Shown one piece after another: positions 1-64,000 of a stretch of 64,000 bases of DNA. The stretch comes from Halobacteriovorax sp. (GTDB lineage: Bacteria > Bdellovibrionota > Bacteriovoracia > Bacteriovoracales > Bacteriovoracaceae), in contig PBIO01000017.1 in the NCBI GenBank assembly GCA_002720865.1, forward strand, positions 1-64,000, in the 5' to 3' direction. Each line of letters begins with the position of its first letter. Position 1 is the first letter of the stretch. The notes below the pieces were generated by a model. The model worked only from the letters and a program-made list of their open reading frames with translations, ran no database searches and was not told the DNA's origin. The position numbers and the translations under genes are program-made.

Positions 1-117
1 ACTACAATCTGATTTTGGGCAGCTACGATTCACGAGGGTAAATCTAAGCAAAAGCTGTACCAGTTAAACGAGGCTAGTCTTGGGAGTGGAATTTATCACC
101 ACGGTTGTAGGTCAGTT

Positions 118-774
118 TTAATAAAATGAACTTCGACTGAAAGGACTCTTACTTTGAAGTTTTCGGGCTTCTATAGGATATGTCTTCATTTCACGAGTAA
201 AACTTAAAAATAAAACCTTATAAAGCATTTCAAGTTTTCCATTAACGTATTTAAATCCGGAAATACCAATATTCAAAGGCCCACTAAGGGGTGGCTCATG
301 CAAGTAGGTGGTTCCATTTAAGCGCAACTTAATAGTTTTAGGATAGGTAAAATTGCTAGTAAAGTAGCTGTAGTTCGCTACTTTCACCTGACTCTCCTTT
401 GAGTAACCAAAAAGAATCAGACCATTCATAATAATCATTGTTTCCATAGTTAGATGAGTATTATTAGCAAGGGGAGCGTTTAGCATCCAAGGACTTTTAA
501 AATCATAAAGAGAGTCTGCATCTAACAAAGTTTTTTTTGTTAAGTATACGGCCGTACCTGGAATAACCTGTCGTGATTTTTTTAAGATGAGGTCAAAGAA
601 ATTTTGTTTTAGTGAAATAGCTTTAGCAATATCACTATAAAGGACCTGTTTTTTATACTCCGCTATGTAGTTTAACTTTATACCTTTAAGTCTAGAGGAG
701 ACCTCACTTGGAATAACTTCAGAGTGAGCAGGAAGACAAAGAACAGTGAAAATGATAGTTGCAAATATTTTCAT
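118..774 (-). CDS. Secreted protein of unknown function, 218 aa
   Basis: The N-terminus (residues 1-19) is a typical Sec signal peptide with a Lys at position 2, a hydrophobic core and AHS as the likely cleavage motif, so the product should be periplasmic or exported. No cysteine follows it, so it is not a lipoprotein. The mature part is about 200 aa of mixed composition with many Tyr, Lys and Leu residues, and I recognise no catalytic motif. It lies 81 bp downstream of another secreted-protein gene on the same strand and may share its transcript. The ribosome site is weak (AGAAAG just before ATG). Existence as a gene is fairly safe; function is unknown. Confidence 0.75.
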   Translation of the reverse strand: MKIFATIIFTVLCLPAHSEVIPSEVSSRLKGIKLNYIAEYKKQVLYSDIAKAISLKQNFFDLILKKSRQVIPGTAVYLTKKTLLDADSLYDFKSPWMLNAPLANNTHLTMETMIIMNGLILFGYSKESQVKVANYSYFTSNFTYPKTIKLRLNGTTYLHEPPLSGPLNIGISGFKYVNGKLEMLYKVLFLSFTREMKTYPIEARKLQSKSPFSRSSFY

Positions 775-855
775 AAAACTTTCTCTACATTATTTCTTAA
801 AGAAAGTTTACACCGAAATAAAGCATTTTTGTAGCCCCCTAAGGGGCACAAAATA

Positions 856-2793
856 TTAGTTGTTGAACTCAGTCGAGTTTAATCTTAAGTCATACGATCG
901 ATTATTTATAGCATTCTGAACATGCTGTAATTGGCGATAAAGATCACTAAGCTCTTGGTTACCAAACTTAAAATCGACCTTCTCCTTATCTTTAGCTGAT
1001 AGCTCTAGCTTTACTTGCAAGTGATCAGCTAGTTTTTCCTTTGGAATAAGGTTCATTATAAAACCAATACCAAATTCACGAAATTTATTACGGTTTCTAA
1101 TATCCATCAGCATTCCAACTCTTTTCTTCCCAGTTAAATCTCTATTATAGAGAATAGGATGAAGTTTCTTAGCTAGACTTTTGAGTTGCCATTTTCTAGT
1201 CAAAGTTTCAGTTGTAACCAGGTCAATTGCCCTATCCCAGGTCCAGTCTAGTGGATTCCCAGCATAATATGCCTTGGTTTTTACATATGCATATAATGCT
1301 TCTTTTAGCTCTTTTTGCGTCAGAATAGGAATTTGATCAAAAGCTGAAGCCTTTAAAACAATTTGATAAAATATACGAGCGTCTTTTTTACCTGAGAAAT
1401 CTGTCCAATCCTTCCAGTCAATTTGCTCAAATACTGGTGCAGGTAGATTATTGGCCATAAACTCCCTAACACTTGCCTGCTCATCATTTCTAAACATTTT
1501 GTCTTGGCGCTCATACCTAAGACCAAAGTCTGAAAAATTGGCCCCATTGTCCTCGATACCTGTAGGAACTAAGGCAAAATAGGACTTGCTTATTCTTTCT
1601 TTAGTTTTAAAGAAACCTAGGCGAATTTTTTGCTCCCAAGTCTTAGTTTGAATTGGGTAGTAAAAATTATGCCTAAGACCAGCATCGTCTTCAAAAGAAA
1701 TATTATTCTCTGTATAGGTTCTATTGCTTCCAAGTTTTGCAACGATAAGCCCAAGCTTTAATTTGAATTTATCTTGATCAAACTTATTAAAACCTTTAAA
1801 AATTCTATCTACTCTAGGTTTTTGCGTTTGTGCCTCAAAGTCTTCTTTAAATAACTTATCAGCTTTTTCATAAGTAGAGAGTAGGACTTTGCTAAGTGGT
1901 TTCTTTCCTAAATGTTGACCAAGCGCCATAACGTCTTTGAATTTATATGTGGATGATAAAATATTATTGTAGGCTTCTTTAGCTTTTGAGTTATTTAAAT
2001 CAAAAACATAATCAATAATAAACTGGCGACCTTTGGCTTTCTCATAGCCGATTTCTGCAAAGTCTAACTCAAATACATTCTCAACAATTTTATTAGCAAT
2101 CTTAACGCCAAATAGATTTGATGAACCTTCAATTTCTGCGGATGTACCAGCTGTTCTTGTTCTGTTGGCAAAAAGTTTTAATCTAACTTTATTGTCTTTC
2201 ATTCTGTAAATATGAATTAAGAAGCTACCACTGAGGACGTAGTAAACATTAGCCTTAGCATCTACACCAATTGTCGTTCCAGTTGTCGCAGACGAAGCAC
2301 TTGCACCTATGACGATACTCATGCTCGCTGGCAAGCTTACAAAGTCACCGGGATTGAGGCTTTTAATCGCGCGATTAGCGGTAATTGGCAATTTAGCCAA
2401 TGTATAAGGCATAGCCGTTAATGCTTTCTTTTTAGATTTATATTGTCTAACAAAATAAACTTCAGAATTGCGGTTAATATTAAAGTAAATTGGAGTGTCT
2501 AGAGTGCTCCCTAAAACATCTCCAGGCTTTAGGTCTAATTTTATTTGCCATTTATCTACTCTAGAATGAAGACCTTTCTCATAACTTGGCTCGACCTCGT
2601 ATCTATATCTAGAAGAAAGACCAAGACCTTCAAAAAGGTCGACATCTAAAAGATCAACGTTGAAGTTAATATCTAAATCAGCAAACTCTTGTCTGACTCT
2701 TTCTTGAACTTTTGCGGGCTCAAGCTGATCGACTAAGCCGGCATTAACATTTGCTCCAATTAAGAGGGCCAATAGTATAAATATCTTCTTCAT
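856..2793 (-). CDS. Large secreted protein of unknown function, 645 aa
   Basis: Residues 1-18 form a signal peptide ending in NVNA, and an AGGAG ribosome site lies 6 nt before the ATG. The mature protein is charged and rich in Lys, Phe and Asp, with alternating hydrophobic stretches suggestive of beta structure, for example the Ala/Ser/Thr-rich segment around residues 155-175. I see no transmembrane helix after the signal and no enzyme motif. The ORF is long and uninterrupted with codon use like its neighbours, so it is certainly a gene. It is probably a lineage-specific envelope or secreted protein; that role is inference from the signal peptide only. Confidence 0.82.
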   Translation of the reverse strand: MKKIFILLALLIGANVNAGLVDQLEPAKVQERVRQEFADLDINFNVDLLDVDLFEGLGLSSRYRYEVEPSYEKGLHSRVDKWQIKLDLKPGDVLGSTLDTPIYFNINRNSEVYFVRQYKSKKKALTAMPYTLAKLPITANRAIKSLNPGDFVSLPASMSIVIGASASSATTGTTIGVDAKANVYYVLSGSFLIHIYRMKDNKVRLKLFANRTRTAGTSAEIEGSSNLFGVKIANKIVENVFELDFAEIGYEKAKGRQFIIDYVFDLNNSKAKEAYNNILSSTYKFKDVMALGQHLGKKPLSKVLLSTYEKADKLFKEDFEAQTQKPRVDRIFKGFNKFDQDKFKLKLGLIVAKLGSNRTYTENNISFEDDAGLRHNFYYPIQTKTWEQKIRLGFFKTKERISKSYFALVPTGIEDNGANFSDFGLRYERQDKMFRNDEQASVREFMANNLPAPVFEQIDWKDWTDFSGKKDARIFYQIVLKASAFDQIPILTQKELKEALYAYVKTKAYYAGNPLDWTWDRAIDLVTTETLTRKWQLKSLAKKLHPILYNRDLTGKKRVGMLMDIRNRNKFREFGIGFIMNLIPKEKLADHLQVKLELSAKDKEKVDFKFGNQELSDLYRQLQHVQNAINNRSYDLRLNSTEFNN

Positions 2794-2913
2794 TTTAAGC
2801 TCCTAAGCCTTGATTTCTTCTTCAACATAGCAATAAAATCAATAACGCACTACGGTAAGTGCTGACAAATAGGACTGATTTTTGTCAATGGGTGAAACCT
2901 TGTAATTTCATAC

Positions 2914-2959
2914 ACTTAGACTGTCTAAGTATTTTATACCTAGGAGCTTGGAATATAAT
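2914..2959 (+). promoter_or_regulatory. Palindromic operator candidate plus -10 element
   Basis: A perfect 17-bp palindrome (2914-2930; 8-bp arms of ACTTAGAC type around a single T) is followed by TATAAT at 2954-2959, 36 bp before the TTG start at 2995. The loop is too short for an RNA hairpin, so a protein-binding site is the better reading. No good -35 hexamer sits 16-18 bp upstream of the TATAAT, which would fit activator dependence. Confidence 0.4.
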
Positions 2960-2994
2960 AATTATCTACCTATAAAGAGGGGAGGGAGTAAAAA

Positions 2995-3951
2995 TTGAAA
3001 CATATTCTAAATATCGCCTATACGTCGGATCATGCTCATTTTGATGAAATCGTAGATTTTATGGGGGAGAAGTTTCGCCTTACTCAGCTTGGGACAAATT
3101 TTGATTACGAAGCAACTCTAGATGTTTTAGAAAAATACGACGGCCTTTGTGATGCCATCAGTATTTCTGGACTACCTCCGGTTATTAAGACTAAAAAGAA
3201 CAGCTTTACTCCCCCGCAGCGAGATAATATTGTCAATCATACTCGTGAGACTTTCGTTCTAGATGGCCAGACCTTAAAGGATATTTATATCCCCTGGGTA
3301 ATGAGAAAACACTTTATGTCTTCTTCTGAGCAATACAAGCATGAGAGATTTGCCTTTTATTCGGGAGTTCTTCAAAAAAACTTACTGGATGTTTGTGAAG
3401 AGTTTGTTCACGAGGTTTGCTTAGCGGATCCATATTTCTTTTTAAAAATGCCTTACTCTCTTAAGTCGGTAGACTCTCTTGAGAATTTTACTAAACTCCT
3501 TTGGCCAATCTTTAAAAGAATGAAGATTAAAAGAAGTCTTATCCCAGAGTTCAATAGAAACAAAAGGAACCTTCCTGCTGCATTAACAGAATTTTTCCAC
3601 TGCGATACTTTCGTAGGAAATATGGCCACTTTAGAGCTGATAGATCTGGAACATACTAGAGGTAAGAAAGTCATTGTTGATGTTCTCAATAATTCTCTTA
3701 AAAAAGAATTGATAGATATTGGTGCTCGCGAAGTTTTAGTTTGCCTTCCTCAAATCGAAGGGATCCCTTTTATAAACTTTGCAATTTTAGAAGCCTTTCT
3801 ACAGGCCAAACAAAAAGAAAACGTAAGATTAAGTACTGATGATTTTCTAATGAGAATTGAAGAGATCGCTATTAGGCCAGAGAGTATAGACCTGAACAAA
3901 CTTCAAGAGCCCGTTCAGGCAACTACGAGAATTCATACTCTAAGTTTTTAA
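2995..3951 (+). CDS. Cytoplasmic protein of unknown function, 318 aa
   Basis: The start is TTG at 2995, chosen because a strong GGGGAGGGAG ribosome site ends 6 nt upstream. There is no signal peptide or membrane segment. The C-terminal part contains an alternating hydrophobic pattern (KKVIVDVLNNSLKKEL, then EVLVCLPQIEG, residues ~224-257) that looks like a Rossmann-type or other alpha/beta core, but no GxGxxG loop or catalytic signature is visible. The upstream palindrome and TATAAT suggest its own regulated promoter. Its stop codon overlaps the convergent next gene by the four bases TTAA. I do not recognise the family. Confidence 0.8.
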   Translation: MKHILNIAYTSDHAHFDEIVDFMGEKFRLTQLGTNFDYEATLDVLEKYDGLCDAISISGLPPVIKTKKNSFTPPQRDNIVNHTRETFVLDGQTLKDIYIPWVMRKHFMSSSEQYKHERFAFYSGVLQKNLLDVCEEFVHEVCLADPYFFLKMPYSLKSVDSLENFTKLLWPIFKRMKIKRSLIPEFNRNKRNLPAALTEFFHCDTFVGNMATLELIDLEHTRGKKVIVDVLNNSLKKELIDIGAREVLVCLPQIEGIPFINFAILEAFLQAKQKENVRLSTDDFLMRIEEIAIRPESIDLNKLQEPVQATTRIHTLSF

Positions 3952-4229
3952 TCGTTTATTTGATAAGCTTTGTTTAGGTAGTCGGTTTTATTGTCGGCCA
4001 TAATTTTTTCAAATTCATTGGCCCATTTTTCATCTTTAGAAGTCATACCTGCAATTGATCTATCATTTCTCAATGATTGTCTAAGCTCTTTAGAAGCCTT
4101 AACAATAGCAATCGATTCTTCAATCTGTTGGTCAAAACCAGTATTTGTATCGTAACTCCCAAAAGTATTGGCATTGGCCGACGTAAATGTAATGAGAGTG
4201 ATAAATAGACTTGTTACTATGGCTTTCAT
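3948..4229 (-). CDS. Small secreted protein, 93 aa
   Basis: The ATG at 4229 is preferred over an in-frame codon 15 residues upstream because a perfect GGAGGT ribosome site lies 7 nt before it and a clean signal peptide (residues 1-20, ending in ANA) begins there. The mature part is about 73 aa, polar and mostly helical, with no cysteine. The sequence SLRNDRSIAGMTSKDEKWANEF suggests a soluble periplasmic peptide. It is convergent with the preceding gene and shares TTAA for both stops. Function unknown. Confidence 0.75.
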   Translation of the reverse strand: MKAIVTSLFITLITFTSANANTFGSYDTNTGFDQQIEESIAIVKASKELRQSLRNDRSIAGMTSKDEKWANEFEKIMADNKTDYLNKAYQIND

Positions 4230-4406
4230 TTCAATACCTCCTGTATTGAGCACGAAAAGAGTACCTCCGTGCATCTTCCTCCATTATTCTATCAGGAAAA
4301 TCTAAAAGATGGCATGAGTGTCATTTTGCCTTGGAAACTTGATAGGGTAGGGTTTAAACTATTGATAAAGCGGGAATAATCACCCAATTTAAGGGAGAAA
4401 TGCTGG

Positions 4407-5039
4407 ATGGCAAAATCCACAAAATACTTACAAGTTCTAACCGGTCTAAGCTTTTCACTGATTTTAGCCTCTTGCGGGGCCGTAAAAGTCGAACCGGTGG
4501 AAGAGGGTGAAAGTCTTCGCTATCACGCTCGGGTGGGTTATTTTCTACACCCACCTCAAAGATTAAAAAGTAAATATGTCAAAAACCTTAATCGCTATTC
4601 AGATATCTCAGAGTTTAAGCGCTGTGAGCCTTCAGCGATCATAAGGCTTCATGCAAGGTTTGAGAGAAGATATGTTGAAGTTAAACAGGATAATAAGTTT
4701 TTCTTATTCGATACCATCGCTGGTAAACCCCTAGAGCTTACAAATGGAAAATATATCTTACTCGATAAGTACTTTAAAAAAGAATTTCCCTTGCCCACCG
4801 ATAAAATACAAAGAATGGGTGTCATGGAGAAAAAATCAGACCTAATCTGTAAAGGAAAGGTATGGGTAGGAATGAACAAGAATGAATTTTTGATCACAAG
4901 ACCTCCAGCAGATAATATTAGGATAAAAAAGCGTGGAAAAGTTTTAGAAGAGCGTTGGCAGTATGAAGATAAAGACTTTTTTTTAACGGAATATAGATTC
5001 GAAAATGGAATACTTAAAACACATAACGATAGTAAGTAG
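4407..5039 (+). CDS. Lipoprotein, possibly BamE/SmpA-like at the C-terminus, 210 aa
   Basis: A lipoprotein signal peptide ends in the lipobox LASC (Cys23), so the protein should be acylated and matured by signal peptidase II. Near the C-terminus, the stretch GMNKNEFLITRPPADN followed by WQYEDKDFFLTEYRFENGIL resembles the short SmpA/BamE-type fold (G-M-x-K-x-x, then W-x-Y and F-x-x-G-x-L), but the match is short and this is only a suggestion. The ATG at 4407 has GGGAGA 9 nt upstream. The last 35 bp overlap the start of the next lipoprotein gene, which implies translational coupling. It begins a run of exported-protein genes on the plus strand. Confidence 0.75.
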   Translation: MAKSTKYLQVLTGLSFSLILASCGAVKVEPVEEGESLRYHARVGYFLHPPQRLKSKYVKNLNRYSDISEFKRCEPSAIIRLHARFERRYVEVKQDNKFFLFDTIAGKPLELTNGKYILLDKYFKKEFPLPTDKIQRMGVMEKKSDLICKGKVWVGMNKNEFLITRPPADNIRIKKRGKVLEERWQYEDKDFFLTEYRFENGILKTHNDSK

Positions 5040-5409
5040 CTTTCTCTTTTTCTTGCTCGGCTGTGGAACTAGTAAAAAATCGAACCCCTACCGACCAAGT
5101 GGAAAAACTAAGAAAGTTGTTACTCTCGAAAATAAATCCATAAAAAGGGAAGTAAAAGTTAGCTTTCTAAGAGATAGGTATAATTTATGCACTCACAGAC
5201 GGGCCATAAGGTCAGCCAAACTAGAATATAATAAGCTCGTATCCCGAGAAAATAAGTATGGTATTAATTTAAACAAAGAAAAACTTCGGTATAAAAAAAT
5301 TATTTTAAAGATAGGTGAGAGAACAAAAAAAGAGCTCCTAATCTTTAAAAAAAGATACAACCGGCCCTTATATTGTAGTCCAGAAGAGTTAAGACACTTG
5401 AAAATTTAA
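5005..5409 (+). CDS. Small basic lipoprotein, 134 aa
   Basis: Residues 1-20 form a lipoprotein signal with the lipobox LLGC (Cys20), followed by a Ser/Lys/Pro-rich linker. The mature protein is strongly basic, with many Lys and Arg and only two further cysteines, and is probably helical at its C-terminus. It starts inside the end of the preceding lipoprotein gene in another frame (35-bp overlap) with no good ribosome site, so translation is probably coupled to the upstream gene. The basic charge could suit contact with nucleic acid, LPS or peptidoglycan, but that is speculation. No family recognised. Confidence 0.65.
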   Translation: MEYLKHITIVSSFLFFLLGCGTSKKSNPYRPSGKTKKVVTLENKSIKREVKVSFLRDRYNLCTHRRAIRSAKLEYNKLVSRENKYGINLNKEKLRYKKIILKIGERTKKELLIFKKRYNRPLYCSPEELRHLKI

Positions 5410-5537
5410 CCGAGCAATTCCCTTTTTAATTCAAACAGAATTTTTTGTCCCTAGGCTTATGCGTTACGGAATGCTACCATTTTGTCCGAGTGCAACTTTA
5501 CTCAGGTTGAGAAAATAAATTTAAGGAGCCAAACAAC

Positions 5538-7457
5538 ATGAAAAAATGGATTGCGAATGGATTCGCATTGACGGCTTTGCTAGCTATGGCGAGCTGTAGT
5601 CACGGAACATGGGGTGATCGTACTATTTCTTCTTCTAAGAAAAGAGGCGACACTTATGACTATGATCAAGGTCCAGACAAGGACTCTGATTTAACTTATC
5701 TCTTTGCTAATACTCCCAACTACCGAGCCTTTGGTAGTAAAGTAATTGGTGGTAAAGGTGAAAAATTTCGATGGAAGTTTGGGCCAATGTGGTACCGAGG
5801 AAGAACAGGTGAAAATGAGGTAAAAGTTTTCGTCATCGGTCAAGAAGGTGCACAAGACGAGAACGTTTCGAATAGATCGTTTACTGGGTCGACCGGAACA
5901 AAGATGCAAAAGTTTTTAAATCATATTGGGATCAACCAATCTTATCTTTTTATGAATACTTTTGTTTATACAATTACAGGTCAGTATTCTCTGTTCGGAG
6001 AAGATGCTAAGAACCCAACAAAAGTAAAACAAAGAGATAATTTACTTTGGCTAGCTCAAAATCCTGACTCAATTGTTGTTCAACATAGACATGAGCTCTT
6101 TGATACCGTTGTTGATCAGAACAAAGACCTTTCCCTTGTTATTGGTGTTGGTACGGCCGGTAAAGATACAGCCGCAACATACGCAAGACACTTAGGCGGT
6201 AAATGTTCATCTTCAACAGTTGGACGTGGTGGCTGTTTTGTAAAACATAATGGAAAAACGATTATGTTTGTTGGGGTGCCTCATCCAGGTGGTGCATCTC
6301 CAAGAAACGGTGGTGAAGACGCTCTTAAAAGACTCTTAGGAGCTTTTGATAAGCAAGCTAAAACAGTTCTTAAAGCTATCTCTTCTAAGAAGATAAAGCT
6401 TAGCAAAGACCCAGGAGCTAAAAGGGCAAGTACTTCTTCAAAATATAAATACGGAAATGCTTCTATCCCTCATATGGATTTTGCTTTTGGAACAAACTGG
6501 AGAATGGGGGAGTGGGGAACGACATCCAATAGAAGAGGATCTCACACTATTCAAGTCTTCTCAAAAAATGGTTGCTATAATAACGGAGCAAAAGAGCCAA
6601 ATGGTAGATGTTCTGCTACCAAAGTTGACAATATAAAGTACAAAAATCCTGTCGATAAAATGACTAAAGCTCCGAAGCAAATGGCAAAATGTGATGTACC
6701 TTACGAATCACCGAAGGCCTGTACTGATGCTTATATGCTTTATGATCACGGACCAGGATTTGATTTTTCTGAGTTAATGCTTGACTGGTTTCATGGTATT
6801 GACTGGGAAGCTATGGGCATTACTCAGCATATGTCTTTTGGACCAAATGGTTTCTACAGAGGTGGTTTGGAAGATGCTGAAATCCTAGTTATTGCAGACC
6901 AGTTTTCACATGATGACTTTTTCTCAGGCAGAGCATTTACAGGTGAAATGGGACAACGTTTTCAATCCTTTCTTGATAAGTCTGGAAAAGAATACGCCAT
7001 CATCAGAACTCTGCCAGTTGATTCTCTTGATCTAAGCACTGCCAAAAGAAAAGAAATCATTAACGACAAAAAAGTAACTGAGTATAGAGATGCTCTAATT
7101 GAAGCGGTTATCGAAGCTGGTTCAGTAAAGCAAGTCATAGGAGTTGGAGAAATTGCTCAAGATGTTGCTAAGAAAGTGGCAAAGGATTTTGGAATAAGCT
7201 ACAAAGGCTATTCATCCTCAGCCGTTAAAAAAATGTCTTTAACGATTATTCCTAGATTTGACCTTCCAGTTCATACAAGATGGTGGATGGGAACAAGTGG
7301 AGATAGAGCAGCTAGAGGCTACAGAGGTTCAAGCTCTAATCCTCAGTATTCTGGTGACTACTACAAAGTTTATGCGCCTAGATGGGCCACGAAGTGGAAG
7401 TCAGGGAGCATGAGCTCTGAAGAAGTAAAATCTTATAACGCTTTTAAAAACCAATAA
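5538..7457 (+). CDS. Exported lipoprotein with two uracil-DNA-glycosylase-like domains, 639 aa
   Basis: A lipoprotein signal ends at MASC (Cys20), with AGGAG 9 nt before the ATG. Domain 1 (about residues 95-260) follows the order of family 4/5 uracil-DNA glycosylases: VFVIGQEGAQDEN where the GExPGxxED loop belongs, then RSFTGSTGTKMQKFL matching RPFVGxAGxLLxxxL, a conserved Asn (140) in a MNTF strand, VIGVGTAG, and VPHPGGAS (His249) in place of the HPS loop. Domain 2 (about 447-590) repeats ILVIADQ, GRAFTGEMGQRFQSFL and VIGVGEIA but lacks a clear His-Pro loop. The acidic catalytic residues are not conserved, so glycosylase activity is doubtful. An exported UDG-fold protein is highly unusual. 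The domain assignment is by eye. Confidence 0.72.
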   Translation: MKKWIANGFALTALLAMASCSHGTWGDRTISSSKKRGDTYDYDQGPDKDSDLTYLFANTPNYRAFGSKVIGGKGEKFRWKFGPMWYRGRTGENEVKVFVIGQEGAQDENVSNRSFTGSTGTKMQKFLNHIGINQSYLFMNTFVYTITGQYSLFGEDAKNPTKVKQRDNLLWLAQNPDSIVVQHRHELFDTVVDQNKDLSLVIGVGTAGKDTAATYARHLGGKCSSSTVGRGGCFVKHNGKTIMFVGVPHPGGASPRNGGEDALKRLLGAFDKQAKTVLKAISSKKIKLSKDPGAKRASTSSKYKYGNASIPHMDFAFGTNWRMGEWGTTSNRRGSHTIQVFSKNGCYNNGAKEPNGRCSATKVDNIKYKNPVDKMTKAPKQMAKCDVPYESPKACTDAYMLYDHGPGFDFSELMLDWFHGIDWEAMGITQHMSFGPNGFYRGGLEDAEILVIADQFSHDDFFSGRAFTGEMGQRFQSFLDKSGKEYAIIRTLPVDSLDLSTAKRKEIINDKKVTEYRDALIEAVIEAGSVKQVIGVGEIAQDVAKKVAKDFGISYKGYSSSAVKKMSLTIIPRFDLPVHTRWWMGTSGDRAARGYRGSSSNPQYSGDYYKVYAPRWATKWKSGSMSSEEVKSYNAFKNQ

Positions 7458-7474
7458 GAAGGACTGGAGGATTT

Positions 7475-8026
7475 ATGAAATTATTTAAAATTGGAATGCT
7501 TGCAGCTCTTCTTTCAACTTCGGCCTTTGCTGAAGTTAAGTTTACTTGCAGCTATAGCGATGTTTATAAAGTAGAGAAAAAAGGAAAGGTTAAAACTAAG
7601 TATGGAAAGCCAGTAGTAAAAGTCAGCGGTGAACTAAGTGAAACGTCCGGCGGAAAGCTTTCTGTTAAAAGTGCTTATCTCTTTGGAACAAAATCAAAAC
7701 AGAAGATTAAGTTTTATAGGCATGAAAGAGAAAACGAAGCCAATTTAAAGTTCGCAAAATTTCACAACAAAACGAGTGAAGAGCTTGCTGCCAAAACCTG
7801 GCTACCAACTTATGTACGTTTTTCTCTTCCTAAAAAATCTTTAGAGGGTAAGGAAAAGTCTTTTCCTGCATACTTCGCTTACTACGGAGCCAAAGAAAAT
7901 GTTAATACAATTGGCTCAGATGACCCTCAGATCACAGAGGTAGAAGTTACTGAAGAAGAGCTTGCAGAGTTTTCTAAAGAAAATGAGAAGAGCTTTGAAT
8001 ACAAACTTTGGTGTAAAAGAAAATAA
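7475..8026 (+). CDS. Secreted protein of unknown function, 183 aa
   Basis: A signal peptide (residues 1-19, cleavage after AFA) precedes a Lys- and Glu-rich mature protein with two cysteines (mature N-terminal FTCSY and C-terminal LWCKRK) placed to form a terminus-joining disulfide. It starts 17 bp after the UDG-like lipoprotein gene with a GGAGGA-type ribosome site and ends just before an intrinsic terminator, so the two genes form a two-gene operon. The likely location is the periplasm. A role together with the upstream lipoprotein is inference from the operon only. Confidence 0.75.
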   Translation: MKLFKIGMLAALLSTSAFAEVKFTCSYSDVYKVEKKGKVKTKYGKPVVKVSGELSETSGGKLSVKSAYLFGTKSKQKIKFYRHERENEANLKFAKFHNKTSEELAAKTWLPTYVRFSLPKKSLEGKEKSFPAYFAYYGAKENVNTIGSDDPQITEVEVTEEELAEFSKENEKSFEYKLWCKRK

Positions 8027-8040
8027 TTCTTAATTAATAC

Positions 8041-8066
8041 AAGGCGGCTTCGGCCGTCTTTTATTT
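8041..8066 (+). terminator. Intrinsic terminator with UUCG loop
   Basis: An 8-bp stem (AAGGCGGC with GCCGTCTT, one G-U pair) closed by a TTCG tetraloop is followed by TTTATTTTTT. It ends the two-gene operon 5538-8026 and separates it from the next lipoprotein gene. Confidence 0.85.
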
Positions 8067-8089
8067 TTTGCAGAATCAAGGAGGATTTT

Positions 8090-8980
8090 GTGAAGCTTTT
8101 AAAACTTCCCATTTTATTAATCATGTCTTCGATCATATTTTCTGGATGCGCCAGTAAAAGTGTTGATCTCAAAGGCAGAACTGTCTCAAACTATATTGAG
8201 AACTTTAAAATAACTAATTTAAATGCTCATCAAAGACTCAATCTCTTAATCCAAAATATTGAAGATTTAAAAGTGGAGATGGATCAAACCAATCCTCGTT
8301 ACTATTTGTTTGAAAATTTCTTAGAAAGAACTGAAGAGCTTTTTAATGAGATTAGCGCTTATGACGGTGAAAGTATGACGGAGGCCGTATGGGTTCCTAA
8401 TGATATCGCCATCGCCCCTAAATTTCATAGAATAGTTGCTGCTTTTGAAGTTATGACTAAGGCTGAAGGTATTTTAGAGCTTGACCCACTAGTTGTAGGT
8501 TTTGATAAAAATGTAAATCTAAATCTAGAGTCCATGGAATACATCCTTGGAGAATATAAAAAGGCTATTGATAAGTTTCGCCAAGAAGGATTAGCCTCAG
8601 TTACAAAAGAAGCTTATTCAAAAATTAAGGCAAGAGAAACAAGAGACCTTATTCAATACTTAGCTGCTAGGATTGAAGGTCATTATGAGTCTGTTATAAC
8701 CAATAAAAGAAGCCGAAACCGTGTCAGTAAAATGGTTGGTTGGGCACTTGATACAGAAAGACTCTCCGGTAAATCTCCTGAAAGATTTTATACGACTCTT
8801 AAAAGATTAAAGTTAAGCTATACCTATAAGGTAGCTATGAAAGCACTAGAGAATGTCGACTTTCCGGATTCAGGAGATATTGAGGGATCTGATGCTTCCT
8901 TCAATCAGGTTAACTCAGTACAGATTTGTGCTGATATTTTAAACAAAATAGCTCATAGCTATTTAAAAGAAAATAGGTAA
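8090..8980 (+). CDS. Lipoprotein of unknown function, 296 aa
   Basis: The start is GTG at 8090 with AAGGAGG 6 nt upstream. A lipoprotein signal ends in FSGC (Cys20). The mature part is mainly helical, acidic to neutral, with heptad-like Leu/Ile spacing around residues 50-110 (LNLLIQNIEDLKVEMDQTNP and following) and no enzyme motif. It precedes the amidohydrolase gene by 9 bp, so the two are probably co-transcribed, downstream of the terminator at 8041. Function unknown; anchoring or partnering the amidohydrolase is a guess from context. Confidence 0.75.
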   Translation: MKLLKLPILLIMSSIIFSGCASKSVDLKGRTVSNYIENFKITNLNAHQRLNLLIQNIEDLKVEMDQTNPRYYLFENFLERTEELFNEISAYDGESMTEAVWVPNDIAIAPKFHRIVAAFEVMTKAEGILELDPLVVGFDKNVNLNLESMEYILGEYKKAIDKFRQEGLASVTKEAYSKIKARETRDLIQYLAARIEGHYESVITNKRSRNRVSKMVGWALDTERLSGKSPERFYTTLKRLKLSYTYKVAMKALENVDFPDSGDIEGSDASFNQVNSVQICADILNKIAHSYLKENR

Positions 8981-8989
8981 GAGGTAGAA

Positions 8990-11104
8990 ATGAAAATACT
9001 AATAAGCTTGTCTGCTTTACTTCTAAGTTTTTCCTTATTGGCTGAAACGACAGTGGTCTTCGGTAATATCCCTGGACGCTATCTTAAAAAAGAAGATCTC
9101 GGCGGGAAAAAATATAGACTTGGATATATAGAGATTAAAGATAGAGTTATCACGGCCGTCGAGCCTATCAAAAGTTCTGCAACTTATAAAAAAGTGAAGA
9201 AAGAATTTGAAGACGCTGGTGCAACTGTTGTTGTTGCGAAATACAAAACACCAGGTTCTTATAGTAAAACAACTTTTGATTTTCTCTATCCTGGACTAAT
9301 CGATCTTCATAATCACACTAAGCAGAATAATATTGATGTTTGGGATTTAGCCGAAGGTCAGTTTCAAAATCGCTTTGAGTGGCGAGCATGGAGTAAATAC
9401 AAGTATTCTGTTTCAGGAAATATGAATCCATGGATCGGCTTTGGTAAACCTATGAACTGTGCCGCATTTAGATGGTCAGAGCTTCAGGCCATGGTAACCG
9501 GGACAACATACTTACAAGGACCATCTGGATGTATATCTGATTTTTCAATCATGCAGGTTGAAGATAAAGATTCCTATATCTCAAGAAAAGATAAAGTTCA
9601 GGCCCCAACTGATTTAGTTCTGCCAAATGAGATGGTTTTTGTTTGGGATGAGCTTAGACCTGGAATTGAGAAGGGGAGTACCTACGAAGCTGAACTTGCT
9701 AAGTACGTCAATAAATACTGCGACATCCCTGGAGTTAGTGCATCGACAGTTAACACGACGGCCCTTAAAAAGCTGTCAGATAAAAAAATCCTGACCTCAA
9801 AATGTGATCTTAAAAAAGTTCACCCCAAATTTCTTCGCTATACTTACTGGATTCATAAAACAATTGCAGGAAGAAAAAAGTATTTAGCGAAATCCAACCG
9901 TGCGGCCGTTATCGCCCATCTCGCTGAAGGACGAAGAGAAGATCCATACAATATGGTTGAGTTTGAACTCGTTAAGCTTATGGGTCTTGACCAAAAGTAT
10001 GTTAACTTTGTTCACGGTGTTGGAATTGATAAAAAACACTATAAGCATATGGCCAAGAAAGGCATGGGACTAATCTGGTCACTTTATTCAAATCTCCTTT
10101 TATATGGAGAAACCCTAGATATTGCTGAAGCTAAAAAAGCAGGAATCACATTATCACTTGGATCTGATTGGCTTCCTACTGGAACAAGAGGAATCTTAGA
10201 AGAGATTAAATTAGCGGCAGCCTACGTAGACAAAGACCCATATGATCAAGGACTAAAAAAGGTGTTTAGTGATGAGGAGCTTTATCTTATGCTAACTGAA
10301 AATCCAGCTAAGATGATCAATCATTACGATATAAATATCACCAAAAAAGAACATGGAATTGGTCAGCTTAAAGTAGGCGCAATGGGTACAGTTATCGCTC
10401 TTAGAAAGTACAGCGAGAATCCATATACTAATATTGTCCGAAAGGCCTATGCTAAAGATTTAAACGCAGTCATCGTAGATGGAAAGTTTATCTATGGCTC
10501 AGAAACTTACGCCAAAAGACTTGGCTACAAATCATCGGACTATGAAAGGTTTCCTGCTTACTATGATTCTTTAAATGAGCTGGCCGGAGCAGATAAGTTG
10601 CCAACCTTAGCTGAAAAAGGAGCCACTAAGACCTCTAAGTACAAACACCTTGTAAATTTAGGAAAGGCATTAGCTGAGATGAATCCTGCTGCTACTGATA
10701 ATTGCAACTTCCGAAGTAAGAAGGCTTTTATTCATCAAAACTCTTTAGATAATAAAAAGAATAGTGGCTTGTCCAAGTTTTACGAAGAAACCGGGTTAAA
10801 CCTTGATAGATTCTCTGATATTCAAAAAGTATTAGCGGCAGGTCTTTTAACTCAGTCGAGAAATTGGAATGAGCCATCAAAAGGAAAAAAAGACTTTGCC
10901 ATGGAAAAGTTTCCTCCATTGTTTAGCTGTCATACTGAAAGGTATACAAACAGATTGGCCAACTTCGTTATAGCCAAAGAACCTGATGATGAATACTCCA
11001 TCAACAGAGAAAAGACAAAGCGAGCAAAGATTAGGAAAGAGCAAAGGTTAGGAGCCGTTCCCAAAGGCCTTGCTAAGAAATACGGATTTGATTACGAAGA
11101 ATAG
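8990..11104 (+). CDS. Exported amidohydrolase-superfamily metal-dependent hydrolase, 704 aa
   Basis: A signal peptide (residues 1-18) leads into an amidohydrolase-type barrel. YPGLIDLHNHT gives the HxH pair (His107, His109), IAHLAEG supplies His310, FVHGVGID His342, and SLGSDWLPTG Asp393, the usual order of metal ligands in imidazolonepropionase/cytosine-deaminase-like enzymes. The terminal strand VGAMGTVIAL and DGKFIYG is the small beta domain typical of the superfamily. About 170 extra C-terminal residues (from about 535) match nothing I know. The substrate cannot be told; cyclic amides, guanidines or peptides are possible. Export makes a nutrient-scavenging or envelope role more likely than core metabolism. 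Confidence 0.85.
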   Translation: MKILISLSALLLSFSLLAETTVVFGNIPGRYLKKEDLGGKKYRLGYIEIKDRVITAVEPIKSSATYKKVKKEFEDAGATVVVAKYKTPGSYSKTTFDFLYPGLIDLHNHTKQNNIDVWDLAEGQFQNRFEWRAWSKYKYSVSGNMNPWIGFGKPMNCAAFRWSELQAMVTGTTYLQGPSGCISDFSIMQVEDKDSYISRKDKVQAPTDLVLPNEMVFVWDELRPGIEKGSTYEAELAKYVNKYCDIPGVSASTVNTTALKKLSDKKILTSKCDLKKVHPKFLRYTYWIHKTIAGRKKYLAKSNRAAVIAHLAEGRREDPYNMVEFELVKLMGLDQKYVNFVHGVGIDKKHYKHMAKKGMGLIWSLYSNLLLYGETLDIAEAKKAGITLSLGSDWLPTGTRGILEEIKLAAAYVDKDPYDQGLKKVFSDEELYLMLTENPAKMINHYDINITKKEHGIGQLKVGAMGTVIALRKYSENPYTNIVRKAYAKDLNAVIVDGKFIYGSETYAKRLGYKSSDYERFPAYYDSLNELAGADKLPTLAEKGATKTSKYKHLVNLGKALAEMNPAATDNCNFRSKKAFIHQNSLDNKKNSGLSKFYEETGLNLDRFSDIQKVLAAGLLTQSRNWNEPSKGKKDFAMEKFPPLFSCHTERYTNRLANFVIAKEPDDEYSINREKTKRAKIRKEQRLGAVPKGLAKKYGFDYEE

Positions 11105-11125
11105 TTATAAAAATTAAACATGATT

Positions 11126-11153
11126 AAAAGGGGAGCGATAGCTCCCTTTTTTT
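11126..11153. terminator. Bidirectional intrinsic terminator
   Basis: A GGGAGC/GCTCCC stem with a GATA loop is flanked by AAAA on the left and TTTTTTT on the right, so it can work in both directions between the convergent amidohydrolase and START-domain genes. The stop codon of the minus-strand gene lies at the edge of the T tract. Confidence 0.85.
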
Positions 11154-11874
11154 ATTTACTGGCGGTTGCCCTTTTTTTGTCTTTTTTTAAAACATTATTA
11201 AGCTCAGTAAGCTTTTTCTTAAGACCAGGCAGTACGGGAATCTTTTTACTATTGGCCCTATTAGACACGGCCTTAAAGAAGCCGATGGGAAATGATTGCT
11301 GATAAAAGTTCACAACCCAATTAGGGATATTGCCATTGGGCTCACCAAATAGGGTCCACTCAACATAAGTTTTATTTTTTGACACGGGTCTTAGACCAAT
11401 ATTGGAGTAACCAATATTCGCCCTAACGGCCCTTCTTCCTTTTTCCCAACCTTTAACATCTGTCGACTTTGAGATTACATAAAGAAGCTTTTTTTCCTTA
11501 TGAACTAGAAGTTTATTATGGATAACATAATCTCTATCATCTAGTGGCCATGGCATATCAACTCTTGAATAAGTTATCGCCTCGTCATCTCCAATTTCCT
11601 TTATCGTAACTTTTTCTTTTAAATCCGGCTGCCATTCGGTAGCGAGCTGAACATCTCTAAGCGTTGCCATGACATCCAAAATGGGGGCGTCAATATTTCC
11701 TTCCACTTTAAAACCTAGGATATCTGAGCCTGGCATTTCTCTTGAGTAAATCTTGAATCCTTTTCTTTCTTTGATGAAGTTCCACTTGCCATCATCGTAT
11801 AGGCCTTCAAAACCACCTGCGAATGAGCTAGAAATGGAAACAAAATAAAGGAGTGCGATAAGTCTCTTTGACAT
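11152..11874 (-). CDS. Secreted START-domain (lipid-binding) protein, 240 aa
   Basis: A signal peptide (residues 1-19) is followed by a START/polyketide-cyclase-like fold. The pattern KGFKIYSREMPGS, DILGFKVEGNIDAP, LRDVQLATEWQPDL, TYSRVDMPWPLDDRDYV and TYVEWTLFGEPNG matches bacterial START proteins, whose helix-grip cavity binds lipids or other hydrophobic ligands. The family is often about 200-240 aa, so it is complete. It is likely periplasmic, perhaps handling phospholipids between membranes; the ligand is unknown. It is convergent with the amidohydrolase and shares the bidirectional terminator. Confidence 0.85.
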   Translation of the reverse strand: MSKRLIALLYFVSISSSFAGGFEGLYDDGKWNFIKERKGFKIYSREMPGSDILGFKVEGNIDAPILDVMATLRDVQLATEWQPDLKEKVTIKEIGDDEAITYSRVDMPWPLDDRDYVIHNKLLVHKEKKLLYVISKSTDVKGWEKGRRAVRANIGYSNIGLRPVSKNKTYVEWTLFGEPNGNIPNWVVNFYQQSFPIGFFKAVSNRANSKKIPVLPGLKKKLTELNNVLKKDKKRATASK

Positions 11875-11931
11875 TGAAGAATTATCGTCAAAATAGCTCT
11901 AAAACTACAGTAATTATTTAAAGAAAATGGT

Positions 11932-11937
11932 TATAAT
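11932..11937 (+). promoter_or_regulatory. -10 element of a probable leaderless transcript
   Basis: TATAAT ends 7 nt before the ATG at 11945, which puts the expected start of transcription at or next to the start codon. No Shine-Dalgarno sequence is present. No clear -35 hexamer is seen. Confidence 0.5.
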
Positions 11938-11944
11938 CTAAGCT

Positions 11945-12931
11945 ATGAAAATCATTATGCCTCTTCTTTCAATTTTGCTCTGTTTTGCACTGCTCGAATT
12001 AGGTCTACGTGGTCATGGATGGTTTTTAGGCAATGATAGGGGAGTTTACCCTCTAGCCGAAGATAAGAGACTAGATTGGAGGCCCTCAGAGGTCCCCATG
12101 ACGAATAAAAGGCAAAACTTTGTTGGTCATGACCCCATTATTTACTTTACTGACCACAGAGGCTTTAGAGGCTTTCCAAAAGAACATAAACCCGACAAAC
12201 AAACTTTGTTGGTTATTGGGGATTCATATACGCAAGGCTTAGATGTGAACCAAGAAGAAGTTTATTATGAATCCTTCACTCATCAATATAACGTCTATGC
12301 TTTTGGTGCAGCTGGATATGGAACTTACCAGCAGTACTTGAGTCTTAAACTTTTTTTGAATGAGATAAAACCAGACCTAGTTATTCTTCAATTTTGTTCA
12401 AATGACATTATTAATAACTCTTTTGAGCTAACAAAATTAGACTCTCAAAACGCCGTAAATTTTGACCGTAGATTTCTTCTTAATGGACAGGAATACAAGC
12501 ATAGCGATTTATCATTTAAGTTTAAGCTATACCAAGGCCTTAAGTTTTTAAGGATGGCCGATTTTTTTGTGTCGAATTTTTATAAAATTAAAGCCAGGCT
12601 TCAGCCTAAAACTTTGGAAGTTAAGATAACTGAAGGATCTATTGACCTTCAATATGTTAAAAAAGAAGCCGTCCATACCACGGAAATTTTAAGGAAAATA
12701 ATAGGGCTAGTGGGCCTAGAGAAAATTAGAATTTTTAACGTGTCAGGGGCAAGTCCGCTGCGCGATATTTATGATGAAATCACAGCAGACCTAGGTCTTA
12801 AAAAATTAGATGAGCCCATTATCGAAGAGCTTTATAAAACCCCAGATATCTTTGCAAAAGACGGCAGTCATTTTAATAAAAAAGGACATAAGATGCTGGG
12901 AAGTGGACTTATATCAAAATTGCTTGAATAA
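11945..12931 (+). CDS. SGNH/GDSL-family hydrolase, 328 aa
   Basis: A signal peptide or N-terminal anchor (residues 1-20) precedes an SGNH hydrolase: block I GDSYTQG with nucleophile Ser94, block II Gly in GAAGYGTYQQ, block III Asn153 in FCSNDI, and block V KDGSHFN with Asp306 and His309. These are all four signature residues, so an esterase, deacetylase or lipase activity is likely, acting in the periplasm. Family members deacetylate sugars or peptidoglycan or cleave esters; the substrate cannot be read here. The start lies 7 nt behind a TATAAT and lacks a ribosome site, so it is probably translated from a leaderless mRNA. Confidence 0.88.
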   Translation: MKIIMPLLSILLCFALLELGLRGHGWFLGNDRGVYPLAEDKRLDWRPSEVPMTNKRQNFVGHDPIIYFTDHRGFRGFPKEHKPDKQTLLVIGDSYTQGLDVNQEEVYYESFTHQYNVYAFGAAGYGTYQQYLSLKLFLNEIKPDLVILQFCSNDIINNSFELTKLDSQNAVNFDRRFLLNGQEYKHSDLSFKFKLYQGLKFLRMADFFVSNFYKIKARLQPKTLEVKITEGSIDLQYVKKEAVHTTEILRKIIGLVGLEKIRIFNVSGASPLRDIYDEITADLGLKKLDEPIIEELYKTPDIFAKDGSHFNKKGHKMLGSGLISKLLE

Positions 12932-12938
12932 GCGGTTT

Positions 12939-12992
12939 CTAGGTATTTTACCTAGGGCTTACCCCTCATAATTACCATTATATGGGGTAGCC
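12939..12992. terminator. Pair of nested hairpins between convergent genes
   Basis: A perfect 7-bp stem (CTAGGTA/TACCTAG, 12939-12955) is followed by a longer hairpin: GGCT(T)ACCCC at 12956-12965 pairs with GGGGTAGCC at 12984-12992, and inside it ATAAT pairs with ATTAT around a TACC loop. There is no long T tract, so this may be a transcript-end or stabilising structure rather than a classic terminator. Confidence 0.45.
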
Positions 12993-13028
12993 TCAGGTAG
13001 CTTTAATTAACCTATTTCTACTTTTTTA

Positions 13029-13406
13029 TTACTCAGTTTCTTTAACAAAATAAATTGGATTTCCAATATCTTCGATTAAAATTCCGTGCATTTTATTAGC
13101 TTTTACGTTTTCAATGGCGATTGTTTGACGTTCTCCATCTGAGTCCTTGCAATGTAAAATAAGATCAGCTTCTAGGATTGGGTTTACAAGCATAACCCCT
13201 CTTCCATCAGCAACTGAGCAATCCACTTTAAAATTATCAAAGTTTACTAATTGAGCAGTATTCTTATCACTAAAAGTAAGTACACCTACTTTTTTAACTT
13301 CATTTCTTCCGCTATCAATCATGTAGGCAGACCATGCGCCTGTACTTGAGTAAGCTGATGAAAGTAATGCTCCAAAAGCTAGTATAGAAACTAATACGTT
13401 TTTCAT
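13029..13406 (-). CDS. Small secreted protein, 125 aa
   Basis: The ATG at 13406 is chosen because GGAGG lies 4 nt upstream and a signal peptide (residues 1-19, MKNVLVSILAFGALLSSAYS) starts there. The mature domain is about 105 aa, predicted mostly beta (repeated short hydrophobic strands such as KKVGVLTFSDKNTAQLVNF and ADLILHC), with two cysteines that could form a disulfide. I do not recognise the fold; a small beta-barrel of the lipocalin-like or SH3-like kind is possible. It is followed on the same strand by no close partner and is convergent with the SGNH hydrolase gene. Confidence 0.72.
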   Translation of the reverse strand: MKNVLVSILAFGALLSSAYSSTGAWSAYMIDSGRNEVKKVGVLTFSDKNTAQLVNFDNFKVDCSVADGRGVMLVNPILEADLILHCKDSDGERQTIAIENVKANKMHGILIEDIGNPIYFVKETE

Positions 13407-13549
13407 TTTTCCTCCGAATTTGATTACTTGTCTATTCTTACACAAATCTATTCAAACATCGGGTCTAGGAGTGCTTTCTACAGGGGGTGTTAGGAATCTA
13501 ACAGTATTACTGGTTTAACTTCCATGTTAAACAGTAAGGATATCTAGCT

Positions 13550-14443
13550 CTATTTAGAAATTATTTTAGATTTAAGCTTCCCATCTTCATAATAATATTC
13601 AATTTTAGGAGACTTCTTAGCTTCTCTTTTAGCAGATGAGACTTCTTCTTTATCATCACTTCCCTCTACTTCTTTATCTGGGCTTGCCTTGGCCATTCTA
13701 GAGTCTCTTGTTGCTCCGTTACAGCTATCTAATTCGATAATACTTTCCACTTCATTGATTTTTCTTTCCACTTCACCGGCATAGGTAAATGTGAACTTTA
13801 TTTTTGCCTCATGGGACTTGTATAACTCTATTATTTTTCCGCCAAATTCTTGTCCTCTACTATTAGTGCAAATCACGTCATCACCAGCAGCAAAGAAATC
13901 TACTAACTCTCCACTACCAAGGGGTGTTATGTTTTTAGCTGCAACATCATCTAACTTAATCAGTTTGATTTGGGTATTTGGTAATTTATTTGGAAAAGCT
14001 CCGTTGTTTGATAGCTCACGAATTTCAGAATACTCGATCTTTGCATACCCGTTAGCATAAAGCTCTAAAACTTTTCCTTCAAACTCTATGGCGTTAACAA
14101 GGGCGTTCCCACGGTAATAATTAACTCTGCTGTCCTTAATCAAAAGTTTATCAGAAGGCCTAAACTCACTTTTATCATTAATTTCAAGAGGTACTAAGGA
14201 TATTGCTGTTGCATTAAACTTGTTTGCATTCAAACGCATATTAAAGGCCTGAATATCTCTAACGCTACCATCTCTTGGCTGAACTTGCTTAGTCATAGTT
14301 AGATACACTCTGCCATCTTTAATTTGTGTGATAACTCCCTCTTGAGCCCCAACTCTAACAGGGTCCCCTACCTTAAAATCATTAGCAAATACAGAAGTAT
14401 AAGTAAGAAGGAATAAGCTTAAACAGCAAAATAGGTTTTTCAT
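13550..14443 (-). CDS. Secreted protein with three SH3/Tudor-like repeats, 297 aa
   Basis: A signal peptide (residues 1-20) precedes three short repeats of similar build: FKVGDPVRVGAQEGVITQIKDG (about 23-44), KLLIKDSRVN...IEFEGKVLELYANGYAKIEY (about 98-136) and FAAGDDVIC...EFGGKIIELYKSHEAKIKF (about 184-221). The pattern of a basic strand, a turn, then G-x-V/I-x-x-x-x-x-G is that of SH3/Tudor-like small barrels. The C-terminus is a charged Glu/Lys tail. Such modules bind peptides, peptidoglycan or other polymers; the ligand is unknown. Lone gene on the minus strand, divergent from the beta-lactamase-fold gene. Confidence 0.75.
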   Translation of the reverse strand: MKNLFCCLSLFLLTYTSVFANDFKVGDPVRVGAQEGVITQIKDGRVYLTMTKQVQPRDGSVRDIQAFNMRLNANKFNATAISLVPLEINDKSEFRPSDKLLIKDSRVNYYRGNALVNAIEFEGKVLELYANGYAKIEYSEIRELSNNGAFPNKLPNTQIKLIKLDDVAAKNITPLGSGELVDFFAAGDDVICTNSRGQEFGGKIIELYKSHEAKIKFTFTYAGEVERKINEVESIIELDSCNGATRDSRMAKASPDKEVEGSDDKEEVSSAKREAKKSPKIEYYYEDGKLKSKIISK

Positions 14444-14563
14444 GGTTCTCTCTCTCGTTTATTCTCGAATGCCTCCTTAAATGCATATAAAATGCCAAAA
14501 TATATTTCTGGTATCAGAGACTTAGAGTTCTAAAAAAAGGTAAAAAGGTTGACCTGACTAATT

Positions 14564-14597
14564 ATTGTACAATTATTTTATACACCCGCTGTATAAT
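14564..14597. promoter_or_regulatory. Two adjacent dyads overlapping a TATAAT box
   Basis: ATTGTACAAT (14564-14573) is followed by a perfect inverted repeat, TTATACA and TGTATAA (14578-14596) with a 5-bp CCCGC spacer. The right arm overlaps TATAAT at 14592-14597. Both dyads contain TACA/TGTA steps. The position between divergent genes makes a repressor operator likely; the regulator is not in the window. Confidence 0.5.
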
Positions 14598-14643
14598 TTT
14601 CAACTTTTTACATTTAGATCTAAATATTAGTTAATTTGTAATT

Positions 14644-15612
14644 GTGTATTATCATTTAAATAAATTCTTTATTTTGCTACTAGGGCTCTTTATCGCCCTA
14701 TCAGTTTCGGCTGAAGGAATTAATCCTTCGCTCCCCTCCTTCTATTTGAGTAACGAATATAATTATTTAAATTTTAAAACTAAATATAGATTCTCTTCGA
14801 AGGCAAATCCTACTTCAATAATAAGAGGTACCGGTGAAGATTTTGGTTCTTTAGAAAAAGATAAATACTGCATTATAAAAGGAAAAACACAAAGTATTGA
14901 AAATTACCGAGTACAATGGATTCTAGATGACCTTTCAATGGGTCAACGCTTGGCCAATAGCCTTTCCCCTGAGCGCCTTTTTTATGGGGCGTCCTTGAGT
15001 AAAGTTTTCGTAGCAGGAGCTTACTTAAACTCACCATTCGCTAAATTTGATCGAGCAGGCCATCAATATTTACTCGACATGATCGTTGAATCAAATAACT
15101 CCTCGTGGAAAATACTTCAACAGCTCTCTGGAGGATCGTCTGTAAAGGCTGGAATGATCGAGGTCGATAGATTTTTAAAAGATGATCTTGGAATAACTAA
15201 AAGTACCGGTTTTAGAGGAGATCTAAACGGCGTGCACGGAAATGAGATTTCCGCTAAAGACGTAGCCGATTTTTTAAGGCTAACGGTAAACTATCAGTAT
15301 TCAAACAGTGAAAAATTAATCAAAGCAATGTTTTTATCCCGTACAGGTTCAAAAAGGGCGCGCAAGTACTTACCTAAGAGTCTAATCGTGGGTGGAAAAA
15401 CTGGAACTTATAATGGAGCAACAAGGCTTAACAAAAAGCCAATCCAGTCCAAAGCAAAACATCATTCGATACTTATCTATTTTAAGTCAAGAATACTGTC
15501 TTTATCCATATTGTCAGATCCTGGAATTGATGAGGAAATTGCTATTCTAGCCGGTGGTATCCTTAGGGAGTATATTCAGCTGGATAATGAAGGCATTGTA
15601 TCTTGCGAATAA
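14644..15612 (+). CDS. Exported serine beta-lactamase-fold protein (class A-like), 322 aa
   Basis: The start is taken as GTG at 14644, giving a signal peptide over residues 1-23; there is no good ribosome site. The three active-site boxes of the penicillin-recognising serine fold are present: SLSK (Ser117-Lys120), SNN (150-152) and KTG (252-254), in class A spacing. No clear Glu-containing omega-loop motif is seen, so a D,D-peptidase or cell-wall role is as likely as antibiotic hydrolysis. A dyad pair with TACA/TGTA steps overlaps the likely -10. Periplasmic location is expected. The boxes are seen in sequence; true substrate unknown. Confidence 0.82.
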   Translation: MYYHLNKFFILLLGLFIALSVSAEGINPSLPSFYLSNEYNYLNFKTKYRFSSKANPTSIIRGTGEDFGSLEKDKYCIIKGKTQSIENYRVQWILDDLSMGQRLANSLSPERLFYGASLSKVFVAGAYLNSPFAKFDRAGHQYLLDMIVESNNSSWKILQQLSGGSSVKAGMIEVDRFLKDDLGITKSTGFRGDLNGVHGNEISAKDVADFLRLTVNYQYSNSEKLIKAMFLSRTGSKRARKYLPKSLIVGGKTGTYNGATRLNKKPIQSKAKHHSILIYFKSRILSLSILSDPGIDEEIAILAGGILREYIQLDNEGIVSCE

Positions 15613-15665
15613 TATTCTATTAACTCTTTAATTGCTACTTTATGACTATTTTTCATTTTACTAAA

Positions 15666-15974
15666 CTAACGATTGTCTAGCTCGACGGCCGTATTGGGAG
15701 TTTCGTCCAAAGGAGTCACCTTGTCTGCTTTGGATTCTATGATCTTTTTTGGAGCTGGAAGTGGAGCTACCCCTTTTTCTAGCTTCGCTTGATAACATAT
15801 TGGCGAGGCTCCTTTTTCGTGCTCATTGGCCATGCAGTAAATGGGAAGTGCTATATCTTTTTCTCCTGGGTATTGCATAAACCAAGTATTCTTCTCATTA
15901 ACCGAAAATACTTTCGTATCTGTTGAACAAGAACTAATCAAAAATATAAATGCTATTAGAACTAGTGATTTCAT
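15666..15974 (-). CDS. Small lipoprotein, 102 aa
   Basis: A lipoprotein signal ends in ISSC (Cys16). The mature part is short, with two cysteines (YCMANEHEKGASPICYQ) that may form a disulfide, then a Pro/Lys/Glu-rich flexible tail without structure. It lies 3 bp downstream of the next gene on the same strand (15978-16343), and that gene overlaps the CHAP-like gene, so all three form one minus-strand operon. It may assist the secreted hydrolase at the outer membrane; that is inference from the operon. Confidence 0.72.
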   Translation of the reverse strand: MKSLVLIAFIFLISSCSTDTKVFSVNEKNTWFMQYPGEKDIALPIYCMANEHEKGASPICYQAKLEKGVAPLPAPKKIIESKADKVTPLDETPNTAVELDNR

Positions 15975-15977
15975 AGT

Positions 15978-16343
15978 CTAGCCATTTCCATTAATAAGTT
16001 CATTTAGAGCTATATCTAAATTCTGCTTGGCCAGTTCCCTATCTTTCTTTTTGTATTTTTTTAGGGCCTTTAGGACCATAGGTTTATTTTTACCATAAAA
16101 AGGCGCTAAGATTTCATAGAAATAATAGGTCTTATCAAATTTATGATGTTGGATATAAACATCCAGGATCTTACCTAAGAGAGCTTCGTTTTTAGTTTTT
16201 TCAAGCTCGGCAACTGACTTTCCAATGACTTTATAAACTGCAGGTAGATGACTCTTTTTTAAGGGAAGATATTTATTGATATCAGCACTTGCGAGCTGAC
16301 TCAAAAACAAACTTAAAAGGAGAACTTTAATCAATTTTAACAT
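15978..16343 (-). CDS. Small secreted helical protein, 121 aa
   Basis: The ATG at 16343 is preferred to a GTG two codons upstream because the AGGT ribosome site sits about 6 nt before the ATG. A signal peptide covers residues 1-20 (ending LASA). The mature protein is about 100 aa, basic and helical (KKYKKKDRELAKQNLDIALNELI at the C-terminus). Its start overlaps the end of the CHAP-like gene by 17 bp, so translation is coupled. It is the middle gene of a three-gene minus-strand operon. No family recognised. Confidence 0.72.
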   Translation of the reverse strand: MLKLIKVLLLSLFLSQLASADINKYLPLKKSHLPAVYKVIGKSVAELEKTKNEALLGKILDVYIQHHKFDKTYYFYEILAPFYGKNKPMVLKALKKYKKKDRELAKQNLDIALNELINGNG

Positions 16344-17763
16344 ACACACCTATAAGCTTTCTTGTTGTTCTTCTGTAGGGGTTGCTGGCGTCTATCGGAT
16401 GACTCTCTCTAAAGTCACTAATATATTCCTTATCTGAAGTCTTGACCTCAACATGGCCATGCTTCCCACCTTCATATACTAACACAGCTCCCTTAGGTGC
16501 GTCTTTAGAACTCATGTTTTTATATTTTTCAGTTTTTAGTAAATTTGTAAACCCAACCTTTGGATCTTCAAAAAAGTCTCTCCCAGCATACTTAGCACTT
16601 GCTGTTCTTGTATAAGGATAATCTATCTTAAGATCTTCCATATAAACTCTGGCATAGCCACCGGCCATAATCCCATGTTTAACATGGCGCCAGCAATTAC
16701 CGGTAGGAACATTCGTCTTAGTGCCTACACAGCCTCTGTCACTACAGTTTTTAGTGAAGGTTTGCCTCATTCGCTCAATCATTTTTTGAGTGCCATAACT
16801 ATTACTATACCTAGCGATTTTCTCATCTAAGGTTGGCTCTGGTTTCGCTGTTGGTTTTGGCTTAGGTGTGGCAGTCGGTGTAACCACGGGAGTTGGTTTT
16901 ACAACTGGAGTAGGCTTAGCCGCAACGACTGGCGCTGGAGTCGGAGTGGGCTCTAGCTTAATTACGATTTTATCTAGCTCACTTGAGTCTAGCGGCGGCT
17001 CTACTTTTGGAAGTAAGGCACCTGTTTGTGCTTTTTCACATTCCGCAGCCTTTTTAGTCACCAGCTCTAGATACTCTTTGAGTTTGACACAATAATCAAG
17101 CTTATCAACTTCACAGTATCTAAGGATTTCGGCCGTATGCTTTAAAAAGCTAGAGAGTCCCTTACTGTCTTTTTCAAGACCTTCAACAAACTCGTCTAAA
17201 TATTTCATGGCCTGTTCAGTACATTTTCTTGTGACGTGATCATAAGAAGATATCTCGATACAGATTCCCCTCTCAGGATTTCTTCCAAGTTTTGGATCAG
17301 GATTTTTAGGCATGCCAAAGATAGTCGGATTACATCTAAAGAGGTTTTTTCCTCCACAATAAAAATCGCTATTATAAGTGGGTCCAAAGTCCTTAATGTC
17401 TTGAACTTTTGCGTATCTCCATGGCTCATGACACCAAGTTTTACCTTGATCAGTCATCCAGCCACCAAAAAAGCAGCGACCATTTACCCCTAATGCATTT
17501 GCTGAGCTAATAAAAGGAAAGGCGTATTTAAACCAATCAACTCTGGCCTGTTCCTTTTCAAGTTTAGGTGGATACTTGGTCTTTTTTTCAATTTCGATAA
17601 GCACTTTCATATTGAGCTTATGGATTTCTTTGAGCTGTTCTTTAGTATAATATTTTTTGAAAAAATGAAGAGGGTTTTCTAAATGAGTAATCTCATCAGC
17701 GAAAACACTGCTCGAAAATAGCAATATAATTAATAAAGGAATCAATCCTTTTGAATGGTGCAT
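16327..17763 (-). CDS. Secreted CHAP-like cysteine hydrolase with Thr/Pro linker, 478 aa
   Basis: The ATG at 17763 is used because AGGAG lies 7 nt upstream; a signal peptide covers residues 1-23. Residues about 24-265 are Cys-rich (CFFGGWM, WCHEPW, YCGGKN, RCNP), implying disulfides. A linker at about 272-310 is built of repeated Thr-Pro/Lys-Pro units. The C-terminal domain has GNCWRHVK (Cys357) and, about 80 residues on, KHGHVEVK (His437), the Cys/His arrangement of CHAP and NlpC/P60-like amidases that cut peptidoglycan. Catalytic assignment is by eye. In a predator or competitor such an exported lysin could act on another cell's wall; that is inference. Confidence 0.72.
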   Translation of the reverse strand: MHHSKGLIPLLIILLFSSSVFADEITHLENPLHFFKKYYTKEQLKEIHKLNMKVLIEIEKKTKYPPKLEKEQARVDWFKYAFPFISSANALGVNGRCFFGGWMTDQGKTWCHEPWRYAKVQDIKDFGPTYNSDFYCGGKNLFRCNPTIFGMPKNPDPKLGRNPERGICIEISSYDHVTRKCTEQAMKYLDEFVEGLEKDSKGLSSFLKHTAEILRYCEVDKLDYCVKLKEYLELVTKKAAECEKAQTGALLPKVEPPLDSSELDKIVIKLEPTPTPAPVVAAKPTPVVKPTPVVTPTATPKPKPTAKPEPTLDEKIARYSNSYGTQKMIERMRQTFTKNCSDRGCVGTKTNVPTGNCWRHVKHGIMAGGYARVYMEDLKIDYPYTRTASAKYAGRDFFEDPKVGFTNLLKTEKYKNMSSKDAPKGAVLVYEGGKHGHVEVKTSDKEYISDFRESHPIDASNPYRRTTRKLIGVYVKID

Positions 17764-17843
17764 TCTCACTCTCCTCACCGACTTAACGGCTAGAAGAGCT
17801 TAATACATTAGTGATATTCTTCGTTATTCCTAATTACAGTATC

Positions 17844-17930
17844 TTAGGCTTGAAAGGCCGGTAAAAAGATAATTGTTGAGATAACAATAATGGATGCTGT
17901 AACAACTAAACTACTGATTAGTGTTTTCAT
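17844..17930 (-). CDS. Very small hydrophobic peptide, 28 aa
   Basis: A short ORF starts at an ATG behind a GGGGGA ribosome site 6-7 nt upstream. The peptide is one hydrophobic segment (about residues 5-24, rich in Ile, Val, Ser and Thr) after Lys2, ending PAFQA. It could be a single-pass membrane micropeptide or a free signal-like peptide. It lies between the CHAP-like gene and lspA on the same strand. The strong ribosome site is the main support; chance is not excluded at this length. Confidence 0.4.
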   Translation of the reverse strand: MKTLISSLVVTASIIVISTIIFLPAFQA

Positions 17931-18010
17931 AATATTCCCCCGCGATATTTAAGCAGGGGCTTTGTACCTAAAGGCCTTAGCAATAACAACCTAATGGTAA
18001 TTCTTTTACA

Positions 18011-18523
18011 TTATTTACGTAAAACAGATTTTACAGAGGTGACAACCCATTCTATGGCCACAATAAAGAAGCCAATCATGATGGCCACATCCGCGATATT
18101 AAAGACATTGGTTTGTAGGTAGCGATATTCGGCAAACCCCATCCAGAGCATATCTATAACCGCTCCAGCATGGATTCTATCGATCATATTCCCCACTCCC
18201 CCAGCAAGGATAAAGCTAAAGGCAATAAGCTCAAATTTTTTGATCTTAACTTTTGGCCAAAACATATAGGCCCCGAGCAGGAGAATAAAAATAATCGGGA
18301 TAATAATCAGGGCAGCAAGTCTAGCGGGCTCTGGCCAGTCAGACCCTAGAGAGCCCCAGGCACCTCTATTGGTCACAAACATTAGCCTGAAAAAACCACC
18401 GAGGTAGGGAATTTCGGGCATTCCTTTTAAATTGACCACGGCCAGGTACTTAGTCCACTGATCTAGAGCAATCGTTAAGATAGATATTGGGAAGACGTAT
18501 ATTGCCCTTTCTTTAAAATTCAT
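18011..18523 (-). CDS. lspA: Lipoprotein signal peptidase (signal peptidase II)
   Basis: An inner-membrane aspartic protease that cleaves the signal peptide of diacylglyceryl-modified prolipoproteins ahead of the lipidated Cys. The 170-aa length is normal for the family, with four hydrophobic segments. Family boxes are present: DQWTK (21-25), TNRGAWGSLG (51-60), GNMIDRIHAGAVID (111-124) and FNIADVAIMIG (141-151). The catalytic dyad should be Asp124 and Asp145. The box around residue 53 reads NRGAWGS rather than the usual NxGAAFS. Many lipoproteins encoded nearby are its substrates. A 58-aa ORF lies 27 bp upstream on the same strand. Confidence 0.95.
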   Translation of the reverse strand: MNFKERAIYVFPISILTIALDQWTKYLAVVNLKGMPEIPYLGGFFRLMFVTNRGAWGSLGSDWPEPARLAALIIIPIIFILLLGAYMFWPKVKIKKFELIAFSFILAGGVGNMIDRIHAGAVIDMLWMGFAEYRYLQTNVFNIADVAIMIGFFIVAIEWVVTSVKSVLRK

Positions 18524-18550
18524 AAGCTTATGCTATCAAGGGCCGGCGCT

Positions 18551-18727
18551 TTAGTGAATTGGTTTTTCAGTTTCATCTAAGGCCGTTTTTAGTTCATCTA
18601 AGACAATATTTCCAAGAGCGGCGGTTCTTAGAACGTCAGCGCTAATCTCAGGAATCCCTAGGTTCTCAATTATGGCCTCTAGCTTGTTCTCATCTAAAGA
18701 GCCTATCTGTGGTTGTTTAACTTCCAT
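18551..18727 (-). CDS. Small acidic protein, 58 aa
   Basis: A complete short ORF (ATG at 18727, stop at 18551) encodes an acidic, helical peptide beginning MEVKQPQIGSLDENKLE and containing alternating Leu/Ile typical of a short amphipathic helix pair. There are no cysteines and no signal or membrane segment. It ends 27 bp before lspA on the same strand, suggesting co-transcription. The ribosome site is poor. The composition is protein-like (low-bias, sensible hydrophobic spacing), which is why I keep it. Function unknown. Confidence 0.5.
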   Translation of the reverse strand: MEVKQPQIGSLDENKLEAIIENLGIPEISADVLRTAALGNIVLDELKTALDETEKPIH

Positions 18728-18870
18728 GGGGTGCTTTATAGCCTATTTTTTGGGGCATTGGCAGCCCTTATGGCGATAGTTTTATAGCCTTTATCTACCT
18801 GAAATTATAGGAATAGCCCCCCTCCCCCACTTACAGGAGGAATTCACTCAAGAAATATGCAGAAATAGCC

Positions 18871-18876
18871 GATAAT
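18871..18876 (+). promoter_or_regulatory. -10 element of a probable leaderless transcript
   Basis: GATAAT ends 6 nt before the ATG at 18883, and no ribosome site lies between. An unused AGGAGGA stands about 45 nt upstream, too far for this start. No clear -35. Confidence 0.4.
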
Positions 18877-18882
18877 TTAAGT

Positions 18883-20811
18883 ATGAAACTATGGATTATC
18901 CTTAATCTATTCAGCTTAATCATCGCTGCTCCAGCTTGGAGTAATGGAGATTTTAAAAATCGACAAGGTGATCCGCAAACCTTTTCAGCCTCTGACTCTC
19001 CGGACCGTACTCCGGCCAGTAGTGGCGCAGACGGAGCTCCCTCTTCTGGCGAAGCCATTCAGGGCTCCCTTGAGTTCAATGAAAATCGCCTCGAGCTAAT
19101 CCTAGAATCTGGCGCTGCCAAAGAAAAATATGATCAATGTAAAGAGTTGATAGGAACAAAAAAATTAACTTCCGCTGTAAGCGATTGTCTCTGGGAAGGA
19201 AAGGTACCTGGGGAAACTAGTCCAAATCCCGCCTACGCTCTTACAGAAGAAGAAAAAGGTAAAGTCACTGAGGCCCTTGAGGCCGTAGGTGAAAATTATG
19301 CAGGCGATACGCCAGACATGAACAAAGATAAGTTCGAATCTCTTGATAGCGGTTTTTTAAAAGAAGCAAAGAAAGATCCGGCCTTTAAAAAATTAAATGA
19401 ATTCTTAACGGCTAAGCTTAAAAAAGAAATCTATGGTGAGGCGGAAAAAGGAAAACTTAAAGTTGCTGATCATATGGTCTACCACGAGCTTTATAAGTCA
19501 CAATTAAGCAAAAATGTTATCCAGGCCATCTCTTCCTACTGTCTAGATGCGGATGTGGATAATAACTACTTAGTCCCTATGGATAAAGACGATTTAAAAA
19601 AATTAAGAAAGAAAAATATTGAGAGGCTTGGAAAACAAGACGTTGACCCGGAAACCAACGAGCCCCTTGCTCAAAAACATTTTAATAAATGCATGGGGAA
19701 CCTAAAGCATATTTGTTATGGAACAGGCTTAGCTAGAATAGAAGAAGATGGTAAAGATAAATTTGTTTCCTATAGCAAGCTCGATGATAGCAATTATCCA
19801 GATTCTAAAACTAGGGCCTGTAACGTAGTTACTTATATGAAGCAAATCAAGCAAAATATTATCGCTCTTGATGGCATAAAAAAGAAGATGGATGATCTTG
19901 GAATAGAACGAGGAAAAGCTGTTCGCTTAGGCCTAGATCAAGGGCAAGAACTCCAAGAGTATGATTCAAATAAAAATGAGCAGATCACAACTCTCACCTC
20001 TAAAGAGCTTGTGGAAGACTCTGGTTTTAAAGAAGCTAATGATGAAAAGAAAAATGAGTTTGAAAAATGTTTAAATGAGGAAGGTGAAATTCAGGATGAG
20101 TCTCTTTGCGAGAAATTTGTTTCCACTAGCGCTTCTGAAAGAGAAGAGGCGGCCAAGCTGTTAGCTGAAGCAGAGCTTCGCTCTAGGGGTCAAAAGAAAA
20201 GAATCGAAGACAAGGTTCAAGATGAAGAAGGTGTTACAAAGTACCTCACAGATCAAGGCTATACGGAGGAAGAAATCTCCCAAATGAAAAATGATCCCGA
20301 TATTGTGGATAAACTAGTTGGAGAAATCAATCAAAGATTTGATGCGGAAAGAGAAGCTTATATAAAATCGATTAGAGAAAAACTAAAAGGTAAAGTTGCT
20401 GAGGAAACAGAAAAAGATGGAGTTAAGTCTCTAGATACTAAAGCAAAACTAAATGAGATTAAAGATGAGTTAACCAGTAGAACTGAACGTTATACTGAAC
20501 TTATTCACTTTAATAATATCGTCTCCGGTTTTATTGAGACTCAGGACGATGAAGGTAACTCTGGATCAAATACAACAGGTATGGCCCTTGAGCTTAAAGG
20601 CTCTGCTTACGGGGCTGGAAATGGTGATGATCGAGGACCAGCATCAGGAGGCACAGGTAATGACCCAGCCGCCCATGTAAAGGCCATTGAAGAAGCCTTA
20701 TCGACCAATGGTATTAGCCCAGAAATTCAAGAAACGACAAATATAATTAAGCAGGGCGATATAAACAAAATTCTAGAATACGATTCGGCCCCCAAAGAAG
20801 AGAATCAGTAA
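18883..20811 (+). CDS. Large secreted acidic coiled-coil-like protein, 642 aa
   Basis: A signal peptide (residues 1-20, ending AWS) leads to a very acidic protein dominated by Glu, Lys and Asp with long predicted helices, for example residues 420-560, where heptad-like Glu/Lys/Leu stretches suggest coiled coil. Five or so cysteines occur in the first two thirds (QCKELIG, SDCLWEG, SYCLDADV, NKCMGNLKHICYG, KCLNEEG, SLCEKF), which could be disulfide-bonded. Around residue 570 there is a Gly/Ser/Asp-rich spacer. No enzymatic motif is seen. It precedes the acyl-CoA dehydrogenase gene by 64 bp. Unknown secreted or structural protein. Confidence 0.75.
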   Translation: MKLWIILNLFSLIIAAPAWSNGDFKNRQGDPQTFSASDSPDRTPASSGADGAPSSGEAIQGSLEFNENRLELILESGAAKEKYDQCKELIGTKKLTSAVSDCLWEGKVPGETSPNPAYALTEEEKGKVTEALEAVGENYAGDTPDMNKDKFESLDSGFLKEAKKDPAFKKLNEFLTAKLKKEIYGEAEKGKLKVADHMVYHELYKSQLSKNVIQAISSYCLDADVDNNYLVPMDKDDLKKLRKKNIERLGKQDVDPETNEPLAQKHFNKCMGNLKHICYGTGLARIEEDGKDKFVSYSKLDDSNYPDSKTRACNVVTYMKQIKQNIIALDGIKKKMDDLGIERGKAVRLGLDQGQELQEYDSNKNEQITTLTSKELVEDSGFKEANDEKKNEFEKCLNEEGEIQDESLCEKFVSTSASEREEAAKLLAEAELRSRGQKKRIEDKVQDEEGVTKYLTDQGYTEEEISQMKNDPDIVDKLVGEINQRFDAEREAYIKSIREKLKGKVAEETEKDGVKSLDTKAKLNEIKDELTSRTERYTELIHFNNIVSGFIETQDDEGNSGSNTTGMALELKGSAYGAGNGDDRGPASGGTGNDPAAHVKAIEEALSTNGISPEIQETTNIIKQGDINKILEYDSAPKEENQ

Positions 20812-20875
20812 GGCCTCCTATACCCTCCCATAAATTTTAATGCTAAAATTTCTTCTTAATATTAAGGAGAATGCC

Positions 20876-22642
20876 GTGAATTTTTATAGCGATGAGTCAG
20901 AATGGAAGTGGTTATTTAATAATGCAGTTGATTGGGATTCGATAATCAATCTCTACTACCCAGAGTTTCCCACAGAAGATGGTTTTGAAACTGCTGATGA
21001 TGTTAAGCAATTCTTAGAAGAGCTTATCACCTCCACGGGAGATTGGGCCGCAAATTCAGTTAAAGAAATTGGTGAACAACTTAATAATGAAGGCGCCGGT
21101 AGCGTTGTGGACGGAAGAACCGTTCTAGGTCCCGCCCTTGAAAGGCTTTATAAGGAAGCCAAAGAATTAAGTGTTTATGGTCTCCCTCTTCCTCGGGAGT
21201 ACGGCGGTCTTGAAACTCCAGCTCTTATTTATATGATGTTCTTAGGTCAGCTCTCTAGAAGCTGTATGGCCTCATCTTCACAGATTGCTTTCTTCACCTC
21301 CATGGGGGAGATGATTTATCGTTACTGCGATGATGAAACAAAAGAAAGGTTAATCCCAAAAGTTATTGCCGGAGAGATCTCTGGGTCAATGAACCTAACT
21401 GAACCAGGCTGTGGATCAGACCTAGGAATGATGAAGACTTCTGCCGTTTTACAAGAAGACGGAACATATCTTTTAAATGGATCTAAAATTTTTATTACCA
21501 ATGGTGGCGGAGGGGTCGCTTTTGTCTTAGCAAAAGTTAAAGGAGATCCAGATAATTTATCCGGCATCTCTATGTTCTTTGTGGAGCAAGATCATCCTGG
21601 AAAAGAAGGTCTAAATTTTACGGTAGCAAAAAACGAAGACAAGATGGGAATGAAAGGATCTTTTACGACTGAAATCGTTTACGAGAATACAGTAGCGAAA
21701 CTTGTTGGCGAGCAAGGAAAAGGCTTTAAGTATATGCTTCATCTAATGAATGAAGCGAGAATTTGTGTTGGTATTCAGGCCCTAGGTACGATTGAAGCCG
21801 GTTTATCTTATGCCAGGGAATATGCCGAAGGTAGAGTTCAGTTCGGTAAGTCCATTGCTGACCTTCCTCTCTTTAAAAGGAATATGGAAGATTACGAAAC
21901 AGAAAGGGACGCGATCAGGGCCATGCTTATGGATACCATGAGTAAGTTTGATCAATACTTATATTTAGAAAATAAAAGACAGGCCTCAGGTGATTTGAAT
22001 AAAGAGGAAAAAGAATTATTCGACGATATGTGGCTCTGGACCAGAAAAAGAACTCCTCTAGTAAAATATTATGCTTGTGAGGCTGCCACTAATCTTACCC
22101 AAAGAGCAATTCAGATGCTTGGTGGTTACGGCTATATGAATGAATACCCAGTAGAGCGATATCATAGAGATAGCTTTGGTCCCCTTCTTTATGAGGGAAC
22201 AAGTCAAATCCAAGCTCTAATGGCCTTAAAAGATATTATTAAGTACGCGATCAAGGATCCAAAAAGTTTTTTTAGTAATGTGTTCTTTAAACACCCTGGC
22301 GCGCAACTTCTAAGTGGAGCAGAAGAATGGCATAAAGAATTTAATAGCGTTCACTATCGCTTTAAAAAGAAAATGTTAGGGCTTCTCTTTAAGTCTTTAA
22401 AACCTGAAGCTTCTAAGATGCTCGATTTTAAAAATTGGGCCAATGAAGACAATGTTAATGGACTAATGGAGCATGCAGAGACTTTATGCCAGGCCCTCTC
22501 CTATATGGAGACACTTAGAGTATTGGCTGAGCATGCAGATAAGGACTCTAGCCGCTCGAAGCTCTTTCATCGTTATAAACTTTTAATAGAGCCAAGACTT
22601 GAGGCTATATATACGGACTGGAAATTAAGAGCTGGTTCTTAA
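20876..22642 (+). CDS. Acyl-CoA dehydrogenase family flavoprotein, 588 aa
   Basis: The GTG at 20876 is preferred to an in-frame ATG 12 codons upstream because AAGGAG lies 6 nt before it. The protein is a long-form acyl-CoA dehydrogenase (about 590-600 aa, like DmdC-type enzymes). Visible signatures are MNLTEPGCGSDLGMMKTSA, GSKIFITNGGGG for FAD and substrate contact, QMLGGYGYMNEYPVERYHRD, and YEGTSQIQALM with the position usually holding the catalytic Glu. It oxidises an acyl-CoA to the 2-enoyl-CoA, passing electrons to ETF in the cytoplasm. Chain-length preference cannot be read. It ends at a bidirectional terminator. Confidence 0.93.
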   Translation: MNFYSDESEWKWLFNNAVDWDSIINLYYPEFPTEDGFETADDVKQFLEELITSTGDWAANSVKEIGEQLNNEGAGSVVDGRTVLGPALERLYKEAKELSVYGLPLPREYGGLETPALIYMMFLGQLSRSCMASSSQIAFFTSMGEMIYRYCDDETKERLIPKVIAGEISGSMNLTEPGCGSDLGMMKTSAVLQEDGTYLLNGSKIFITNGGGGVAFVLAKVKGDPDNLSGISMFFVEQDHPGKEGLNFTVAKNEDKMGMKGSFTTEIVYENTVAKLVGEQGKGFKYMLHLMNEARICVGIQALGTIEAGLSYAREYAEGRVQFGKSIADLPLFKRNMEDYETERDAIRAMLMDTMSKFDQYLYLENKRQASGDLNKEEKELFDDMWLWTRKRTPLVKYYACEAATNLTQRAIQMLGGYGYMNEYPVERYHRDSFGPLLYEGTSQIQALMALKDIIKYAIKDPKSFFSNVFFKHPGAQLLSGAEEWHKEFNSVHYRFKKKMLGLLFKSLKPEASKMLDFKNWANEDNVNGLMEHAETLCQALSYMETLRVLAEHADKDSSRSKLFHRYKLLIEPRLEAIYTDWKLRAGS

Positions 22643-22649
22643 AAAACTA

Positions 22650-22680
22650 AAGGAGCTACCGAAGTAGCTCCTTATTTTAA
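22650..22680. terminator. Bidirectional intrinsic terminator
   Basis: A 10-bp perfect stem AAGGAGCTAC/GTAGCTCCTT (22650-22673) with a CGAA loop has A-rich sequence to its left and TATTTTAA to its right. It lies between the convergent acyl-CoA dehydrogenase and repeat-protein genes. Confidence 0.9.
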
Positions 22681-22681
22681 T

Positions 22682-23317
22682 CTATAATCTTGAACAGGTT
22701 TGAGCCGTTTTATCCATGGCCACAGACGAAGTATTCCCTCTGTAGTGAATTGGAAAGTATTCTTGAAAACAAGAAAGCGTTCCTCTTGTATTTCTAATAA
22801 TCCTCATATTTTCCACGGCCTTTGTTGCCGCTTGAGATGAGGTGTTACCTTTGTAGTGTTTGTCATAAGCAAATTCAATTAGGTCCAGACGTCCCTTAAC
22901 TCTAAAGTCAGACTGAGCCGTGGCCAAGTCCATCGCCGCACCATTTGTGTTTCCGCGGTAATGCTTCTCAAATAAAAATTTAAGAATGTCGATGTCAGCA
23001 ACATTTCTACAATTTGTTTGAGCTCTGTCGAGAGCATCAGACTGAGAGTATTGTCTTTTGTACTTTTCAAAAGCGTAGTTAATACAAAGCTTATAAATCT
23101 CAGTATTACCACCGCCATTATTATTAATAAGGGCCAAGGACTGTCTCATCATATCTTTTGCTTCTCTTAAATCATTTATTGTTGCGTCTGAATAAGGGGC
23201 ATCTCTTTCGATACGTAAACTTAGGTCTCTGATTTGCTGTTTAATTAATCTTCTGTCCTGCGCGAATAAGCTTCCGGCTAAACAAAAGGTCATAATGACA
23301 ATGGCGATAGATTTCAT
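22682..23317 (-). CDS. Secreted protein with four ~35-aa repeats (HYRGNT), 211 aa
   Basis: The start ATG at 23317 is chosen for its AGGA site and signal peptide (residues 1-19, ending LFA). The C-terminal 140 residues are made of about four repeats of roughly 35 aa. Three carry H-Y-R/K-G-N-T followed by an Ala-rich helix (about residues 124, 160 and 197); the first is degenerate (KRQYSQSDALDRA). Cysteines precede or follow repeats, suggesting disulfides. The repeat resembles no module I can name. It is likely a periplasmic or surface adhesion or binding protein, but the ligand is unknown. Confidence 0.78.
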   Translation of the reverse strand: MKSIAIVIMTFCLAGSLFAQDRRLIKQQIRDLSLRIERDAPYSDATINDLREAKDMMRQSLALINNNGGGNTEIYKLCINYAFEKYKRQYSQSDALDRAQTNCRNVADIDILKFLFEKHYRGNTNGAAMDLATAQSDFRVKGRLDLIEFAYDKHYKGNTSSQAATKAVENMRIIRNTRGTLSCFQEYFPIHYRGNTSSVAMDKTAQTCSRL

Positions 23318-23382
23318 TTTTTCTCCTAGATATATAGAAGAAAATCCTAACCTCAATTTATTGATGTGTGAAACGCTAAGCG

Positions 23383-24042
23383 TTAATCAAGGGCCTGCTG
23401 ACTTATAGTGGCCACGGCCCCATTGGAACAGGTTTCATCTTTGGTTGCTAAACTTACCTTTCCGATTTTAAGTCCTGAGCTCGTCGGATCAGTTAGAATC
23501 GTATACCGCTCTTCAAGGTTTATAATAAAACCCTCGCCCACTTTGTTGGCCACTCTCCTAATCATAAAGTCTTGTGATGTAGCATAGAAGCTAAAGGAAA
23601 CCAGGTCATTTCCACTTAATATGGAACGCTGGGGGTTTCCTCCTTGAAGTAAACTTGAACATAAACCAGACATAGGGCCATCTTGGTCAGTTATAACATT
23701 AGCAAAATGCTTGCTTGAATCAAGACCACTATAAATCATTTGGTCATTTGAACTTTGGCCTTTTAACTGAGCAGTGATAGTGCTATTCGCTTCCTCTCCA
23801 TCACAATCTCTTTCTGTAATTAGAAATCTAAAATCTTGATCGAGAAAATTTGCTCTAAAATTAGTGTTTTTAGATCTTAGGGCGTAACAAATTCTTATGG
23901 CCGTATTCTTTTCATCGTCACTAAACTCGCCTCCGGCGACTAGGGCCTGACCAATTTGAGAGCTCGTTGCTGGACCCCTAGAGCTTACTCCGCAAGAAGC
24001 TAAAAATAGAATTGATAAAAGAATAGTGCAGGTAACTTTCAT
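23383..24042 (-). CDS. Lipoprotein of unknown function, 219 aa
   Basis: A lipoprotein signal ends in LASC (Cys17), followed by a Ser/Thr/Gly linker typical of sorted lipoproteins. The mature part has four more cysteines (RICYALR, ERDCDGEE, GLCSSLL, ETCSNGA), likely two disulfides, and beta-rich sequence. It sits 65 bp downstream of nothing on its strand and 66 bp upstream of the repeat-protein gene, so the two may be co-transcribed. No recognised family. Confidence 0.75.
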   Translation of the reverse strand: MKVTCTILLSILFLASCGVSSRGPATSSQIGQALVAGGEFSDDEKNTAIRICYALRSKNTNFRANFLDQDFRFLITERDCDGEEANSTITAQLKGQSSNDQMIYSGLDSSKHFANVITDQDGPMSGLCSSLLQGGNPQRSILSGNDLVSFSFYATSQDFMIRRVANKVGEGFIINLEERYTILTDPTSSGLKIGKVSLATKDETCSNGAVATISQQALD

Positions 24043-24102
24043 ACTTGTAGCTTTTCGGGTAATTACAGTAGGTCTTTAGTAAAAAAGAGGAATTATTTAC
24101 CA

Positions 24103-24837
24103 GTGAGCATTGATAAGACATTGAAATTCCAAGGAAGCATAGGAGAGTATCAAGTAGTGCTAACGGCCGATGGTTCGCCTACCCTACACTCAGAGGCCTT
24201 TAATGAATCCTGTCATAGCACTCATGGCGCAGCCAGTGAGACTCGATATATTTATGTAGAGGGCTGCGAGATAGTTAAAAGAAACGCTGCTTGCATTTTT
24301 GAGGTCGGCTTTGGTCTTGGTACTGGTTGGCAAGAAAGCATACAGGCCCATGATGACTTTATCTTTTACTCAACGGAGCTAGATGAAAAACTTGTTTATT
24401 GGTCTCAGGAGCAGTTCAATCTATTTGATTCACTTACAAAGGAAGATAATGTCTTAATAGGTACTAAGAAAAACTCAAAGGCCATCATTCTCTTAGGCGA
24501 TGCTAGGGATACCGTGAAAAACTTTGATTTTGAAAAAGAATTCGATGCAATTTACCAAGATGCTTTTTCCCCAAAAAGGAACCCAACTCTTTGGACAGAA
24601 GAATGGTTTAAAACACTCCTAAATTTATCAAGTGAATCGGTCATCCTTTCAACCTACAGTGCTTCATCTAGAATAAAAAAATCACTTTTTTGTGCTGGGT
24701 GGATCCTTGAAGAACGTCAGGGCTTTATGGGCAAAAGGAGCTCTACTAGAGGCTTTCGAAAAGGCGAGATGAGTGATCAACTTTTAACAAAGCTTTCAAA
24801 TCCAAAAATTCAACCCATGAGCGACTTAGAACTATAA
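24103..24837 (+). CDS. MnmC-type tRNA methyltransferase domain protein, 244 aa
   Basis: The start is GTG at 24103 with AAGAGG 12 nt upstream. The fold is the DUF752/MnmC methyltransferase half: FEVGFGLGTGWQ is the SAM-binding loop, and DAIYQDAFSPKRNPTLWTEEWF is the family hallmark (usually DAFSPKxNPxLWTxE), followed by STYSASSRIKKSL and AGW. In E. coli the fused MnmC finishes 5-methylaminomethyl-2-thiouridine at tRNA wobble positions; here only the methyltransferase half exists and no FAD oxidase domain is attached. It thus resembles stand-alone MnmC2-type enzymes. It stands alone between convergent and tandem genes. Confidence 0.85.
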   Translation: MSIDKTLKFQGSIGEYQVVLTADGSPTLHSEAFNESCHSTHGAASETRYIYVEGCEIVKRNAACIFEVGFGLGTGWQESIQAHDDFIFYSTELDEKLVYWSQEQFNLFDSLTKEDNVLIGTKKNSKAIILLGDARDTVKNFDFEKEFDAIYQDAFSPKRNPTLWTEEWFKTLLNLSSESVILSTYSASSRIKKSLFCAGWILEERQGFMGKRSSTRGFRKGEMSDQLLTKLSNPKIQPMSDLEL

Positions 24838-24886
24838 AAATTTTCTGTAAGTTTCCGATAATATTAATAACCAATGGAGAAAACTT

Positions 24887-26236
24887 ATGGGACAGATTGT
24901 CCTCATTGAAGATAACCCTAGCCTTAATGAGCTCTTAAGCATCAATTTGACGACTTATGTGGGCGTAGAAGTTATTCCAAGGAAAAATGCAGAAGATGCT
25001 ATTGGTCTTTTAAATATCTTACCTAATGTTGATTTGATTATTTGTTCTCATAAAATCGGTGAAGAAGATACAGCGAAGCTTTTAGTAAATTATATAAATG
25101 ATAGAAAGCTAGATACTGGACTTATCATATTAGGTGGGAATGCCAAAAGTCATTCAGAGCATGCGGTTATTATCGAAAATGCTAGCGAATGGGAAAAAGT
25201 CATAAACACTTCAGCTAAAATTCTAGGGATTTCCCAAGAGATATTAGCTAAAAAAGTATTACCGGATTATATCCCAATCCCCGTTAGTTATTTTGCAAGA
25301 CTCGACACCTCTTGCTGTGATGTTTTTATAAGAATTAAAAAAGGACCCGACGATTTTCAGTTCGTAAAAAGGATCCATTCCGGAGACACTTTCTCTAAGA
25401 CCATGGTTAAAAGATATGTTGAACAAGGTCTTACCCATTTTTATATTCCAAAAGAACTTCAAAAGAATTTTACAAACTTTTTAAGTGACCAGTTAGTCAA
25501 AATTTTAGAAAATAATTTTGAGAATATTGACGAGCAAATTGAAGTTGTGGCTGATTCCTATAATGTAGCTACAAAAGAAATCCTAAAACTAGGCTTTACC
25601 TCTGCCACCGTTCAACTGACAGATTCAATCGTCGATAATATGGTAGAGATTTTTGATAAAAGCAGTGAGATGAGTACACTTCTTCATAAGATTATCAACT
25701 CAAAATCATCTTATCTCTATCAGCATTGCCATATGACTTCAGTTGTTGCCAGTGAATGTATAAAAAACTTAGGTATAGAAACTAAAGCAGATCATGAGAA
25801 ATTGGCCTTTGCTGCTTTCTTTAAAGATATAAGCTTTGTTGATAATGAAGACCTTGCCAAGATCACCACCTATGAAGAGCTTGAAAAGGCAGAGATCTCT
25901 GAGGAAGATTGGGACTTAGTCTTTAATCATGCTCTTGAATCATCAGTTCTTATCAGAAAACATCCTGAAGCTCCCCTTGGTGTGGACGATATTGTAAAGC
26001 ATCACCACGGCTCGATGAATGGAAAGGGTTTTTCCACAGCTAATGTAACCAAGCTAACTTCACTGCAGCAAATATTCCTTATCTCAGCCGAGTTCGTTAA
26101 AGAGCTTATGGCCTATAGAGAAAGAGGTGGTAAGCCGACTCCGATTATTGAAGAGCTCTACCAGAAGTACCCAACTCCTGATATGGTTTCAGTTATCAAA
26201 GCCCTTGAGACTACCCTCAAGAGAAAAAGTAAATAG
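24887..26236 (+). CDS. Pseudo-receiver plus degenerate HD-GYP-like signalling protein, 449 aa
   Basis: Residues 1-115 follow a response-regulator receiver (IVLIEDNPSLNELLSI), but the phosphoacceptor position in VDLIICSHKIG is Ser54 rather than Asp. Residues about 270-400 match the HD-GYP layout: QHCHMTSVVA (His280, His282), FFKDIS where the HD pair should be (Lys313-Asp314), FNHALESS (His348) and HHHGSMNGKGF (372-382) in place of HHExxDGxGYP. Key metal ligands are altered, so it probably binds rather than cleaves cyclic di-GMP or acts as an interaction scaffold. It precedes the FabK-like gene by 5 bp. GGAG lies 9 nt before ATG. Confidence 0.78.
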   Translation: MGQIVLIEDNPSLNELLSINLTTYVGVEVIPRKNAEDAIGLLNILPNVDLIICSHKIGEEDTAKLLVNYINDRKLDTGLIILGGNAKSHSEHAVIIENASEWEKVINTSAKILGISQEILAKKVLPDYIPIPVSYFARLDTSCCDVFIRIKKGPDDFQFVKRIHSGDTFSKTMVKRYVEQGLTHFYIPKELQKNFTNFLSDQLVKILENNFENIDEQIEVVADSYNVATKEILKLGFTSATVQLTDSIVDNMVEIFDKSSEMSTLLHKIINSKSSYLYQHCHMTSVVASECIKNLGIETKADHEKLAFAAFFKDISFVDNEDLAKITTYEELEKAEISEEDWDLVFNHALESSVLIRKHPEAPLGVDDIVKHHHGSMNGKGFSTANVTKLTSLQQIFLISAEFVKELMAYRERGGKPTPIIEELYQKYPTPDMVSVIKALETTLKRKSK

Positions 26237-26241
26237 TAAGC

Positions 26242-27186
26242 ATGAACCCATTTAAATCTAAAGTTATTACCGATCTCTTTAATATCGAATACCCTATTAT
26301 TCAAGGTGGAATGGTTTGGGTCTCAGGCTCAAAGCTAGCCGCTGCCGTTAGTAATTCCGGTTGTCTTGGTCTTATTGGTGCTGGCTCGATGAAACCTGAC
26401 CTGTTAAAAGAGCATTTAATAAAAGCAAATAGCCTAACTGACAAACCTATGGGCGTTAATATTCCCTTGCTTTACGAAAAGGCTCCAGAACAGATCCAAA
26501 CGGCCTTAGACTCAGGCATAAGAATTTTCTTTACCTCGGCCGGCTCCCCCAAAAAATATACCAAAATGCTTAAAGATCAAGGCTGCATCGTTGTACACGT
26601 GACCTCCTCTCCTGAGCTGGCACTGAAATGCGAAGCTGCTGGAGTAGATGCCATTGTTGCGGAAGGCTTTGAGGCCGGAGGTCATAATGGTAGGGATGAG
26701 ATTACAACTATGTCTTTAATCCCCCAAATAAGAGATGCGGTTTCTATTCCTGTAATTGCGGCCGGAGGAATTGGAGATGGAAGAGGAATAGCTGCAGCAT
26801 TTGCTCTCGGGGCTGACGGAGTACAGCTTGGTACAAGATTCGCCGCAACGAAAGAATCCTCCGCCCATGAAAATTTTAAGAGGGCCATTGAAAATGCCAA
26901 GTCTGGAGACACCTTACTTACGATGAAGGACCTAGTTCCTGTAAGGCTTTTAAAAAATAAATTCTTTCAAGATATAATGACTGCCGAAGAAAACTGTGCC
27001 AGTGCCGAAGAGCTTGCCTCTATTCTGGGTAAAGGTAGAGCAAAGAAAGGGATGCTCGAGGGAGACCTTGAAGAAGGAGAGCTTGAGATTGGACAGATTT
27101 CAGCTTTAATAAAAAACACACCCACAGTAAGTGAGTGTGTTCAAGACTTAATCAATTCGTATAAAGAAACACTTAAAATATTTTAA
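26242..27186 (+). CDS. FabK/nitronate monooxygenase family FMN enzyme, 314 aa
   Basis: A TIM-barrel flavoprotein. EYPIIQGGMVWVSGSKLA is the N-terminal hallmark, GVNIPLL, VAEGFEAGGHNG carries the conserved His, and VIAAGGIGDGRGIAAAFALGADGVQLGTRF binds FMN phosphate. These stretches are closest in my memory to enoyl-ACP reductase II (FabK) of Gram-positive bacteria, whose last step completes the fatty-acid elongation cycle, but nitronate monooxygenases share most of them. Length is normal (about 315-320 aa). It starts 5 bp after the signalling gene and shares its TTAA stop with the convergent htpX. Confidence 0.82.
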   Translation: MNPFKSKVITDLFNIEYPIIQGGMVWVSGSKLAAAVSNSGCLGLIGAGSMKPDLLKEHLIKANSLTDKPMGVNIPLLYEKAPEQIQTALDSGIRIFFTSAGSPKKYTKMLKDQGCIVVHVTSSPELALKCEAAGVDAIVAEGFEAGGHNGRDEITTMSLIPQIRDAVSIPVIAAGGIGDGRGIAAAFALGADGVQLGTRFAATKESSAHENFKRAIENAKSGDTLLTMKDLVPVRLLKNKFFQDIMTAEENCASAEELASILGKGRAKKGMLEGDLEEGELEIGQISALIKNTPTVSECVQDLINSYKETLKIF

Positions 27187-28076
27187 GCGTGTACTCCCCT
27201 TTTTAAAGCTTCAATTCGCTTTTCAAGAGGAGGGTGGGTGCTCATAAGGGCCAGGATCTGGCTCTTTGAAGCAATCTGAAAAGCGGCCATATTGTCACTT
27301 TTTTGAGATTCCAGTAGGTCCTGATTTCTTTTCAAATTCTCTAGGGCCGCAATCATATTATGCTTTCCACCTAAAGCAGCTGAGCCGGCGTCTGCTCTGT
27401 ATTCTCTCCATCTAGAAAAGTAACCAACCACTGGTTGGGCCAAAAAGGCAAAGAGAACATAAAGAAGTTGTCTAACAGCAAACTGGGCCCAAAAGCCTAG
27501 TCCTGGTCCATCGTCATCATTACTTCTTAAAGCATTACTAATAATTTGTGTAACTACATAAGAGGCGAACATCACAAAGGCGTTAACCACACCTTGGACA
27601 AGAGTCATTGTAACCATATCACCGTTTTGAATATGGGCCACCTCGTGGGCAAGTACCCCGTCTCTTTCTTCTTTATTCATATTTTCAAGAAGACCGGTTG
27701 AAACTGCTACAAGTGATTTATTTTTAGTTGGGCCGGTGGCAAAAGCGTTTACATCTGGAGAGTCATAAACACCAACTTCTGGCATAACTTCGATTCCAGC
27801 TTTTCTAGAATAAGCATGGACCGTTTGAACTAGGTCACTAAACCTTGGGTCGTTATCAACTAGCTGAACTCCCATCATGGACTTTGCTGACCACCTTGAA
27901 ATAGCAAGTGAAATAAAACTTCCTGCAAAACCATATATTAAACAAATGACGAAAAGCCCCTCGTATCCGGCCCCTAGCTGAATTCCAAAGTACCTCGTAA
28001 TAAAAGTAATAACTGTGGAAGCCAGTATCACTACGAGTAAGTTTGTTAAGAACCAAAAACCAAGTCTTTTAATCAT
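27183..28076 (-). CDS. htpX: Membrane zinc metalloprotease HtpX (M48)
   Basis: An inner-membrane zinc metalloprotease that degrades misfolded membrane proteins, usually alongside FtsH. The ATG at 28076 is used because GGAG lies 6 nt upstream and the N-terminus (MIKRLGFWFLTNLLVV) matches other HtpX starts, giving 297 aa (E. coli 293). Two N-terminal membrane helices are followed by HEVAHIQNGDM, the HExxH zinc site, two more hydrophobic segments, and EYRADAGSAAL with the third zinc ligand Glu. A plausible promoter (TTGACA, 17 bp, AAAATA) lies upstream. Convergent stop shared with the FabK-like gene. Confidence 0.95.
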   Translation of the reverse strand: MIKRLGFWFLTNLLVVILASTVITFITRYFGIQLGAGYEGLFVICLIYGFAGSFISLAISRWSAKSMMGVQLVDNDPRFSDLVQTVHAYSRKAGIEVMPEVGVYDSPDVNAFATGPTKNKSLVAVSTGLLENMNKEERDGVLAHEVAHIQNGDMVTMTLVQGVVNAFVMFASYVVTQIISNALRSNDDDGPGLGFWAQFAVRQLLYVLFAFLAQPVVGYFSRWREYRADAGSAALGGKHNMIAALENLKRNQDLLESQKSDNMAAFQIASKSQILALMSTHPPLEKRIEALKRGVHA

Positions 28077-28112
28077 GTATCGCTCCATGCAGTACAAAGT
28101 TATCTACTCCCC

Positions 28113-28141
28113 TATTTTGGGAGCAAGGTGATTTTTGTCAA
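28113..28141 (-). promoter_or_regulatory. Probable sigma-70-type promoter of htpX
   Basis: On the minus strand TTGACA (28141-28136) and AAAATA (28118-28113) are separated by exactly 17 bp, 37 bp before the htpX start. The -35 is perfect and the -10 is partial. Confidence 0.45.
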
Positions 28142-28204
28142 CCTTAAGTATTAATATTTATGAGATAAGTGCCGAAAAGTAGGTACAAATTAAAGGGAAA
28201 TCTA

Positions 28205-29494
28205 ATGGGTAGCAATAAGCTCACAAAAGCTGAAGTTTTATGGCTAGGAGTCATATTTTGGGCAGTGGCCTTTACGGCCTGTGAAGCCCCATTTAGCTTT
28301 ACTTTCCAAACCAATCTTCAAACCTGGCAGGTCATAAGCGACCTCATCATATCCGCTCTCTTTATTGCAGATCTAATTTATCATATCCGTCAGCGGGCCA
28401 AGTTAAAGCACAAAGATATGACTAAGATGGGTGTCTGGCAGTATAGGACCCTCCTCACTGTCGATATAATCGCTTGTATACCCTTTGATGTAATTGCATG
28501 GTGTTTAGGCATGAGCCATGGACTACATATATTTAAATGGCTACGACTTTTTCGCCTCGTTAGGATTATTAAATTATTCAAATTTGTCTCCAACCTAAAG
28601 CTAATTCCAAAATATATTAAAATGCAGTTTTTTATTTTTGGTTCTGTTCTTATCGTGCATTTTATTGCCTGTGCTTGGATTTATTTTGAACCACCAAAAG
28701 GAAATCTTGATATTACTTCACAGTATATAGATGCAGTCTATTGGGTGATTACCACTCTAACTACAATTGGTTATGGTGATATTACTCCCACTACAAATGG
28801 AGCGAAACTTTTTACCATGGTTATAATGATCACAGGTGTTGGTCTCTATGGTGTTGTGATTGGTAATGTCACAAAAATGATAAACGAAGCTGCAAGGTAT
28901 AAGGAACAGGCAAATGAAAAGTATGCTGATCTTCAGCTTTTTATGAAGCACTATAATATCCCGGGTAGACTTCAAACCGCTGCTTTTGATTATTATAATC
29001 ATCTATTTACTAAACGGCTTAGTAATAATGATCAAAAAATAATTGGGGAGCTCCCCCAGGCCTTACAGACTGAACTTCAAACTTATATGAATATGAAGTT
29101 AATTAAATCAGTTCCACTCTTTAAGAATTGCTCCATGGCCTGCTTAAAAGAAGTTGCTTCGGCCCTTGAACAAAAAAATTACTCTCCTGGACAAAATATA
29201 ATCAATATTGGAGAGCAAGGTGATGAAATGTTTATTATTGCCCATGGTGTTTGCGAAGTTATCCTTTCAGATGGGAATATTGTGGCCTCTCTTCATGAAG
29301 GTCAGTTTTTTGGAGAGAATGCCCTAGTCGAGCAAACAACTCGAAATGCCAATGTACGGGCACAAAGTTATTGCGATCTTTATAAACTAGAAAAAGAGGA
29401 CTTTTCGAGGATTATTAAAACTTATCCCGAGCTTTTAGCTGGTATTGAAGATACAATGAAGAAAAGAAAATCAGACAGGGCCGAGAATAAATAG
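28205..29494 (+). CDS. Six-TM cyclic-nucleotide-gated potassium channel (SthK-like), 429 aa
   Basis: The ATG at 28205, behind AAAGGG, is preferred to a GTG 12 codons upstream. Six hydrophobic segments are seen; S4 reads RLFRLVRIIKLFKF with basic residues at every third position, and the pore carries TTIGYGD (residues about 186-192), the potassium-selective filter. A C-linker follows and then a cyclic-nucleotide-binding domain: GEQGDEMFIIAHGVCEV and EGQFFGENALVEQTTRNANV, where the phosphate-binding cassette FGE...A..R is intact. This is the layout of the prokaryotic CNG channel SthK and of HCN/EAG channels. It would let cAMP or cGMP control membrane potassium flux. Confidence 0.92.
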   Translation: MGSNKLTKAEVLWLGVIFWAVAFTACEAPFSFTFQTNLQTWQVISDLIISALFIADLIYHIRQRAKLKHKDMTKMGVWQYRTLLTVDIIACIPFDVIAWCLGMSHGLHIFKWLRLFRLVRIIKLFKFVSNLKLIPKYIKMQFFIFGSVLIVHFIACAWIYFEPPKGNLDITSQYIDAVYWVITTLTTIGYGDITPTTNGAKLFTMVIMITGVGLYGVVIGNVTKMINEAARYKEQANEKYADLQLFMKHYNIPGRLQTAAFDYYNHLFTKRLSNNDQKIIGELPQALQTELQTYMNMKLIKSVPLFKNCSMACLKEVASALEQKNYSPGQNIINIGEQGDEMFIIAHGVCEVILSDGNIVASLHEGQFFGENALVEQTTRNANVRAQSYCDLYKLEKEDFSRIIKTYPELLAGIEDTMKKRKSDRAENK

Positions 29495-29509
29495 CCCTAG
29501 GAGACTTCA

Positions 29510-29875
29510 TTGAATATTGTTCTTATTTGCCTTACTGCTTTTGCAGCTTTATTTCATATAGCGGCCTTTCTTCTAGAGTCTGTGTTTTTTATGAAAGGAG
29601 CCCATAAGCGATTTCTCGTCAGTGAAAAAGATGCTCCAGCTGTTTATCCCTTTGCCTTAAACCAGGGTTTTTATAATCTCTTTTTAGCCATGATGCTCCT
29701 AGCTGGATTATTCATAAAACTTGATGGTCATATTTTAGGTGTGGGAATGATGGCGGCGTCTTCAGCTGTCATGATGGGCGCAGGAATTGTGCTTGCGGTA
29801 TCGAATAAAAAAATGATTCCAGCGGCAATCCTGCAAGGATTACCACCGGCCATTATTATCTTTTTATTACTTTAA
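29510..29875 (+). CDS. DUF1304 family membrane protein, 121 aa
   Basis: The start is TTG at 29510 with TAGGAG about 6 nt upstream. The short protein has four hydrophobic helices. FHIAAFLLESVFFMKG near the N-terminus (His-x-x-x-x-x-x-Glu) and LNQGFYNLFLAMML are hallmarks of the DUF1304 family of small inner-membrane proteins with no established function. It lies 15 bp after the channel gene and may share its transcript. It shares its TTAA stop with the convergent next gene. Confidence 0.85.
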   Translation: MNIVLICLTAFAALFHIAAFLLESVFFMKGAHKRFLVSEKDAPAVYPFALNQGFYNLFLAMMLLAGLFIKLDGHILGVGMMAASSAVMMGAGIVLAVSNKKMIPAAILQGLPPAIIIFLLL

Positions 29876-30366
29876 ATTTTAGAGTAGAGACATTCTTTTC
29901 TTTTATTTTTCTTATCGATTGTCTCAAAACGAACTTCTTTATTAAAAGGATTTACCGAAAAGAAAACCTGTGAGCGAATTTCATAATCGTCAGGCTTTCC
30001 TTTATATGTTCTCTCTTCGATACGAGTAGAGTTAATTCTGGTCACTGTTTTATATTTTTCATCTTCACTAATATTAACTTTATTAATCACATCAAATACG
30101 TAAGAGTTCTCTAAAAACTGTCTTATGCTAGGCTGTTGGTTCACAAAGTAGATCCCTTCTTCTTGATTTAAAAATTGAAGGTCTAAAAACTTTTCTGAGT
30201 TCCAATATTTAACTCTAAGCTCTGGGGCACAAGGCTCTTTTAAGTCGTTGTGAAGTTCTACTTTCAGCTTATAAGCTCCAGTAAAGCTCTTTGCAATCTC
30301 GACTCTCTCATTTGCAACGGCTGAAAAACTAAAAATTACAGCCATAAAAATTACTAAATTTCGCAT
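29872..30366 (-). CDS. Secreted protein of unknown function, 164 aa
   Basis: The ATG at 30366 is chosen for GGAG 6 nt upstream and the signal peptide that begins there (residues 1-18, ending AVA). The mature domain is about 145 aa, basic, with two cysteines (KEPCAPEL and KECLYSKI) near its ends and beta-rich sequence (repeated K-x-R/E-x-x-x strands such as YKTVTRINSTRIEERTY). No family recognised. Its stop overlaps the DUF1304 gene by TTAA. Confidence 0.72.
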   Translation of the reverse strand: MRNLVIFMAVIFSFSAVANERVEIAKSFTGAYKLKVELHNDLKEPCAPELRVKYWNSEKFLDLQFLNQEEGIYFVNQQPSIRQFLENSYVFDVINKVNISEDEKYKTVTRINSTRIEERTYKGKPDDYEIRSQVFFSVNPFNKEVRFETIDKKNKRKECLYSKI

Positions 30367-30440
30367 TCTTTTCTCCTCATAATTGACATGGCTAGGTTTA
30401 GCTAACCTAAGGAGTAACAGCAATTTTATTGAAAAGTTTT

Positions 30441-30478
30441 CAGGGCTTAACTCATAGTTTTATTAAGTTAAGCCCCTG
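30441..30478 (-). terminator. Terminator-like inverted repeat after the KamA-type gene
   Basis: CAGGGCTTAACT (30441-30452) pairs with AGTTAAGCCCCTG (30466-30478), with one unpaired base and a 13-nt loop, just after the end of the minus-strand KamA-type gene. The following T tract is poor (AAAACTTTTC), so efficiency is uncertain. Confidence 0.55.
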
Positions 30479-30490
30479 AATTTAGGAAAA

Positions 30491-31852
30491 TTAAGACTGA
30501 ACTCCAGATGCTTTAACAGCCGCATCAATCATCTCTTGTTGCTTCTTTGGATCCGCCCACCGCTCCTGAGCTTCCTTAGAAAGCTTATGAATGGGATCAA
30601 AATAAAGAAAGTGCTCATTCGGCTTTACGTAAGGGGCACGCCAAACTGAGATGCCATTCTCCTCATCGTAATATTCATAGGAAGCCACATGGCGCTTACC
30701 ACCGCCACCAGGAAGGTCGCAAACAAAAGTAGGAGTGTTAAATCCGGCCGTAGTTCCACGAACGGCCTTCTCAATTTCAACCGCCTCTCTTAAAGTAGTT
30801 CTAAAATGCTCACAACCAGGGACCATATCATGTTGATAAACATAATATGGCTGAATATTCATGTAGCTAAGCTGACGAGTTAGTAGCACCATATCTTCAA
30901 CTTTATCGTTAACTCCTGCTTGAAGGACGGCTTGATTTCTTACAAGAATACCGATTTGATAAAGACGGTCCATGGCCATTTGAGACCATTTAGTGATTTC
31001 TCTTGGGCATGAAAAATGCGTATGAACCACAACTTGTTTACCAAAAGAAAGACCAAGTCTATGAACTTTCTTAAGGGCCATAACCCAAGCATCATCAGTT
31101 AAAATTTTCTGAGGAAAAATGGCAATTCCTTTAGTGGCAAAACGAATTCTTCTAATATGAGGAATCTTTAAAAGACTTTCTCCAATATGTTCAATTTGTG
31201 CTGGTGTGAGCATATAGCTATCACCGCCAGAGATCACCACGTCTTCAATAAGTGGCATCTTCATCAAATAGTCAAAAGCTGCTTCCCAGTTCTTTTGATT
31301 TGCTCCGTAGGTTTCTTTTTCAACAGACTCAGTTGATCCACCGATAAGCCTACTACGTGTACAGTATGAACAATAAACGGGACAAATAGAGGTTGGCAGA
31401 AAAAGTACTTTATCAGGATAGCGATGAGTGATCATTGGTACTGGTGAATCGTCATCTTCACTTAAGCTATCTTCTCTATAAAAAGGATGATCTTCCAAAA
31501 ACTGAGAGCCAAGGGGCAAGAACTGCTTACGAAGAGGGTCGTTGGCAGCATCTTCCCAGTCGATCAAAGCAAAAATATAGGGAGTAATTCTTATATTCAT
31601 TGGGGTAATTTTCTGACCCTCAAGCATATCTTGATATATTTCTTCTTTTAAAAGTTTACCTAAAACTTTTTTACATTGATCGATCTTACGAATAGAGTTT
31701 TTAGTTTGCCATTTATGATCAGAGAACTCTGCTCTTGAGACATTGGCCCAACCAGGAATCTTTTTCCAAAACTCATCGTTCCTAAAGTTTCTATGTTGAA
31801 GCTCTGGAAGCTTCGCAACTTCAAGCTCTTTGATTTCTTTTTGCACGCCCAT
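30491..31852 (-). CDS. KamA-family radical SAM lysine 2,3-aminomutase-like enzyme, 453 aa
   Basis: The radical SAM cluster motif is SICPVYCSYC (Cys157, Cys161, Cys164; CxxxCxxC), followed by VVISGGDSYML, QVVVHTHFSCPREI and QAVLQAGVND, all typical of lysine 2,3-aminomutases. LPGGGGKRH near the C-terminus carries the Lys that binds pyridoxal phosphate. Such enzymes move an amino group between carbons 2 and 3 of lysine or glutamate, or act on EF-P (EpmB). At 453 aa it is longer than EpmB (about 340) and closer to KamA (about 415), with an extra N-terminal 60 residues. Neighbours give no pathway, so the substrate is open. Confidence 0.88.
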   Translation of the reverse strand: MGVQKEIKELEVAKLPELQHRNFRNDEFWKKIPGWANVSRAEFSDHKWQTKNSIRKIDQCKKVLGKLLKEEIYQDMLEGQKITPMNIRITPYIFALIDWEDAANDPLRKQFLPLGSQFLEDHPFYREDSLSEDDDSPVPMITHRYPDKVLFLPTSICPVYCSYCTRSRLIGGSTESVEKETYGANQKNWEAAFDYLMKMPLIEDVVISGGDSYMLTPAQIEHIGESLLKIPHIRRIRFATKGIAIFPQKILTDDAWVMALKKVHRLGLSFGKQVVVHTHFSCPREITKWSQMAMDRLYQIGILVRNQAVLQAGVNDKVEDMVLLTRQLSYMNIQPYYVYQHDMVPGCEHFRTTLREAVEIEKAVRGTTAGFNTPTFVCDLPGGGGKRHVASYEYYDEENGISVWRAPYVKPNEHFLYFDPIHKLSKEAQERWADPKKQQEMIDAAVKASGVQS

Positions 31853-31945
31853 AAAGGTCCCTCTATAAATTTAAAATTTCCTATTATTATACCTAAAACT
31901 AGGAAAAATCTATAGTAGTGAATAAAGTTAAATAGCTGTTTTTAT

Positions 31946-32332
31946 TTAGATTTTTCGAACATAATCTGCTTTTGGCGTGGTTGGCTCCACAGATGGAGTT
32001 TTCGGGGCCATAAGCATCCCAGCGAGAAGCTGTATCATCCAAGCCATAATAATTAGTTGCAGTAAGAGACTAATCTTAAACTGCATTGGAAGGCCTTTAA
32101 AACGCCAACTAAACATTCTAAAGTTATAAGAGAAAGGGCGTCCCTTTTCCCAGCTAAATAGTTCACTTAATGGGCTTTTAAAGGATAATTGGATTTGTCC
32201 ACTACATCTTGTGCAAGTAACCATTAGAACTTTACCTGGTCTTATAGGTACCCGAAGCTGCTTTGAGCAATTTGGGCAGGCGAAAACTTTTTTAGTGAAT
32301 TTATCCTTAAACTTTTTAGCTATAGTGGTCAT
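31946..32332 (-). CDS. Zinc-ribbon membrane protein, 128 aa
   Basis: Two CxxC knuckles (Cys19/Cys22 and Cys40/Cys43) about 18 residues apart form a likely zinc ribbon of the MJ0042 type. A single hydrophobic segment at about residues 84-108 gives a membrane anchor, and the end is a short Pro/Thr-rich tail. The ribbon side is probably cytoplasmic and the tail periplasmic. MJ0042-like ribbons with one membrane helix occur in delta-type bacteria with no known function. It lies on its own, divergent from the porin-like gene. Confidence 0.75.
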   Translation of the reverse strand: MTTIAKKFKDKFTKKVFACPNCSKQLRVPIRPGKVLMVTCTRCSGQIQLSFKSPLSELFSWEKGRPFSYNFRMFSWRFKGLPMQFKISLLLQLIIMAWMIQLLAGMLMAPKTPSVEPTTPKADYVRKI

Positions 32333-32394
32333 GCCCCACTTTCGAATATGCCGCGCGTTCAGTCAATAAGCTAAAAAAATTAATAAAAATATGG

Positions 32395-32400
32395 TAAGAT
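32395..32400 (+). promoter_or_regulatory. -10 element of a probable leaderless transcript
   Basis: TAAGAT ends 7 nt before the ATG at 32408, with no ribosome site between. Same spacing as at 11945, 38612 and 46360. Confidence 0.35.
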
Positions 32401-32407
32401 TTTCTTA

Positions 32408-33493
32408 ATGAAGTTAACTATTTATCTATTTTTATTTTTTACTTGTGTAATTGCTGAGGCTGCACTTTTCAAGAATCCCCCCACCTATATTAAGGCCAAG
32501 GCTGGGCTTTCTGCCACAACAGTTGATGACCAGCAAACTGAGGCTCGGGTTGTTAGCTTTTCTATGTTTGGGGATATCGTACAAACGGTCCTTCCAGATC
32601 TAGAAGCCCATATTATTGCAGGAGCAGTTTTAGAGACTGGAAGCAATGAGAGTCTTTTTGTAGATGAGTTCAAACCAAGACAAGATCTAGTTTTAAAAGA
32701 AGCTTCATTAAAGTATCAGCCTCTCGAACAAATTCTACTAAAAGCTGGGGCTTTAAATCAAGGCGAGTACAACTCCCCCCTTCTTTTAACTGATAGCGCA
32801 TTTGTTGGATCAAAAGAAGCTTTGAATTTTGAAATAGCAGATTATCGTTTCGGTTTTTTCTTAGCTCAATCTGTTCCCTCAAATCATTTTTTAACAAATA
32901 GACTCGGAAGTGTTGATGAAGGAGCCCCTTCTCTTTTAATGGAAGGAATAAGCATGCATCTTGGCGGTGACGTAATGTTCTTCAAGGCACAGGCCATGCG
33001 CTTTAAGTATAATAACCTAAGTGCAAATGTAGCCTATAATTCTCAGTTTCTAGGGAATAGTACTGGCGGCTCATCTACATCAACAACTTTCTTCCTTTAT
33101 GACTTCCAAGGATATAATGCTAATTTTAACTTAGGGTTTAATTTAGGAGAGAGTGTCTCCCTTGGCTTTAAGGGACAATACCTTTTTAATGACAAAGCTC
33201 CTAATAATAGAAACACAGGCTATTTATTAGGATTTAATTTTGAATTTAATGGCTTTAAACTTGATATAGAATATTTTGATAATCAATCTGACTCTGCCCC
33301 CGCTTTTTATAATTCGGCCCTCTATGGACATAATGACCGTGACGGTTACGGCGGTGGGCTTTCATGGAATATTGCTAAAGAAGCTACAAAAATATATCTA
33401 AGGGCCTATAAGTTAAATACCAATCAACAAATATTAATGTCTGATAGCACCAGAGTCTTTGCCGGCCTTGAAAGAAGCTTTAGTTTTGACTAA
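32408..33493 (+). CDS. Putative outer-membrane beta-barrel (porin-like) protein, 361 aa
   Basis: A signal peptide (residues 1-18, ending AEA) precedes a Gly/Asn/Phe-rich sequence with many alternating strands (for example LGFKGQYLFNDKAP, GYLLGFNFEFNGFKLDIEYFDN, GGGLSWNIAKEATKIYLRAYKL). It ends in an aromatic C-terminal strand (SFSFD), where the usual terminal Phe is third from last or followed by Asp. The size suits a 14-16-strand barrel. It is likely a channel or surface protein; specificity unknown. Its 3' end overlaps the convergent beta-helix gene by 14 bp. Confidence 0.72.
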   Translation: MKLTIYLFLFFTCVIAEAALFKNPPTYIKAKAGLSATTVDDQQTEARVVSFSMFGDIVQTVLPDLEAHIIAGAVLETGSNESLFVDEFKPRQDLVLKEASLKYQPLEQILLKAGALNQGEYNSPLLLTDSAFVGSKEALNFEIADYRFGFFLAQSVPSNHFLTNRLGSVDEGAPSLLMEGISMHLGGDVMFFKAQAMRFKYNNLSANVAYNSQFLGNSTGGSSTSTTFFLYDFQGYNANFNLGFNLGESVSLGFKGQYLFNDKAPNNRNTGYLLGFNFEFNGFKLDIEYFDNQSDSAPAFYNSALYGHNDRDGYGGGLSWNIAKEATKIYLRAYKLNTNQQILMSDSTRVFAGLERSFSFD

Positions 33494-34703
33494 GCCTAGT
33501 AGAGCCCAAGTTGACCATTCTAGCTCCTTTAGAATTTATCAATATATCTTTTAAAAAAACATTTTTAGCATTCTTAATCATAAATCCAATATTATTAGAA
33601 TTGACTGTAATGGATTGAAATTCGCCAATATAATCTGATAGATCTGATAAGTAGACTGCTGCTCCAGCCCCATTTTGCTCGATAACACCTGTACTAAAGT
33701 ATAGACCAGACTCAACCATCTCAATGGCAGGACCGGTTTCATTGGATATAAAAACAGACTTCTCTAAAATATTAGTAAAACTACCCATATCTGTTTTTAA
33801 GGCCATGGAAGACTCGCCATTTACAACTAAGCTTGCCCATCTTAACTCTAAAAGTCCTAAGCTAGAGAAGATTGCCTTTGAGTTTTTCTCTAATGTTTTT
33901 ACACTAACTCGGTCTCCGTCGATGGTGCATCCGAAACAATGAATACCTTCACCGCCTTCACTAGAAACTAGGATCTTTAGATTATCAGCACCAAGATAAG
34001 ACCCAACTCCTAGGTTTAATCCATAATTACCGGCCAGTCCTGTTTCGAGCTCTAGATTATAAAGAAAGAGAGTTTTATTTTCATTCTTAAAGACTGGAAA
34101 ATCTCCTGCGCTTCTAATCACCGGCGGATTAGCATGGGTTCCAATTAGAGCGACATCTCGATTAATAATTAATGGTCCATCAAGTAACTCTATTTCTTGA
34201 TTGGAATCAAGACAGATGATTTTCATTCCATCCTTATTGGTATCTTGAATATTTCTAATCGTGTTCCTTAGAGTTAACTCCGTTGTTTTAGTTTTAAGAA
34301 ACCTATCACAGGAGTGAAAACTGATATTGGGATTATGTTTTCTAGGAGAGAATTGAACCTTTGCCCCATATTGATTTTTAACAATAAAACTAAAATCGCT
34401 ACGGTAAGCTCCTTGGCTCCAGCTTATGACTTCTCCCTTTTTACAGCTTTTAAAAACTCTTCCGGCTGAGAAACTACATTCAAGCTTTTCGCCCATTCCG
34501 GCCTTTAGTTCTAAACTTCTAGCAGTTTGATCATACTCGTGGGCGTGAAAGCTATTTTTAAGGACCAGGGGCTTAATCCCGAGTTTAATCTTTGGAGTTT
34601 TTATATAACTGATCGAGGTTAATTTTGGTTTTTGATCTTCTTTAAAATACAAGAAGACTGATAGAATAATTAGTAGACCTAAAATATAGGGATTGTTTCG
34701 CAT
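33480..34703 (-). CDS. Right-handed parallel beta-helix protein, 407 aa
   Basis: The ATG at 34703 (AAGGAG 6 nt upstream) is chosen over a codon 31 residues earlier, because there MRNNPYILGLLIILSVFLYF forms an N-terminal membrane anchor or uncleaved signal. The C-terminal 230 residues show the rung pattern of a parallel beta-helix: DGMKIICLDSN, NRDVALIGTH, NKTLFLYNLEL, ADNLKILVSS, TIDGDRVSV and LYFSTGVIEQNGAG. Folds of this kind are found in polysaccharide lyases, tailspikes and surface proteins; no lyase motif is visible, so a binding or structural role is as likely. Located outside the cytoplasm. Confidence 0.75.
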   Translation of the reverse strand: MRNNPYILGLLIILSVFLYFKEDQKPKLTSISYIKTPKIKLGIKPLVLKNSFHAHEYDQTARSLELKAGMGEKLECSFSAGRVFKSCKKGEVISWSQGAYRSDFSFIVKNQYGAKVQFSPRKHNPNISFHSCDRFLKTKTTELTLRNTIRNIQDTNKDGMKIICLDSNQEIELLDGPLIINRDVALIGTHANPPVIRSAGDFPVFKNENKTLFLYNLELETGLAGNYGLNLGVGSYLGADNLKILVSSEGGEGIHCFGCTIDGDRVSVKTLEKNSKAIFSSLGLLELRWASLVVNGESSMALKTDMGSFTNILEKSVFISNETGPAIEMVESGLYFSTGVIEQNGAGAAVYLSDLSDYIGEFQSITVNSNNIGFMIKNAKNVFLKDILINSKGARMVNLGSTRLSQN

Positions 34704-34909
34704 GTTCACTCCTTGAACTCTATGACCTGACTGATCTATGCCACCCGAAATCCTTGGGTGCCTAATTATATTAACGCGCCAGACCATTTCTGTCAAGAAT
34801 TAGGAACCAGTTTTAAAATGGGCCTAGCTTGGGCCCTTATTCATGAAAAAACGGGCTTAGGATTGAAATATGAACATTTTCAATATTTTCATATACTTAG
34901 CATGATATA

Positions 34910-34937
34910 ATGACCTATAATATGTATTATAGGCATT
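34910..34937 (+). other. dif-like site (Xer recombination site candidate)
   Basis: Two 11-bp arms around a 6-bp spacer: ATGACCTATAA, TATGTA, TTATAGGCATT. The inner ATAA...TTAT of the arms and the 11-6-11 layout match the form of bacterial dif sites (E. coli spacer TGTATA), and CCTATAA/TTATAGG is a perfect dyad. It lies 39 bp before a Xer-type recombinase gene, the arrangement known for the single-recombinase XerS/difSL system. It could alternatively be an operator. Confidence 0.4.
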
Positions 34938-34976
34938 TTAAAATACAAATTTTATGTAATCATCAAGGACGATGGA

Positions 34977-35945
34977 ATGCGAAAGAAAAATTCAAACTGG
35001 CTGAAAATCTATCTTAAGAATTGCCTCTTACTTAATAAATCGGATAGAACCATCCAAAACTATAGGGCCGATTTAAAACAATTTATTTTGTGGTTTGAGT
35101 CAAAATACGGCCGTGATATTTCAAAAGTTAAGACCCATCATATTGGCGAATATCAAAATTTTCTCACCTATGGCGGCTTTATCACGCCAAAACTTAACCT
35201 TGTTCAAAGGCTTAAAAATTTCTTCATAAAAAAGAGGGTTATTGGGGCCGGAAATTATCGCTCCCCCTTAAGTGTGAATTCCAGGCGAAGGCATTTAAGC
35301 AGTCTTAAAAATTTTTTTGATTACCTAAAACAGACCCACGAAGATCATTCAAAATTTTTTCTAATCAATCCAGTAAAGCCTAAAGTTCATGGAATACTAG
35401 TCAAAGACATCAATATTCAGCATACCTCTTACCTTAAGCCTGGAGATTGGGAAAAAATTCATGAAAAAACCTGGCGAACTAAAGAAAGACTAATTCTATA
35501 CCTCTTATATTACGCTGGACTTAGGCTTCACGAAATTTGCGCTTTAAGAAAAGAATTTTTCGATAGAAAAAGTGGAACCATCACTTTTCCAAGAAAAGGC
35601 GGTAAAGTTCATACTCTTAAAATCAAAAAAGCTGATGAAATTTTTGATCAACTTGAGTACTGGTTTACTCATAGAAAATCTAAAACGAGCTATTTATTTT
35701 TAGGCAGAAAAGATAGACCTATGAGCGTTAGGGCCATGAGCTCATTGATAAATAAAATGATTAAACGAGCGGCATGCCAAGATTTAATTACACCCCATAG
35801 TTTTAGAAAGTCTTGCGCGACAAATCTTTATCTAAGCACTAAAGATCTTCTTTATGTTAGGGATTACCTTGGTCATTCAGACGCGTCTGTGACGCAGACC
35901 TATATAGATAAAAATGCTCTTCACCAAAGGCATTTGAGCATGTAA
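34977..35945 (+). CDS. Xer-type tyrosine recombinase, 322 aa
   Basis: The N-terminal SAM-like DNA-binding part (about 1-130) is followed by the catalytic domain with all expected residues: Arg183 in AGLRLHE, Lys210 in KGGKVHTL, HSFR (His274, Arg277), LGHSD (His300) and the nucleophile Tyr309 in TQTYID. Length and layout fit XerC/XerD/XerH, which resolve chromosome dimers at dif by strand cleavage through a 3'-phosphotyrosine. A dif-like dyad lies just upstream. The flanking genes are not phage genes, so a housekeeping Xer protein is more likely than a phage integrase, though an integron- or element-type enzyme is not excluded. Confidence 0.9.
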   Translation: MRKKNSNWLKIYLKNCLLLNKSDRTIQNYRADLKQFILWFESKYGRDISKVKTHHIGEYQNFLTYGGFITPKLNLVQRLKNFFIKKRVIGAGNYRSPLSVNSRRRHLSSLKNFFDYLKQTHEDHSKFFLINPVKPKVHGILVKDINIQHTSYLKPGDWEKIHEKTWRTKERLILYLLYYAGLRLHEICALRKEFFDRKSGTITFPRKGGKVHTLKIKKADEIFDQLEYWFTHRKSKTSYLFLGRKDRPMSVRAMSSLINKMIKRAACQDLITPHSFRKSCATNLYLSTKDLLYVRDYLGHSDASVTQTYIDKNALHQRHLSM

Positions 35946-35957
35946 ATGACGAAAATT

Positions 35958-35994
35958 AGGCATACAGGGGGGCTTGGAATGCGAGCCTATGCCT
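35958..35994. repeat. Imperfect inverted repeat between recombinase and plsC
   Basis: AGGCATA (35958-35964) pairs with TATGCCT (35988-35994), and inside it GGCT (35971-35974) pairs with AGCC (35984-35987), with a CAGGGG bulge. It could form a long hairpin. No T tract follows. It may mark the end of the recombinase transcript or act as a protein site. Confidence 0.35.
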
Positions 35995-36010
35995 GCTAAT
36001 CTCCTCCTCT

Positions 36011-36766
36011 ATGATTAGTATGATTCGACTGGCCCTGGCCTATATTTGTTTATTAGCTACTTGCTTCCTTGGCTTTATCTGGTGTCTCTTTAGACCTTTT
36101 AATCCGGAAGTACTAAGACCGGTGGCCAGAGCTTCTGCCATTCTAGGCAATTTCTTTTTAGGTGTTAAAACCGAAATTGAAGGGGAAGAAATCTTTGAAA
36201 AAAACAGACCGGCCATAATCATCTCTAACCATCAAGATAATATCGACTCCTTTATAGTCGGTAGCTTTTATCCAAACCGTACAGTCACTGTAGGAAAACA
36301 GGTCTTAAAGTGGATCCCCTTCTTTGGGCAATTTTACTGGCTGTCGGGAAATATTCTTATAGATCGCTCAAACAAAAGAAAGGCCTTAAAGAGTATGAAC
36401 TTGGCGGCCAAAAGAGTTAGAGAAAAAAATACTTCTGTATGGATCATGCCTGAAGGAACCAGATCAAGAGGCAAAGGTCTTATGCCCTTCAAAAAAGGAG
36501 CTTATCACTTAGCCGTTGCAGGGGAACTTCCCATAATCCCCGTCTCCATCTCTAGCTTTCATAAATGCTTAAACTTCAATAAACTAGAAGCTGGCACAGT
36601 TCTTATAAAAGTACATGAACCAATTTCTACTGTCGGTAAAACCAAAGCTGATATCGATAGTCTTTTAGAAGAATCAAGAATGATCATTTCAGGTGGAATT
36701 GATGAGCTTGATAGGCAAATTGAGATGACTGCAAAAACTGGCCGCCTAGCTAGGAGCAACTCTTAG
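36011..36766 (+). CDS. plsC: 1-acyl-sn-glycerol-3-phosphate acyltransferase (PlsC family)
   Basis: A membrane-bound acyltransferase that adds the second fatty acid to lysophosphatidic acid. The N-terminal hydrophobic segment (about 1-30) anchors it. SNHQDNIDSF is the catalytic HxxxxD motif, PEGTRSRGKG is the glycerol-3-phosphate-binding box, and GAYHLAVAGELPIIPVSIS the fourth conserved block. Length 251 aa is normal. No Shine-Dalgarno precedes either of the two possible ATG codons (36011, 36020). It shares its TTAG stop with the convergent YD-like gene. Confidence 0.92.
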   Translation: MISMIRLALAYICLLATCFLGFIWCLFRPFNPEVLRPVARASAILGNFFLGVKTEIEGEEIFEKNRPAIIISNHQDNIDSFIVGSFYPNRTVTVGKQVLKWIPFFGQFYWLSGNILIDRSNKRKALKSMNLAAKRVREKNTSVWIMPEGTRSRGKGLMPFKKGAYHLAVAGELPIIPVSISSFHKCLNFNKLEAGTVLIKVHEPISTVGKTKADIDSLLEESRMIISGGIDELDRQIEMTAKTGRLARSNS

Positions 36767-38022
36767 TAGTATGTTGTATCAATTACTTTCAAGATCGTTT
36801 TATTATTGTTTTTTGCATCATGATCAAAATTAGATCTTTCTATTTTAGAAAGTTCTCCATTAGATCTAAATTTAATTAAATTTCTCTGATTAATTAATGA
36901 ATTAAGGTTATTCAATCCATTTATACTACGACTTGAAACTGAAAATGTTTTTAAGTCAATTTGATTAGCCTCATATAAAAACCTACCAAACCTACCATTA
37001 CTTTTATTATTTATATTAACTGATCTCAATTTGCCATCGTTTTTAAAGTTTATGAAATAAACTTTGTAGTCATGCTTATGACTTCCTTGGTTATATGAAT
37101 TTATATTATAATTATAACTATAAATATTTGAACTCCCATAATTAAGAGTCATACTTCTATTTATCCTACGATAAGGAACACCTGTACCTAAATTTAAAAA
37201 TTGCTCCTCTGATGTTAAAGAATCTTCTGAGCCAGTACTCGTATAAATATCCCCTGCCATATTAAAAGGAATGCAGTTTCTACTATCTCCATTTAAATTT
37301 ACGCAAGAAACTCTTTTGGCAGAAAGTATTTCATTTCCATTCCATTCAAATTGAAAATCATAAATACCAAAGCTGTTGGTAACCTTGTGTTGGTGGATTT
37401 TGCCTGTATCTTTATTATAACTAAACACCTCATCTACACCATAGTTTGTCTTTTTACTAAAAACCCTACCTAAGGAATCAATTTTGTAAACTAGGCTATT
37501 ACTTTGTTTAGTAATCGTAAGTACAGCAGATTCATCTTCATTAATTAAAAGCTTAATTTCAGAATTATTGTGTTTCATGCTCGTGTTTATAATGCTCAAT
37601 GAGTTTTCTTCTATATAACTGATATTAACCGGATTAGTTTTATTTGAAGGATTAAACTTACTATGAGCTACGACATTACCTTTTTTATCGAACTTAATTT
37701 GAATATCTTGTAATGGACTTGATGTGTCAGGGTTTCCATTACTATCGGTTTTATATTCTCGAAGTGTTACTGACTGTATCTCTTCATTTTGAACATGTTC
37801 TGTTTGATCTTTACCATAAGGAAAATGCTTTTTTGCATTCCATGCAGATAACTCAGCAAAAACTTCTAGTCGAAACTCAACTTCTCTTGGAATAGGAATA
37901 TAGCCGGGAAATACCTTTCTCACTCTTTCAACAGAGAGAAGTGAATTTACAATTTTAGACACGGGCATTTTAGCATAAACTGAACTTGAAAAAATCAGTG
38001 CAAAAACGAGAATCTTTTTCAC
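36763..38022 (-). CDS. Secreted YD-repeat-like protein, 419 aa
   Basis: A signal peptide (residues 1-17, ending VYA) leads to a protein of many short beta-hairpin units: IQIKFDKKGNVVAHSKF, LVYKIDSLGRVFSKKTNYG, EVFSYNKDTGKIHQ and FQFEWNGNEILSAKR. Each shows the Y/F-x-x-D-x-x-G-x-x pattern of YD/RHS-type repeats, though irregular. It is too short to be a full RHS toxin and lacks a hyperconserved core, so it may be a small carbohydrate-binding or surface protein. Its third positions are noticeably AT-richer than most neighbours, which could mean recent acquisition. Stop shared with plsC. Confidence 0.7.
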   Translation of the reverse strand: MKKILVFALIFSSSVYAKMPVSKIVNSLLSVERVRKVFPGYIPIPREVEFRLEVFAELSAWNAKKHFPYGKDQTEHVQNEEIQSVTLREYKTDSNGNPDTSSPLQDIQIKFDKKGNVVAHSKFNPSNKTNPVNISYIEENSLSIINTSMKHNNSEIKLLINEDESAVLTITKQSNSLVYKIDSLGRVFSKKTNYGVDEVFSYNKDTGKIHQHKVTNSFGIYDFQFEWNGNEILSAKRVSCVNLNGDSRNCIPFNMAGDIYTSTGSEDSLTSEEQFLNLGTGVPYRRINRSMTLNYGSSNIYSYNYNINSYNQGSHKHDYKVYFINFKNDGKLRSVNINNKSNGRFGRFLYEANQIDLKTFSVSSRSINGLNNLNSLINQRNLIKFRSNGELSKIERSNFDHDAKNNNKTILKVIDTTYY

Positions 38023-38142
38023 AATAGAACCTTTGGATATAGCTTTGTAGAGAGATCCTACATCGAATATGCAAACTAAACATAAATATTGTAATTAATT
38101 CAATACAGACTAAACATTAGACGGTTTGAGAGACTAAATATC

Positions 38143-38388
38143 TTAAAAATGCTTTAGTTTTATTAGCATCTTTTTATTCTCAGATGCTTTTAGTTTAAAC
38201 TTAGCTTTTTTAAACTTTGGAGCTCCAAAAAGAATCCTAGGATTATTACTAAAGCCAAATCCCTCTTTCGGAATCCCTAGTCCATTCGTATTAAGTTCAA
38301 AATCACTATTCTTATCGTGATAGACCGCTATGGCATATTCACCGGGCCCTCGATTTGTAAAATATTCTGATTTTTGACAAAAATGGGC
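38143..38388 (-). pseudogene. 5'-truncated DUF2141 gene remnant
   Basis: This open frame has no start codon and is closed upstream by TAG. From about 38367 down to the stop at 38143 it encodes the C-terminal half of a DUF2141 protein: PGEYAIAVYHDKNSDFELNTN is followed by GLGIPKEGFGFSNNPR and FGAPKFKKAKFKL, the hallmark order of that family. DUF2141 proteins are about 140 aa with a signal peptide, and here the first 60-70 residues are missing. No matching N-terminal half is visible in the other frames up to 38605, so this is a deletion or replacement rather than a simple frameshift. Confidence 0.8.
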
Positions 38389-38441
38389 CTACCTTGTCAA
38401 AACAAAGTAGCTCTTTGACAATATCCGTCAAAAGCTGTCAA
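38374..38441. repeat. Cluster of TTGACA/TGTCAA half-sites
   Basis: Within 68 bp there are two TTGACA (38374, 38415), two TGTCAA (38395, 38436) and one related CGTCAAA (38426), spaced about 20, 20, 11 and 10 bp. The cluster lies at the truncated edge of the DUF2141 remnant. None of the TTGACA copies has a convincing -10 at 16-18 bp, so a binding-site array is possible. Confidence 0.35.
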
Positions 38442-38484
38442 CGGGCTCTAATGCGCTGAATACGGGATTAAGTTATATTCCATT

Positions 38485-38580
38485 CATCGCAGCGACCAAC
38501 TAACCTTCTGGTCCTCGCCCCCCACTTCACCAAAAATTCTTTATAAGCCGGCCCCTCCTGGGGCCAATATTCTTATTTCT
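38485..38580 (+). ncRNA. Candidate structured RNA ending in an intrinsic terminator
   Basis: This G+C-richer stretch has no ORF. GCGACCA (38492-38498) can pair with TGG-TCC-TCGC (38509-38518) as a bulged stem, and GGCCCC-TCCT-GGGGCC (38550-38565) is a perfect hairpin followed by a T-rich tract (TATTCTTATTTCTTT). No gene on this strand ends nearby, so the terminator is orphaned unless a small RNA is made here. A possible -10 (TATATT) is at about 38474. Low confidence as an RNA gene. Confidence 0.28.
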
Positions 38581-38582
38581 TT
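38550..38582 (+). terminator. Orphan intrinsic terminator
   Basis: A perfect 6-bp G+C stem GGCCCC/GGGGCC with a TCCT loop precedes a T-rich tract. It lies 30 bp upstream of the penicillin-acylase-type gene and would insulate that gene from upstream reading. Confidence 0.6.
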
Positions 38583-38598
38583 AATAGCTAAGGCCCAT

Positions 38599-38604
38599 TA
38601 AGAT
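38599..38604 (+). promoter_or_regulatory. -10 element of a probable leaderless transcript
   Basis: TAAGAT ends 7 nt before the ATG at 38612. This spacing also favours that ATG over the TTG at 38606, which would lie only 1 nt from the -10. Confidence 0.35.
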
Positions 38605-38611
38605 ATTGGAT

Positions 38612-40801
38612 ATGAAAATAACGACTCAAAATAATTCCTATAAAATAGGTCCTCATCAAATAACTCTTTCTCGAACAAATGAAGGGGTTCTAAAAATTTT
38701 CGCCGATAATATGGAGCAATTCAATATGGCCATGGGCTTTTGTCATGCTCACGATCGCATGGTTCAAATGATGTTAGTAAGAACCATCGCCCAGGGTAGA
38801 TTAAGTGAATGCTTAAAGGCCGATGATGAAACTCTTGAAATTGATATCTTTATGCGAGAGATGGCCATTTATAGAGAGGCTCAAAAAGAAGTTGAAAACT
38901 TAAGCCCTGAGGCAAAGGTCTTTTTAGATAATTACTGCGCCGGAGTAAATGATTACTTAAAGCGATTTGCAAGACCTTTTGAATTTAAGTTGGTTGGCTT
39001 TAAGCCGGAACCTTGGACCGCAGCCGATACTTTGGCCACTGTTAAAATAATGGCCTATATCGGCCTTGCTCAAACTCAACAAGATGTAGAAAAATTTATT
39101 ATTCAATCAATTAAGAATGACGTTGATCTAGATAAATTAAAAAATCTATTTACCCCCCATCTGGATGAAATGTCAGAGGAAATAGTTACGCTCGTTAAGA
39201 AAGCAAAAATCTACCAACCCTCAATTCCCGATAGTATTAAGTTTTTAGGGGCACTTCCAAAAATGAAGGCCTCTAATAACTGGATGATTGGTGCCAATAA
39301 ATCTAAATCAGGAAACGTCATTCAGTGCAACGACCCTCATCTTGAATGCAATCGATTACCTGCGGTTTGGTATGAATTCATCGCTACTGTGGGTGATGAA
39401 AAGCTCATGGGTGTTAATATGCCCGGAGTTCCCGGCATGATCATGGGAAGAAATAAAAATGTTGGAATTGGTTTTACTTACGGCTTTATGGATATGATCG
39501 ATTACTTTATTGAGGAAGTCGTAGATGGGCGTTTTCAAGAAAGCGGTGACTATAAAGATTTTAATGGAAGATCGGAAGTTATCAAAAGAAAAGGCAAAGA
39601 CGATTATATTTTTAAGGTTTATGAAAACGACAGAGGGGTTTTAGAAAAAGCACCAAACGAAAGCTTTGAGGATGGAATCTATCTTACAAGGGCCTGGTCA
39701 GGCCATAAAAATGGCGCGGCTAATTCTGTCGAAGCAATCTGTAGGCTATTAACCGTTAAAACTACCGAAGAAGCTGGCGAGCTGGTTAAAGATATAACTA
39801 TTTCCTGTAATTGGATTATCGGAGATAGAGAAGGAGAAATTCTCTACCAACAATCTGGCCTTCTCCCGAGAAGGGCCCATAGTGGTCTATACCCAGTACC
39901 TGGATGGGATTTAAATATGAACTGGAAAGGTCTTCACCCAAGTTCAAACCTAGCAAGAATTAAAGATCCAAACCTTGAGTTTTTAGCTTCCGCAAATGAA
40001 AATAGAAATCAGTCTGGTAAACCTCTTTCTATCAATATGCCGATGGGATCGTATCGTGTTGATAGAATCACGCAGCTCCTAAACCAAAAGAAAAAGGTTG
40101 ATATTGAAGATATGAAAGAGATTCAAAAGGATCTCTATAGCCTACAGGCTGAAAAATATTTTGAGATCATTAGGCCCTTAATTCCAGACTCTCCTACTGG
40201 TAGAGTTCTTAGTAATTGGGACTTAAAGTATGATCGAAATAGTATCGGAGCTACTCTTTTTGAAGAATTTTATTCAGATCTTTTAATGGAAGTCTTCGGT
40301 AAAAATATGTTTGGCCCTAAAGTCTGGGAATACGTGATGGAAGAGACCGGACTTGTAGTTGATTTTTATAATAATTTTGATGAGATTTTATTAAAAAGTA
40401 ATGACTCCATTTGGTTTGAAGATAAAACAAAACTATTCAAAGATGTTTTAGATAAAACCCTTTCTAGGTTCAGCGCCAATCAAATACGCACCTGGGGCGC
40501 ACAAAGAAAAGTTATGATAAAAAATATTTTCTTTGATGGTAAACTACCTGCCTTTTTAGGCTTTGATAAAGGTCCACTTGGGCTTGAAGGAAATAGGGCC
40601 ACCATTGTTCAAGGGGCGGTCTATCGTGCCCATGGAAGAGAAACAACTTTTTGCCCAAGCTACCGCTTTATCAGTGACCTTGGAACAAATAAGGCTGAAA
40701 CGGTATTGGCAGGTGGAGCTTCAGATAGGCGCTTTAGTCCCTGGTACGCTAACGATTTAGATAATTGGTATAATTTTAGATACAAGACTCTTCAGTTTTA
40801 A
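38612..40801 (+). CDS. Penicillin acylase family Ntn-hydrolase without signal peptide, 729 aa
   Basis: The family pattern is clear: NMAMGFCHAHDRMVQM and GRLSE near the N-terminus, then KASNNWMIGANKSKSG, where the Ser (about residue 221) becomes the N-terminal nucleophile of the beta chain after self-cleavage, NDPHLECNRLPAVWYE, VPGMIMGRNKNVGIGFT, and the C-terminal VLAGGASDRRFSPWYAN. These enzymes hydrolyse amide bonds of acylated compounds such as penicillins, N-acyl amino acids and homoserine lactones. Most are exported, yet here no signal peptide is present with any plausible start, so it may act in the cytoplasm. The ATG start fits a leaderless message. Confidence 0.88.
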   Translation: MKITTQNNSYKIGPHQITLSRTNEGVLKIFADNMEQFNMAMGFCHAHDRMVQMMLVRTIAQGRLSECLKADDETLEIDIFMREMAIYREAQKEVENLSPEAKVFLDNYCAGVNDYLKRFARPFEFKLVGFKPEPWTAADTLATVKIMAYIGLAQTQQDVEKFIIQSIKNDVDLDKLKNLFTPHLDEMSEEIVTLVKKAKIYQPSIPDSIKFLGALPKMKASNNWMIGANKSKSGNVIQCNDPHLECNRLPAVWYEFIATVGDEKLMGVNMPGVPGMIMGRNKNVGIGFTYGFMDMIDYFIEEVVDGRFQESGDYKDFNGRSEVIKRKGKDDYIFKVYENDRGVLEKAPNESFEDGIYLTRAWSGHKNGAANSVEAICRLLTVKTTEEAGELVKDITISCNWIIGDREGEILYQQSGLLPRRAHSGLYPVPGWDLNMNWKGLHPSSNLARIKDPNLEFLASANENRNQSGKPLSINMPMGSYRVDRITQLLNQKKKVDIEDMKEIQKDLYSLQAEKYFEIIRPLIPDSPTGRVLSNWDLKYDRNSIGATLFEEFYSDLLMEVFGKNMFGPKVWEYVMEETGLVVDFYNNFDEILLKSNDSIWFEDKTKLFKDVLDKTLSRFSANQIRTWGAQRKVMIKNIFFDGKLPAFLGFDKGPLGLEGNRATIVQGAVYRAHGRETTFCPSYRFISDLGTNKAETVLAGGASDRRFSPWYANDLDNWYNFRYKTLQF

Positions 40802-40802
40802 T

Positions 40803-40821
40803 CTGTCTAAACTTTAGACAG
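40803..40821. repeat. Inverted repeat CTGTCTAAA/TTTAGACAG
   Basis: The 9-bp arms are separated by one base, 2 bp after the acylase stop codon and 117 bp before the next gene. As RNA it could form a hairpin with a 5-nt loop but without a strong T tract. As DNA its TTAGAC/GTCTAA half-sites match those of the palindrome at 2914-2930. Confidence 0.45.
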
Positions 40822-40937
40822 TTATTACCTTCTTGGCAGTCTTGGTTTTTGAACAGGCCCTAGACCCTCAATTCTACGATTCATAATTGGAATCAATCTT
40901 GCAAATTAATACATATTATAAACCCTTGAAATATAAT

Positions 40938-43900
40938 ATGTTTAGAGATTTAAAACTAAAATTTCCATTAATCACCTTATTAACCCTTGGGTTAATAATG
41001 TCTTGTAGTAACAAGGTTGAAGATATTAATGAGACCACAGCGGCTTCAAGTTTTGTTAATACACCTGTTCAATTAGTTGGAAATATAGAGCATAAATCCC
41101 TTTGGTCAGATTCCGCATGGAATGATCTTTCAAATATCGCTATCTATAAGTTTAAAACCTGCTTAAAAGACAAGGCCATAAATAATGCCATTATTGACGA
41201 GCCTTTTTCTATTTCAACACCACTAGGTTCTAAAGTTGTTACCTCAGATGTAAATGGCTGTTTAGTATGGTCAGAAAAATTAGATTTTAATATTTTAGAG
41301 CAAGAAAGATTAATTGAATTTCCAGTAAGCATCAATGGACTTGGGCACTATAAAGGAACCAGAAATTTTAACCTGGCCATCAATCCATGGCCTAACTCTA
41401 GCTCCCCCATGATCTTTTTAGATAATGATACTGAGACCGCTTCTCATTTTGGCCTTTATTCACTTAATGAAAAAAATGAAGAATTAAGTCCAATTAAAGA
41501 AAACATAATTATTTCTAATTTAGCATTTTCAGCAAAACCCTCAAAGATGCTAGGAAACATGAAGCATTATCCAACTGATATTCAGTTTAACGCCTCTATT
41601 GCCACAAAGGGTCTCAATGGAGAAAACAAGAGAAGCTTATCAATCTCAAAGGGCAGATTTGAAGCTGAATTTAAGATTTTTGAAAGACCAGAAAATACCG
41701 AAGAGAATTATTTAGTTGCCAGTGATAAAAAAGAGCTTTCCGCTTTAAATGGAAAATTTGAAGACAGCTTAAATTTTTACTTAGACCCAAGTATTAAATT
41801 AAACGATAGATCCTTTTATTTTATGCAGATAGAGCTAAGACCTTTAAATGCACCTGCTGGTTTATCTAAAGAAGAAATCATTCAAGTAACTGACTTTAAT
41901 CTTGAGACAGGAAGTATAGGGTTGGTTAACAGAAATCAACCTAGAGTTGTTAAATCGATTAGACCACAACTAAGCCTACCCGATCCTAGCGACAGCCAGA
42001 TTATTGGAGAGGAAATTCAAGGTGATGATAAACTTGGTTTCTATATTAAAAAAGTCACTAATATTAGCCGTGGAAGTATAGTTTCAGGTAATTTTAATCA
42101 ATCATCTATTAAAAGAAGAAGGGCCAAATTTACTCTTTGCCTCAATGAAGAAACTTCTAGTAGTTCACAAGTTCCACTCTCTGATACTGAGGTAAAAGTT
42201 GATATCTCCTTTATGGATGGAACTACTGATGTTCCAGATAAACCTAGAGTATATAAAACTAATGAAGATGGCTGTCTTGATTCATACGCCAATATAACTT
42301 ATGACCGTTACTCACTAGAGCGCTGGATTCCCTTTAATGTTAAAGTGACTCCTATTACTGGAACTTACCAAGATTTAGTTAAAACGAGGAAGCTGACAGT
42401 AAACCCATGGAACCCGGAAGATTTTGGTTATGATACTAAATTTGAAACCCAAATCCCTGAGATTCAAGCAGAGGCACCTAGAGTATTTGTAGGAAAAGTT
42501 GATTATAAAAAGGAGATGATGGACTACTCTCAGTTTAGAATTAATGAGTTTTTACATCTATCTTTAAAGAGAAAGTATCAGTTTAGCTTTTCTCCAAAAG
42601 TTCAGCTCTTTCATAGCTATAATGACGAAACCTCAACAGAGGCCATAACTTTTGGTGAATACAATGTTAAAATCTCGCTCTTTTCACCAAATTCTCCAGA
42701 TGTAGATTATTATAGTCCAGACTTAAGTCAGTTTAGATTTATAACCTCCGCTAAAAAAGATGTGAAAGTGCTTCCTAACGGAACCGTCACTGATCTTATC
42801 GCCTTCCCATTTCTTGTCAGTGAGACTCAAGATCTGGCCCATAAGAACCTGGCAATAATGGAGATTACTCCTAAGGATAGCGCTTCTTCTATTAGACCAG
42901 TTAAAGTTGTTTTTCCATTTTTCGGTGGAAACCAAGGGGCTCAAATGCCTGCTATCGTTCTTGAGAAAGAAATTGCGAGTGAAATAACGGCAAAAATTAA
43001 TTCGGTGGCCAATCACGGCAAGTATCTACCAACCATTGATGTTATAGGTGACCCAAGCGTTGACCCTATGGCCAACTTTACTCATAACTTTAAAAAAGCT
43101 GCGAAAGAATTAAACTCTGAAGCGATTGTTAAAGATATGAGATTAGATGAATTTAATAAATCAGCTCCGATTGCAAACTGGGAAAGAGTTAAGCTACCAA
43201 AAGGAAAATCCTTAAAAGATAAAGTTGAGCTTACAAAAAGAGAGCTTAGAACCCTTGTTACAGAAAACGCTAAAATCTATCCAAAGGGTATACTTTCTAA
43301 GTTATGTCGTCACTTTTATGACCTCCCAGGTCTTAAAAGAGAAACAAGACTCTTTCAAAGGGTAACCACTTATGATGGCGGTGAGCAATTTGCAAATTGC
43401 GAAGACGCTCCGAACGAACATTTTAAAGTTACACCTATCATGCATATTAGAAAGATTTTAAGCAGACGTCCTGAAAGACGAGAAGAAGCCTATGCTTCCT
43501 TTGTTAAAAGCACACGGGGTCAAGTAAGCCGTGGGAATGCCTTCTTCGCTGCCTATGGTGACCGCTCATCAAGCGTTTCTGGTGAAAGAGAAGGTGAGTC
43601 AAGAACAACAAATATGAGTTACGGTATTGAAGGACCAGGTCCTTATTATATTGGTTATTCAAAAGGTCATGTAAAAGAATACGCTACCTTCGAGCAAAAG
43701 AACCGCGCTGATATGGAAGCGGCCTTTGATAGATTTTATACCCAAAGACAATTAACTGAGCTTGAGTTTGATCTATTAAAATTAAAATTTCACGCCCAGG
43801 TAAGACGTTGTGTGACTATTGTTGGGACAAAAACAAATGCTGCTCGAGTTCACCTTTGTGAAGACAACGATAGACCAAAGCAGCTTGAAGAAGAGTGGTA

Positions 43901-44180
43901 CTTTATTGGCGATACCAGATCAAGAGATCATGGAATCATCGCTGACGGTGCTTTCCCAGGACTTACGGGCTTCACCCAAGTTATTAGAGGACGATATAAC
44001 TACAATAGAATGTGGAATAAATATAAAGAAGAAGATATTAAGCTTGTTCTAGAAGAAGTCGGTGAAACTCGTGGGCTAACTTATGCTTTTAAAAGATACT
44101 TAAACGAAGATAGTAAAATTCCATACGAAAACTTTGTGGATAATAGTCACCCAGGTCTATACGTCGTACCAAGGTACTAA
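40938..44180 (+). CDS. Giant lipoprotein with duplicated Cys-pair domain, 1080 aa
   Basis: The ATG at 40938 starts a lipoprotein signal ending in IMSC (Cys23); a TTG 17 codons upstream would spoil it. Two copies of one domain are visible, at about residues 50-170 and 395-510. Each has F-x-x-C-L with a long loop, a second D-x-x-G-C-L, then a hydrophobic stretch with ER-x-I/W-x-x-F-x-V and ending NPWP/NPWN, an Ig-like or carboxypeptidase-regulatory-like build. The C-terminal third is helical and rich in Arg and Glu, with cysteines (LCRHFYD, NCEDAP, RRCVTIV, HLCEDND). Function unknown; size suggests a surface-anchored structural or adhesion protein. Confidence 0.78.
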   Translation: MFRDLKLKFPLITLLTLGLIMSCSNKVEDINETTAASSFVNTPVQLVGNIEHKSLWSDSAWNDLSNIAIYKFKTCLKDKAINNAIIDEPFSISTPLGSKVVTSDVNGCLVWSEKLDFNILEQERLIEFPVSINGLGHYKGTRNFNLAINPWPNSSSPMIFLDNDTETASHFGLYSLNEKNEELSPIKENIIISNLAFSAKPSKMLGNMKHYPTDIQFNASIATKGLNGENKRSLSISKGRFEAEFKIFERPENTEENYLVASDKKELSALNGKFEDSLNFYLDPSIKLNDRSFYFMQIELRPLNAPAGLSKEEIIQVTDFNLETGSIGLVNRNQPRVVKSIRPQLSLPDPSDSQIIGEEIQGDDKLGFYIKKVTNISRGSIVSGNFNQSSIKRRRAKFTLCLNEETSSSSQVPLSDTEVKVDISFMDGTTDVPDKPRVYKTNEDGCLDSYANITYDRYSLERWIPFNVKVTPITGTYQDLVKTRKLTVNPWNPEDFGYDTKFETQIPEIQAEAPRVFVGKVDYKKEMMDYSQFRINEFLHLSLKRKYQFSFSPKVQLFHSYNDETSTEAITFGEYNVKISLFSPNSPDVDYYSPDLSQFRFITSAKKDVKVLPNGTVTDLIAFPFLVSETQDLAHKNLAIMEITPKDSASSIRPVKVVFPFFGGNQGAQMPAIVLEKEIASEITAKINSVANHGKYLPTIDVIGDPSVDPMANFTHNFKKAAKELNSEAIVKDMRLDEFNKSAPIANWERVKLPKGKSLKDKVELTKRELRTLVTENAKIYPKGILSKLCRHFYDLPGLKRETRLFQRVTTYDGGEQFANCEDAPNEHFKVTPIMHIRKILSRRPERREEAYASFVKSTRGQVSRGNAFFAAYGDRSSSVSGEREGESRTTNMSYGIEGPGPYYIGYSKGHVKEYATFEQKNRADMEAAFDRFYTQRQLTELEFDLLKLKFHAQVRRCVTIVGTKTNAARVHLCEDNDRPKQLEEEWYFIGDTRSRDHGIIADGAFPGLTGFTQVIRGRYNYNRMWNKYKEEDIKLVLEEVGETRGLTYAFKRYLNEDSKIPYENFVDNSHPGLYVVPRY

Positions 44181-45425
44181 TCACATAGAGGGGCATAAAT
44201 TCTCAGGGTCCATAAATTCCTTACAGGCCTTATAGGTATCACTTCCCTTTTGAATTTTTTCGCCCAGCTCTTCAGACTCACTAGCAAGACATTGAGTAAT
44301 GGCCTCACACCAACGGTTGGACTTTGGTTTAGTATTTAAAAGAGATTCAACTTCTTCATCCTCTTCAAAAATATCATACCCCTTAGCTTCTAGTTCCATG
44401 GCGTTTTCAAGATTCGTTGTCATCTCACTGGCCAATTCATCTAGGGCCTCTGCTTCTTCAGCTAGTAGACTATTAGTTTCATGAAAATCAGTTATCACCA
44501 TATACGTTAAGTAGGCACTAATACCGGCCATATAATAACGCCTAAAAAGCCTATATCTAGCTCTATTTTGAAGATTAAAAGTTAACTTATCACCGAGCTC
44601 TCTGCCTATTTCTTGCTCTAGTTTTTTAACCATATCATCGGTCAATCCATTTTCTAATAAATCGGCCATGAGATGTTCAGGAATTTTAATCGGTCTTAAT
44701 CCAGGTAAATAAATCGGCGGAAGTCCCCATAAAACCCCAAGGTTCATAACCCCGGTTCCTAGAGATCGACCCACCTTTGATCTTACAAATTTTTGCATCC
44801 AGGTTTTCTTCTTCCCAAGAATTTTATATTTAACAAAGATATTTGATAATCCTCTCGAGGCCATATCTTCTTGAATGACTCTAGCTAAGACTCTTTTTTC
44901 TATATTATCCTCAAAGAGCACTTCATTGGCCTTCATACTAGGGCCATAAACGGTTAGATAGAGATCTCCCACAAGATCCTCAAGGTCATTCATTAGAAGT
45001 TTTCCGTCGGCATTCATGGTTTCAACTATTTTTGAAATCTTTCTTCTCTTTAAGAAACTAAGTTTTCTAGAGTCAGGGATATGATCTCCCCCAAGGCTTT
45101 TATTGATGGCCTCAATATAAGCCAGTAAACCTTCAGGGCTAGGGTTCACCTCCCTAAACTGAATCCCCTCAGTATCAACTCCACGGGCGTACTCTTCCCT
45201 GTAGAAGGCCAGCTTTCTTTGATCGAGCTTATAGCCGCCCTTAAGCTTCTTAAACTTACTCCAGGCCCTAGTAAGCACTGGGCGTTTACCAAGGAAGAGC
45301 TTCACATCATGAAAGCAATCTCCCCCAATAGAAGCCGGATGACGCTCGCTTAAAGGATCTGCCCCTTTAAAACTAGCAATCAAAACAAATGTCAGTAGGT
45401 AGCAGCCAAGCTGCCAAATTCCCAT
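44181..45425 (-). CDS. Exported or membrane-anchored protein of unknown function, 414 aa
   Basis: The ATG at 45425 is preferred because MGIWQLGCYLLTFVLIASFKG forms a good signal peptide or anchor, with AAGGA upstream at a slightly long spacing. A GTG at 45530, with GGAAGG 5 nt upstream, would add 35 charged residues and make it a membrane protein instead, and cannot be excluded. The rest is basic and helical in the centre and acidic at the C-terminus (about 340-385), with a likely second membrane segment near residues 295-315 and three or four C-terminal cysteines. It is divergent from the 45605 gene. No family recognised. Confidence 0.72.
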   Translation of the reverse strand: MGIWQLGCYLLTFVLIASFKGADPLSERHPASIGGDCFHDVKLFLGKRPVLTRAWSKFKKLKGGYKLDQRKLAFYREEYARGVDTEGIQFREVNPSPEGLLAYIEAINKSLGGDHIPDSRKLSFLKRRKISKIVETMNADGKLLMNDLEDLVGDLYLTVYGPSMKANEVLFEDNIEKRVLARVIQEDMASRGLSNIFVKYKILGKKKTWMQKFVRSKVGRSLGTGVMNLGVLWGLPPIYLPGLRPIKIPEHLMADLLENGLTDDMVKKLEQEIGRELGDKLTFNLQNRARYRLFRRYYMAGISAYLTYMVITDFHETNSLLAEEAEALDELASEMTTNLENAMELEAKGYDIFEEDEEVESLLNTKPKSNRWCEAITQCLASESEELGEKIQKGSDTYKACKEFMDPENLCPSM

Positions 45426-45604
45426 TTTTCTCACATCCTTCTTATCGGAAAACTGGCCCATTACTTGAGTAATTTCATCTGTATAAAATCTAGACAGTTT
45501 TTCCCCAAAAAGCCTCATAGAAACAGGCACTTACCTTCCCTCTCATGGCATCCTTTTTGCTCTTTAAAAGGGGAATAATCACTAAATAAAAGCGGAGAAA
45601 TCGA

Positions 45605-46297
45605 ATGAAAAAATCGATTCTAATTCAGACCTTAATTGCTGCCCTACTTACTCTATCGATGCCAAGTGCCTATGCCTTAGATAAATGTAAGGCCGTAAAA
45701 CTTATGCAAAAAGATCTTAACGAAAAGAAGAAAGACCTTGAAAAACTAGAGGCCATTCATAGAGAGCAAGTTGAAGCTAAAGAAATTGCTGACCGCTTAA
45801 TGAATGGTGATGAGATCACAGAGATTAGACTCCTCGCTGAAGCTCTTGATGAAGAGGTTGGAAATATTTCTAAAGATCAAAAGACTCAAGGTAAATATGT
45901 AGGTGCCACTGTCGGTGCTGTTATTTTATCAAGCTATATTATTAAAAAATTAAATAAAGGAAGTGTGGGCTTTAAAAGAAAATTTTTAGCTCAGGCCCTA
46001 CCAAAAGATAGAAGATTTGGACGTCATACTCTTAACGCCGCCCTTGTCTTTTCTTTGGCCTCAACATTTTGGTTAGCTTACTCAATCAAAGAAAATCAAG
46101 ATAAGAAAACCATGCTTGCTGAGCTAGTTAACAAGCTAAATAAAATTAAAGACCTTACTGAAGAAGTCCTCGACCTAAGAGAAGAAGTTGAAGAAAGAGA
46201 AGTTACCTTTAATTTAAAATTAGAAGAAATTCTCTATGAAGGTTTAGTTGAAGTAATAACTTCAAATGACGGTAAGCAAACCCTTAATTGTAAATAA
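45605..46297 (+). CDS. Secreted/membrane protein with coiled coils, 230 aa
   Basis: A signal peptide covers residues 1-24 (ending AYA) and GGAG lies 7 nt before ATG. Residues about 25-70 and 175-210 are highly charged with heptad spacing, so two coiled coils are likely. Between them are two hydrophobic segments (about 98-114 and 144-162). The pair of cysteines near the two ends (KCKAV, LNCK) might bridge. It forms a divergent pair with the 44181-45425 gene, and both probably act at the membrane. It ends with an intrinsic terminator. Function unknown. Confidence 0.75.
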   Translation: MKKSILIQTLIAALLTLSMPSAYALDKCKAVKLMQKDLNEKKKDLEKLEAIHREQVEAKEIADRLMNGDEITEIRLLAEALDEEVGNISKDQKTQGKYVGATVGAVILSSYIIKKLNKGSVGFKRKFLAQALPKDRRFGRHTLNAALVFSLASTFWLAYSIKENQDKKTMLAELVNKLNKIKDLTEEVLDLREEVEEREVTFNLKLEEILYEGLVEVITSNDGKQTLNCK

Positions 46298-46316
46298 AAC
46301 TAATCAATATCTACGC

Positions 46317-46345
46317 AAAGGGTCATCTAAGATGGCCCTTTTTCG
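46317..46345 (+). terminator. Intrinsic terminator
   Basis: GGGTCATC/GATGGCCC (8 bp, one G-U pair) with a TAA loop, extended by AAA/TTT and followed by TTTTT. It ends the 45605 gene transcript. Confidence 0.85.
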
Positions 46346-46347
46346 TT

Positions 46348-46353
46348 TAAGAT
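46348..46353 (+). promoter_or_regulatory. -10 element of a probable leaderless transcript
   Basis: TAAGAT ends 6 nt before the ATG at 46360, directly behind the terminator of the preceding gene. No ribosome site is present. Confidence 0.4.
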
Positions 46354-46359
46354 ATCACC

Positions 46360-47322
46360 ATGCAAATTACTTCTTTTCCCAATAAATTTTATCAAAGTTT
46401 TCCTTACCAAAGCAGACTTAAACTTGGTGAGCGAATTTATAATGCCTTTAATAATTCTCAATATAAAAAAGCAAAAGCAGAAATAAAAAAAAGCCGCGAC
46501 CTAGCTGACCATCCCGGCCTTCCTTATCTTGAAGCAGGAAACCCAAACCATCCAAGCATTCTTTTCTTGCATGGCTTTGGTGACACTAAAGAAAGTTATC
46601 TAAGACAAGCCATGGCCTTCTCAAAAGACTTTCATGTAATCGTTCCCGACATGCCTGGCTTTGGCCCTAACCCAAGACTGCAAAGCTTAACCTATAATAG
46701 CAGCAATATGTCTGATATCGTTTTGGACTTTATCAATGATATAAAACTTAAAGATTTTCACCTGGCCGGAAATTCCATGGGCGGTGCCCTTTCAACTTTT
46801 CTTACCTTAAAAGCCCCAGAAAAAGTTAAAAGTCTAACCCTAATAGACACGGCCGGTTTTTATTTTGACCATGTCCATTCAGTCCTAGACGAATTCCTAG
46901 CTGGTAATAACCTCTTCCTAGTAGACGAGCCAAAAGACTACGACGCACTTTTAAAAAGAGTCTTTCATAAAACTCCTTTTGTCCCAAAACCCGTCTTTGA
47001 GTTTCTCTATGAAAAAATTCATCAAGAAAAGAAATGGTACGAAAAACTCGTCTACGATCTTACCCACGGTCTTGAGTCAGTGGAACACGGCCATAAGAAC
47101 GGCCTATTTTTAAACCACCATATAAAAGATCTAAGCATGCCCATTCAAATGATCTGGGGGGACCAAGACTCCCTCTTTCCCCTTGGTACCGCCGAAGAAA
47201 TCAAAAAACTAAAATCAGATATCGACTTAAAAATCATCAAAAACTGCGGCCATGCCCCTCATTACGAACGCACCAAAGAATTCAACAAACTTCTAAAAGA
47301 ATTCTGTCATAAAAATAGTTAG
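46360..47322 (+). CDS. Alpha/beta hydrolase, 320 aa
   Basis: No signal peptide, so probably cytoplasmic. ILFLHGFGDTKESY holds the oxyanion His-Gly, GNSMGGALS carries the nucleophile Ser139 in the G-x-S-x-G elbow, and WGDQDSLFP and CGHAPHYE supply the acid and the catalytic His. The N-terminal 50 residues are basic and additional to the core. Likely an esterase or lipase-like enzyme; substrate unknown. It starts straight after a terminator from what seems to be a leaderless promoter. Confidence 0.9.
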   Translation: MQITSFPNKFYQSFPYQSRLKLGERIYNAFNNSQYKKAKAEIKKSRDLADHPGLPYLEAGNPNHPSILFLHGFGDTKESYLRQAMAFSKDFHVIVPDMPGFGPNPRLQSLTYNSSNMSDIVLDFINDIKLKDFHLAGNSMGGALSTFLTLKAPEKVKSLTLIDTAGFYFDHVHSVLDEFLAGNNLFLVDEPKDYDALLKRVFHKTPFVPKPVFEFLYEKIHQEKKWYEKLVYDLTHGLESVEHGHKNGLFLNHHIKDLSMPIQMIWGDQDSLFPLGTAEEIKKLKSDIDLKIIKNCGHAPHYERTKEFNKLLKEFCHKNS

Positions 47323-47439
47323 CTCTGCAATTTTTAAGTTTTTCATTTTTAAAACATAATAGTTCTATCTACTTATCCTTATTGGAGTGAAAAACATCTT
47401 GAATTAAATTCCATCTAACCCGAAGATGGAGAAATAAAA

Positions 47440-47712
47440 TTGGATACCCTTACTCAAACTCAAAAGCTAAAAGAAGCTGGATTTAACCAAATACAATCTG
47501 AGGTGCTAGTGAAAACTTGGACAGGTTATATAAATGACAATTTTGCTACCGTAGAAGATTTCAAACAGCTAGAAACAAAAATGATATATATGTTTGAAAA
47601 AAATGAACTTAAATTGACCATAAGAATGGCAATTATAAGTTTTACAATAATGAGTATTGGGATTTCAATTCAAACCTGGATATTAAAGCACTACATTCTA
47701 GTTAACTTATAG
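47440..47712 (+). CDS. DUF1640-like small membrane-anchored protein, 90 aa
   Basis: The start is TTG at 47440 with GGAG 8 nt upstream. The layout is that of the CCDC90/DUF1640 group: a short N-terminal helical region (LKEAGFNQIQSEVLVKTWT), a charged coiled-coil stretch (FKQLETKMIYMFEKNELKL), and one C-terminal membrane helix (about 64-82). Such proteins are found beside restriction or secretion genes or alone and have no agreed bacterial function; mitochondrial relatives bind the calcium uniporter. The match is by layout, so the family call is tentative. Confidence 0.6.
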   Translation: MDTLTQTQKLKEAGFNQIQSEVLVKTWTGYINDNFATVEDFKQLETKMIYMFEKNELKLTIRMAIISFTIMSIGISIQTWILKHYILVNL

Positions 47713-47718
47713 GTGAAA

Positions 47719-48207
47719 CTATTTTTCTAAAAGTTGAAAGGCCCAGGCAGGGGTTTTACCGTCGGCCTCATAGGATTCGCTTTGAAGGGAGCGCCATTCG
47801 TAGTTTTGGTAGTCGGGAAAGAAGACGTCTGCTTCGCCGTCGTAGTCGACGACACTTAGGTAGAGACGATTGGCCTTTTCTAGGAAGAGACCGTAGATGA
47901 CTCCGCCGCCGGCGATAAAGGCTTCGGTTTCACCGCGCTCTTTTGCTATTTGAATGGCCTCATCAGGAGAGCCCGCGAGCAGAACTCCTTCAGGGGCCTT
48001 GTAGTCTTTATTGTTCGTTATGATAATTGTCGTTCTACCCGGAAGAGGTCTTCCGATTGACTCAAAAGTTTTTCGGCCCATAATCAAATGGTGACCCATC
48101 GTGGTTTCTTTAAATTTTTTAAAGTCTTCTTTGATATGCCAAAGCATCTGATTGTCTTTCCCAATTTGGCGTTCTTTTCCAATGGCGACAATCAGACTAA
48201 TGATCAT
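47719..48207 (-). CDS. folA: Dihydrofolate reductase
   Basis: Reduces dihydrofolate to tetrahydrofolate with NADPH, replenishing the folate consumed by thymidylate synthase. Residues [37 protein letters not shown] follow the family N-terminus, with Trp21 and the Glu/Asp (HIKEDFK) at the active site, then [17 protein letters not shown] and the GG-x-x-Y cofactor motif ([11 protein letters not shown]). 162 aa is normal length. Its start overlaps the stop of thyA by 4 bp, so the two genes are translationally coupled. The first third of the gene is notably G+C-richer than surrounding genes. Confidence 0.95.
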
Positions 48208-49001
48208 ATTGAAACTTCAGCTTTAATATGAGGATGAGCTTCGTATCCTTCTAATTTAAAATCATCAAAAGTGAAGTTGAAGATATTTTTAATATTAGGA
48301 TTCAGCTTCATCTGAGGAAGAGGATGAGGCTTTCTCTTTAACTGCTCTTTAGCTTGTTCTAAATGGTTTTGATAAAGATGGGCATCACCAATTGTATGTA
48401 CAAACTCTCCAGGCTTATAACCACAAACCTGCGCCATCATAAGAACAAGAAGTGAGTATGAAGCAATATTAAAAGGCACACCTAAAAAGATATCTGCCGA
48501 TCTTTGATAAAGCTGACAAGAAAGTCTTTTATCGTTTGTTACATAGAACTGCATAAAAGCATGACAAGGAGGAAGGGCCATATCGTCAAGCTCACCAATA
48601 TTCCAGGCCGAAACAATATGACGTCTAGAAAAGGGATTTTCGATAAGGCCGCGAATAAGATTTGTGATCTGATCAATACACTCGCCGTTTTTTCCTTTCC
48701 AGCAGCGCCACTGAGCTCCATAAACAGGACCTAAGTTTCCTTCTTCATCGGCCCACTCGTCCCAGATTCTCACTTTGTTTTCTTTTAGATAATCAATATT
48801 GGTATCACCCTTTAAGAACCATAGTAGCTCGTGGATGATTGATCTAAGATGACATTTTTTCGTCGTGACAATAGGAAAGCCCTCGGCCAGGTCATATCTT
48901 GTTTGGTAGCCAAAAACGCTAACTGTTCCAGTTCCAGTTCTGTCCATACGAACTTCACCGTTCTCTAAAACATGTTTCATCATATCTAGGTATTGTCTCA
49001 T
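48204..49001 (-). CDS. thyA: Thymidylate synthase
   Basis: Methylates dUMP to dTMP using methylene-tetrahydrofolate. 265 aa is almost the E. coli length (264). Signatures are [12 protein letters not shown] (dUMP phosphate loop), [31 protein letters not shown] with the catalytic Cys, and [16 protein letters not shown] plus [14 protein letters not shown] lies 6 nt upstream of the ATG. It is followed by folA with a 4-bp overlap, the classic pairing. Confidence 0.97.
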
Positions 49002-49121
49002 TGAATGTCTCCGTCTTCTTTTATGTGTGTGTCTTCGATTGTGTGTCCATATAATACAAGATTTGAAGAATTTTAAAACATGCTTTTCTTGTCTTTGTCT
49101 TGCAAGTACAATAACCCCCTA

Positions 49122-50306
49122 ATGATACAACACGGACTCGATAGATTAATTTCTGACAAGGCGCTTCAAGACCAAGTTAAAGGTCAGATCGGCTACCTAT
49201 GTCATAGCGCATCCATTACTTCGGATATTATCCATGGTGCCATTAAGCTAAAAGAGATTTTTGGTGATCGTTTTATTCGACTGTTTGGACCTCAGCACGG
49301 TTTCGTAACTGATGTGCAAGATAATATGGTTGAGACCACTCACTATACTCATCCTTATTTTAAGATGCAGGTTTATAGTCTTTATTCTGAAACAAGAATT
49401 CCCACTGATGAAATGCTTGAAGGACTCGATACGATTATTGTCGACCTTCAAGATGTTGGGACTCGTGTTTATACATATATTCACACCATGACCCATCTTA
49501 TGGAGGCCTGTTCTAAAAAAGATATCAAGGTGATTATTTTAGATAGACCTAATCCGGCCGGGGGAATTTTAATTGAAGGAAATCTTTTAGAAAAAGGTTT
49601 TGAATCTTTTGTAGGTAGACATCCAATTCCTCAAAGGCATGGCCTTACTATGGGTGAAGTTGCCCGACTAGCGGCCACCTATTTTGGAAGTGAATGCGAG
49701 CTACAAGTCATTGGCATGGAAGGCTGGAAACGAGACATGTACTGGGAAGAAACAGGACTGCCCTGGGTACTTCCCTCTCCAAATTTACCGACTAGCGACG
49801 GCTGTTTAGTTTTTTGTGGAAGTGTTCTTTATGAAGGCACTAATATTTCTGAAGGACGAGGAACCACTCGCGCCCTTGAGATGATTGGCCACCCAGATAT
49901 TCAGGCCTTTGAGTTTGCTGATTCTTTAAACCAAAGAATAAAAGCCTGGGACTTGGAAGGATTCACCATAAGACCATGCGTCTTTATGCCCACCTTTCAA
50001 AAACACGCAAATACCCCATGCGGCGGAATGCAGGTTCACGTCACAAACCCGAGAACTTTTTTAAGCTGGCGCTTCGGACAACTTCTCTGCCACGCCCTTT
50101 ATACAGAGCTTGGGGAAAAGTTTGAATGGAATGATAAACCTTACGAATATCAAAATGATCGCCTTGCCATCGACTTTATCAACGGCACAGACAAGATTCG
50201 AAAATGGGTCGAAGAGTCAGGGGATCTTCAAACTTTAGAAACCCTAGAGCTAGCTGGGCGAGAAACTTATTTGGATCAGCGTTCTAATATACTGCTCTAC
50301 AGCTAA
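49122..50306 (+). CDS. DUF1343 (NamZ-like exo-beta-N-acetylmuramidase family) protein, 394 aa
   Basis: Family marks: GYLCHSASIT near the N-terminus, LFGPQHGFVTDVQDN, VDLQDVGTRVYTYIHTM, ILDRPNPAGG with EGNLLEKGFESFVGRHPIPQRHG, WVLPSPNLPT and EGTNISEGRGTTRALEMIGHPDI. B. subtilis NamZ, the founding member, releases terminal N-acetylmuramic acid from peptidoglycan fragments and is secreted. Here no signal peptide is present; the ATG at 49122 is preferred to one 14 codons upstream, whose extra residues would not form one either. It may therefore work on imported muropeptides in the cytoplasm. Confidence 0.87.
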   Translation: MIQHGLDRLISDKALQDQVKGQIGYLCHSASITSDIIHGAIKLKEIFGDRFIRLFGPQHGFVTDVQDNMVETTHYTHPYFKMQVYSLYSETRIPTDEMLEGLDTIIVDLQDVGTRVYTYIHTMTHLMEACSKKDIKVIILDRPNPAGGILIEGNLLEKGFESFVGRHPIPQRHGLTMGEVARLAATYFGSECELQVIGMEGWKRDMYWEETGLPWVLPSPNLPTSDGCLVFCGSVLYEGTNISEGRGTTRALEMIGHPDIQAFEFADSLNQRIKAWDLEGFTIRPCVFMPTFQKHANTPCGGMQVHVTNPRTFLSWRFGQLLCHALYTELGEKFEWNDKPYEYQNDRLAIDFINGTDKIRKWVEESGDLQTLETLELAGRETYLDQRSNILLYS

Positions 50307-50333
50307 TTCCCTAAATTCTTTAGATTTAAGTCC

Positions 50334-50363
50334 TTTACAAACGCAGTGCGCGTTTTCGATAAT
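50334..50363 (+). promoter_or_regulatory. Promoter of the liv operon with an internal dyad
   Basis: TTTACA (50334-50339), 18 bp, then GATAAT (50358-50363). The spacer contains a perfect 6-bp inverted repeat AAACGC/GCGTTT (50339-50355) overlapping the polymerase contact zone, which would suit repression. The livK start is 60 bp downstream. Confidence 0.45.
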
Positions 50364-50422
50364 GTTGGGGATTTTAAGATTAACCAACTTATTTAATTTT
50401 TTTCACTATTAAGGAGAGACCC

Positions 50423-51607
50423 TTGAAAACAATCACAAAGCTAATCCCATTATTTGCGGTATTTGCGGCCCTTGCTATGTTTAGCCAAGGTTGTAAAAAA
50501 GAAGAATCTAAAACAACTGCCGAAGCACCTGTTGCAAAAGCTGCTCTTTCGGCCACTGAGATTGTCCTTGGTGCCGTTTTTCCAATGACAGGACCTATCG
50601 CCACTTACGGACAAGAATCTGTAAACGGAATGAAAATGGCCCTAAAGAAAATCGGAGATATCAAAGGAAAGAAAATTCGTTTGATTGTTGAAGATAATAA
50701 AGGCGAGCCAGTTGAGTCTGCTAATGCTGTAAGAAAATTAATTGATATTGATAAAGTTCACGCCATTGTTGGTTCAGTTGCTTCATCAAATACTCTGGCC
50801 GGTGCACCTATTGCTCAAAAAGCTCAGGTTCCACTTATGACTCCTGCTTCAACAAACGAAACAGTAACTCAGACCGGAGATTATATTTCTAGAACTTGTT
50901 TTACCGATGCCTTTCAGGGTGTTGTTATGGCCAAGTTTGCCTTTGAAACTCTAGGCAAGAAAAAGGCAATCATTATCGTTGATAACTCTTCAGATTATTC
51001 AAAAGGACTTGCAGAAGTTTTTAAGAAAAAATTTGTTGAGATGGGCGGAACTGTTGTTGAAGGAACTTTTACTTATGTTCAAAAAGATACAGACTTTAGA
51101 TCACTTCTAAGAAAAGTTAAAAGAGAAGACCCTGATGTAATCTGGCTTCCAGGTTATTATACAGAAGTAGGTCTTATGCTTAATCAAGCTCGCCAAATGG
51201 GAATCAATCTTCCATTTTTAGGTGGAGACGGTTGGGATTCTCCAAAGCTTCAAGAGCTAGCTGGTGCTGAGGGAATTAAAGGAAACTATATTTCTTCTCA
51301 TTTTTCTCCTGACGATGTGGACCCTGCTGTTCAAGGATTTGTTAAAGAGTATGTAGACACTTACGGACAAAAACCAGGTGCCATGGCCGCTCTTGGATAT
51401 GACGGTGTTCTAGTTATGGCCGACGCTCTAAATAGAGCAAGTTCAATGGACCATGCCGGAATTAGAGATGCTCTAAATTCAACAAAAGGCTTTGTTGGTA
51501 TCACTGGTTCAATTACAATTGATGAAAACAGAAATGCTAGAAAAGCAGCAGTTGTTCTTGAAACAACTGCTGGTGGCATGAAATTCAAACAAAAGGTTAA
51601 CCCTTAA
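50423..51607 (+). CDS. livK: Branched-chain amino acid ABC transporter, substrate-binding lipoprotein
   Basis: The start is TTG at 50423 with AAGGAG 6 nt upstream. A lipoprotein signal ends in SQGC (Cys24), then a linker and a class I periplasmic-binding fold: LGAVFPMTGPIATYGQ, VGSVASSNTLAGAPIAQKAQVPLMTPASTN and the hinge region LAGDGWDSP. Lipid anchoring at Cys24 is unusual next to the usually free LivK/LivJ. The first gene of a tight operon with two permeases and two ATPases. It gathers Leu/Ile/Val or other amino acids; exact specificity is not readable. Confidence 0.93.
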   Translation: MKTITKLIPLFAVFAALAMFSQGCKKEESKTTAEAPVAKAALSATEIVLGAVFPMTGPIATYGQESVNGMKMALKKIGDIKGKKIRLIVEDNKGEPVESANAVRKLIDIDKVHAIVGSVASSNTLAGAPIAQKAQVPLMTPASTNETVTQTGDYISRTCFTDAFQGVVMAKFAFETLGKKKAIIIVDNSSDYSKGLAEVFKKKFVEMGGTVVEGTFTYVQKDTDFRSLLRKVKREDPDVIWLPGYYTEVGLMLNQARQMGINLPFLGGDGWDSPKLQELAGAEGIKGNYISSHFSPDDVDPAVQGFVKEYVDTYGQKPGAMAALGYDGVLVMADALNRASSMDHAGIRDALNSTKGFVGITGSITIDENRNARKAAVVLETTAGGMKFKQKVNP

Positions 51608-52524
51608 TGAGCACCGGGACGGAATCCGACTTTGTTTATTTTTTATATGACCTTGCCACTTATCTTTTAAACGGGATTACTCAGGGCTCAGTGTACGCAC
51701 TTGTGGCCCTTGGGTACACCATGGTTTATGGGATTATTAAGCTTATAAACTTTGCCCATGGTGAGTTTTATATGATTGGGGCTTTTATTGGCTTCTTTTG
51801 TATTAGTAGTGGCATGCCACTTTGGATGGCCTTTCCCTGTGCCATGATTGGCTCAGGCTTAGTGGCAGTGATTATAGAAAGAATGGTTTATAGACCTATT
51901 AGGTATGCAGGCAGAATTCCGGCCCTTATTACTGCTCTTGGGACTTCCCTATTTTTTCAGTACTTCGGACAAAATACTTTAGGGGCAGACCCTAAAGCTT
52001 TTCCAAAAGTTACTGATTTTGAAAATAAGACTTACCAATTTGGTGAGCTCTTTGTTTCAACAAATCAAATTGTCATTATCTCAACAACTTTTATCCTTAT
52101 GGTTTTTCTCTATTGGCTTGTGAACCACACAAGAACAGGTAAGGCTATGCGGGCCACAAGTTTTGATAAAAATGCCGCTGAGCTTATGGGTATTGATACT
52201 AATAAGATCATCAGCTTTACCTTTTTTGTAGGTGCTTCCCTTGCGGGGGCCGCCGGTGTTCTCGTTGGTATGTACTACAATACAGTAGAACCCATGATGG
52301 GACTTATCCCTGGACTAAAGGCCTTTGTCGCCGCTGTTCTTGGTGGGATTGGAATTATTCCAGGTGCCGTTCTTGGTGGACTTGTACTTGGTATAGCTGA
52401 AAACCTCGTCGTAGGCTTTTGGGTTTCCACTTATAGGGATGCCATTGCTTTTGGCATCTTGATTTTAATTTTATTACTTAAGCCTTCAGGGCTTTTAGGT
52501 AAGAACAGAAAGGAGAAAGTGTAA
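51607..52524 (+). CDS. livH: Branched-chain amino acid ABC transporter permease LivH
   Basis: About eight membrane helices over 305 aa, with the conserved N-terminal block GSVYALVALGYTMVYGIIKLINFAHGEF and the cytoplasmic EAA-like loop (DKNAAELMGIDTNKIISFTF). It forms one half of the inner-membrane channel with LivM. Its ATG overlaps the livK stop as TAATG, so translation is coupled. Confidence 0.95.
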   Translation: MSTGTESDFVYFLYDLATYLLNGITQGSVYALVALGYTMVYGIIKLINFAHGEFYMIGAFIGFFCISSGMPLWMAFPCAMIGSGLVAVIIERMVYRPIRYAGRIPALITALGTSLFFQYFGQNTLGADPKAFPKVTDFENKTYQFGELFVSTNQIVIISTTFILMVFLYWLVNHTRTGKAMRATSFDKNAAELMGIDTNKIISFTFFVGASLAGAAGVLVGMYYNTVEPMMGLIPGLKAFVAAVLGGIGIIPGAVLGGLVLGIAENLVVGFWVSTYRDAIAFGILILILLLKPSGLLGKNRKEKV

Positions 52525-53396
52525 TGGACTATATTATTCACTTAGCTCTTATGTCTGGAATTTTTATTATCTTAGCCGTGAGCTTAAATCTTATTAATGG
52601 AATCTGCGGTCAGTTCTCCCTTGGTCATGCAGGTTTTTGGGCCGTAGGTGCCTATTCTGCAGCGGCTTATAGTGTTTACTGGGCGCCGCCAATTTTAGAT
52701 TTTCTAAATCTTTTTATCGCCTGCGGGATTGGTTTTATAACCGCAGCTTTTGCAGGAATTCTTATTGGTGTTCCTTGCTTAAGACTACGGGGAGATTATT
52801 TGGCCATTGCCACCCTTGGCTTTGGTGAAATTATTCGAATTTTAATTATGAATATGGATGTTATCGGTGGACCTCGTGGCTTTACCGGTATTCCAAAATG
52901 GTCAAACCTCTTCTGGGTTTATCTTTGGGTGGTGATCACAATTTTATTTGTTGTGAACCTAATGAGAGGAACCCATGGAAGGGCCATTATCTCAATTCGT
53001 GAAGATGAAATTGCCGCAGACTCCATGGGGATCTATACCTTTAAGTATAAGACCATGGCCTTTGTCTTAGGAGCAGGCTTTGCTGGAATAGCCGGAGCTC
53101 TTTTTGCCCATGCTACCCAATTTCTTCATCCTAATGGCTTTACCTTTATGTGGTCTGTGATCATCCTTCTTATGATTATCTTAGGGGGACTAGGTTCAAT
53201 TACGGGATCTGTTATTGGAGCTATCATCTTAACAATTCTCCCAGAGCTTCTTCGCTTCTTCGGGGAGACCGTTAGTCAGTGGCGAATGGTCATCTACTCA
53301 CTTCTTCTTATCGTTTTAATGTTATGGAGACCGGGTGGAATATTTGGGAAACATGAACTTAAGATTCCGTTCTTCGGTAAAAAGGAGAACGCATAA
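52524..53396 (+). CDS. livM: Branched-chain amino acid ABC transporter permease LivM
   Basis: A 290-aa membrane protein with the LivM marks NLINGICGQFSLGHAGFWAVGAY at the N-terminus and the loop SIREDEIAADSMGIYTFKYKTMAF. It is shorter than E. coli LivM (425 aa), which has an extra N-terminal region; this short form is common in other bacteria. It pairs with LivH. TAATG couples it to livH at its start and to livG at its end. Confidence 0.95.
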   Translation: MDYIIHLALMSGIFIILAVSLNLINGICGQFSLGHAGFWAVGAYSAAAYSVYWAPPILDFLNLFIACGIGFITAAFAGILIGVPCLRLRGDYLAIATLGFGEIIRILIMNMDVIGGPRGFTGIPKWSNLFWVYLWVVITILFVVNLMRGTHGRAIISIREDEIAADSMGIYTFKYKTMAFVLGAGFAGIAGALFAHATQFLHPNGFTFMWSVIILLMIILGGLGSITGSVIGAIILTILPELLRFFGETVSQWRMVIYSLLLIVLMLWRPGGIFGKHELKIPFFGKKENA

Positions 53397-54166
53397 TGGA
53401 AACAGTTCTTGAGACAAAAAATATAACCATGCGTTTTGGAGGCCTTGTTGCTGTTAATAATTTCTCCTTAAAGCTTGGAAAAACTGACTTGGTAGGAGTT
53501 ATCGGACCCAACGGTGCCGGTAAAACAACCATCTTTAATATGATCACTGGGATTTATGAACCAACTGAAGGAGATGTTCTCCTTGGTAATAAATCAATTG
53601 TTGGTGATCATGTGGCCCTTATTACTCAGCAAGGAATCTGTAGAACCTTTCAAAATATTAGGCTCTTTAAAGACCTAACGGTCTTAGACAATATTCGTCT
53701 GGCCGGCCATTTCAAAATGGATTACGGAGTGCTTGCCTCTATTTTTAGAACTAAAAAGTATCATGCGGAAGAGGCCAGGCTTAAAGAAGAGGCCATGGAG
53801 CTTTTAAAAATCTTTAAGCTCGATACCAAGGCCCATCATCTTGCCAAGAATCTTCCTTATGGAGAACAAAGAAGGCTAGAAATCGCCAGGGCCCTGGCCA
53901 CGAAGCCAAATGTTTTATTATTAGATGAACCCGCTGCCGGCATGAACCCCAATGAAACGAAAGAGCTCACTGAGCTTATTCGCTGGGTAAGAGATCATTT
54001 CCAAATTGCAATTCTTCTTATTGAGCATGATATGAAGCTCGTTATGGAAGTATGTGAAAGAATCTACGTTGTGGACCACGGTGTTCAAATTGCCCATGGG
54101 AATCCCTCAGAAATTCAAAACAACCCCAAAGTGGTTGAAGCTTATTTAGGAGTACAAGATGAGTGA
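53396..54166 (+). CDS. livG: Branched-chain amino acid ABC transporter ATPase LivG
   Basis: A full ABC ATPase: Walker A GPNGAGKTTIFN, Q-loop QGICRTFQNIRLF, signature LPYGEQRRLEIARAL (in place of LSGGQ, as usual in LivG), Walker B LLLDEPAAGMNP and the switch His in IEHDMKLV. 256 aa matches the family. It works as a heterodimer with LivF. It overlaps livF by 8 bp. Confidence 0.95.
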   Translation: METVLETKNITMRFGGLVAVNNFSLKLGKTDLVGVIGPNGAGKTTIFNMITGIYEPTEGDVLLGNKSIVGDHVALITQQGICRTFQNIRLFKDLTVLDNIRLAGHFKMDYGVLASIFRTKKYHAEEARLKEEAMELLKIFKLDTKAHHLAKNLPYGEQRRLEIARALATKPNVLLLDEPAAGMNPNETKELTELIRWVRDHFQIAILLIEHDMKLVMEVCERIYVVDHGVQIAHGNPSEIQNNPKVVEAYLGVQDE

Positions 54167-54875
54167 TCCGCTCCTGCAAATCAAAGATCTCCACGTTCAC
54201 TATGGAGCGATCCATGCTATTCATGGAATTAACTTAAATGTACACGAAGGAGAGATCGTTACTATACTCGGTTCTAACGGTGCCGGGAAAACAACAACTC
54301 TTCATACAATCTCCGGTCTTTTAAAACCAAGCTCAGGCTCAATTCTATTTAAAGGTAAACCAATCCATACTATGGAAGCCAATAAAATTGTTGCTGAAGG
54401 TGTGGCCCAATCCCCGGAAGGTAGAATGGTCTTTCCTGACTTAACCATATCTGAAAATTTAGATATGGGCGCTTTTTTAAGGCGTGATAAAGAAGGAATT
54501 GAAAAAGACCGGGAATATATGTGTCAGCTTTTTCCAAAACTTAAAGAGAGAGCCAAGCAGCTTGCTGGAACTCTTTCAGGCGGAGAGCAGCAGATGCTTG
54601 CCATTGCCCGAGCGTACATGGCCAACCCAAAACTTTTATTACTCGATGAGCCTTCACTAGGAATTGCACCAATTCTTGTTCAGGCCATTTTTGATGCCGT
54701 AGTAGAAATTAATAAAAAAGGAACAACCATTCTTCTCGTAGAGCAAAATGCCTTTGCGGCCCTAAAGATTGCCCATAGAGCCTATGTATTGACGACGGGT
54801 GAGATTGGAATGGAAGGACCAGCAAAAGAACTCCTTGAAAACGAAGAAATACAAAAAGCATACTTAGGACATTAG
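54159..54875 (+). CDS. livF: Branched-chain amino acid ABC transporter ATPase LivF
   Basis: Walker A GSNGAGKTTTLH, Q-loop VAQSPEGRMVFPDL, signature LSGGEQQMLAIARA, Walker B LLLDEPSLGIAP and switch His replaced by Gln (VEQNAF), which is typical of LivF. 238 aa is normal. It ends the core transport set and is followed after 10 bp by two small genes. Confidence 0.95.
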   Translation: MSDPLLQIKDLHVHYGAIHAIHGINLNVHEGEIVTILGSNGAGKTTTLHTISGLLKPSSGSILFKGKPIHTMEANKIVAEGVAQSPEGRMVFPDLTISENLDMGAFLRRDKEGIEKDREYMCQLFPKLKERAKQLAGTLSGGEQQMLAIARAYMANPKLLLLDEPSLGIAPILVQAIFDAVVEINKKGTTILLVEQNAFAALKIAHRAYVLTTGEIGMEGPAKELLENEEIQKAYLGH

Positions 54876-54885
54876 GAAGATTAAG

Positions 54886-55086
54886 ATGACCATAGAAGAA
54901 GCCTTAAAATTAGTAAGAAAAGCCGTAAAGCATTCCCATTTGGATAATCAGCCGCATATAGATTTATCTGTCTGTACGGCGGATAAAAGAATTATCACTC
55001 AAGAGGCCTTAACTTTTCTTCAAGCAGAAGTTGTTAAGGGAAATATGACGGAAGACGAACTTAAAGAAAAACTAGGACTAGCATAA
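54886..55086 (+). CDS. Small acidic protein in the liv operon, 66 aa
   Basis: Starts 10 bp after livF with AGGA in its leader, so it is part of the operon. The peptide is helical and hydrophilic, beginning MTIEEALKLVRKAVKHSH and ending in an amphipathic stretch (EVVKGNMTEDELKEKLGLA). No cysteine cluster, signal or membrane segment. Its stop overlaps the next gene by one base (TAATG style). Function unknown; a small regulator or partner of the transporter is a guess. Confidence 0.78.
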   Translation: MTIEEALKLVRKAVKHSHLDNQPHIDLSVCTADKRIITQEALTFLQAEVVKGNMTEDELKEKLGLA

Positions 55087-55316
55087 TGGCCAACTGTAAA
55101 TTTTGCGGAAAAGAAATTCATTGGATGAAAGAAGGAAGAAAAAACGTTCCAGTTGAAATGGATGGGGCCAAGCACGAGTGCGAACAAGGAAAGAACGCCT
55201 TTAAAAGTGCCAAAACAATCGAAGTAAGCTCATTAACTCCTGAACAAATCGCTGAGTATGAAAAAGGAATTAATGACGCCAATGAAAAGTGGAATAAGAA
55301 AAAGAAAGGCAAATAA
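55086..55316 (+). CDS. Small zinc-finger-like protein at the end of the liv operon, 76 aa
   Basis: Cys4-x2-Cys7 and His30-x-Cys32 form a plausible single zinc site (CKFCGKEI and KHEC), followed by a charged helical tail ending in Lys-rich sequence. It starts on the stop codon of the preceding 66-aa gene, so translation is coupled. The ribbon could bind nucleic acid or a protein partner. No recognised family. The hairpin TAAGCT/AGCTTA (55314-55334) spans its stop and that of the convergent next gene. Confidence 0.78.
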   Translation: MANCKFCGKEIHWMKEGRKNVPVEMDGAKHECEQGKNAFKSAKTIEVSSLTPEQIAEYEKGINDANEKWNKKKKGK

Positions 55317-55318
55317 GC

Positions 55319-55834
55319 TTATTTAAATAGCTTAATCAGGGCCTTATTTTTAGACTCTAAGGCCAGAGATCTAATATCTTTTTTTCCAAGACCTGGGAGA
55401 GTAACATCCGCACCCTTTCCTAAAAGATACTTAACCATCTCTATATCTTCCGAAAGAACTGCTATTTTTAAAGCGGTCGTCCCAGACTTTGCTTTGTGAT
55501 TAACTTTTGCTCCATTTACAATCAAAAGCTTAATCACATCTAAATTTGAGCCACTAGCTGCCTGTAAAAGTGCCGTCTGACCATCTTTACCAATATAGTT
55601 TACCTTAGCCCCAGCTTTTATAAGGGCCTTAACTTGAGAAGTTCGTCCCTTATAAGAGGCCTGCATTAATAGGCTTCTTCCTTTTTCAACTTCTTGATTT
55701 GGATTCGCCCCCATTTTAAGAGCCTCTGTCACCATTGAAGGAGAGTTTCTAATTATGCCAGAGCGTAGCTGTTTATCTACAGAGCTGGCGCTGCCTAAAG
55801 AAAATAGAATTCCTAGTAAAAGGAAAAGCCTCAT
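55319..55834 (-). CDS. Secreted ankyrin-repeat protein, 171 aa
   Basis: A signal peptide (residues 1-17) precedes four ankyrin repeats: SMVTEALKMGANPNQEVEKGRSLLMQAS, SQVKALIKAGAKVNYIGKDGQTALLQAA, DVIKLLIVNGAKVNHKAKSGTTALKIAV and EMVKYLLGKGADVTLPGLG. Each carries the D-x-x-x-T-x-L/A and G-A-x-V/P motif. Ankyrin stacks bind proteins; as a periplasmic protein its partner may be the neighbouring PBP4-type enzyme, whose stop codon it touches (55834). That pairing is inference. Confidence 0.9.
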   Translation of the reverse strand: MRLFLLLGILFSLGSASSVDKQLRSGIIRNSPSMVTEALKMGANPNQEVEKGRSLLMQASYKGRTSQVKALIKAGAKVNYIGKDGQTALLQAASGSNLDVIKLLIVNGAKVNHKAKSGTTALKIAVLSEDIEMVKYLLGKGADVTLPGLGKKDIRSLALESKNKALIKLFK

Positions 55835-57147
55835 TACATTACCTCGGCAGCAACGACCGGTTCAGAACTTCCTTCTCTTACCGTCTCTAGTGGCCCTTCA
55901 ACAGGCCAAAAACCTTGCTTTCTATAAGGAAACTTAACAGGACCCTGAAAGTCTTTAAAAAGCTGAATGATGATTTCATCTTGTAACTTTCTCGCTGACC
56001 AGATCTCTTCAGTTTGATTAAAAATCCCAAAATATCTTAACCCGATCTTGGTTGCAAGCATCCCAGATAGAGCTACAGTATGATATAGCGTTCCTGTTTT
56101 AGCTACAAAGGCATTAGTTAGTTCAGGGATACTAAATCTTCTTCTTCTAAAGGTCCCGCCGTCAGAGCCAGGCACACCAACAACATCATGAATATAAAGT
56201 CCGTTAGCTTCTATTAATTTCTTAAGCTCTCTGATCATCGTGATTGTAATTTCACAGGTTGAAAAATTATCAAAACGCATATCGTTTTCATCATAAGTCA
56301 TAAGACCTGAACCCGTATAAAGCTGAATTTTTTCCGCAGGAAATCCAAGCGCCCTCTCAAAGAATTCATTAAAATTCTCATCTTTTGAAAGCTGATCAAA
56401 GATTTTTTCTGGGATATAGTTATTTGATACGATATTTAAAAACTTTAGGTATTTATAAAGTGGAGCTGACTTAATTGAATATACAGTTACATCAGAGGCA
56501 TCTAAATCAAAAGGAGCATTCTCACTTAGCTCGATTTTCTTGGCCTCAAATTTAGGCTTTTCAATAAGCTCTACTTCGTCGTGATTCTGAGGAGCTAATC
56601 TTCTCAGCCTCAAGTACTCATCGTAATAAGAGTCAGACCATGTTTTAGTATTAAAGTATGTTTTTAAAAAACGAATATAATCTTTTGTTGTATGAGAATT
56701 ATTTTCGCTAGCATTTTTCTTATTTGGAAAAACCATTAGGTTCTTATCAAAAGTAATCTTTTTCAGTTTTTTCAAACCTTTTTCATTAAATTGGCTTAGA
56801 AGATAGAAGACTTTTTTATCATCAAAGATTGGATCATTTGCACCGACAATATGCATTTGATCGTCTTTAATATAAAAACGAGTTTCATATTGATGATTAG
56901 GTCCTAAAGTACTCAAGGCCCAATAGGTCGTGTATAGTTTTGTAACGCTGGCCAATCTGATTTTTGTTTGAGGATTATTACCCTTAAGCTCCCCTGCTCC
57001 GTTGAAATAGCAAAAGCTTTGGTCTTCATATTTACCAATATTATAGTCTCTTACAAGACGTCTAAACATTGGTCCGGCCATGGCCTGGGTAGAAATACTA
57101 AGAATAACTAAACTAATAAAAGCTCTGATGAAATAATTTAATTTCAT
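55834..57147 (-). CDS. PBP4-family (S13) D-Ala-D-Ala carboxypeptidase/endopeptidase, 437 aa
   Basis: A signal peptide (residues 1-24) precedes the penicillin-binding fold: SVTK (Ser67-Lys70) in RLASVTKLYTT, SNN (241-243) and KTG (350-352). The roughly 170-residue insert between the first two boxes is the extra domain typical of the S13/PBP4 (DacB) group. These enzymes trim or open peptidoglycan crosslinks in the periplasm. In Bdellovibrio, PBP4-type enzymes secreted into prey round the prey wall, so a similar role here is possible. Its stop and the ankyrin gene start share a base. Confidence 0.9.
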   Translation of the reverse strand: MKLNYFIRAFISLVILSISTQAMAGPMFRRLVRDYNIGKYEDQSFCYFNGAGELKGNNPQTKIRLASVTKLYTTYWALSTLGPNHQYETRFYIKDDQMHIVGANDPIFDDKKVFYLLSQFNEKGLKKLKKITFDKNLMVFPNKKNASENNSHTTKDYIRFLKTYFNTKTWSDSYYDEYLRLRRLAPQNHDEVELIEKPKFEAKKIELSENAPFDLDASDVTVYSIKSAPLYKYLKFLNIVSNNYIPEKIFDQLSKDENFNEFFERALGFPAEKIQLYTGSGLMTYDENDMRFDNFSTCEITITMIRELKKLIEANGLYIHDVVGVPGSDGGTFRRRRFSIPELTNAFVAKTGTLYHTVALSGMLATKIGLRYFGIFNQTEEIWSARKLQDEIIIQLFKDFQGPVKFPYRKQGFWPVEGPLETVREGSSEPVVAAEVM

Positions 57148-57230
57148 GACCTATCTCCCTCTTTAAGAGAGATAGATTTATGAAATCTGACACATGATGT
57201 AAATATCCCCTGTAAAGAAGAGTATATGCG

Positions 57231-57593
57231 CTATGCAGCAAACTCCAGACCCATGCTGCGGCGCTCTATAGCTTTCATAGCCGCTTTGTAGAGCCTATCG
57301 TCAATATCTAGTTTTTCGATCAAACAGTCACAAATATTGCCATAATTGCCCGTAGAGTCTCCGTTTGCACTTATGGCCACCACTGGAAGGTCCTTATACA
57401 CCAGTTTTGCGATCTCTAGGCCATCCATCATCGGTATGCACATGTCGGTTACCACAACTTCAAATTCATATGCCTTAAGGGCCTCTTTTGCCTCGGAAAC
57501 AGTAGAGACTTTTATGACTGAAAGACCTTCGACTTCAAAAACCTGGGCCATATTATCTTGGTTACCTACGACAAGCACATTTGCATTTTTCAT
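57231..57593 (-). CDS. CheY-like single receiver domain protein, 120 aa
   Basis: The ATG at 57593 is chosen for the AGGAG just upstream. A single receiver domain with phosphoacceptor Asp50 in VVVTDMCIPMMDG, the ISANG loop (switch Ser) and a Lys in the last loop (LIEKLDI). The N-terminal acid pocket, normally VDDE, is VVGNQDN, so one or both magnesium-binding acids are missing, which may lower phosphorylation. No output domain. A free-standing regulator, perhaps of motility or cell cycle; partner unknown. Confidence 0.85.
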   Translation of the reverse strand: MKNANVLVVGNQDNMAQVFEVEGLSVIKVSTVSEAKEALKAYEFEVVVTDMCIPMMDGLEIAKLVYKDLPVVAISANGDSTGNYGNICDCLIEKLDIDDRLYKAAMKAIERRSMGLEFAA

Positions 57594-57706
57594 CCTGCTC
57601 TCCTGACTGGATTTTATTAAAACCATTATCAATGAAACCTAGGCTCTGCTTTGTGAAGTTTAGAAAATTGACGTAATTTTAGATAGTTAAGCTAATTTTA
57701 AAAAGG

Positions 57707-57730
57707 AAAAAGACTTAAGAAAAGAGTCTT
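57707..57730 (-). terminator. Intrinsic terminator of the 67-aa membrane protein gene
   Basis: On the minus strand AAGACT pairs with AGTCTT (57725-57730 with 57710-57715), with a 9-nt loop and then TTTTCC. It stands 49 bp after the stop of the 57779-57982 gene. Confidence 0.6.
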
Positions 57731-57778
57731 AAAATATAAAGAATTCCTCTAATTTTGGGCGGCTGATTTATTAGGCAA

Positions 57779-57982
57779 TTATTTGATGACTCTATATTCG
57801 GCTTCAAGTACGTCTTCATCAGACCCAGAACGACTTCTTTTTGAGTATGAATTACCGTTTGGATTAGCCCCAGAGCCCATACCAGATTTAACTTGCTGAT
57901 AAGCCTTATAGCCAAAAACAACATTCCTAATGAAGACAAAGAGAAAATAAAAAAGAATAGCTTTGATAAGAATTGCTAGCAT
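57779..57982 (-). CDS. Small DUF4834-like membrane protein, 67 aa
   Basis: One N-terminal membrane helix (about residues 2-24), a Tyr/Lys stretch, a Gly/Ser/Asn linker, and a conserved-looking C-terminal tail ending DEDVLEAEYRVIK. The one-helix plus E-A-E-Y/F-R-V tail is known from small membrane proteins of Bdellovibrionota and Bacteroidota, and I compare it to DUF4834 only loosely. A second ORF in another frame is a shadow. An intrinsic terminator lies downstream. Confidence 0.7.
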   Translation of the reverse strand: MLAILIKAILFYFLFVFIRNVVFGYKAYQQVKSGMGSGANPNGNSYSKRSRSGSDEDVLEAEYRVIK

Positions 57983-58139
57983 AAAGAAATACTATGTCTA
58001 AATATAGGCCCTTGCAATGGCCGTATTTAATATTACATAGACACATAGTAGCATACCTAATTATCATAATTTACGCTTCGTGTGCTATTTGATAAATTGT
58101 GCCCGTTTTAAAATCACTATAAAGGAAGAGGAGACTGGC

Positions 58140-59741
58140 ATGGCCAAAGACAATAATAATTCAGGTGGACCAATCCATTGGGCAGACTTTACTGCTGAGA
58201 GAATTATTAAACAGATTGGCGATAAAGATTCCTATGTATTGGCCAGTGGAATCACTCCGTCAGGTGTAGTTCATTTTGGGAACTTTAGAGAAACAATAAC
58301 TGTAGACTTTGTTGCCCGCGCTCTTAGAAAGCTTGGAAAAGAAGTTCGTTTTATCTTTAGCTGGGATGACTACGATACTTTTAGAAAAGTTCCTCTGAAT
58401 ATGCCTAAGCAAGAAGAGCTTAAGAAGTATATGTATCAACCCATCGTTGATACTCCCGATCCATTTGACGAACATGAGTCCTATGCCGCCCATCAAGAAA
58501 AGGCCTATGAGGAACAAGTTAAAAAAGTCGGTGTTGAGGTTGAATCAATTTATCAGGCAAAGCAATACCGCGCAGGAACTTATAAAGAAGGTATTAGAAA
58601 GGCCTTAGAAAACCGTGATGTCATTGCAAAAATTCTAAACGAGCATAGAACCTCACCTTTAGCAGATGATTGGCAGCCTGTTTCAGTTTACTGCGAAAAA
58701 TGTAATACGGATCATGATATTCACAGTATTAAATATTCAAATAATAACATCTCTTACGACTGTAAGGCCTGTGGTCATTCAGGTACGGAAGACCTTGAAA
58801 TAACCAGTAGAGTTAAACTTCCCTGGAGAGTTGATTGGCCAATGAGATGGGCCTATGAAAAAGTTGATTTTGAACCTGGTGGAAAGGATCACTCTTCCCA
58901 AGGTGGATCATTTTCTACTGCTAAAGAAATAGTTAAAGAGGTTTATGACTGGAAAGCTCCGGTTTATCTTCAGTACGACTTTGTCAGCATTAAAGGCGCT
59001 GGCGGAAAGATGAGCTCTTCTACTGGTAATATTATCACTGTAAACGATGTTCTAAAAATTTATGAACCAGAAATGGTTCGTTGGATCTTTGCCTCGTATA
59101 AATCAAATGTAGACTTTGCCGTAAGCTTTGATCTTGATGTCGTTAAGACCTATGAGGATTTTGATCGTCAAGAAAGATTGGTCTATGGAAAAGAAGCCGG
59201 TAATGAGAAAAAAGTAAATATGGCAAAGAGAGTCTATGAAATTTCACAGCTCAATGGGGACGACAAAATACCAAGCGAAATGCCCTTTCAGCCTAGCTTT
59301 AGACATCTTTGCAATATTCTTCAAATTAATGACGGAGATATCTCAAAGGCCAGGGAAGCTTACGCTGGTGAGATTAAAAATGATCGCGACGAAAGACGCT
59401 TTAGTGAAAGATCAGAAAGAGCGCTTTTTTGGTTAGAAAACTATGCTCCTGATGATTTTAAATTTCAAATTAATCCTACTACTCCAGCAATATCTCCTGA
59501 TGAGAAGCAGGGACAATATCTTAACAATCTGAAGAGCTTATTGAACTCTGAGTGGGATTCAATAGAAACAGATAAGGACCTACACGAAAAAATGTATGAA
59601 CTCATGCACGATGTTGAGTTAAAGCCAGGAGATATTTTTCCCTTAATGTATAATATTCTTATCTCAAGGGAAAAAGGACCAAAGCTTGCGGGATTTATAA
59701 GAACCATAGGAAAAGACCGAGTCTTAGCGCTTCTTCCATAG
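58140..59741 (+). CDS. lysS: Class I lysyl-tRNA synthetase
   Basis: The ATG at 58140 is chosen for AGGAAGAGGAG just upstream. A 533-aa class I enzyme (archaeal-type, as found in spirochaetes and some alpha-proteobacteria): TPSGVVHFGNF is the HIGH region, GGKMSSSTG the KMSKS loop, and YCEKCNTDH...YDCKACGHSG two zinc-binding CxxC pairs. It charges tRNA-Lys with lysine. Being class I rather than the usual bacterial class II LysRS is a notable lineage trait. It is followed after 8 bp by pepP. Confidence 0.95.
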   Translation: MAKDNNNSGGPIHWADFTAERIIKQIGDKDSYVLASGITPSGVVHFGNFRETITVDFVARALRKLGKEVRFIFSWDDYDTFRKVPLNMPKQEELKKYMYQPIVDTPDPFDEHESYAAHQEKAYEEQVKKVGVEVESIYQAKQYRAGTYKEGIRKALENRDVIAKILNEHRTSPLADDWQPVSVYCEKCNTDHDIHSIKYSNNNISYDCKACGHSGTEDLEITSRVKLPWRVDWPMRWAYEKVDFEPGGKDHSSQGGSFSTAKEIVKEVYDWKAPVYLQYDFVSIKGAGGKMSSSTGNIITVNDVLKIYEPEMVRWIFASYKSNVDFAVSFDLDVVKTYEDFDRQERLVYGKEAGNEKKVNMAKRVYEISQLNGDDKIPSEMPFQPSFRHLCNILQINDGDISKAREAYAGEIKNDRDERRFSERSERALFWLENYAPDDFKFQINPTTPAISPDEKQGQYLNNLKSLLNSEWDSIETDKDLHEKMYELMHDVELKPGDIFPLMYNILISREKGPKLAGFIRTIGKDRVLALLP

Positions 59742-59749
59742 GATTTAAA

Positions 59750-61075
59750 ATGCTTAGTGAATTAAAAAACAGAAGGGAAAAATTAATAGCACTCTTAAAT
59801 GGAGCTGCTGCGGTTTTTCCAGCTACGACTCATCAAAAGAGAAGTAATGATACTGAATTTCCTTTTCGCCAATGCAGTAATTTTTTCTATCTTACTAATC
59901 TTCATGAGCCCGATGCCTTTTTTGTTATTACCCCAAAAGGTAAAACAGCAATCACTACTTTATTTGTAAGGCCTAAAGATCCGGCCATGGAGCAATGGAC
60001 CGGACTTAGACTTGGTACTGAAAAGGCAAAAGAATTAACTGGAGTTGATCAATGCTTTGAAATTGGCGACTTTGATAAGATGCTTCCTGAGCTTTTAACT
60101 GGACATGATACGGTCGCTTATGATTTTTATGAATCAGAAAGAATTTGGTCAAATATACATTCGGCCTTAAAAACACTACGAAGAAAAAGAAACTCTACTG
60201 AACCAAGACCTTTAAAGACTCTAGATCTAAGTGATCTTATTGGCCGTTTAAGACTTGTTAAGTCTGATTACGAATTAGAGCAAATGAGAAAGGCCGCTGT
60301 CATTACTGATAAAGCTCATAGAGCAGCTATGGCCATGTCGGCTCCAGGAAAAACAGAAAAAGAAGTTCACGCCTTAATGGAGTATATCTTTTTAGGTCAT
60401 GGCGGTGATGGAAATGCTTACGATAATATTGTGGCTACAGGAGAAAATGGTTTAATTCTTCATTATGTAGAAAATGATCAAGAGATTAAGGATGGCGATA
60501 CACTCTTAATAGATGCGGGATGCCAATTCAATCTTTACGCAAGCGATGTTACGAGGACCTTTCCGGCCAATGGAAAATTTAGTGATGCTCAAAAAGAGCT
60601 ATACCAGATTTGCTTAGATGCTCAGCTTTCCTGTTTAAGTTTTGCCGGTCCTGGTAAAACCTTGAAGGAAGTTCACCATCATGCGGTTGAAGTGCTTGTA
60701 GAAGGTATGCTTAAGCTAGGAATAATGACTGGGGACAAAGATATTCTAATCAAAGAAGAAAAATTTAAAACCTATTATCCTCATGGTACGGGCCATTGGC
60801 TTGGGTTAGATGTTCATGACCAAAGTCCATATCTAGATGAAACATGGGAGCTAACGAAGTTGGCACCTGGAATGTGCTTCACCATCGAGCCTGGGTTATA
60901 TATTCCAAAAGATGATAGCTCTGTCCCTGAGAAGTACAGAGGCCTATCTGTAAGAATAGAAGATGATATTGTTATTACTGAAAATGGAATAGAAAACTTA
61001 ACCGCTTTTATTCCTAAAACCATAGAAGAAGTAGAAGCTGCTTGTACAGGCGACTATAGGGAGTTTTTACCTTGA
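59750..61075 (+). CDS. pepP: Xaa-Pro aminopeptidase (M24)
   Basis: Removes an N-terminal residue when the next is proline. The metal centre is complete: LLIDAG (Asp), ASDVTRTFP (Asp), HGTGHWLGLDVHD (His), TIEPGLYIP (Glu) and VRIEDDIVI (Glu), in the order of E. coli PepP. 441 aa is the normal length (440). No signal peptide, so cytoplasmic. It starts 8 bp after lysS and overlaps the next gene by 4 bp, so the three form an operon. The N-terminal creatinase-like domain is also present (FPFRQCSNFFYLTNLHEPDA). Confidence 0.95.
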   Translation: MLSELKNRREKLIALLNGAAAVFPATTHQKRSNDTEFPFRQCSNFFYLTNLHEPDAFFVITPKGKTAITTLFVRPKDPAMEQWTGLRLGTEKAKELTGVDQCFEIGDFDKMLPELLTGHDTVAYDFYESERIWSNIHSALKTLRRKRNSTEPRPLKTLDLSDLIGRLRLVKSDYELEQMRKAAVITDKAHRAAMAMSAPGKTEKEVHALMEYIFLGHGGDGNAYDNIVATGENGLILHYVENDQEIKDGDTLLIDAGCQFNLYASDVTRTFPANGKFSDAQKELYQICLDAQLSCLSFAGPGKTLKEVHHHAVEVLVEGMLKLGIMTGDKDILIKEEKFKTYYPHGTGHWLGLDVHDQSPYLDETWELTKLAPGMCFTIEPGLYIPKDDSSVPEKYRGLSVRIEDDIVITENGIENLTAFIPKTIEEVEAACTGDYREFLP

Positions 61076-61527
61076 AATATCTTATCCTATTAAGTTTAGG
61101 GATTATCTTTTCAACCAGCACCTTTGCCTTCTCTTTTAAGCATCTTGATTGCAAGATTCGCCTTAACAAAACTAAAGAGTTTTTAAATAAGGAAGCTCAC
61201 AAAAAATTAAAAGACAAAGGTTTTAGACCAATGCCTTTTGTTGAATCAAATAAAATGAATGTCGGTGATCTATATTTTGAGCTTGAGGTTTTTAAAGATC
61301 CTAAAAAACTATGGAAGGACTGTATTGTCACGGCGGCCGTAAAAAAAGCAAAAAATCAAAGGGCCAGTTCAAATGATAAAGAATTGTACAAAAAGGCCGT
61401 CAAACGGGCACTTCCAAGACATACCTTTGATGGGAATGAAAGATGTAAACGTGCTTTAAAAGACGTCTTTATTCATATACCCTATTGTCAAACCATGACT
61501 GTAGACGAAAAAGTTCAAGGTAATTAA
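61072..61527 (+). CDS. Secreted Lys-rich protein, 151 aa
   Basis: The start is TTG at 61072, inside the pepP stop (4-bp overlap). A signal peptide covers residues 1-20 (FSTSTFA). The mature part is basic (many Lys), with four cysteines (DCKIRL, KDCIVTA, ERCKRAL, PYCQTM) that could form two disulfides and likely helical arms. Translation is coupled with pepP. Its TTAA stop is shared with the convergent polyprenyl synthase gene. No family recognised. Confidence 0.75.
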   Translation: MKYLILLSLGIIFSTSTFAFSFKHLDCKIRLNKTKEFLNKEAHKKLKDKGFRPMPFVESNKMNVGDLYFELEVFKDPKKLWKDCIVTAAVKKAKNQRASSNDKELYKKAVKRALPRHTFDGNERCKRALKDVFIHIPYCQTMTVDEKVQGN

Positions 61528-62498
61528 AAGTCTCTTCGCCCAATAAACCTAAGGATAAATGAAAGGGGTTTTAGATCTCTTTCAAGCTCTTCAAAAGACT
61601 TATTTGTTTTAGCCTTTCTCGCAATTTCATGAAGAATTTCTTCAGCTCTATCTAGGTTTGCATGGGCCTGGGCCTTTACAGACTCAACCGCTAACTGGAT
61701 TCCATCTTGGCTATACAGATCCTTAAGCTCAGTTCCCGCCTTAAATGCTAAAAGTTTTTCAGGGTGGTTATTTAGCCATTCAAAATAAACGGCAGAGATA
61801 ACACCATTTTCTAAATCGAGATGGGCATCTTTTTGAGAGTTACCACCAAAGTCCAAGGTGTCATCCATAAGCTGAAACCCAAGTCCTAAATGAACTCCGA
61901 ATTCTCTAGCTAGTTCAACAACTTCTTCTTCTTGATTTGAAATAATTGCCGGTGAAACGGCACACCAGCTCATAACAGAGGCGGTTTTCTTCAAAGCAAT
62001 GGTTCTAATAAGGTCAACGCTATAATCTTTTTTATCAATGGCCTCTAGCTGTATCCACTCACCTTCTGCTAATTCCATTATAACTCTAGACATTTCAGAA
62101 ACTAAAACTGGTGATTCTTGCTTACATAGATTTGTAATCACTGAAGCAAGTAAATAGTCCCCTGCTAAAACTGCTTTTTTATTAGAAGCGGCAGCATTTA
62201 TAGAGTCCTTGCCTCTTCTAGTGGAAGCATTATCAACTACGTCATCGTGGGCCAAAGAAGCGGCGTGAACCATCTCAATACTTTGAGCACAAACTTCTAG
62301 GCGGTCTTCATCTACACCGAAAAATTGCCCCATTAAGAAAGTTAAAAGTGGTCTAAGCCTTTTTCCACCTAAGAAAACAGTTTTACCTAGAAGAGAGTTA
62401 ATCTCTTTATTACAGGACTCATATGGAATTTCCATATCAAGGTCCTGGGCCTTTCCCAAAGCTTGGGCTGGGATTTCTTGTAAAAAAGTTTCTAACAC
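61524..62498 (-). CDS. Long-chain polyprenyl diphosphate synthase (menaquinone side chain)
   Basis: GTG start at 62498 with AGGA about 9 nt upstream. Both Asp-rich motifs are present: HDDVVDNASTRRGK (first) and QLMDDTLDFGG (second), with GGKRLRPLL near the N-terminus. The family extends farnesyl or geranylgeranyl diphosphate with isopentenyl units. 324 aa is the normal length for the heptaprenyl/octaprenyl synthases. Divergent from menG, with menF following, so its product is probably the menaquinone side chain. It could be called IspB- or HepT-like; chain length is not readable. Confidence 0.92.
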   Translation of the reverse strand: MLETFLQEIPAQALGKAQDLDMEIPYESCNKEINSLLGKTVFLGGKRLRPLLTFLMGQFFGVDEDRLEVCAQSIEMVHAASLAHDDVVDNASTRRGKDSINAAASNKKAVLAGDYLLASVITNLCKQESPVLVSEMSRVIMELAEGEWIQLEAIDKKDYSVDLIRTIALKKTASVMSWCAVSPAIISNQEEEVVELAREFGVHLGLGFQLMDDTLDFGGNSQKDAHLDLENGVISAVYFEWLNNHPEKLLAFKAGTELKDLYSQDGIQLAVESVKAQAHANLDRAEEILHEIARKAKTNKSFEELERDLKPLSFILRFIGRRDF

Positions 62499-62640
62499 TT
62501 CGCAATATCCTTTTTCTGTAAAGTATTTGTAACACTATGAGCCTTCAATGTAAATGAGACATGGCCTTAACCTTCTTGCCTGCCGCGTTTAAAAAAGGTA
62601 AAAATTGGCCATAAATCACTAATTGTTACACGAGGCATTA

Positions 62641-63354
62641 ATGAGCACTGTAAAGGCCAGAAAACCTGAATCTTGGAAAATCTTTGACGATATCGCACCA
62701 ACCTATGATTTCTTAAATCATTTCTTAAGCCTAGGCATCGATGTTCTCTGGAGAAAAAATTTTTTAAGAAACCTTCCTAATAAGCAAGATCTCGTGGCCT
62801 ATGATTTAGCTACTGGAACTGGAGATGTTGCACTTGCTTTAGCCAAAGACTCCAAAATAAAAACAGTAACGGGTATCGATTTAAGTGTGGGAATGCTTGA
62901 GTACGGTAAACAAAAAGTTAAAAAAAATAAATTAGAAAATAAAATTTTTATGGAAGAAGGAGACGGCGTAACGATACCCAAAGATGATAATTCTGCCGAT
63001 GTTATAACTGTAGCTTTTGGGATTAGAAATTTTCCGGACCCACAAACGTCTCTTATAAACATGGTTAGAGTATTGAGAAACGGTGGGCGCGCCATGATAA
63101 TGGAGTTTAGCCTTCCAAAAAACTTTATCATCAGATTTTTCTATCTGCTATATTTCAGACATATCTTACCTGCAATCGGGAACGCTTTTAGTAAAAATAA
63201 AGATGCTTATACTTACCTAAACGAATCTGTAGAAGATTTTCCTTATGGAAAAGACTTTACAGACATGATGGTTGTGGCAGGTATGAAAAATGTTAGAATC
63301 GTGCCTCTAAGTTTTGGAATCGCCTCTCTTTATATTGGTGATGTGGAAAAATAA
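62641..63354 (+). CDS. menG: Demethylmenaquinone methyltransferase (UbiE/MenG)
   Basis: The ATG at 62641 is preferred to a TTG six codons upstream because GAGG lies 8 nt before it. A class I SAM methyltransferase: SAM loop YDLATGTGDVALALA, the family stretch FDDIAPTYDFLNHFLSLGIDVLWRK near the N-terminus, GIRNFPDPQ and the end LSFGIASLYIGD. It methylates demethylmenaquinone (and possibly demethoxyubiquinone). 237 aa is normal. Its stop TAA overlaps the ATG of menF, so translation is coupled. Confidence 0.94.
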   Translation: MSTVKARKPESWKIFDDIAPTYDFLNHFLSLGIDVLWRKNFLRNLPNKQDLVAYDLATGTGDVALALAKDSKIKTVTGIDLSVGMLEYGKQKVKKNKLENKIFMEEGDGVTIPKDDNSADVITVAFGIRNFPDPQTSLINMVRVLRNGGRAMIMEFSLPKNFIIRFFYLLYFRHILPAIGNAFSKNKDAYTYLNESVEDFPYGKDFTDMMVVAGMKNVRIVPLSFGIASLYIGDVEK

Positions 63355-64000
63355 TGGTTGAATTTCATGACCTAAAAAATCAACTTCTCAAAGGACTAAG
63401 TAACTTCTGTAAATCCAAAGAACTTAGTGATGGAGAGTTATATACCTTTAAAATGGAAGTAAATATTCAGTCCATCAGAGACCTTATTCCATTTTTAAAA
63501 GATATGACCTGCAGTTATATGAAATCCCCGGATGGGTCTGAAGTTTTAGGTCTAGGAACTCTTTGCGTCTATAAAAATTCTCTAGAGATGGAGTTAATAA
63601 AAGAGGAATTAAAAAAGAATCCTGAGCTTATTTATCTTGGCGCCCTCCCCTTCAATAAGAACTCAAAACTAGAGTCTGAATGGTCTGACTTTAATGGAAA
63701 TAACTTTTTTTTACCTGTTGTAGTAATCGCTAGAGAGGGACATAAAACATTTTTAAAAGTTAACTTCAAGGGCACTTCCCAGAAGAGTGAATTTCAAGAA
63801 ATGAATCTTACGACTACCGTAAATTCACTTTTAACCTTTGTTCATAGAGATAGTGAAAATATTAAGATTGAGAAAGAAGATCTCACATTTCAAGAAGACC
63901 AGTGGGATAATCTTATTTCAGAAAGCCAAAAAGCATTTTCAGATACCGAGCTTAAAAAAGTAGTTCTCGCAAGAGGTAAAATTACTGAATACGATAAAGT
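63354..64000 (+). CDS. menF: Isochorismate synthase MenF, N-terminal part (cut by window end)
   Basis: The ATG overlaps the menG stop (TAATG). The visible 215 residues run to the window end without a stop. The last part, DQWDNLISESQKAFSDTELKKVVLARGKI, is the start of the chorismate-binding domain (usually W-x-x-x-V-x-x-A-x-x-x-I...L-x-K-V-V-L-A-R). The N-terminal part is the less conserved region of isochorismate synthases. It converts chorismate to isochorismate, the first menaquinone-specific step. Entry to salicylate or anthranilate pathways is less likely given menG next door. Confidence 0.85.
   Translation, partial: MVEFHDLKNQLLKGLSNFCKSKELSDGELYTFKMEVNIQSIRDLIPFLKDMTCSYMKSPDGSEVLGLGTLCVYKNSLEMELIKEELKKNPELIYLGALPFNKNSKLESEWSDFNGNNFFLPVVVIAREGHKTFLKVNFKGTSQKSEFQEMNLTTTVNSLLTFVHRDSENIKIEKEDLTFQEDQWDNLISESQKAFSDTELKKVVLARGKITEYDK

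Follow-up and report, generated by a model that had tools for sequence, protein, structure and literature searches.

Enzymes with the uracil-DNA glycosylase (UDG) fold are regarded as guardians of the genome that work inside the cell. BdiUNG of Bradyrhizobium diazoefficiens (Blr0248, PDB 5gn2), the described member closest to the protein reported here, is a single-domain chain of 272 aa that is said to act as a dimer on single-stranded DNA and to accept a broad range of bases. Motif 1 of UDGs is a Gln-Asp doublet in family 1 or a Glu-Gly doublet in family 4, motif 3 carries an Asn, and the His of motif 2 stabilises the leaving uracil anion (PMC5387724). A phrase search of an open-access library returned no secreted, periplasmic, extracellular or exported uracil-DNA glycosylase, and no paper in that library combined UDG, amidohydrolase, signal peptide and tandem.

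We analysed a 64,000-nucleotide stretch of DNA from Halobacteriovorax sp., a marine relative of predatory bacteria (contig PBIO01000017.1, positions 1 to 64,000; hereafter the window), in which an ORF at 5538-7457 on the + strand, with exact boundaries, encodes a 639-aa lipoprotein with two UDG-fold domains (the tandem UDG). Like BdiUNG, this protein has a GQ-acid motif 1, an NTF motif 3 and an N-terminal [FY]DxG; unlike BdiUNG, it consists of two fused domains, one of them degenerate, it is exported, and its motif 1 reads GQEG(A) rather than GQDP(A). It resembles family 4 UDGs and UdgX in overall fold, in the RxF loop after motif 1 and in the His-Pro of motif 2, and departs from them in motif 1 (GQE or GQD vs GE(A/G)PG or GEQPG) and in being both tandem and exported. 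With family 1 UNG, domain 1 shares the Gln-acid doublet of motif 1, the Asn of motif 3 and the His-Pro of motif 2. The protein is thus a member of the UDG superfamily, with BdiUNG as nearest relative, set apart by its tandem arrangement, its export and its GQEG motif.

A genome search for homologues of the tandem UDG gave 77 loci, and, of 291 genomes sampled from all over the phylum Bdellovibrionota, 61 had a match to the domain 1 profile. The nearest named relatives come from Halobacteriovorax sp. bins (95% and 84% protein identity for L046 and L049, respectively). The family also has a long form of about 780-940 aa (L093-L122) with an insert in domain 1; motif 1 reads GQDGTH or GQDATH in many of these proteins, and the amidohydrolase neighbour described below is mostly absent (L098 and G041 have it). 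The window's genome encodes a separate signal-less family-1 UNG with GQDPYH and HPSPL, and the tandem UDG is therefore not the housekeeping enzyme. A further UDG-superfamily match, with a GQGPG motif, was observed in the same genome among phage- or mobile-element-like ORFs (G000:C23:27109-27495; L044).

Fold and nearest relative of the two domains

The Pfam UDG model (PF03167) scored the tandem UDG at 35 bits (E 1.8e-8), above its cut-off of 24.3. In a phmmer comparison with solved structures, BdiUNG (5gn2) was returned at E 1e-14 and the next UDG, 1ui0, at E 1.7, while family 1 structures gave no significant sequence match. An AlphaFold2 model of the whole protein, built from an alignment of 49 homologues, had a mean pLDDT of 91.6 and a pTM of 0.90, and its best match in the PDB was 5gn2 both by Foldseek (E 3.6e-13) and by VIA-align (Z 22.3 over 254 residues, 2.5 Å), with family 4 UDGs and UdgX behind it in VIA-align (Z 12-15 together, 13-15 for family 4 UDGs). 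Because the matches of the whole model mainly reflected half 1, a separate model was made of half 2 (pLDDT 91.4); 5gn2 again came first (VIA-align Z 19.9, 213 residues, 2.8 Å; Foldseek E 2.8e-12), and family 4 UDGs scored Z of about 10-11. The profiles of the two halves matched one another (hhalign 99.4%, E 4.6e-21), and each matched that of 5gn2 (domain 1, E 2e-28; domain 2, E 1.3e-11). Since 5gn2 was the best match of both halves by structure as well as by profile, both are BdiUNG-type UDG folds, and the nearest relative is BdiUNG rather than family 4/5. An earlier, sequence-only reading of this DNA had predicted two UDG domains within one lipoprotein, which the structure comparisons bear out, Foldseek included; its assignment of both to family 4/5 had to be abandoned, as motif 1 is of family-1 type and BdiUNG is the nearest structure.

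Domain 1 (residues 36-305; 5643..6452, +) is supported by Pfam, profile and structure, and domain 2 (residues 395-638; 6720..7451, +) by structure, profile and a motif table. Between them lies an extension (IPHxDFAFGTNWRMG..; 6453..6719, +) that holds Cys346 and Cys358; the cysteines of the whole protein are residues 20, 223, 233, 346, 358, 385 and 395. In the model this extension is apparently matched by the C-terminal part of BdiUNG, the VIA-align range being 38..432 of the model on 1..271 of 5gn2. We infer that the tandem protein resembles a fused dimer of the BdiUNG type.

Conservation of the active site

Motif 1 of domain 1 is Gly101-Gln102-Glu103 (5838..5846, +), its motif 3 carries Asn140 (5955..5957, +) and its motif 2 is His249-Pro250 (6282..6287, +), the roles of the motifs being those given in PMC5387724. 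Gln102, Asn140, His249 and Pro250 were invariant in 49/49 homologues, drawn from several phyla and from both long and short forms, so that the His-Pro loop proposed for domain 1 from its sequence is confirmed as a fixed feature of the family. The acid of motif 1 was Glu (GQE) in 42 of the 49 homologues and Asp (GQD, as GQDG or GQDA) in 7. The motif here reads GQEGA, with Glu for Asp and Gly for Pro relative to GQDPA. In domain 2, motif 1 is Ala453-Asp454-Gln455 (ADQ), of which Asp454 is invariant; Arg490 stands at the position of the motif 3 Asn (Arg or Lys in homologues), and no member has a His-Pro. The alignment and motif table show a conserved I-P-R-x-D-L-P..W-M-G-T-S-G signature in this domain (7248..7301, +). 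Relative to L049, domain 1 had a dN/dS of 0.024 and domain 2 one of 0.169, with dS near saturation. By residue conservation and dN/dS, domain 1 has the appearance of a functional site whose loop is altered and domain 2 that of a degenerate one, and by the dN/dS comparison domain 1 is the part of the protein under the strongest constraint. The suggestion that the catalytic acid loop is altered was only partly correct: it applies to the Glu and Gly of domain 1, where the change is mild and the Gln-acid doublet is kept; the degenerate half is half 2.

The GQEG form that motif 1 takes in this clade, with Glu for the water-activating Asp and Gly for Pro, may nevertheless count against an active N-glycosidase. 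A family 4 E41G-G42E double mutant is inactive (PMC5387724), and by analogy this would also speak against activity, though that mutant lacks the Gln as well. These substitutions would suit a protein that has lost hydrolysis and uses its two UDG folds at the envelope to bind nucleobases, nucleotides or DNA, for capture or sensing, as would the disappearance of Asn and His from domain 2 in all members, the basic character of the protein (pI 9.4 for the mature form and 9.7 for domain 1) and its lipoprotein anchor. A mere binder would hardly be expected to keep His249, Asn140 and the Gln-acid doublet in every one of the 49 homologues, across phyla and in long and short forms alike, or to be accompanied by an amidohydrolase that retains its full active site (see below), and we consider this explanation rather unlikely. 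Because the catalytic residues are kept and a deaminase-like enzyme is linked to the gene, we favour an enzyme over a mere binder of DNA or nucleotides outside the cell, which the sequence-only reading had suggested alongside a recruited fold.

Export signals and their history

The gene is preceded by the sequence tttAAGGAGccaaacaacATG (5522..5537, +), read directly from the window, in which a Shine-Dalgarno AAGGAG lies 9 nt before the ATG. Residues 1-19 (MKKWIANGFALTALLAMAS) form a signal peptide that ends in LLAMAS and is followed by the lipobox Cys20 (5538..5597, +), as the sequence-only reading had it. Signal peptides in homologues were called by a rule that demanded a hydrophobic 11-mer, a positive N-region and no charge in the core, with all possible starts tried; the frameshifted L090 was excluded. 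By this rule a signal was found in 50 of 58 Bdellovibrionota homologues (25/27 shorter and 25/31 longer proteins), part of the signal-bearing loci having been assigned to the phylum by tree position. Of the eight without one, L063 ends at a contig edge, and L057, L095, L103, L107 and L115-L117 are near misses by eye. The same rule found a signal in 0 of 18 homologues from Actinomycetota, Chloroflexota, Planctomycetota, Bacteroidota, Campylobacterota, Pseudomonadota and Thermodesulfobacteriota. Near relatives of the tandem UDG have a lipobox and many other homologues a plain Sec signal, and lipidation is thus not conserved. Of the 49 aligned homologues, 14 have Cys346 and 14 have Cys358, and none of these is signal-less.

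The existence of signal-less homologues in other phyla would fit an ordinary cytoplasmic DNA repair enzyme whose start had been mis-called. Against this stand the strong ribosome site at the called start, the signal peptides found throughout the phylum, the restriction of Cys346 and Cys358 to exported members and the separate signal-less UNG of the same genome, which together leave a repair enzyme of this kind a scarcely credible explanation; the first three rule out a start-codon artefact. No second start removes the signal, and with export conserved through the phylum and the UDG fold present in both halves, the two features that the sequence-only reading depended on both stand.

The signal-less sequences fall on one side of a single branch (99% SH-aLRT). 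In a tree of both domains, with domain 2 serving as the paralogous outgroup of domain 1, the earliest divergence within domain 2 set the long exported forms apart from all others (support 84-93). The signal-less clade therefore seems to be nested, and the simpler reading of these trees, in which branch support is modest, would be that the signal was lost after a transfer.

The linked amidohydrolase and a proposed function

The next gene, 17 bp downstream of the tandem UDG, encodes a 183-aa exported protein (7475..8026, +) and is followed by a terminator-like hairpin (8041..8060, +; a consensus match only), a gene for a 296-aa lipoprotein (8090..8980, +) and a gene for an exported amidohydrolase of 704 aa (8990..11104, +). 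Homologues of the 183-aa protein and of the 296-aa lipoprotein were each present in 6 loci. An exported START-domain protein (-) and a GDSL-type esterase (+) come after the cluster (11152-12931). The amidohydrolase has an ATZ/TRZ-deaminase-type site (H107xH109, H310xxE313, H342, D393), and its HxH, HxxE(G), H and D residues were invariant in 33/33 homologues. Among named families it comes closest to nucleobase and nucleoside deaminases (guanine deaminase, TRZ/ATZ hydrolase, 8-oxoguanine deaminase and 5'-deoxyadenosine deaminase); it falls far below every curated equivalog cut-off (at best 35.9 bits vs 617), and its sequence had no match in the PDB at E 0.01. It is like the ATZ/TRZ deaminases (guanine deaminase TIGR02967 and kin) in its metal ligands HxH, H, H and D and in its HxxE, and unlike them it is, in the window's clade, exported and extended at the C-terminus by about 200 aa; elsewhere, an S41 peptidase is fused to it or comes next. 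When the first 440 aa of the L059 amidohydrolase were considered as a fused counterpart of the 296-aa lipoprotein of the window, no convincing match was obtained.

Clustering of all ORFs around the loci identified this amidohydrolase family as by far the commonest companion of the tandem UDG (34 loci, including the window), and in other phyla, where the two genes are mostly neighbours, the distance from the tandem UDG to the start of the amidohydrolase gene behind it is -1 to 49 bp in 12 loci. It was present in 10 of 59 genomes, all 10 among the 15 with a tandem UDG and some with the two genes on different contigs, and the association was significant overall (Fisher p 5e-8) and within the family (p 3e-5), with p-values that are inflated by shared ancestry, as for the NADAR-like protein below. 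The amidohydrolase link is the most surprising part of the finding.

An exported NADAR/YbiA-like protein was found in 14/15 genomes with the tandem UDG vs 6/44 without, and lay near the gene in 9 Bdellovibrionota loci; its similarity to the family is weak, with E 9e-4 in Pfam and E 4e-5 in NCBIfam. NADAR is a fold with N-glycosidase members, and NADARs reverse guanine ADP-ribosylation (PMC11125620). An EEP nuclease-like gene was not counted as a specific partner because genomes of the family that lack the tandem UDG commonly carry it too (within-family p 0.38). The 64-kb window contains no NADAR-like, EEP-like or S41 peptidase gene, and the first two occur elsewhere in the genome: adjacent NADAR/YbiA-like and endonuclease/exonuclease/phosphatase-family proteins were observed at G000:C11:26465-28189 (L123, L125), a pair related to the one that flanks the tandem UDG in L051, L052 and L055, and a second NADAR-like copy at C31:140-757.

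Outside Bdellovibrionota, an S41 peptidase (CPAF/C-terminal-processing type) is fused to or follows the amidohydrolase in 13 loci. Modules of a signal-less tandem UDG, an amidohydrolase and a CPAF-like S41 peptidase were seen at L069:4453-8052, L072:4472-8086, L071:7801-11303 and L079:7809-11464, most loci having amidohydrolase and peptidase in one fused protein and the others having them as separate genes. At L070:7884-9920 a reprolysin-like metallopeptidase gene separates the tandem UDG from the amidohydrolase and may take the place of the S41 peptidase, and at L074:1697-2512, in a Campylobacterales bin, a caspase-like (Peptidase_C14) gene stands two genes before the tandem UDG.

The peptidase association raises the possibility that the UDG fold was recruited for a substrate other than nucleic acid, and that UDG fold, amidohydrolase and S41 peptidase make or degrade a heterocycle-bearing small molecule or peptide conjugate; amidohydrolases of this ATZ/TRZ group act on many free heterocycles. 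However, the S41 partner is absent from the window and from the Bdellovibrionota loci fetched, the UDG catalytic residues are kept, and the co-occurring exported NADAR-like protein has a nucleotide-acting fold, so that a recruited fold is conceivable and, in our judgement, doubtful. Export of a tandem UDG in a phylum that includes predators might also point to a tool of envelope defence or predation that excises bases from foreign DNA, of phage or prey, outside the cytoplasm and so damages it, and DNA glycosylases can act in anti-phage defence (PMC11078745). We hold this to be very unlikely: no PADLOC model was matched by the UDG, amidohydrolase or S41 proteins, which argues against a known anti-phage system; no relatives were found in the viral contigs, phages and plasmids searched, which argues against an origin from any of these; the gene is present in just 61 of the 291 genomes of the phylum; and homologues without a signal are present in phyla from which predators are not known.

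We prefer, tentatively and with less than even confidence, an extracytoplasmic N-glycosidase and deaminase acting on nucleobase-containing substrates. The tandem UDG would be a fused pair of BdiUNG-type domains working outside the cytoplasm, anchored here as a lipoprotein. Domain 1 would be the N-glycosidase and take a base into the UDG pocket, where the Gln-acid doublet would place the water and the base, Asn140 would read the base and His249 would stabilise the leaving base anion. Domain 2 may be a degenerate partner that fills the role which the other subunit has in the BdiUNG dimer and that shapes the substrate site. The exported amidohydrolase would belong to the same pathway, acting on the released base or readying a base for release, and deaminated bases in extracytoplasmic DNA, oligonucleotides or nucleosides would be split from their sugar. 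In favour of this reading we count the match of both halves to BdiUNG well above other UDGs, the kept residues and low dN/dS of domain 1, the phylum-wide signals with cysteines restricted to exported members, the linked amidohydrolase, the co-occurring NADAR-like protein, the separate UNG for housekeeping repair and the basic pI. Computation shows both folds, the conservation of residues, the export signal and the gene linkage; catalysis, the pseudo-dimer, the order of steps and the substrate are proposals built on these.

Further considerations weigh against an N-glycosidase of this kind. The hairpin at 8041-8060 could put the UDG and amidohydrolase genes on two transcripts; the signal-less clade with an S41 peptidase in its module is not explained by a purely nucleolytic role; and an extracellular uracil-type glycosylase would be of little obvious use unless bases were first deaminated. 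BdiUNG reportedly takes uracil and xanthine, which arise from cytosine and guanine by deamination, and an order of deamination followed by excision is therefore attractive, if unproven. In its fullest and more speculative form, which we regard as improbable, an exported deaminase would convert bases in nucleic acid or nucleosides and the exported tandem UDG would release them, base excision would have moved from genome repair to nutrition or attack, and a cytoplasmic offshoot would have joined an S41 peptidase in other phyla.

The linkage of UDG and amidohydrolase genes across several phyla suggests an undescribed pathway for nucleobases outside the cell interior, and the idea can be tested with two purified proteins. 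If true, a phylum-wide exported tandem UDG with one conserved active site and a deaminase-like partner would give UDG chemistry a new place and a new purpose.
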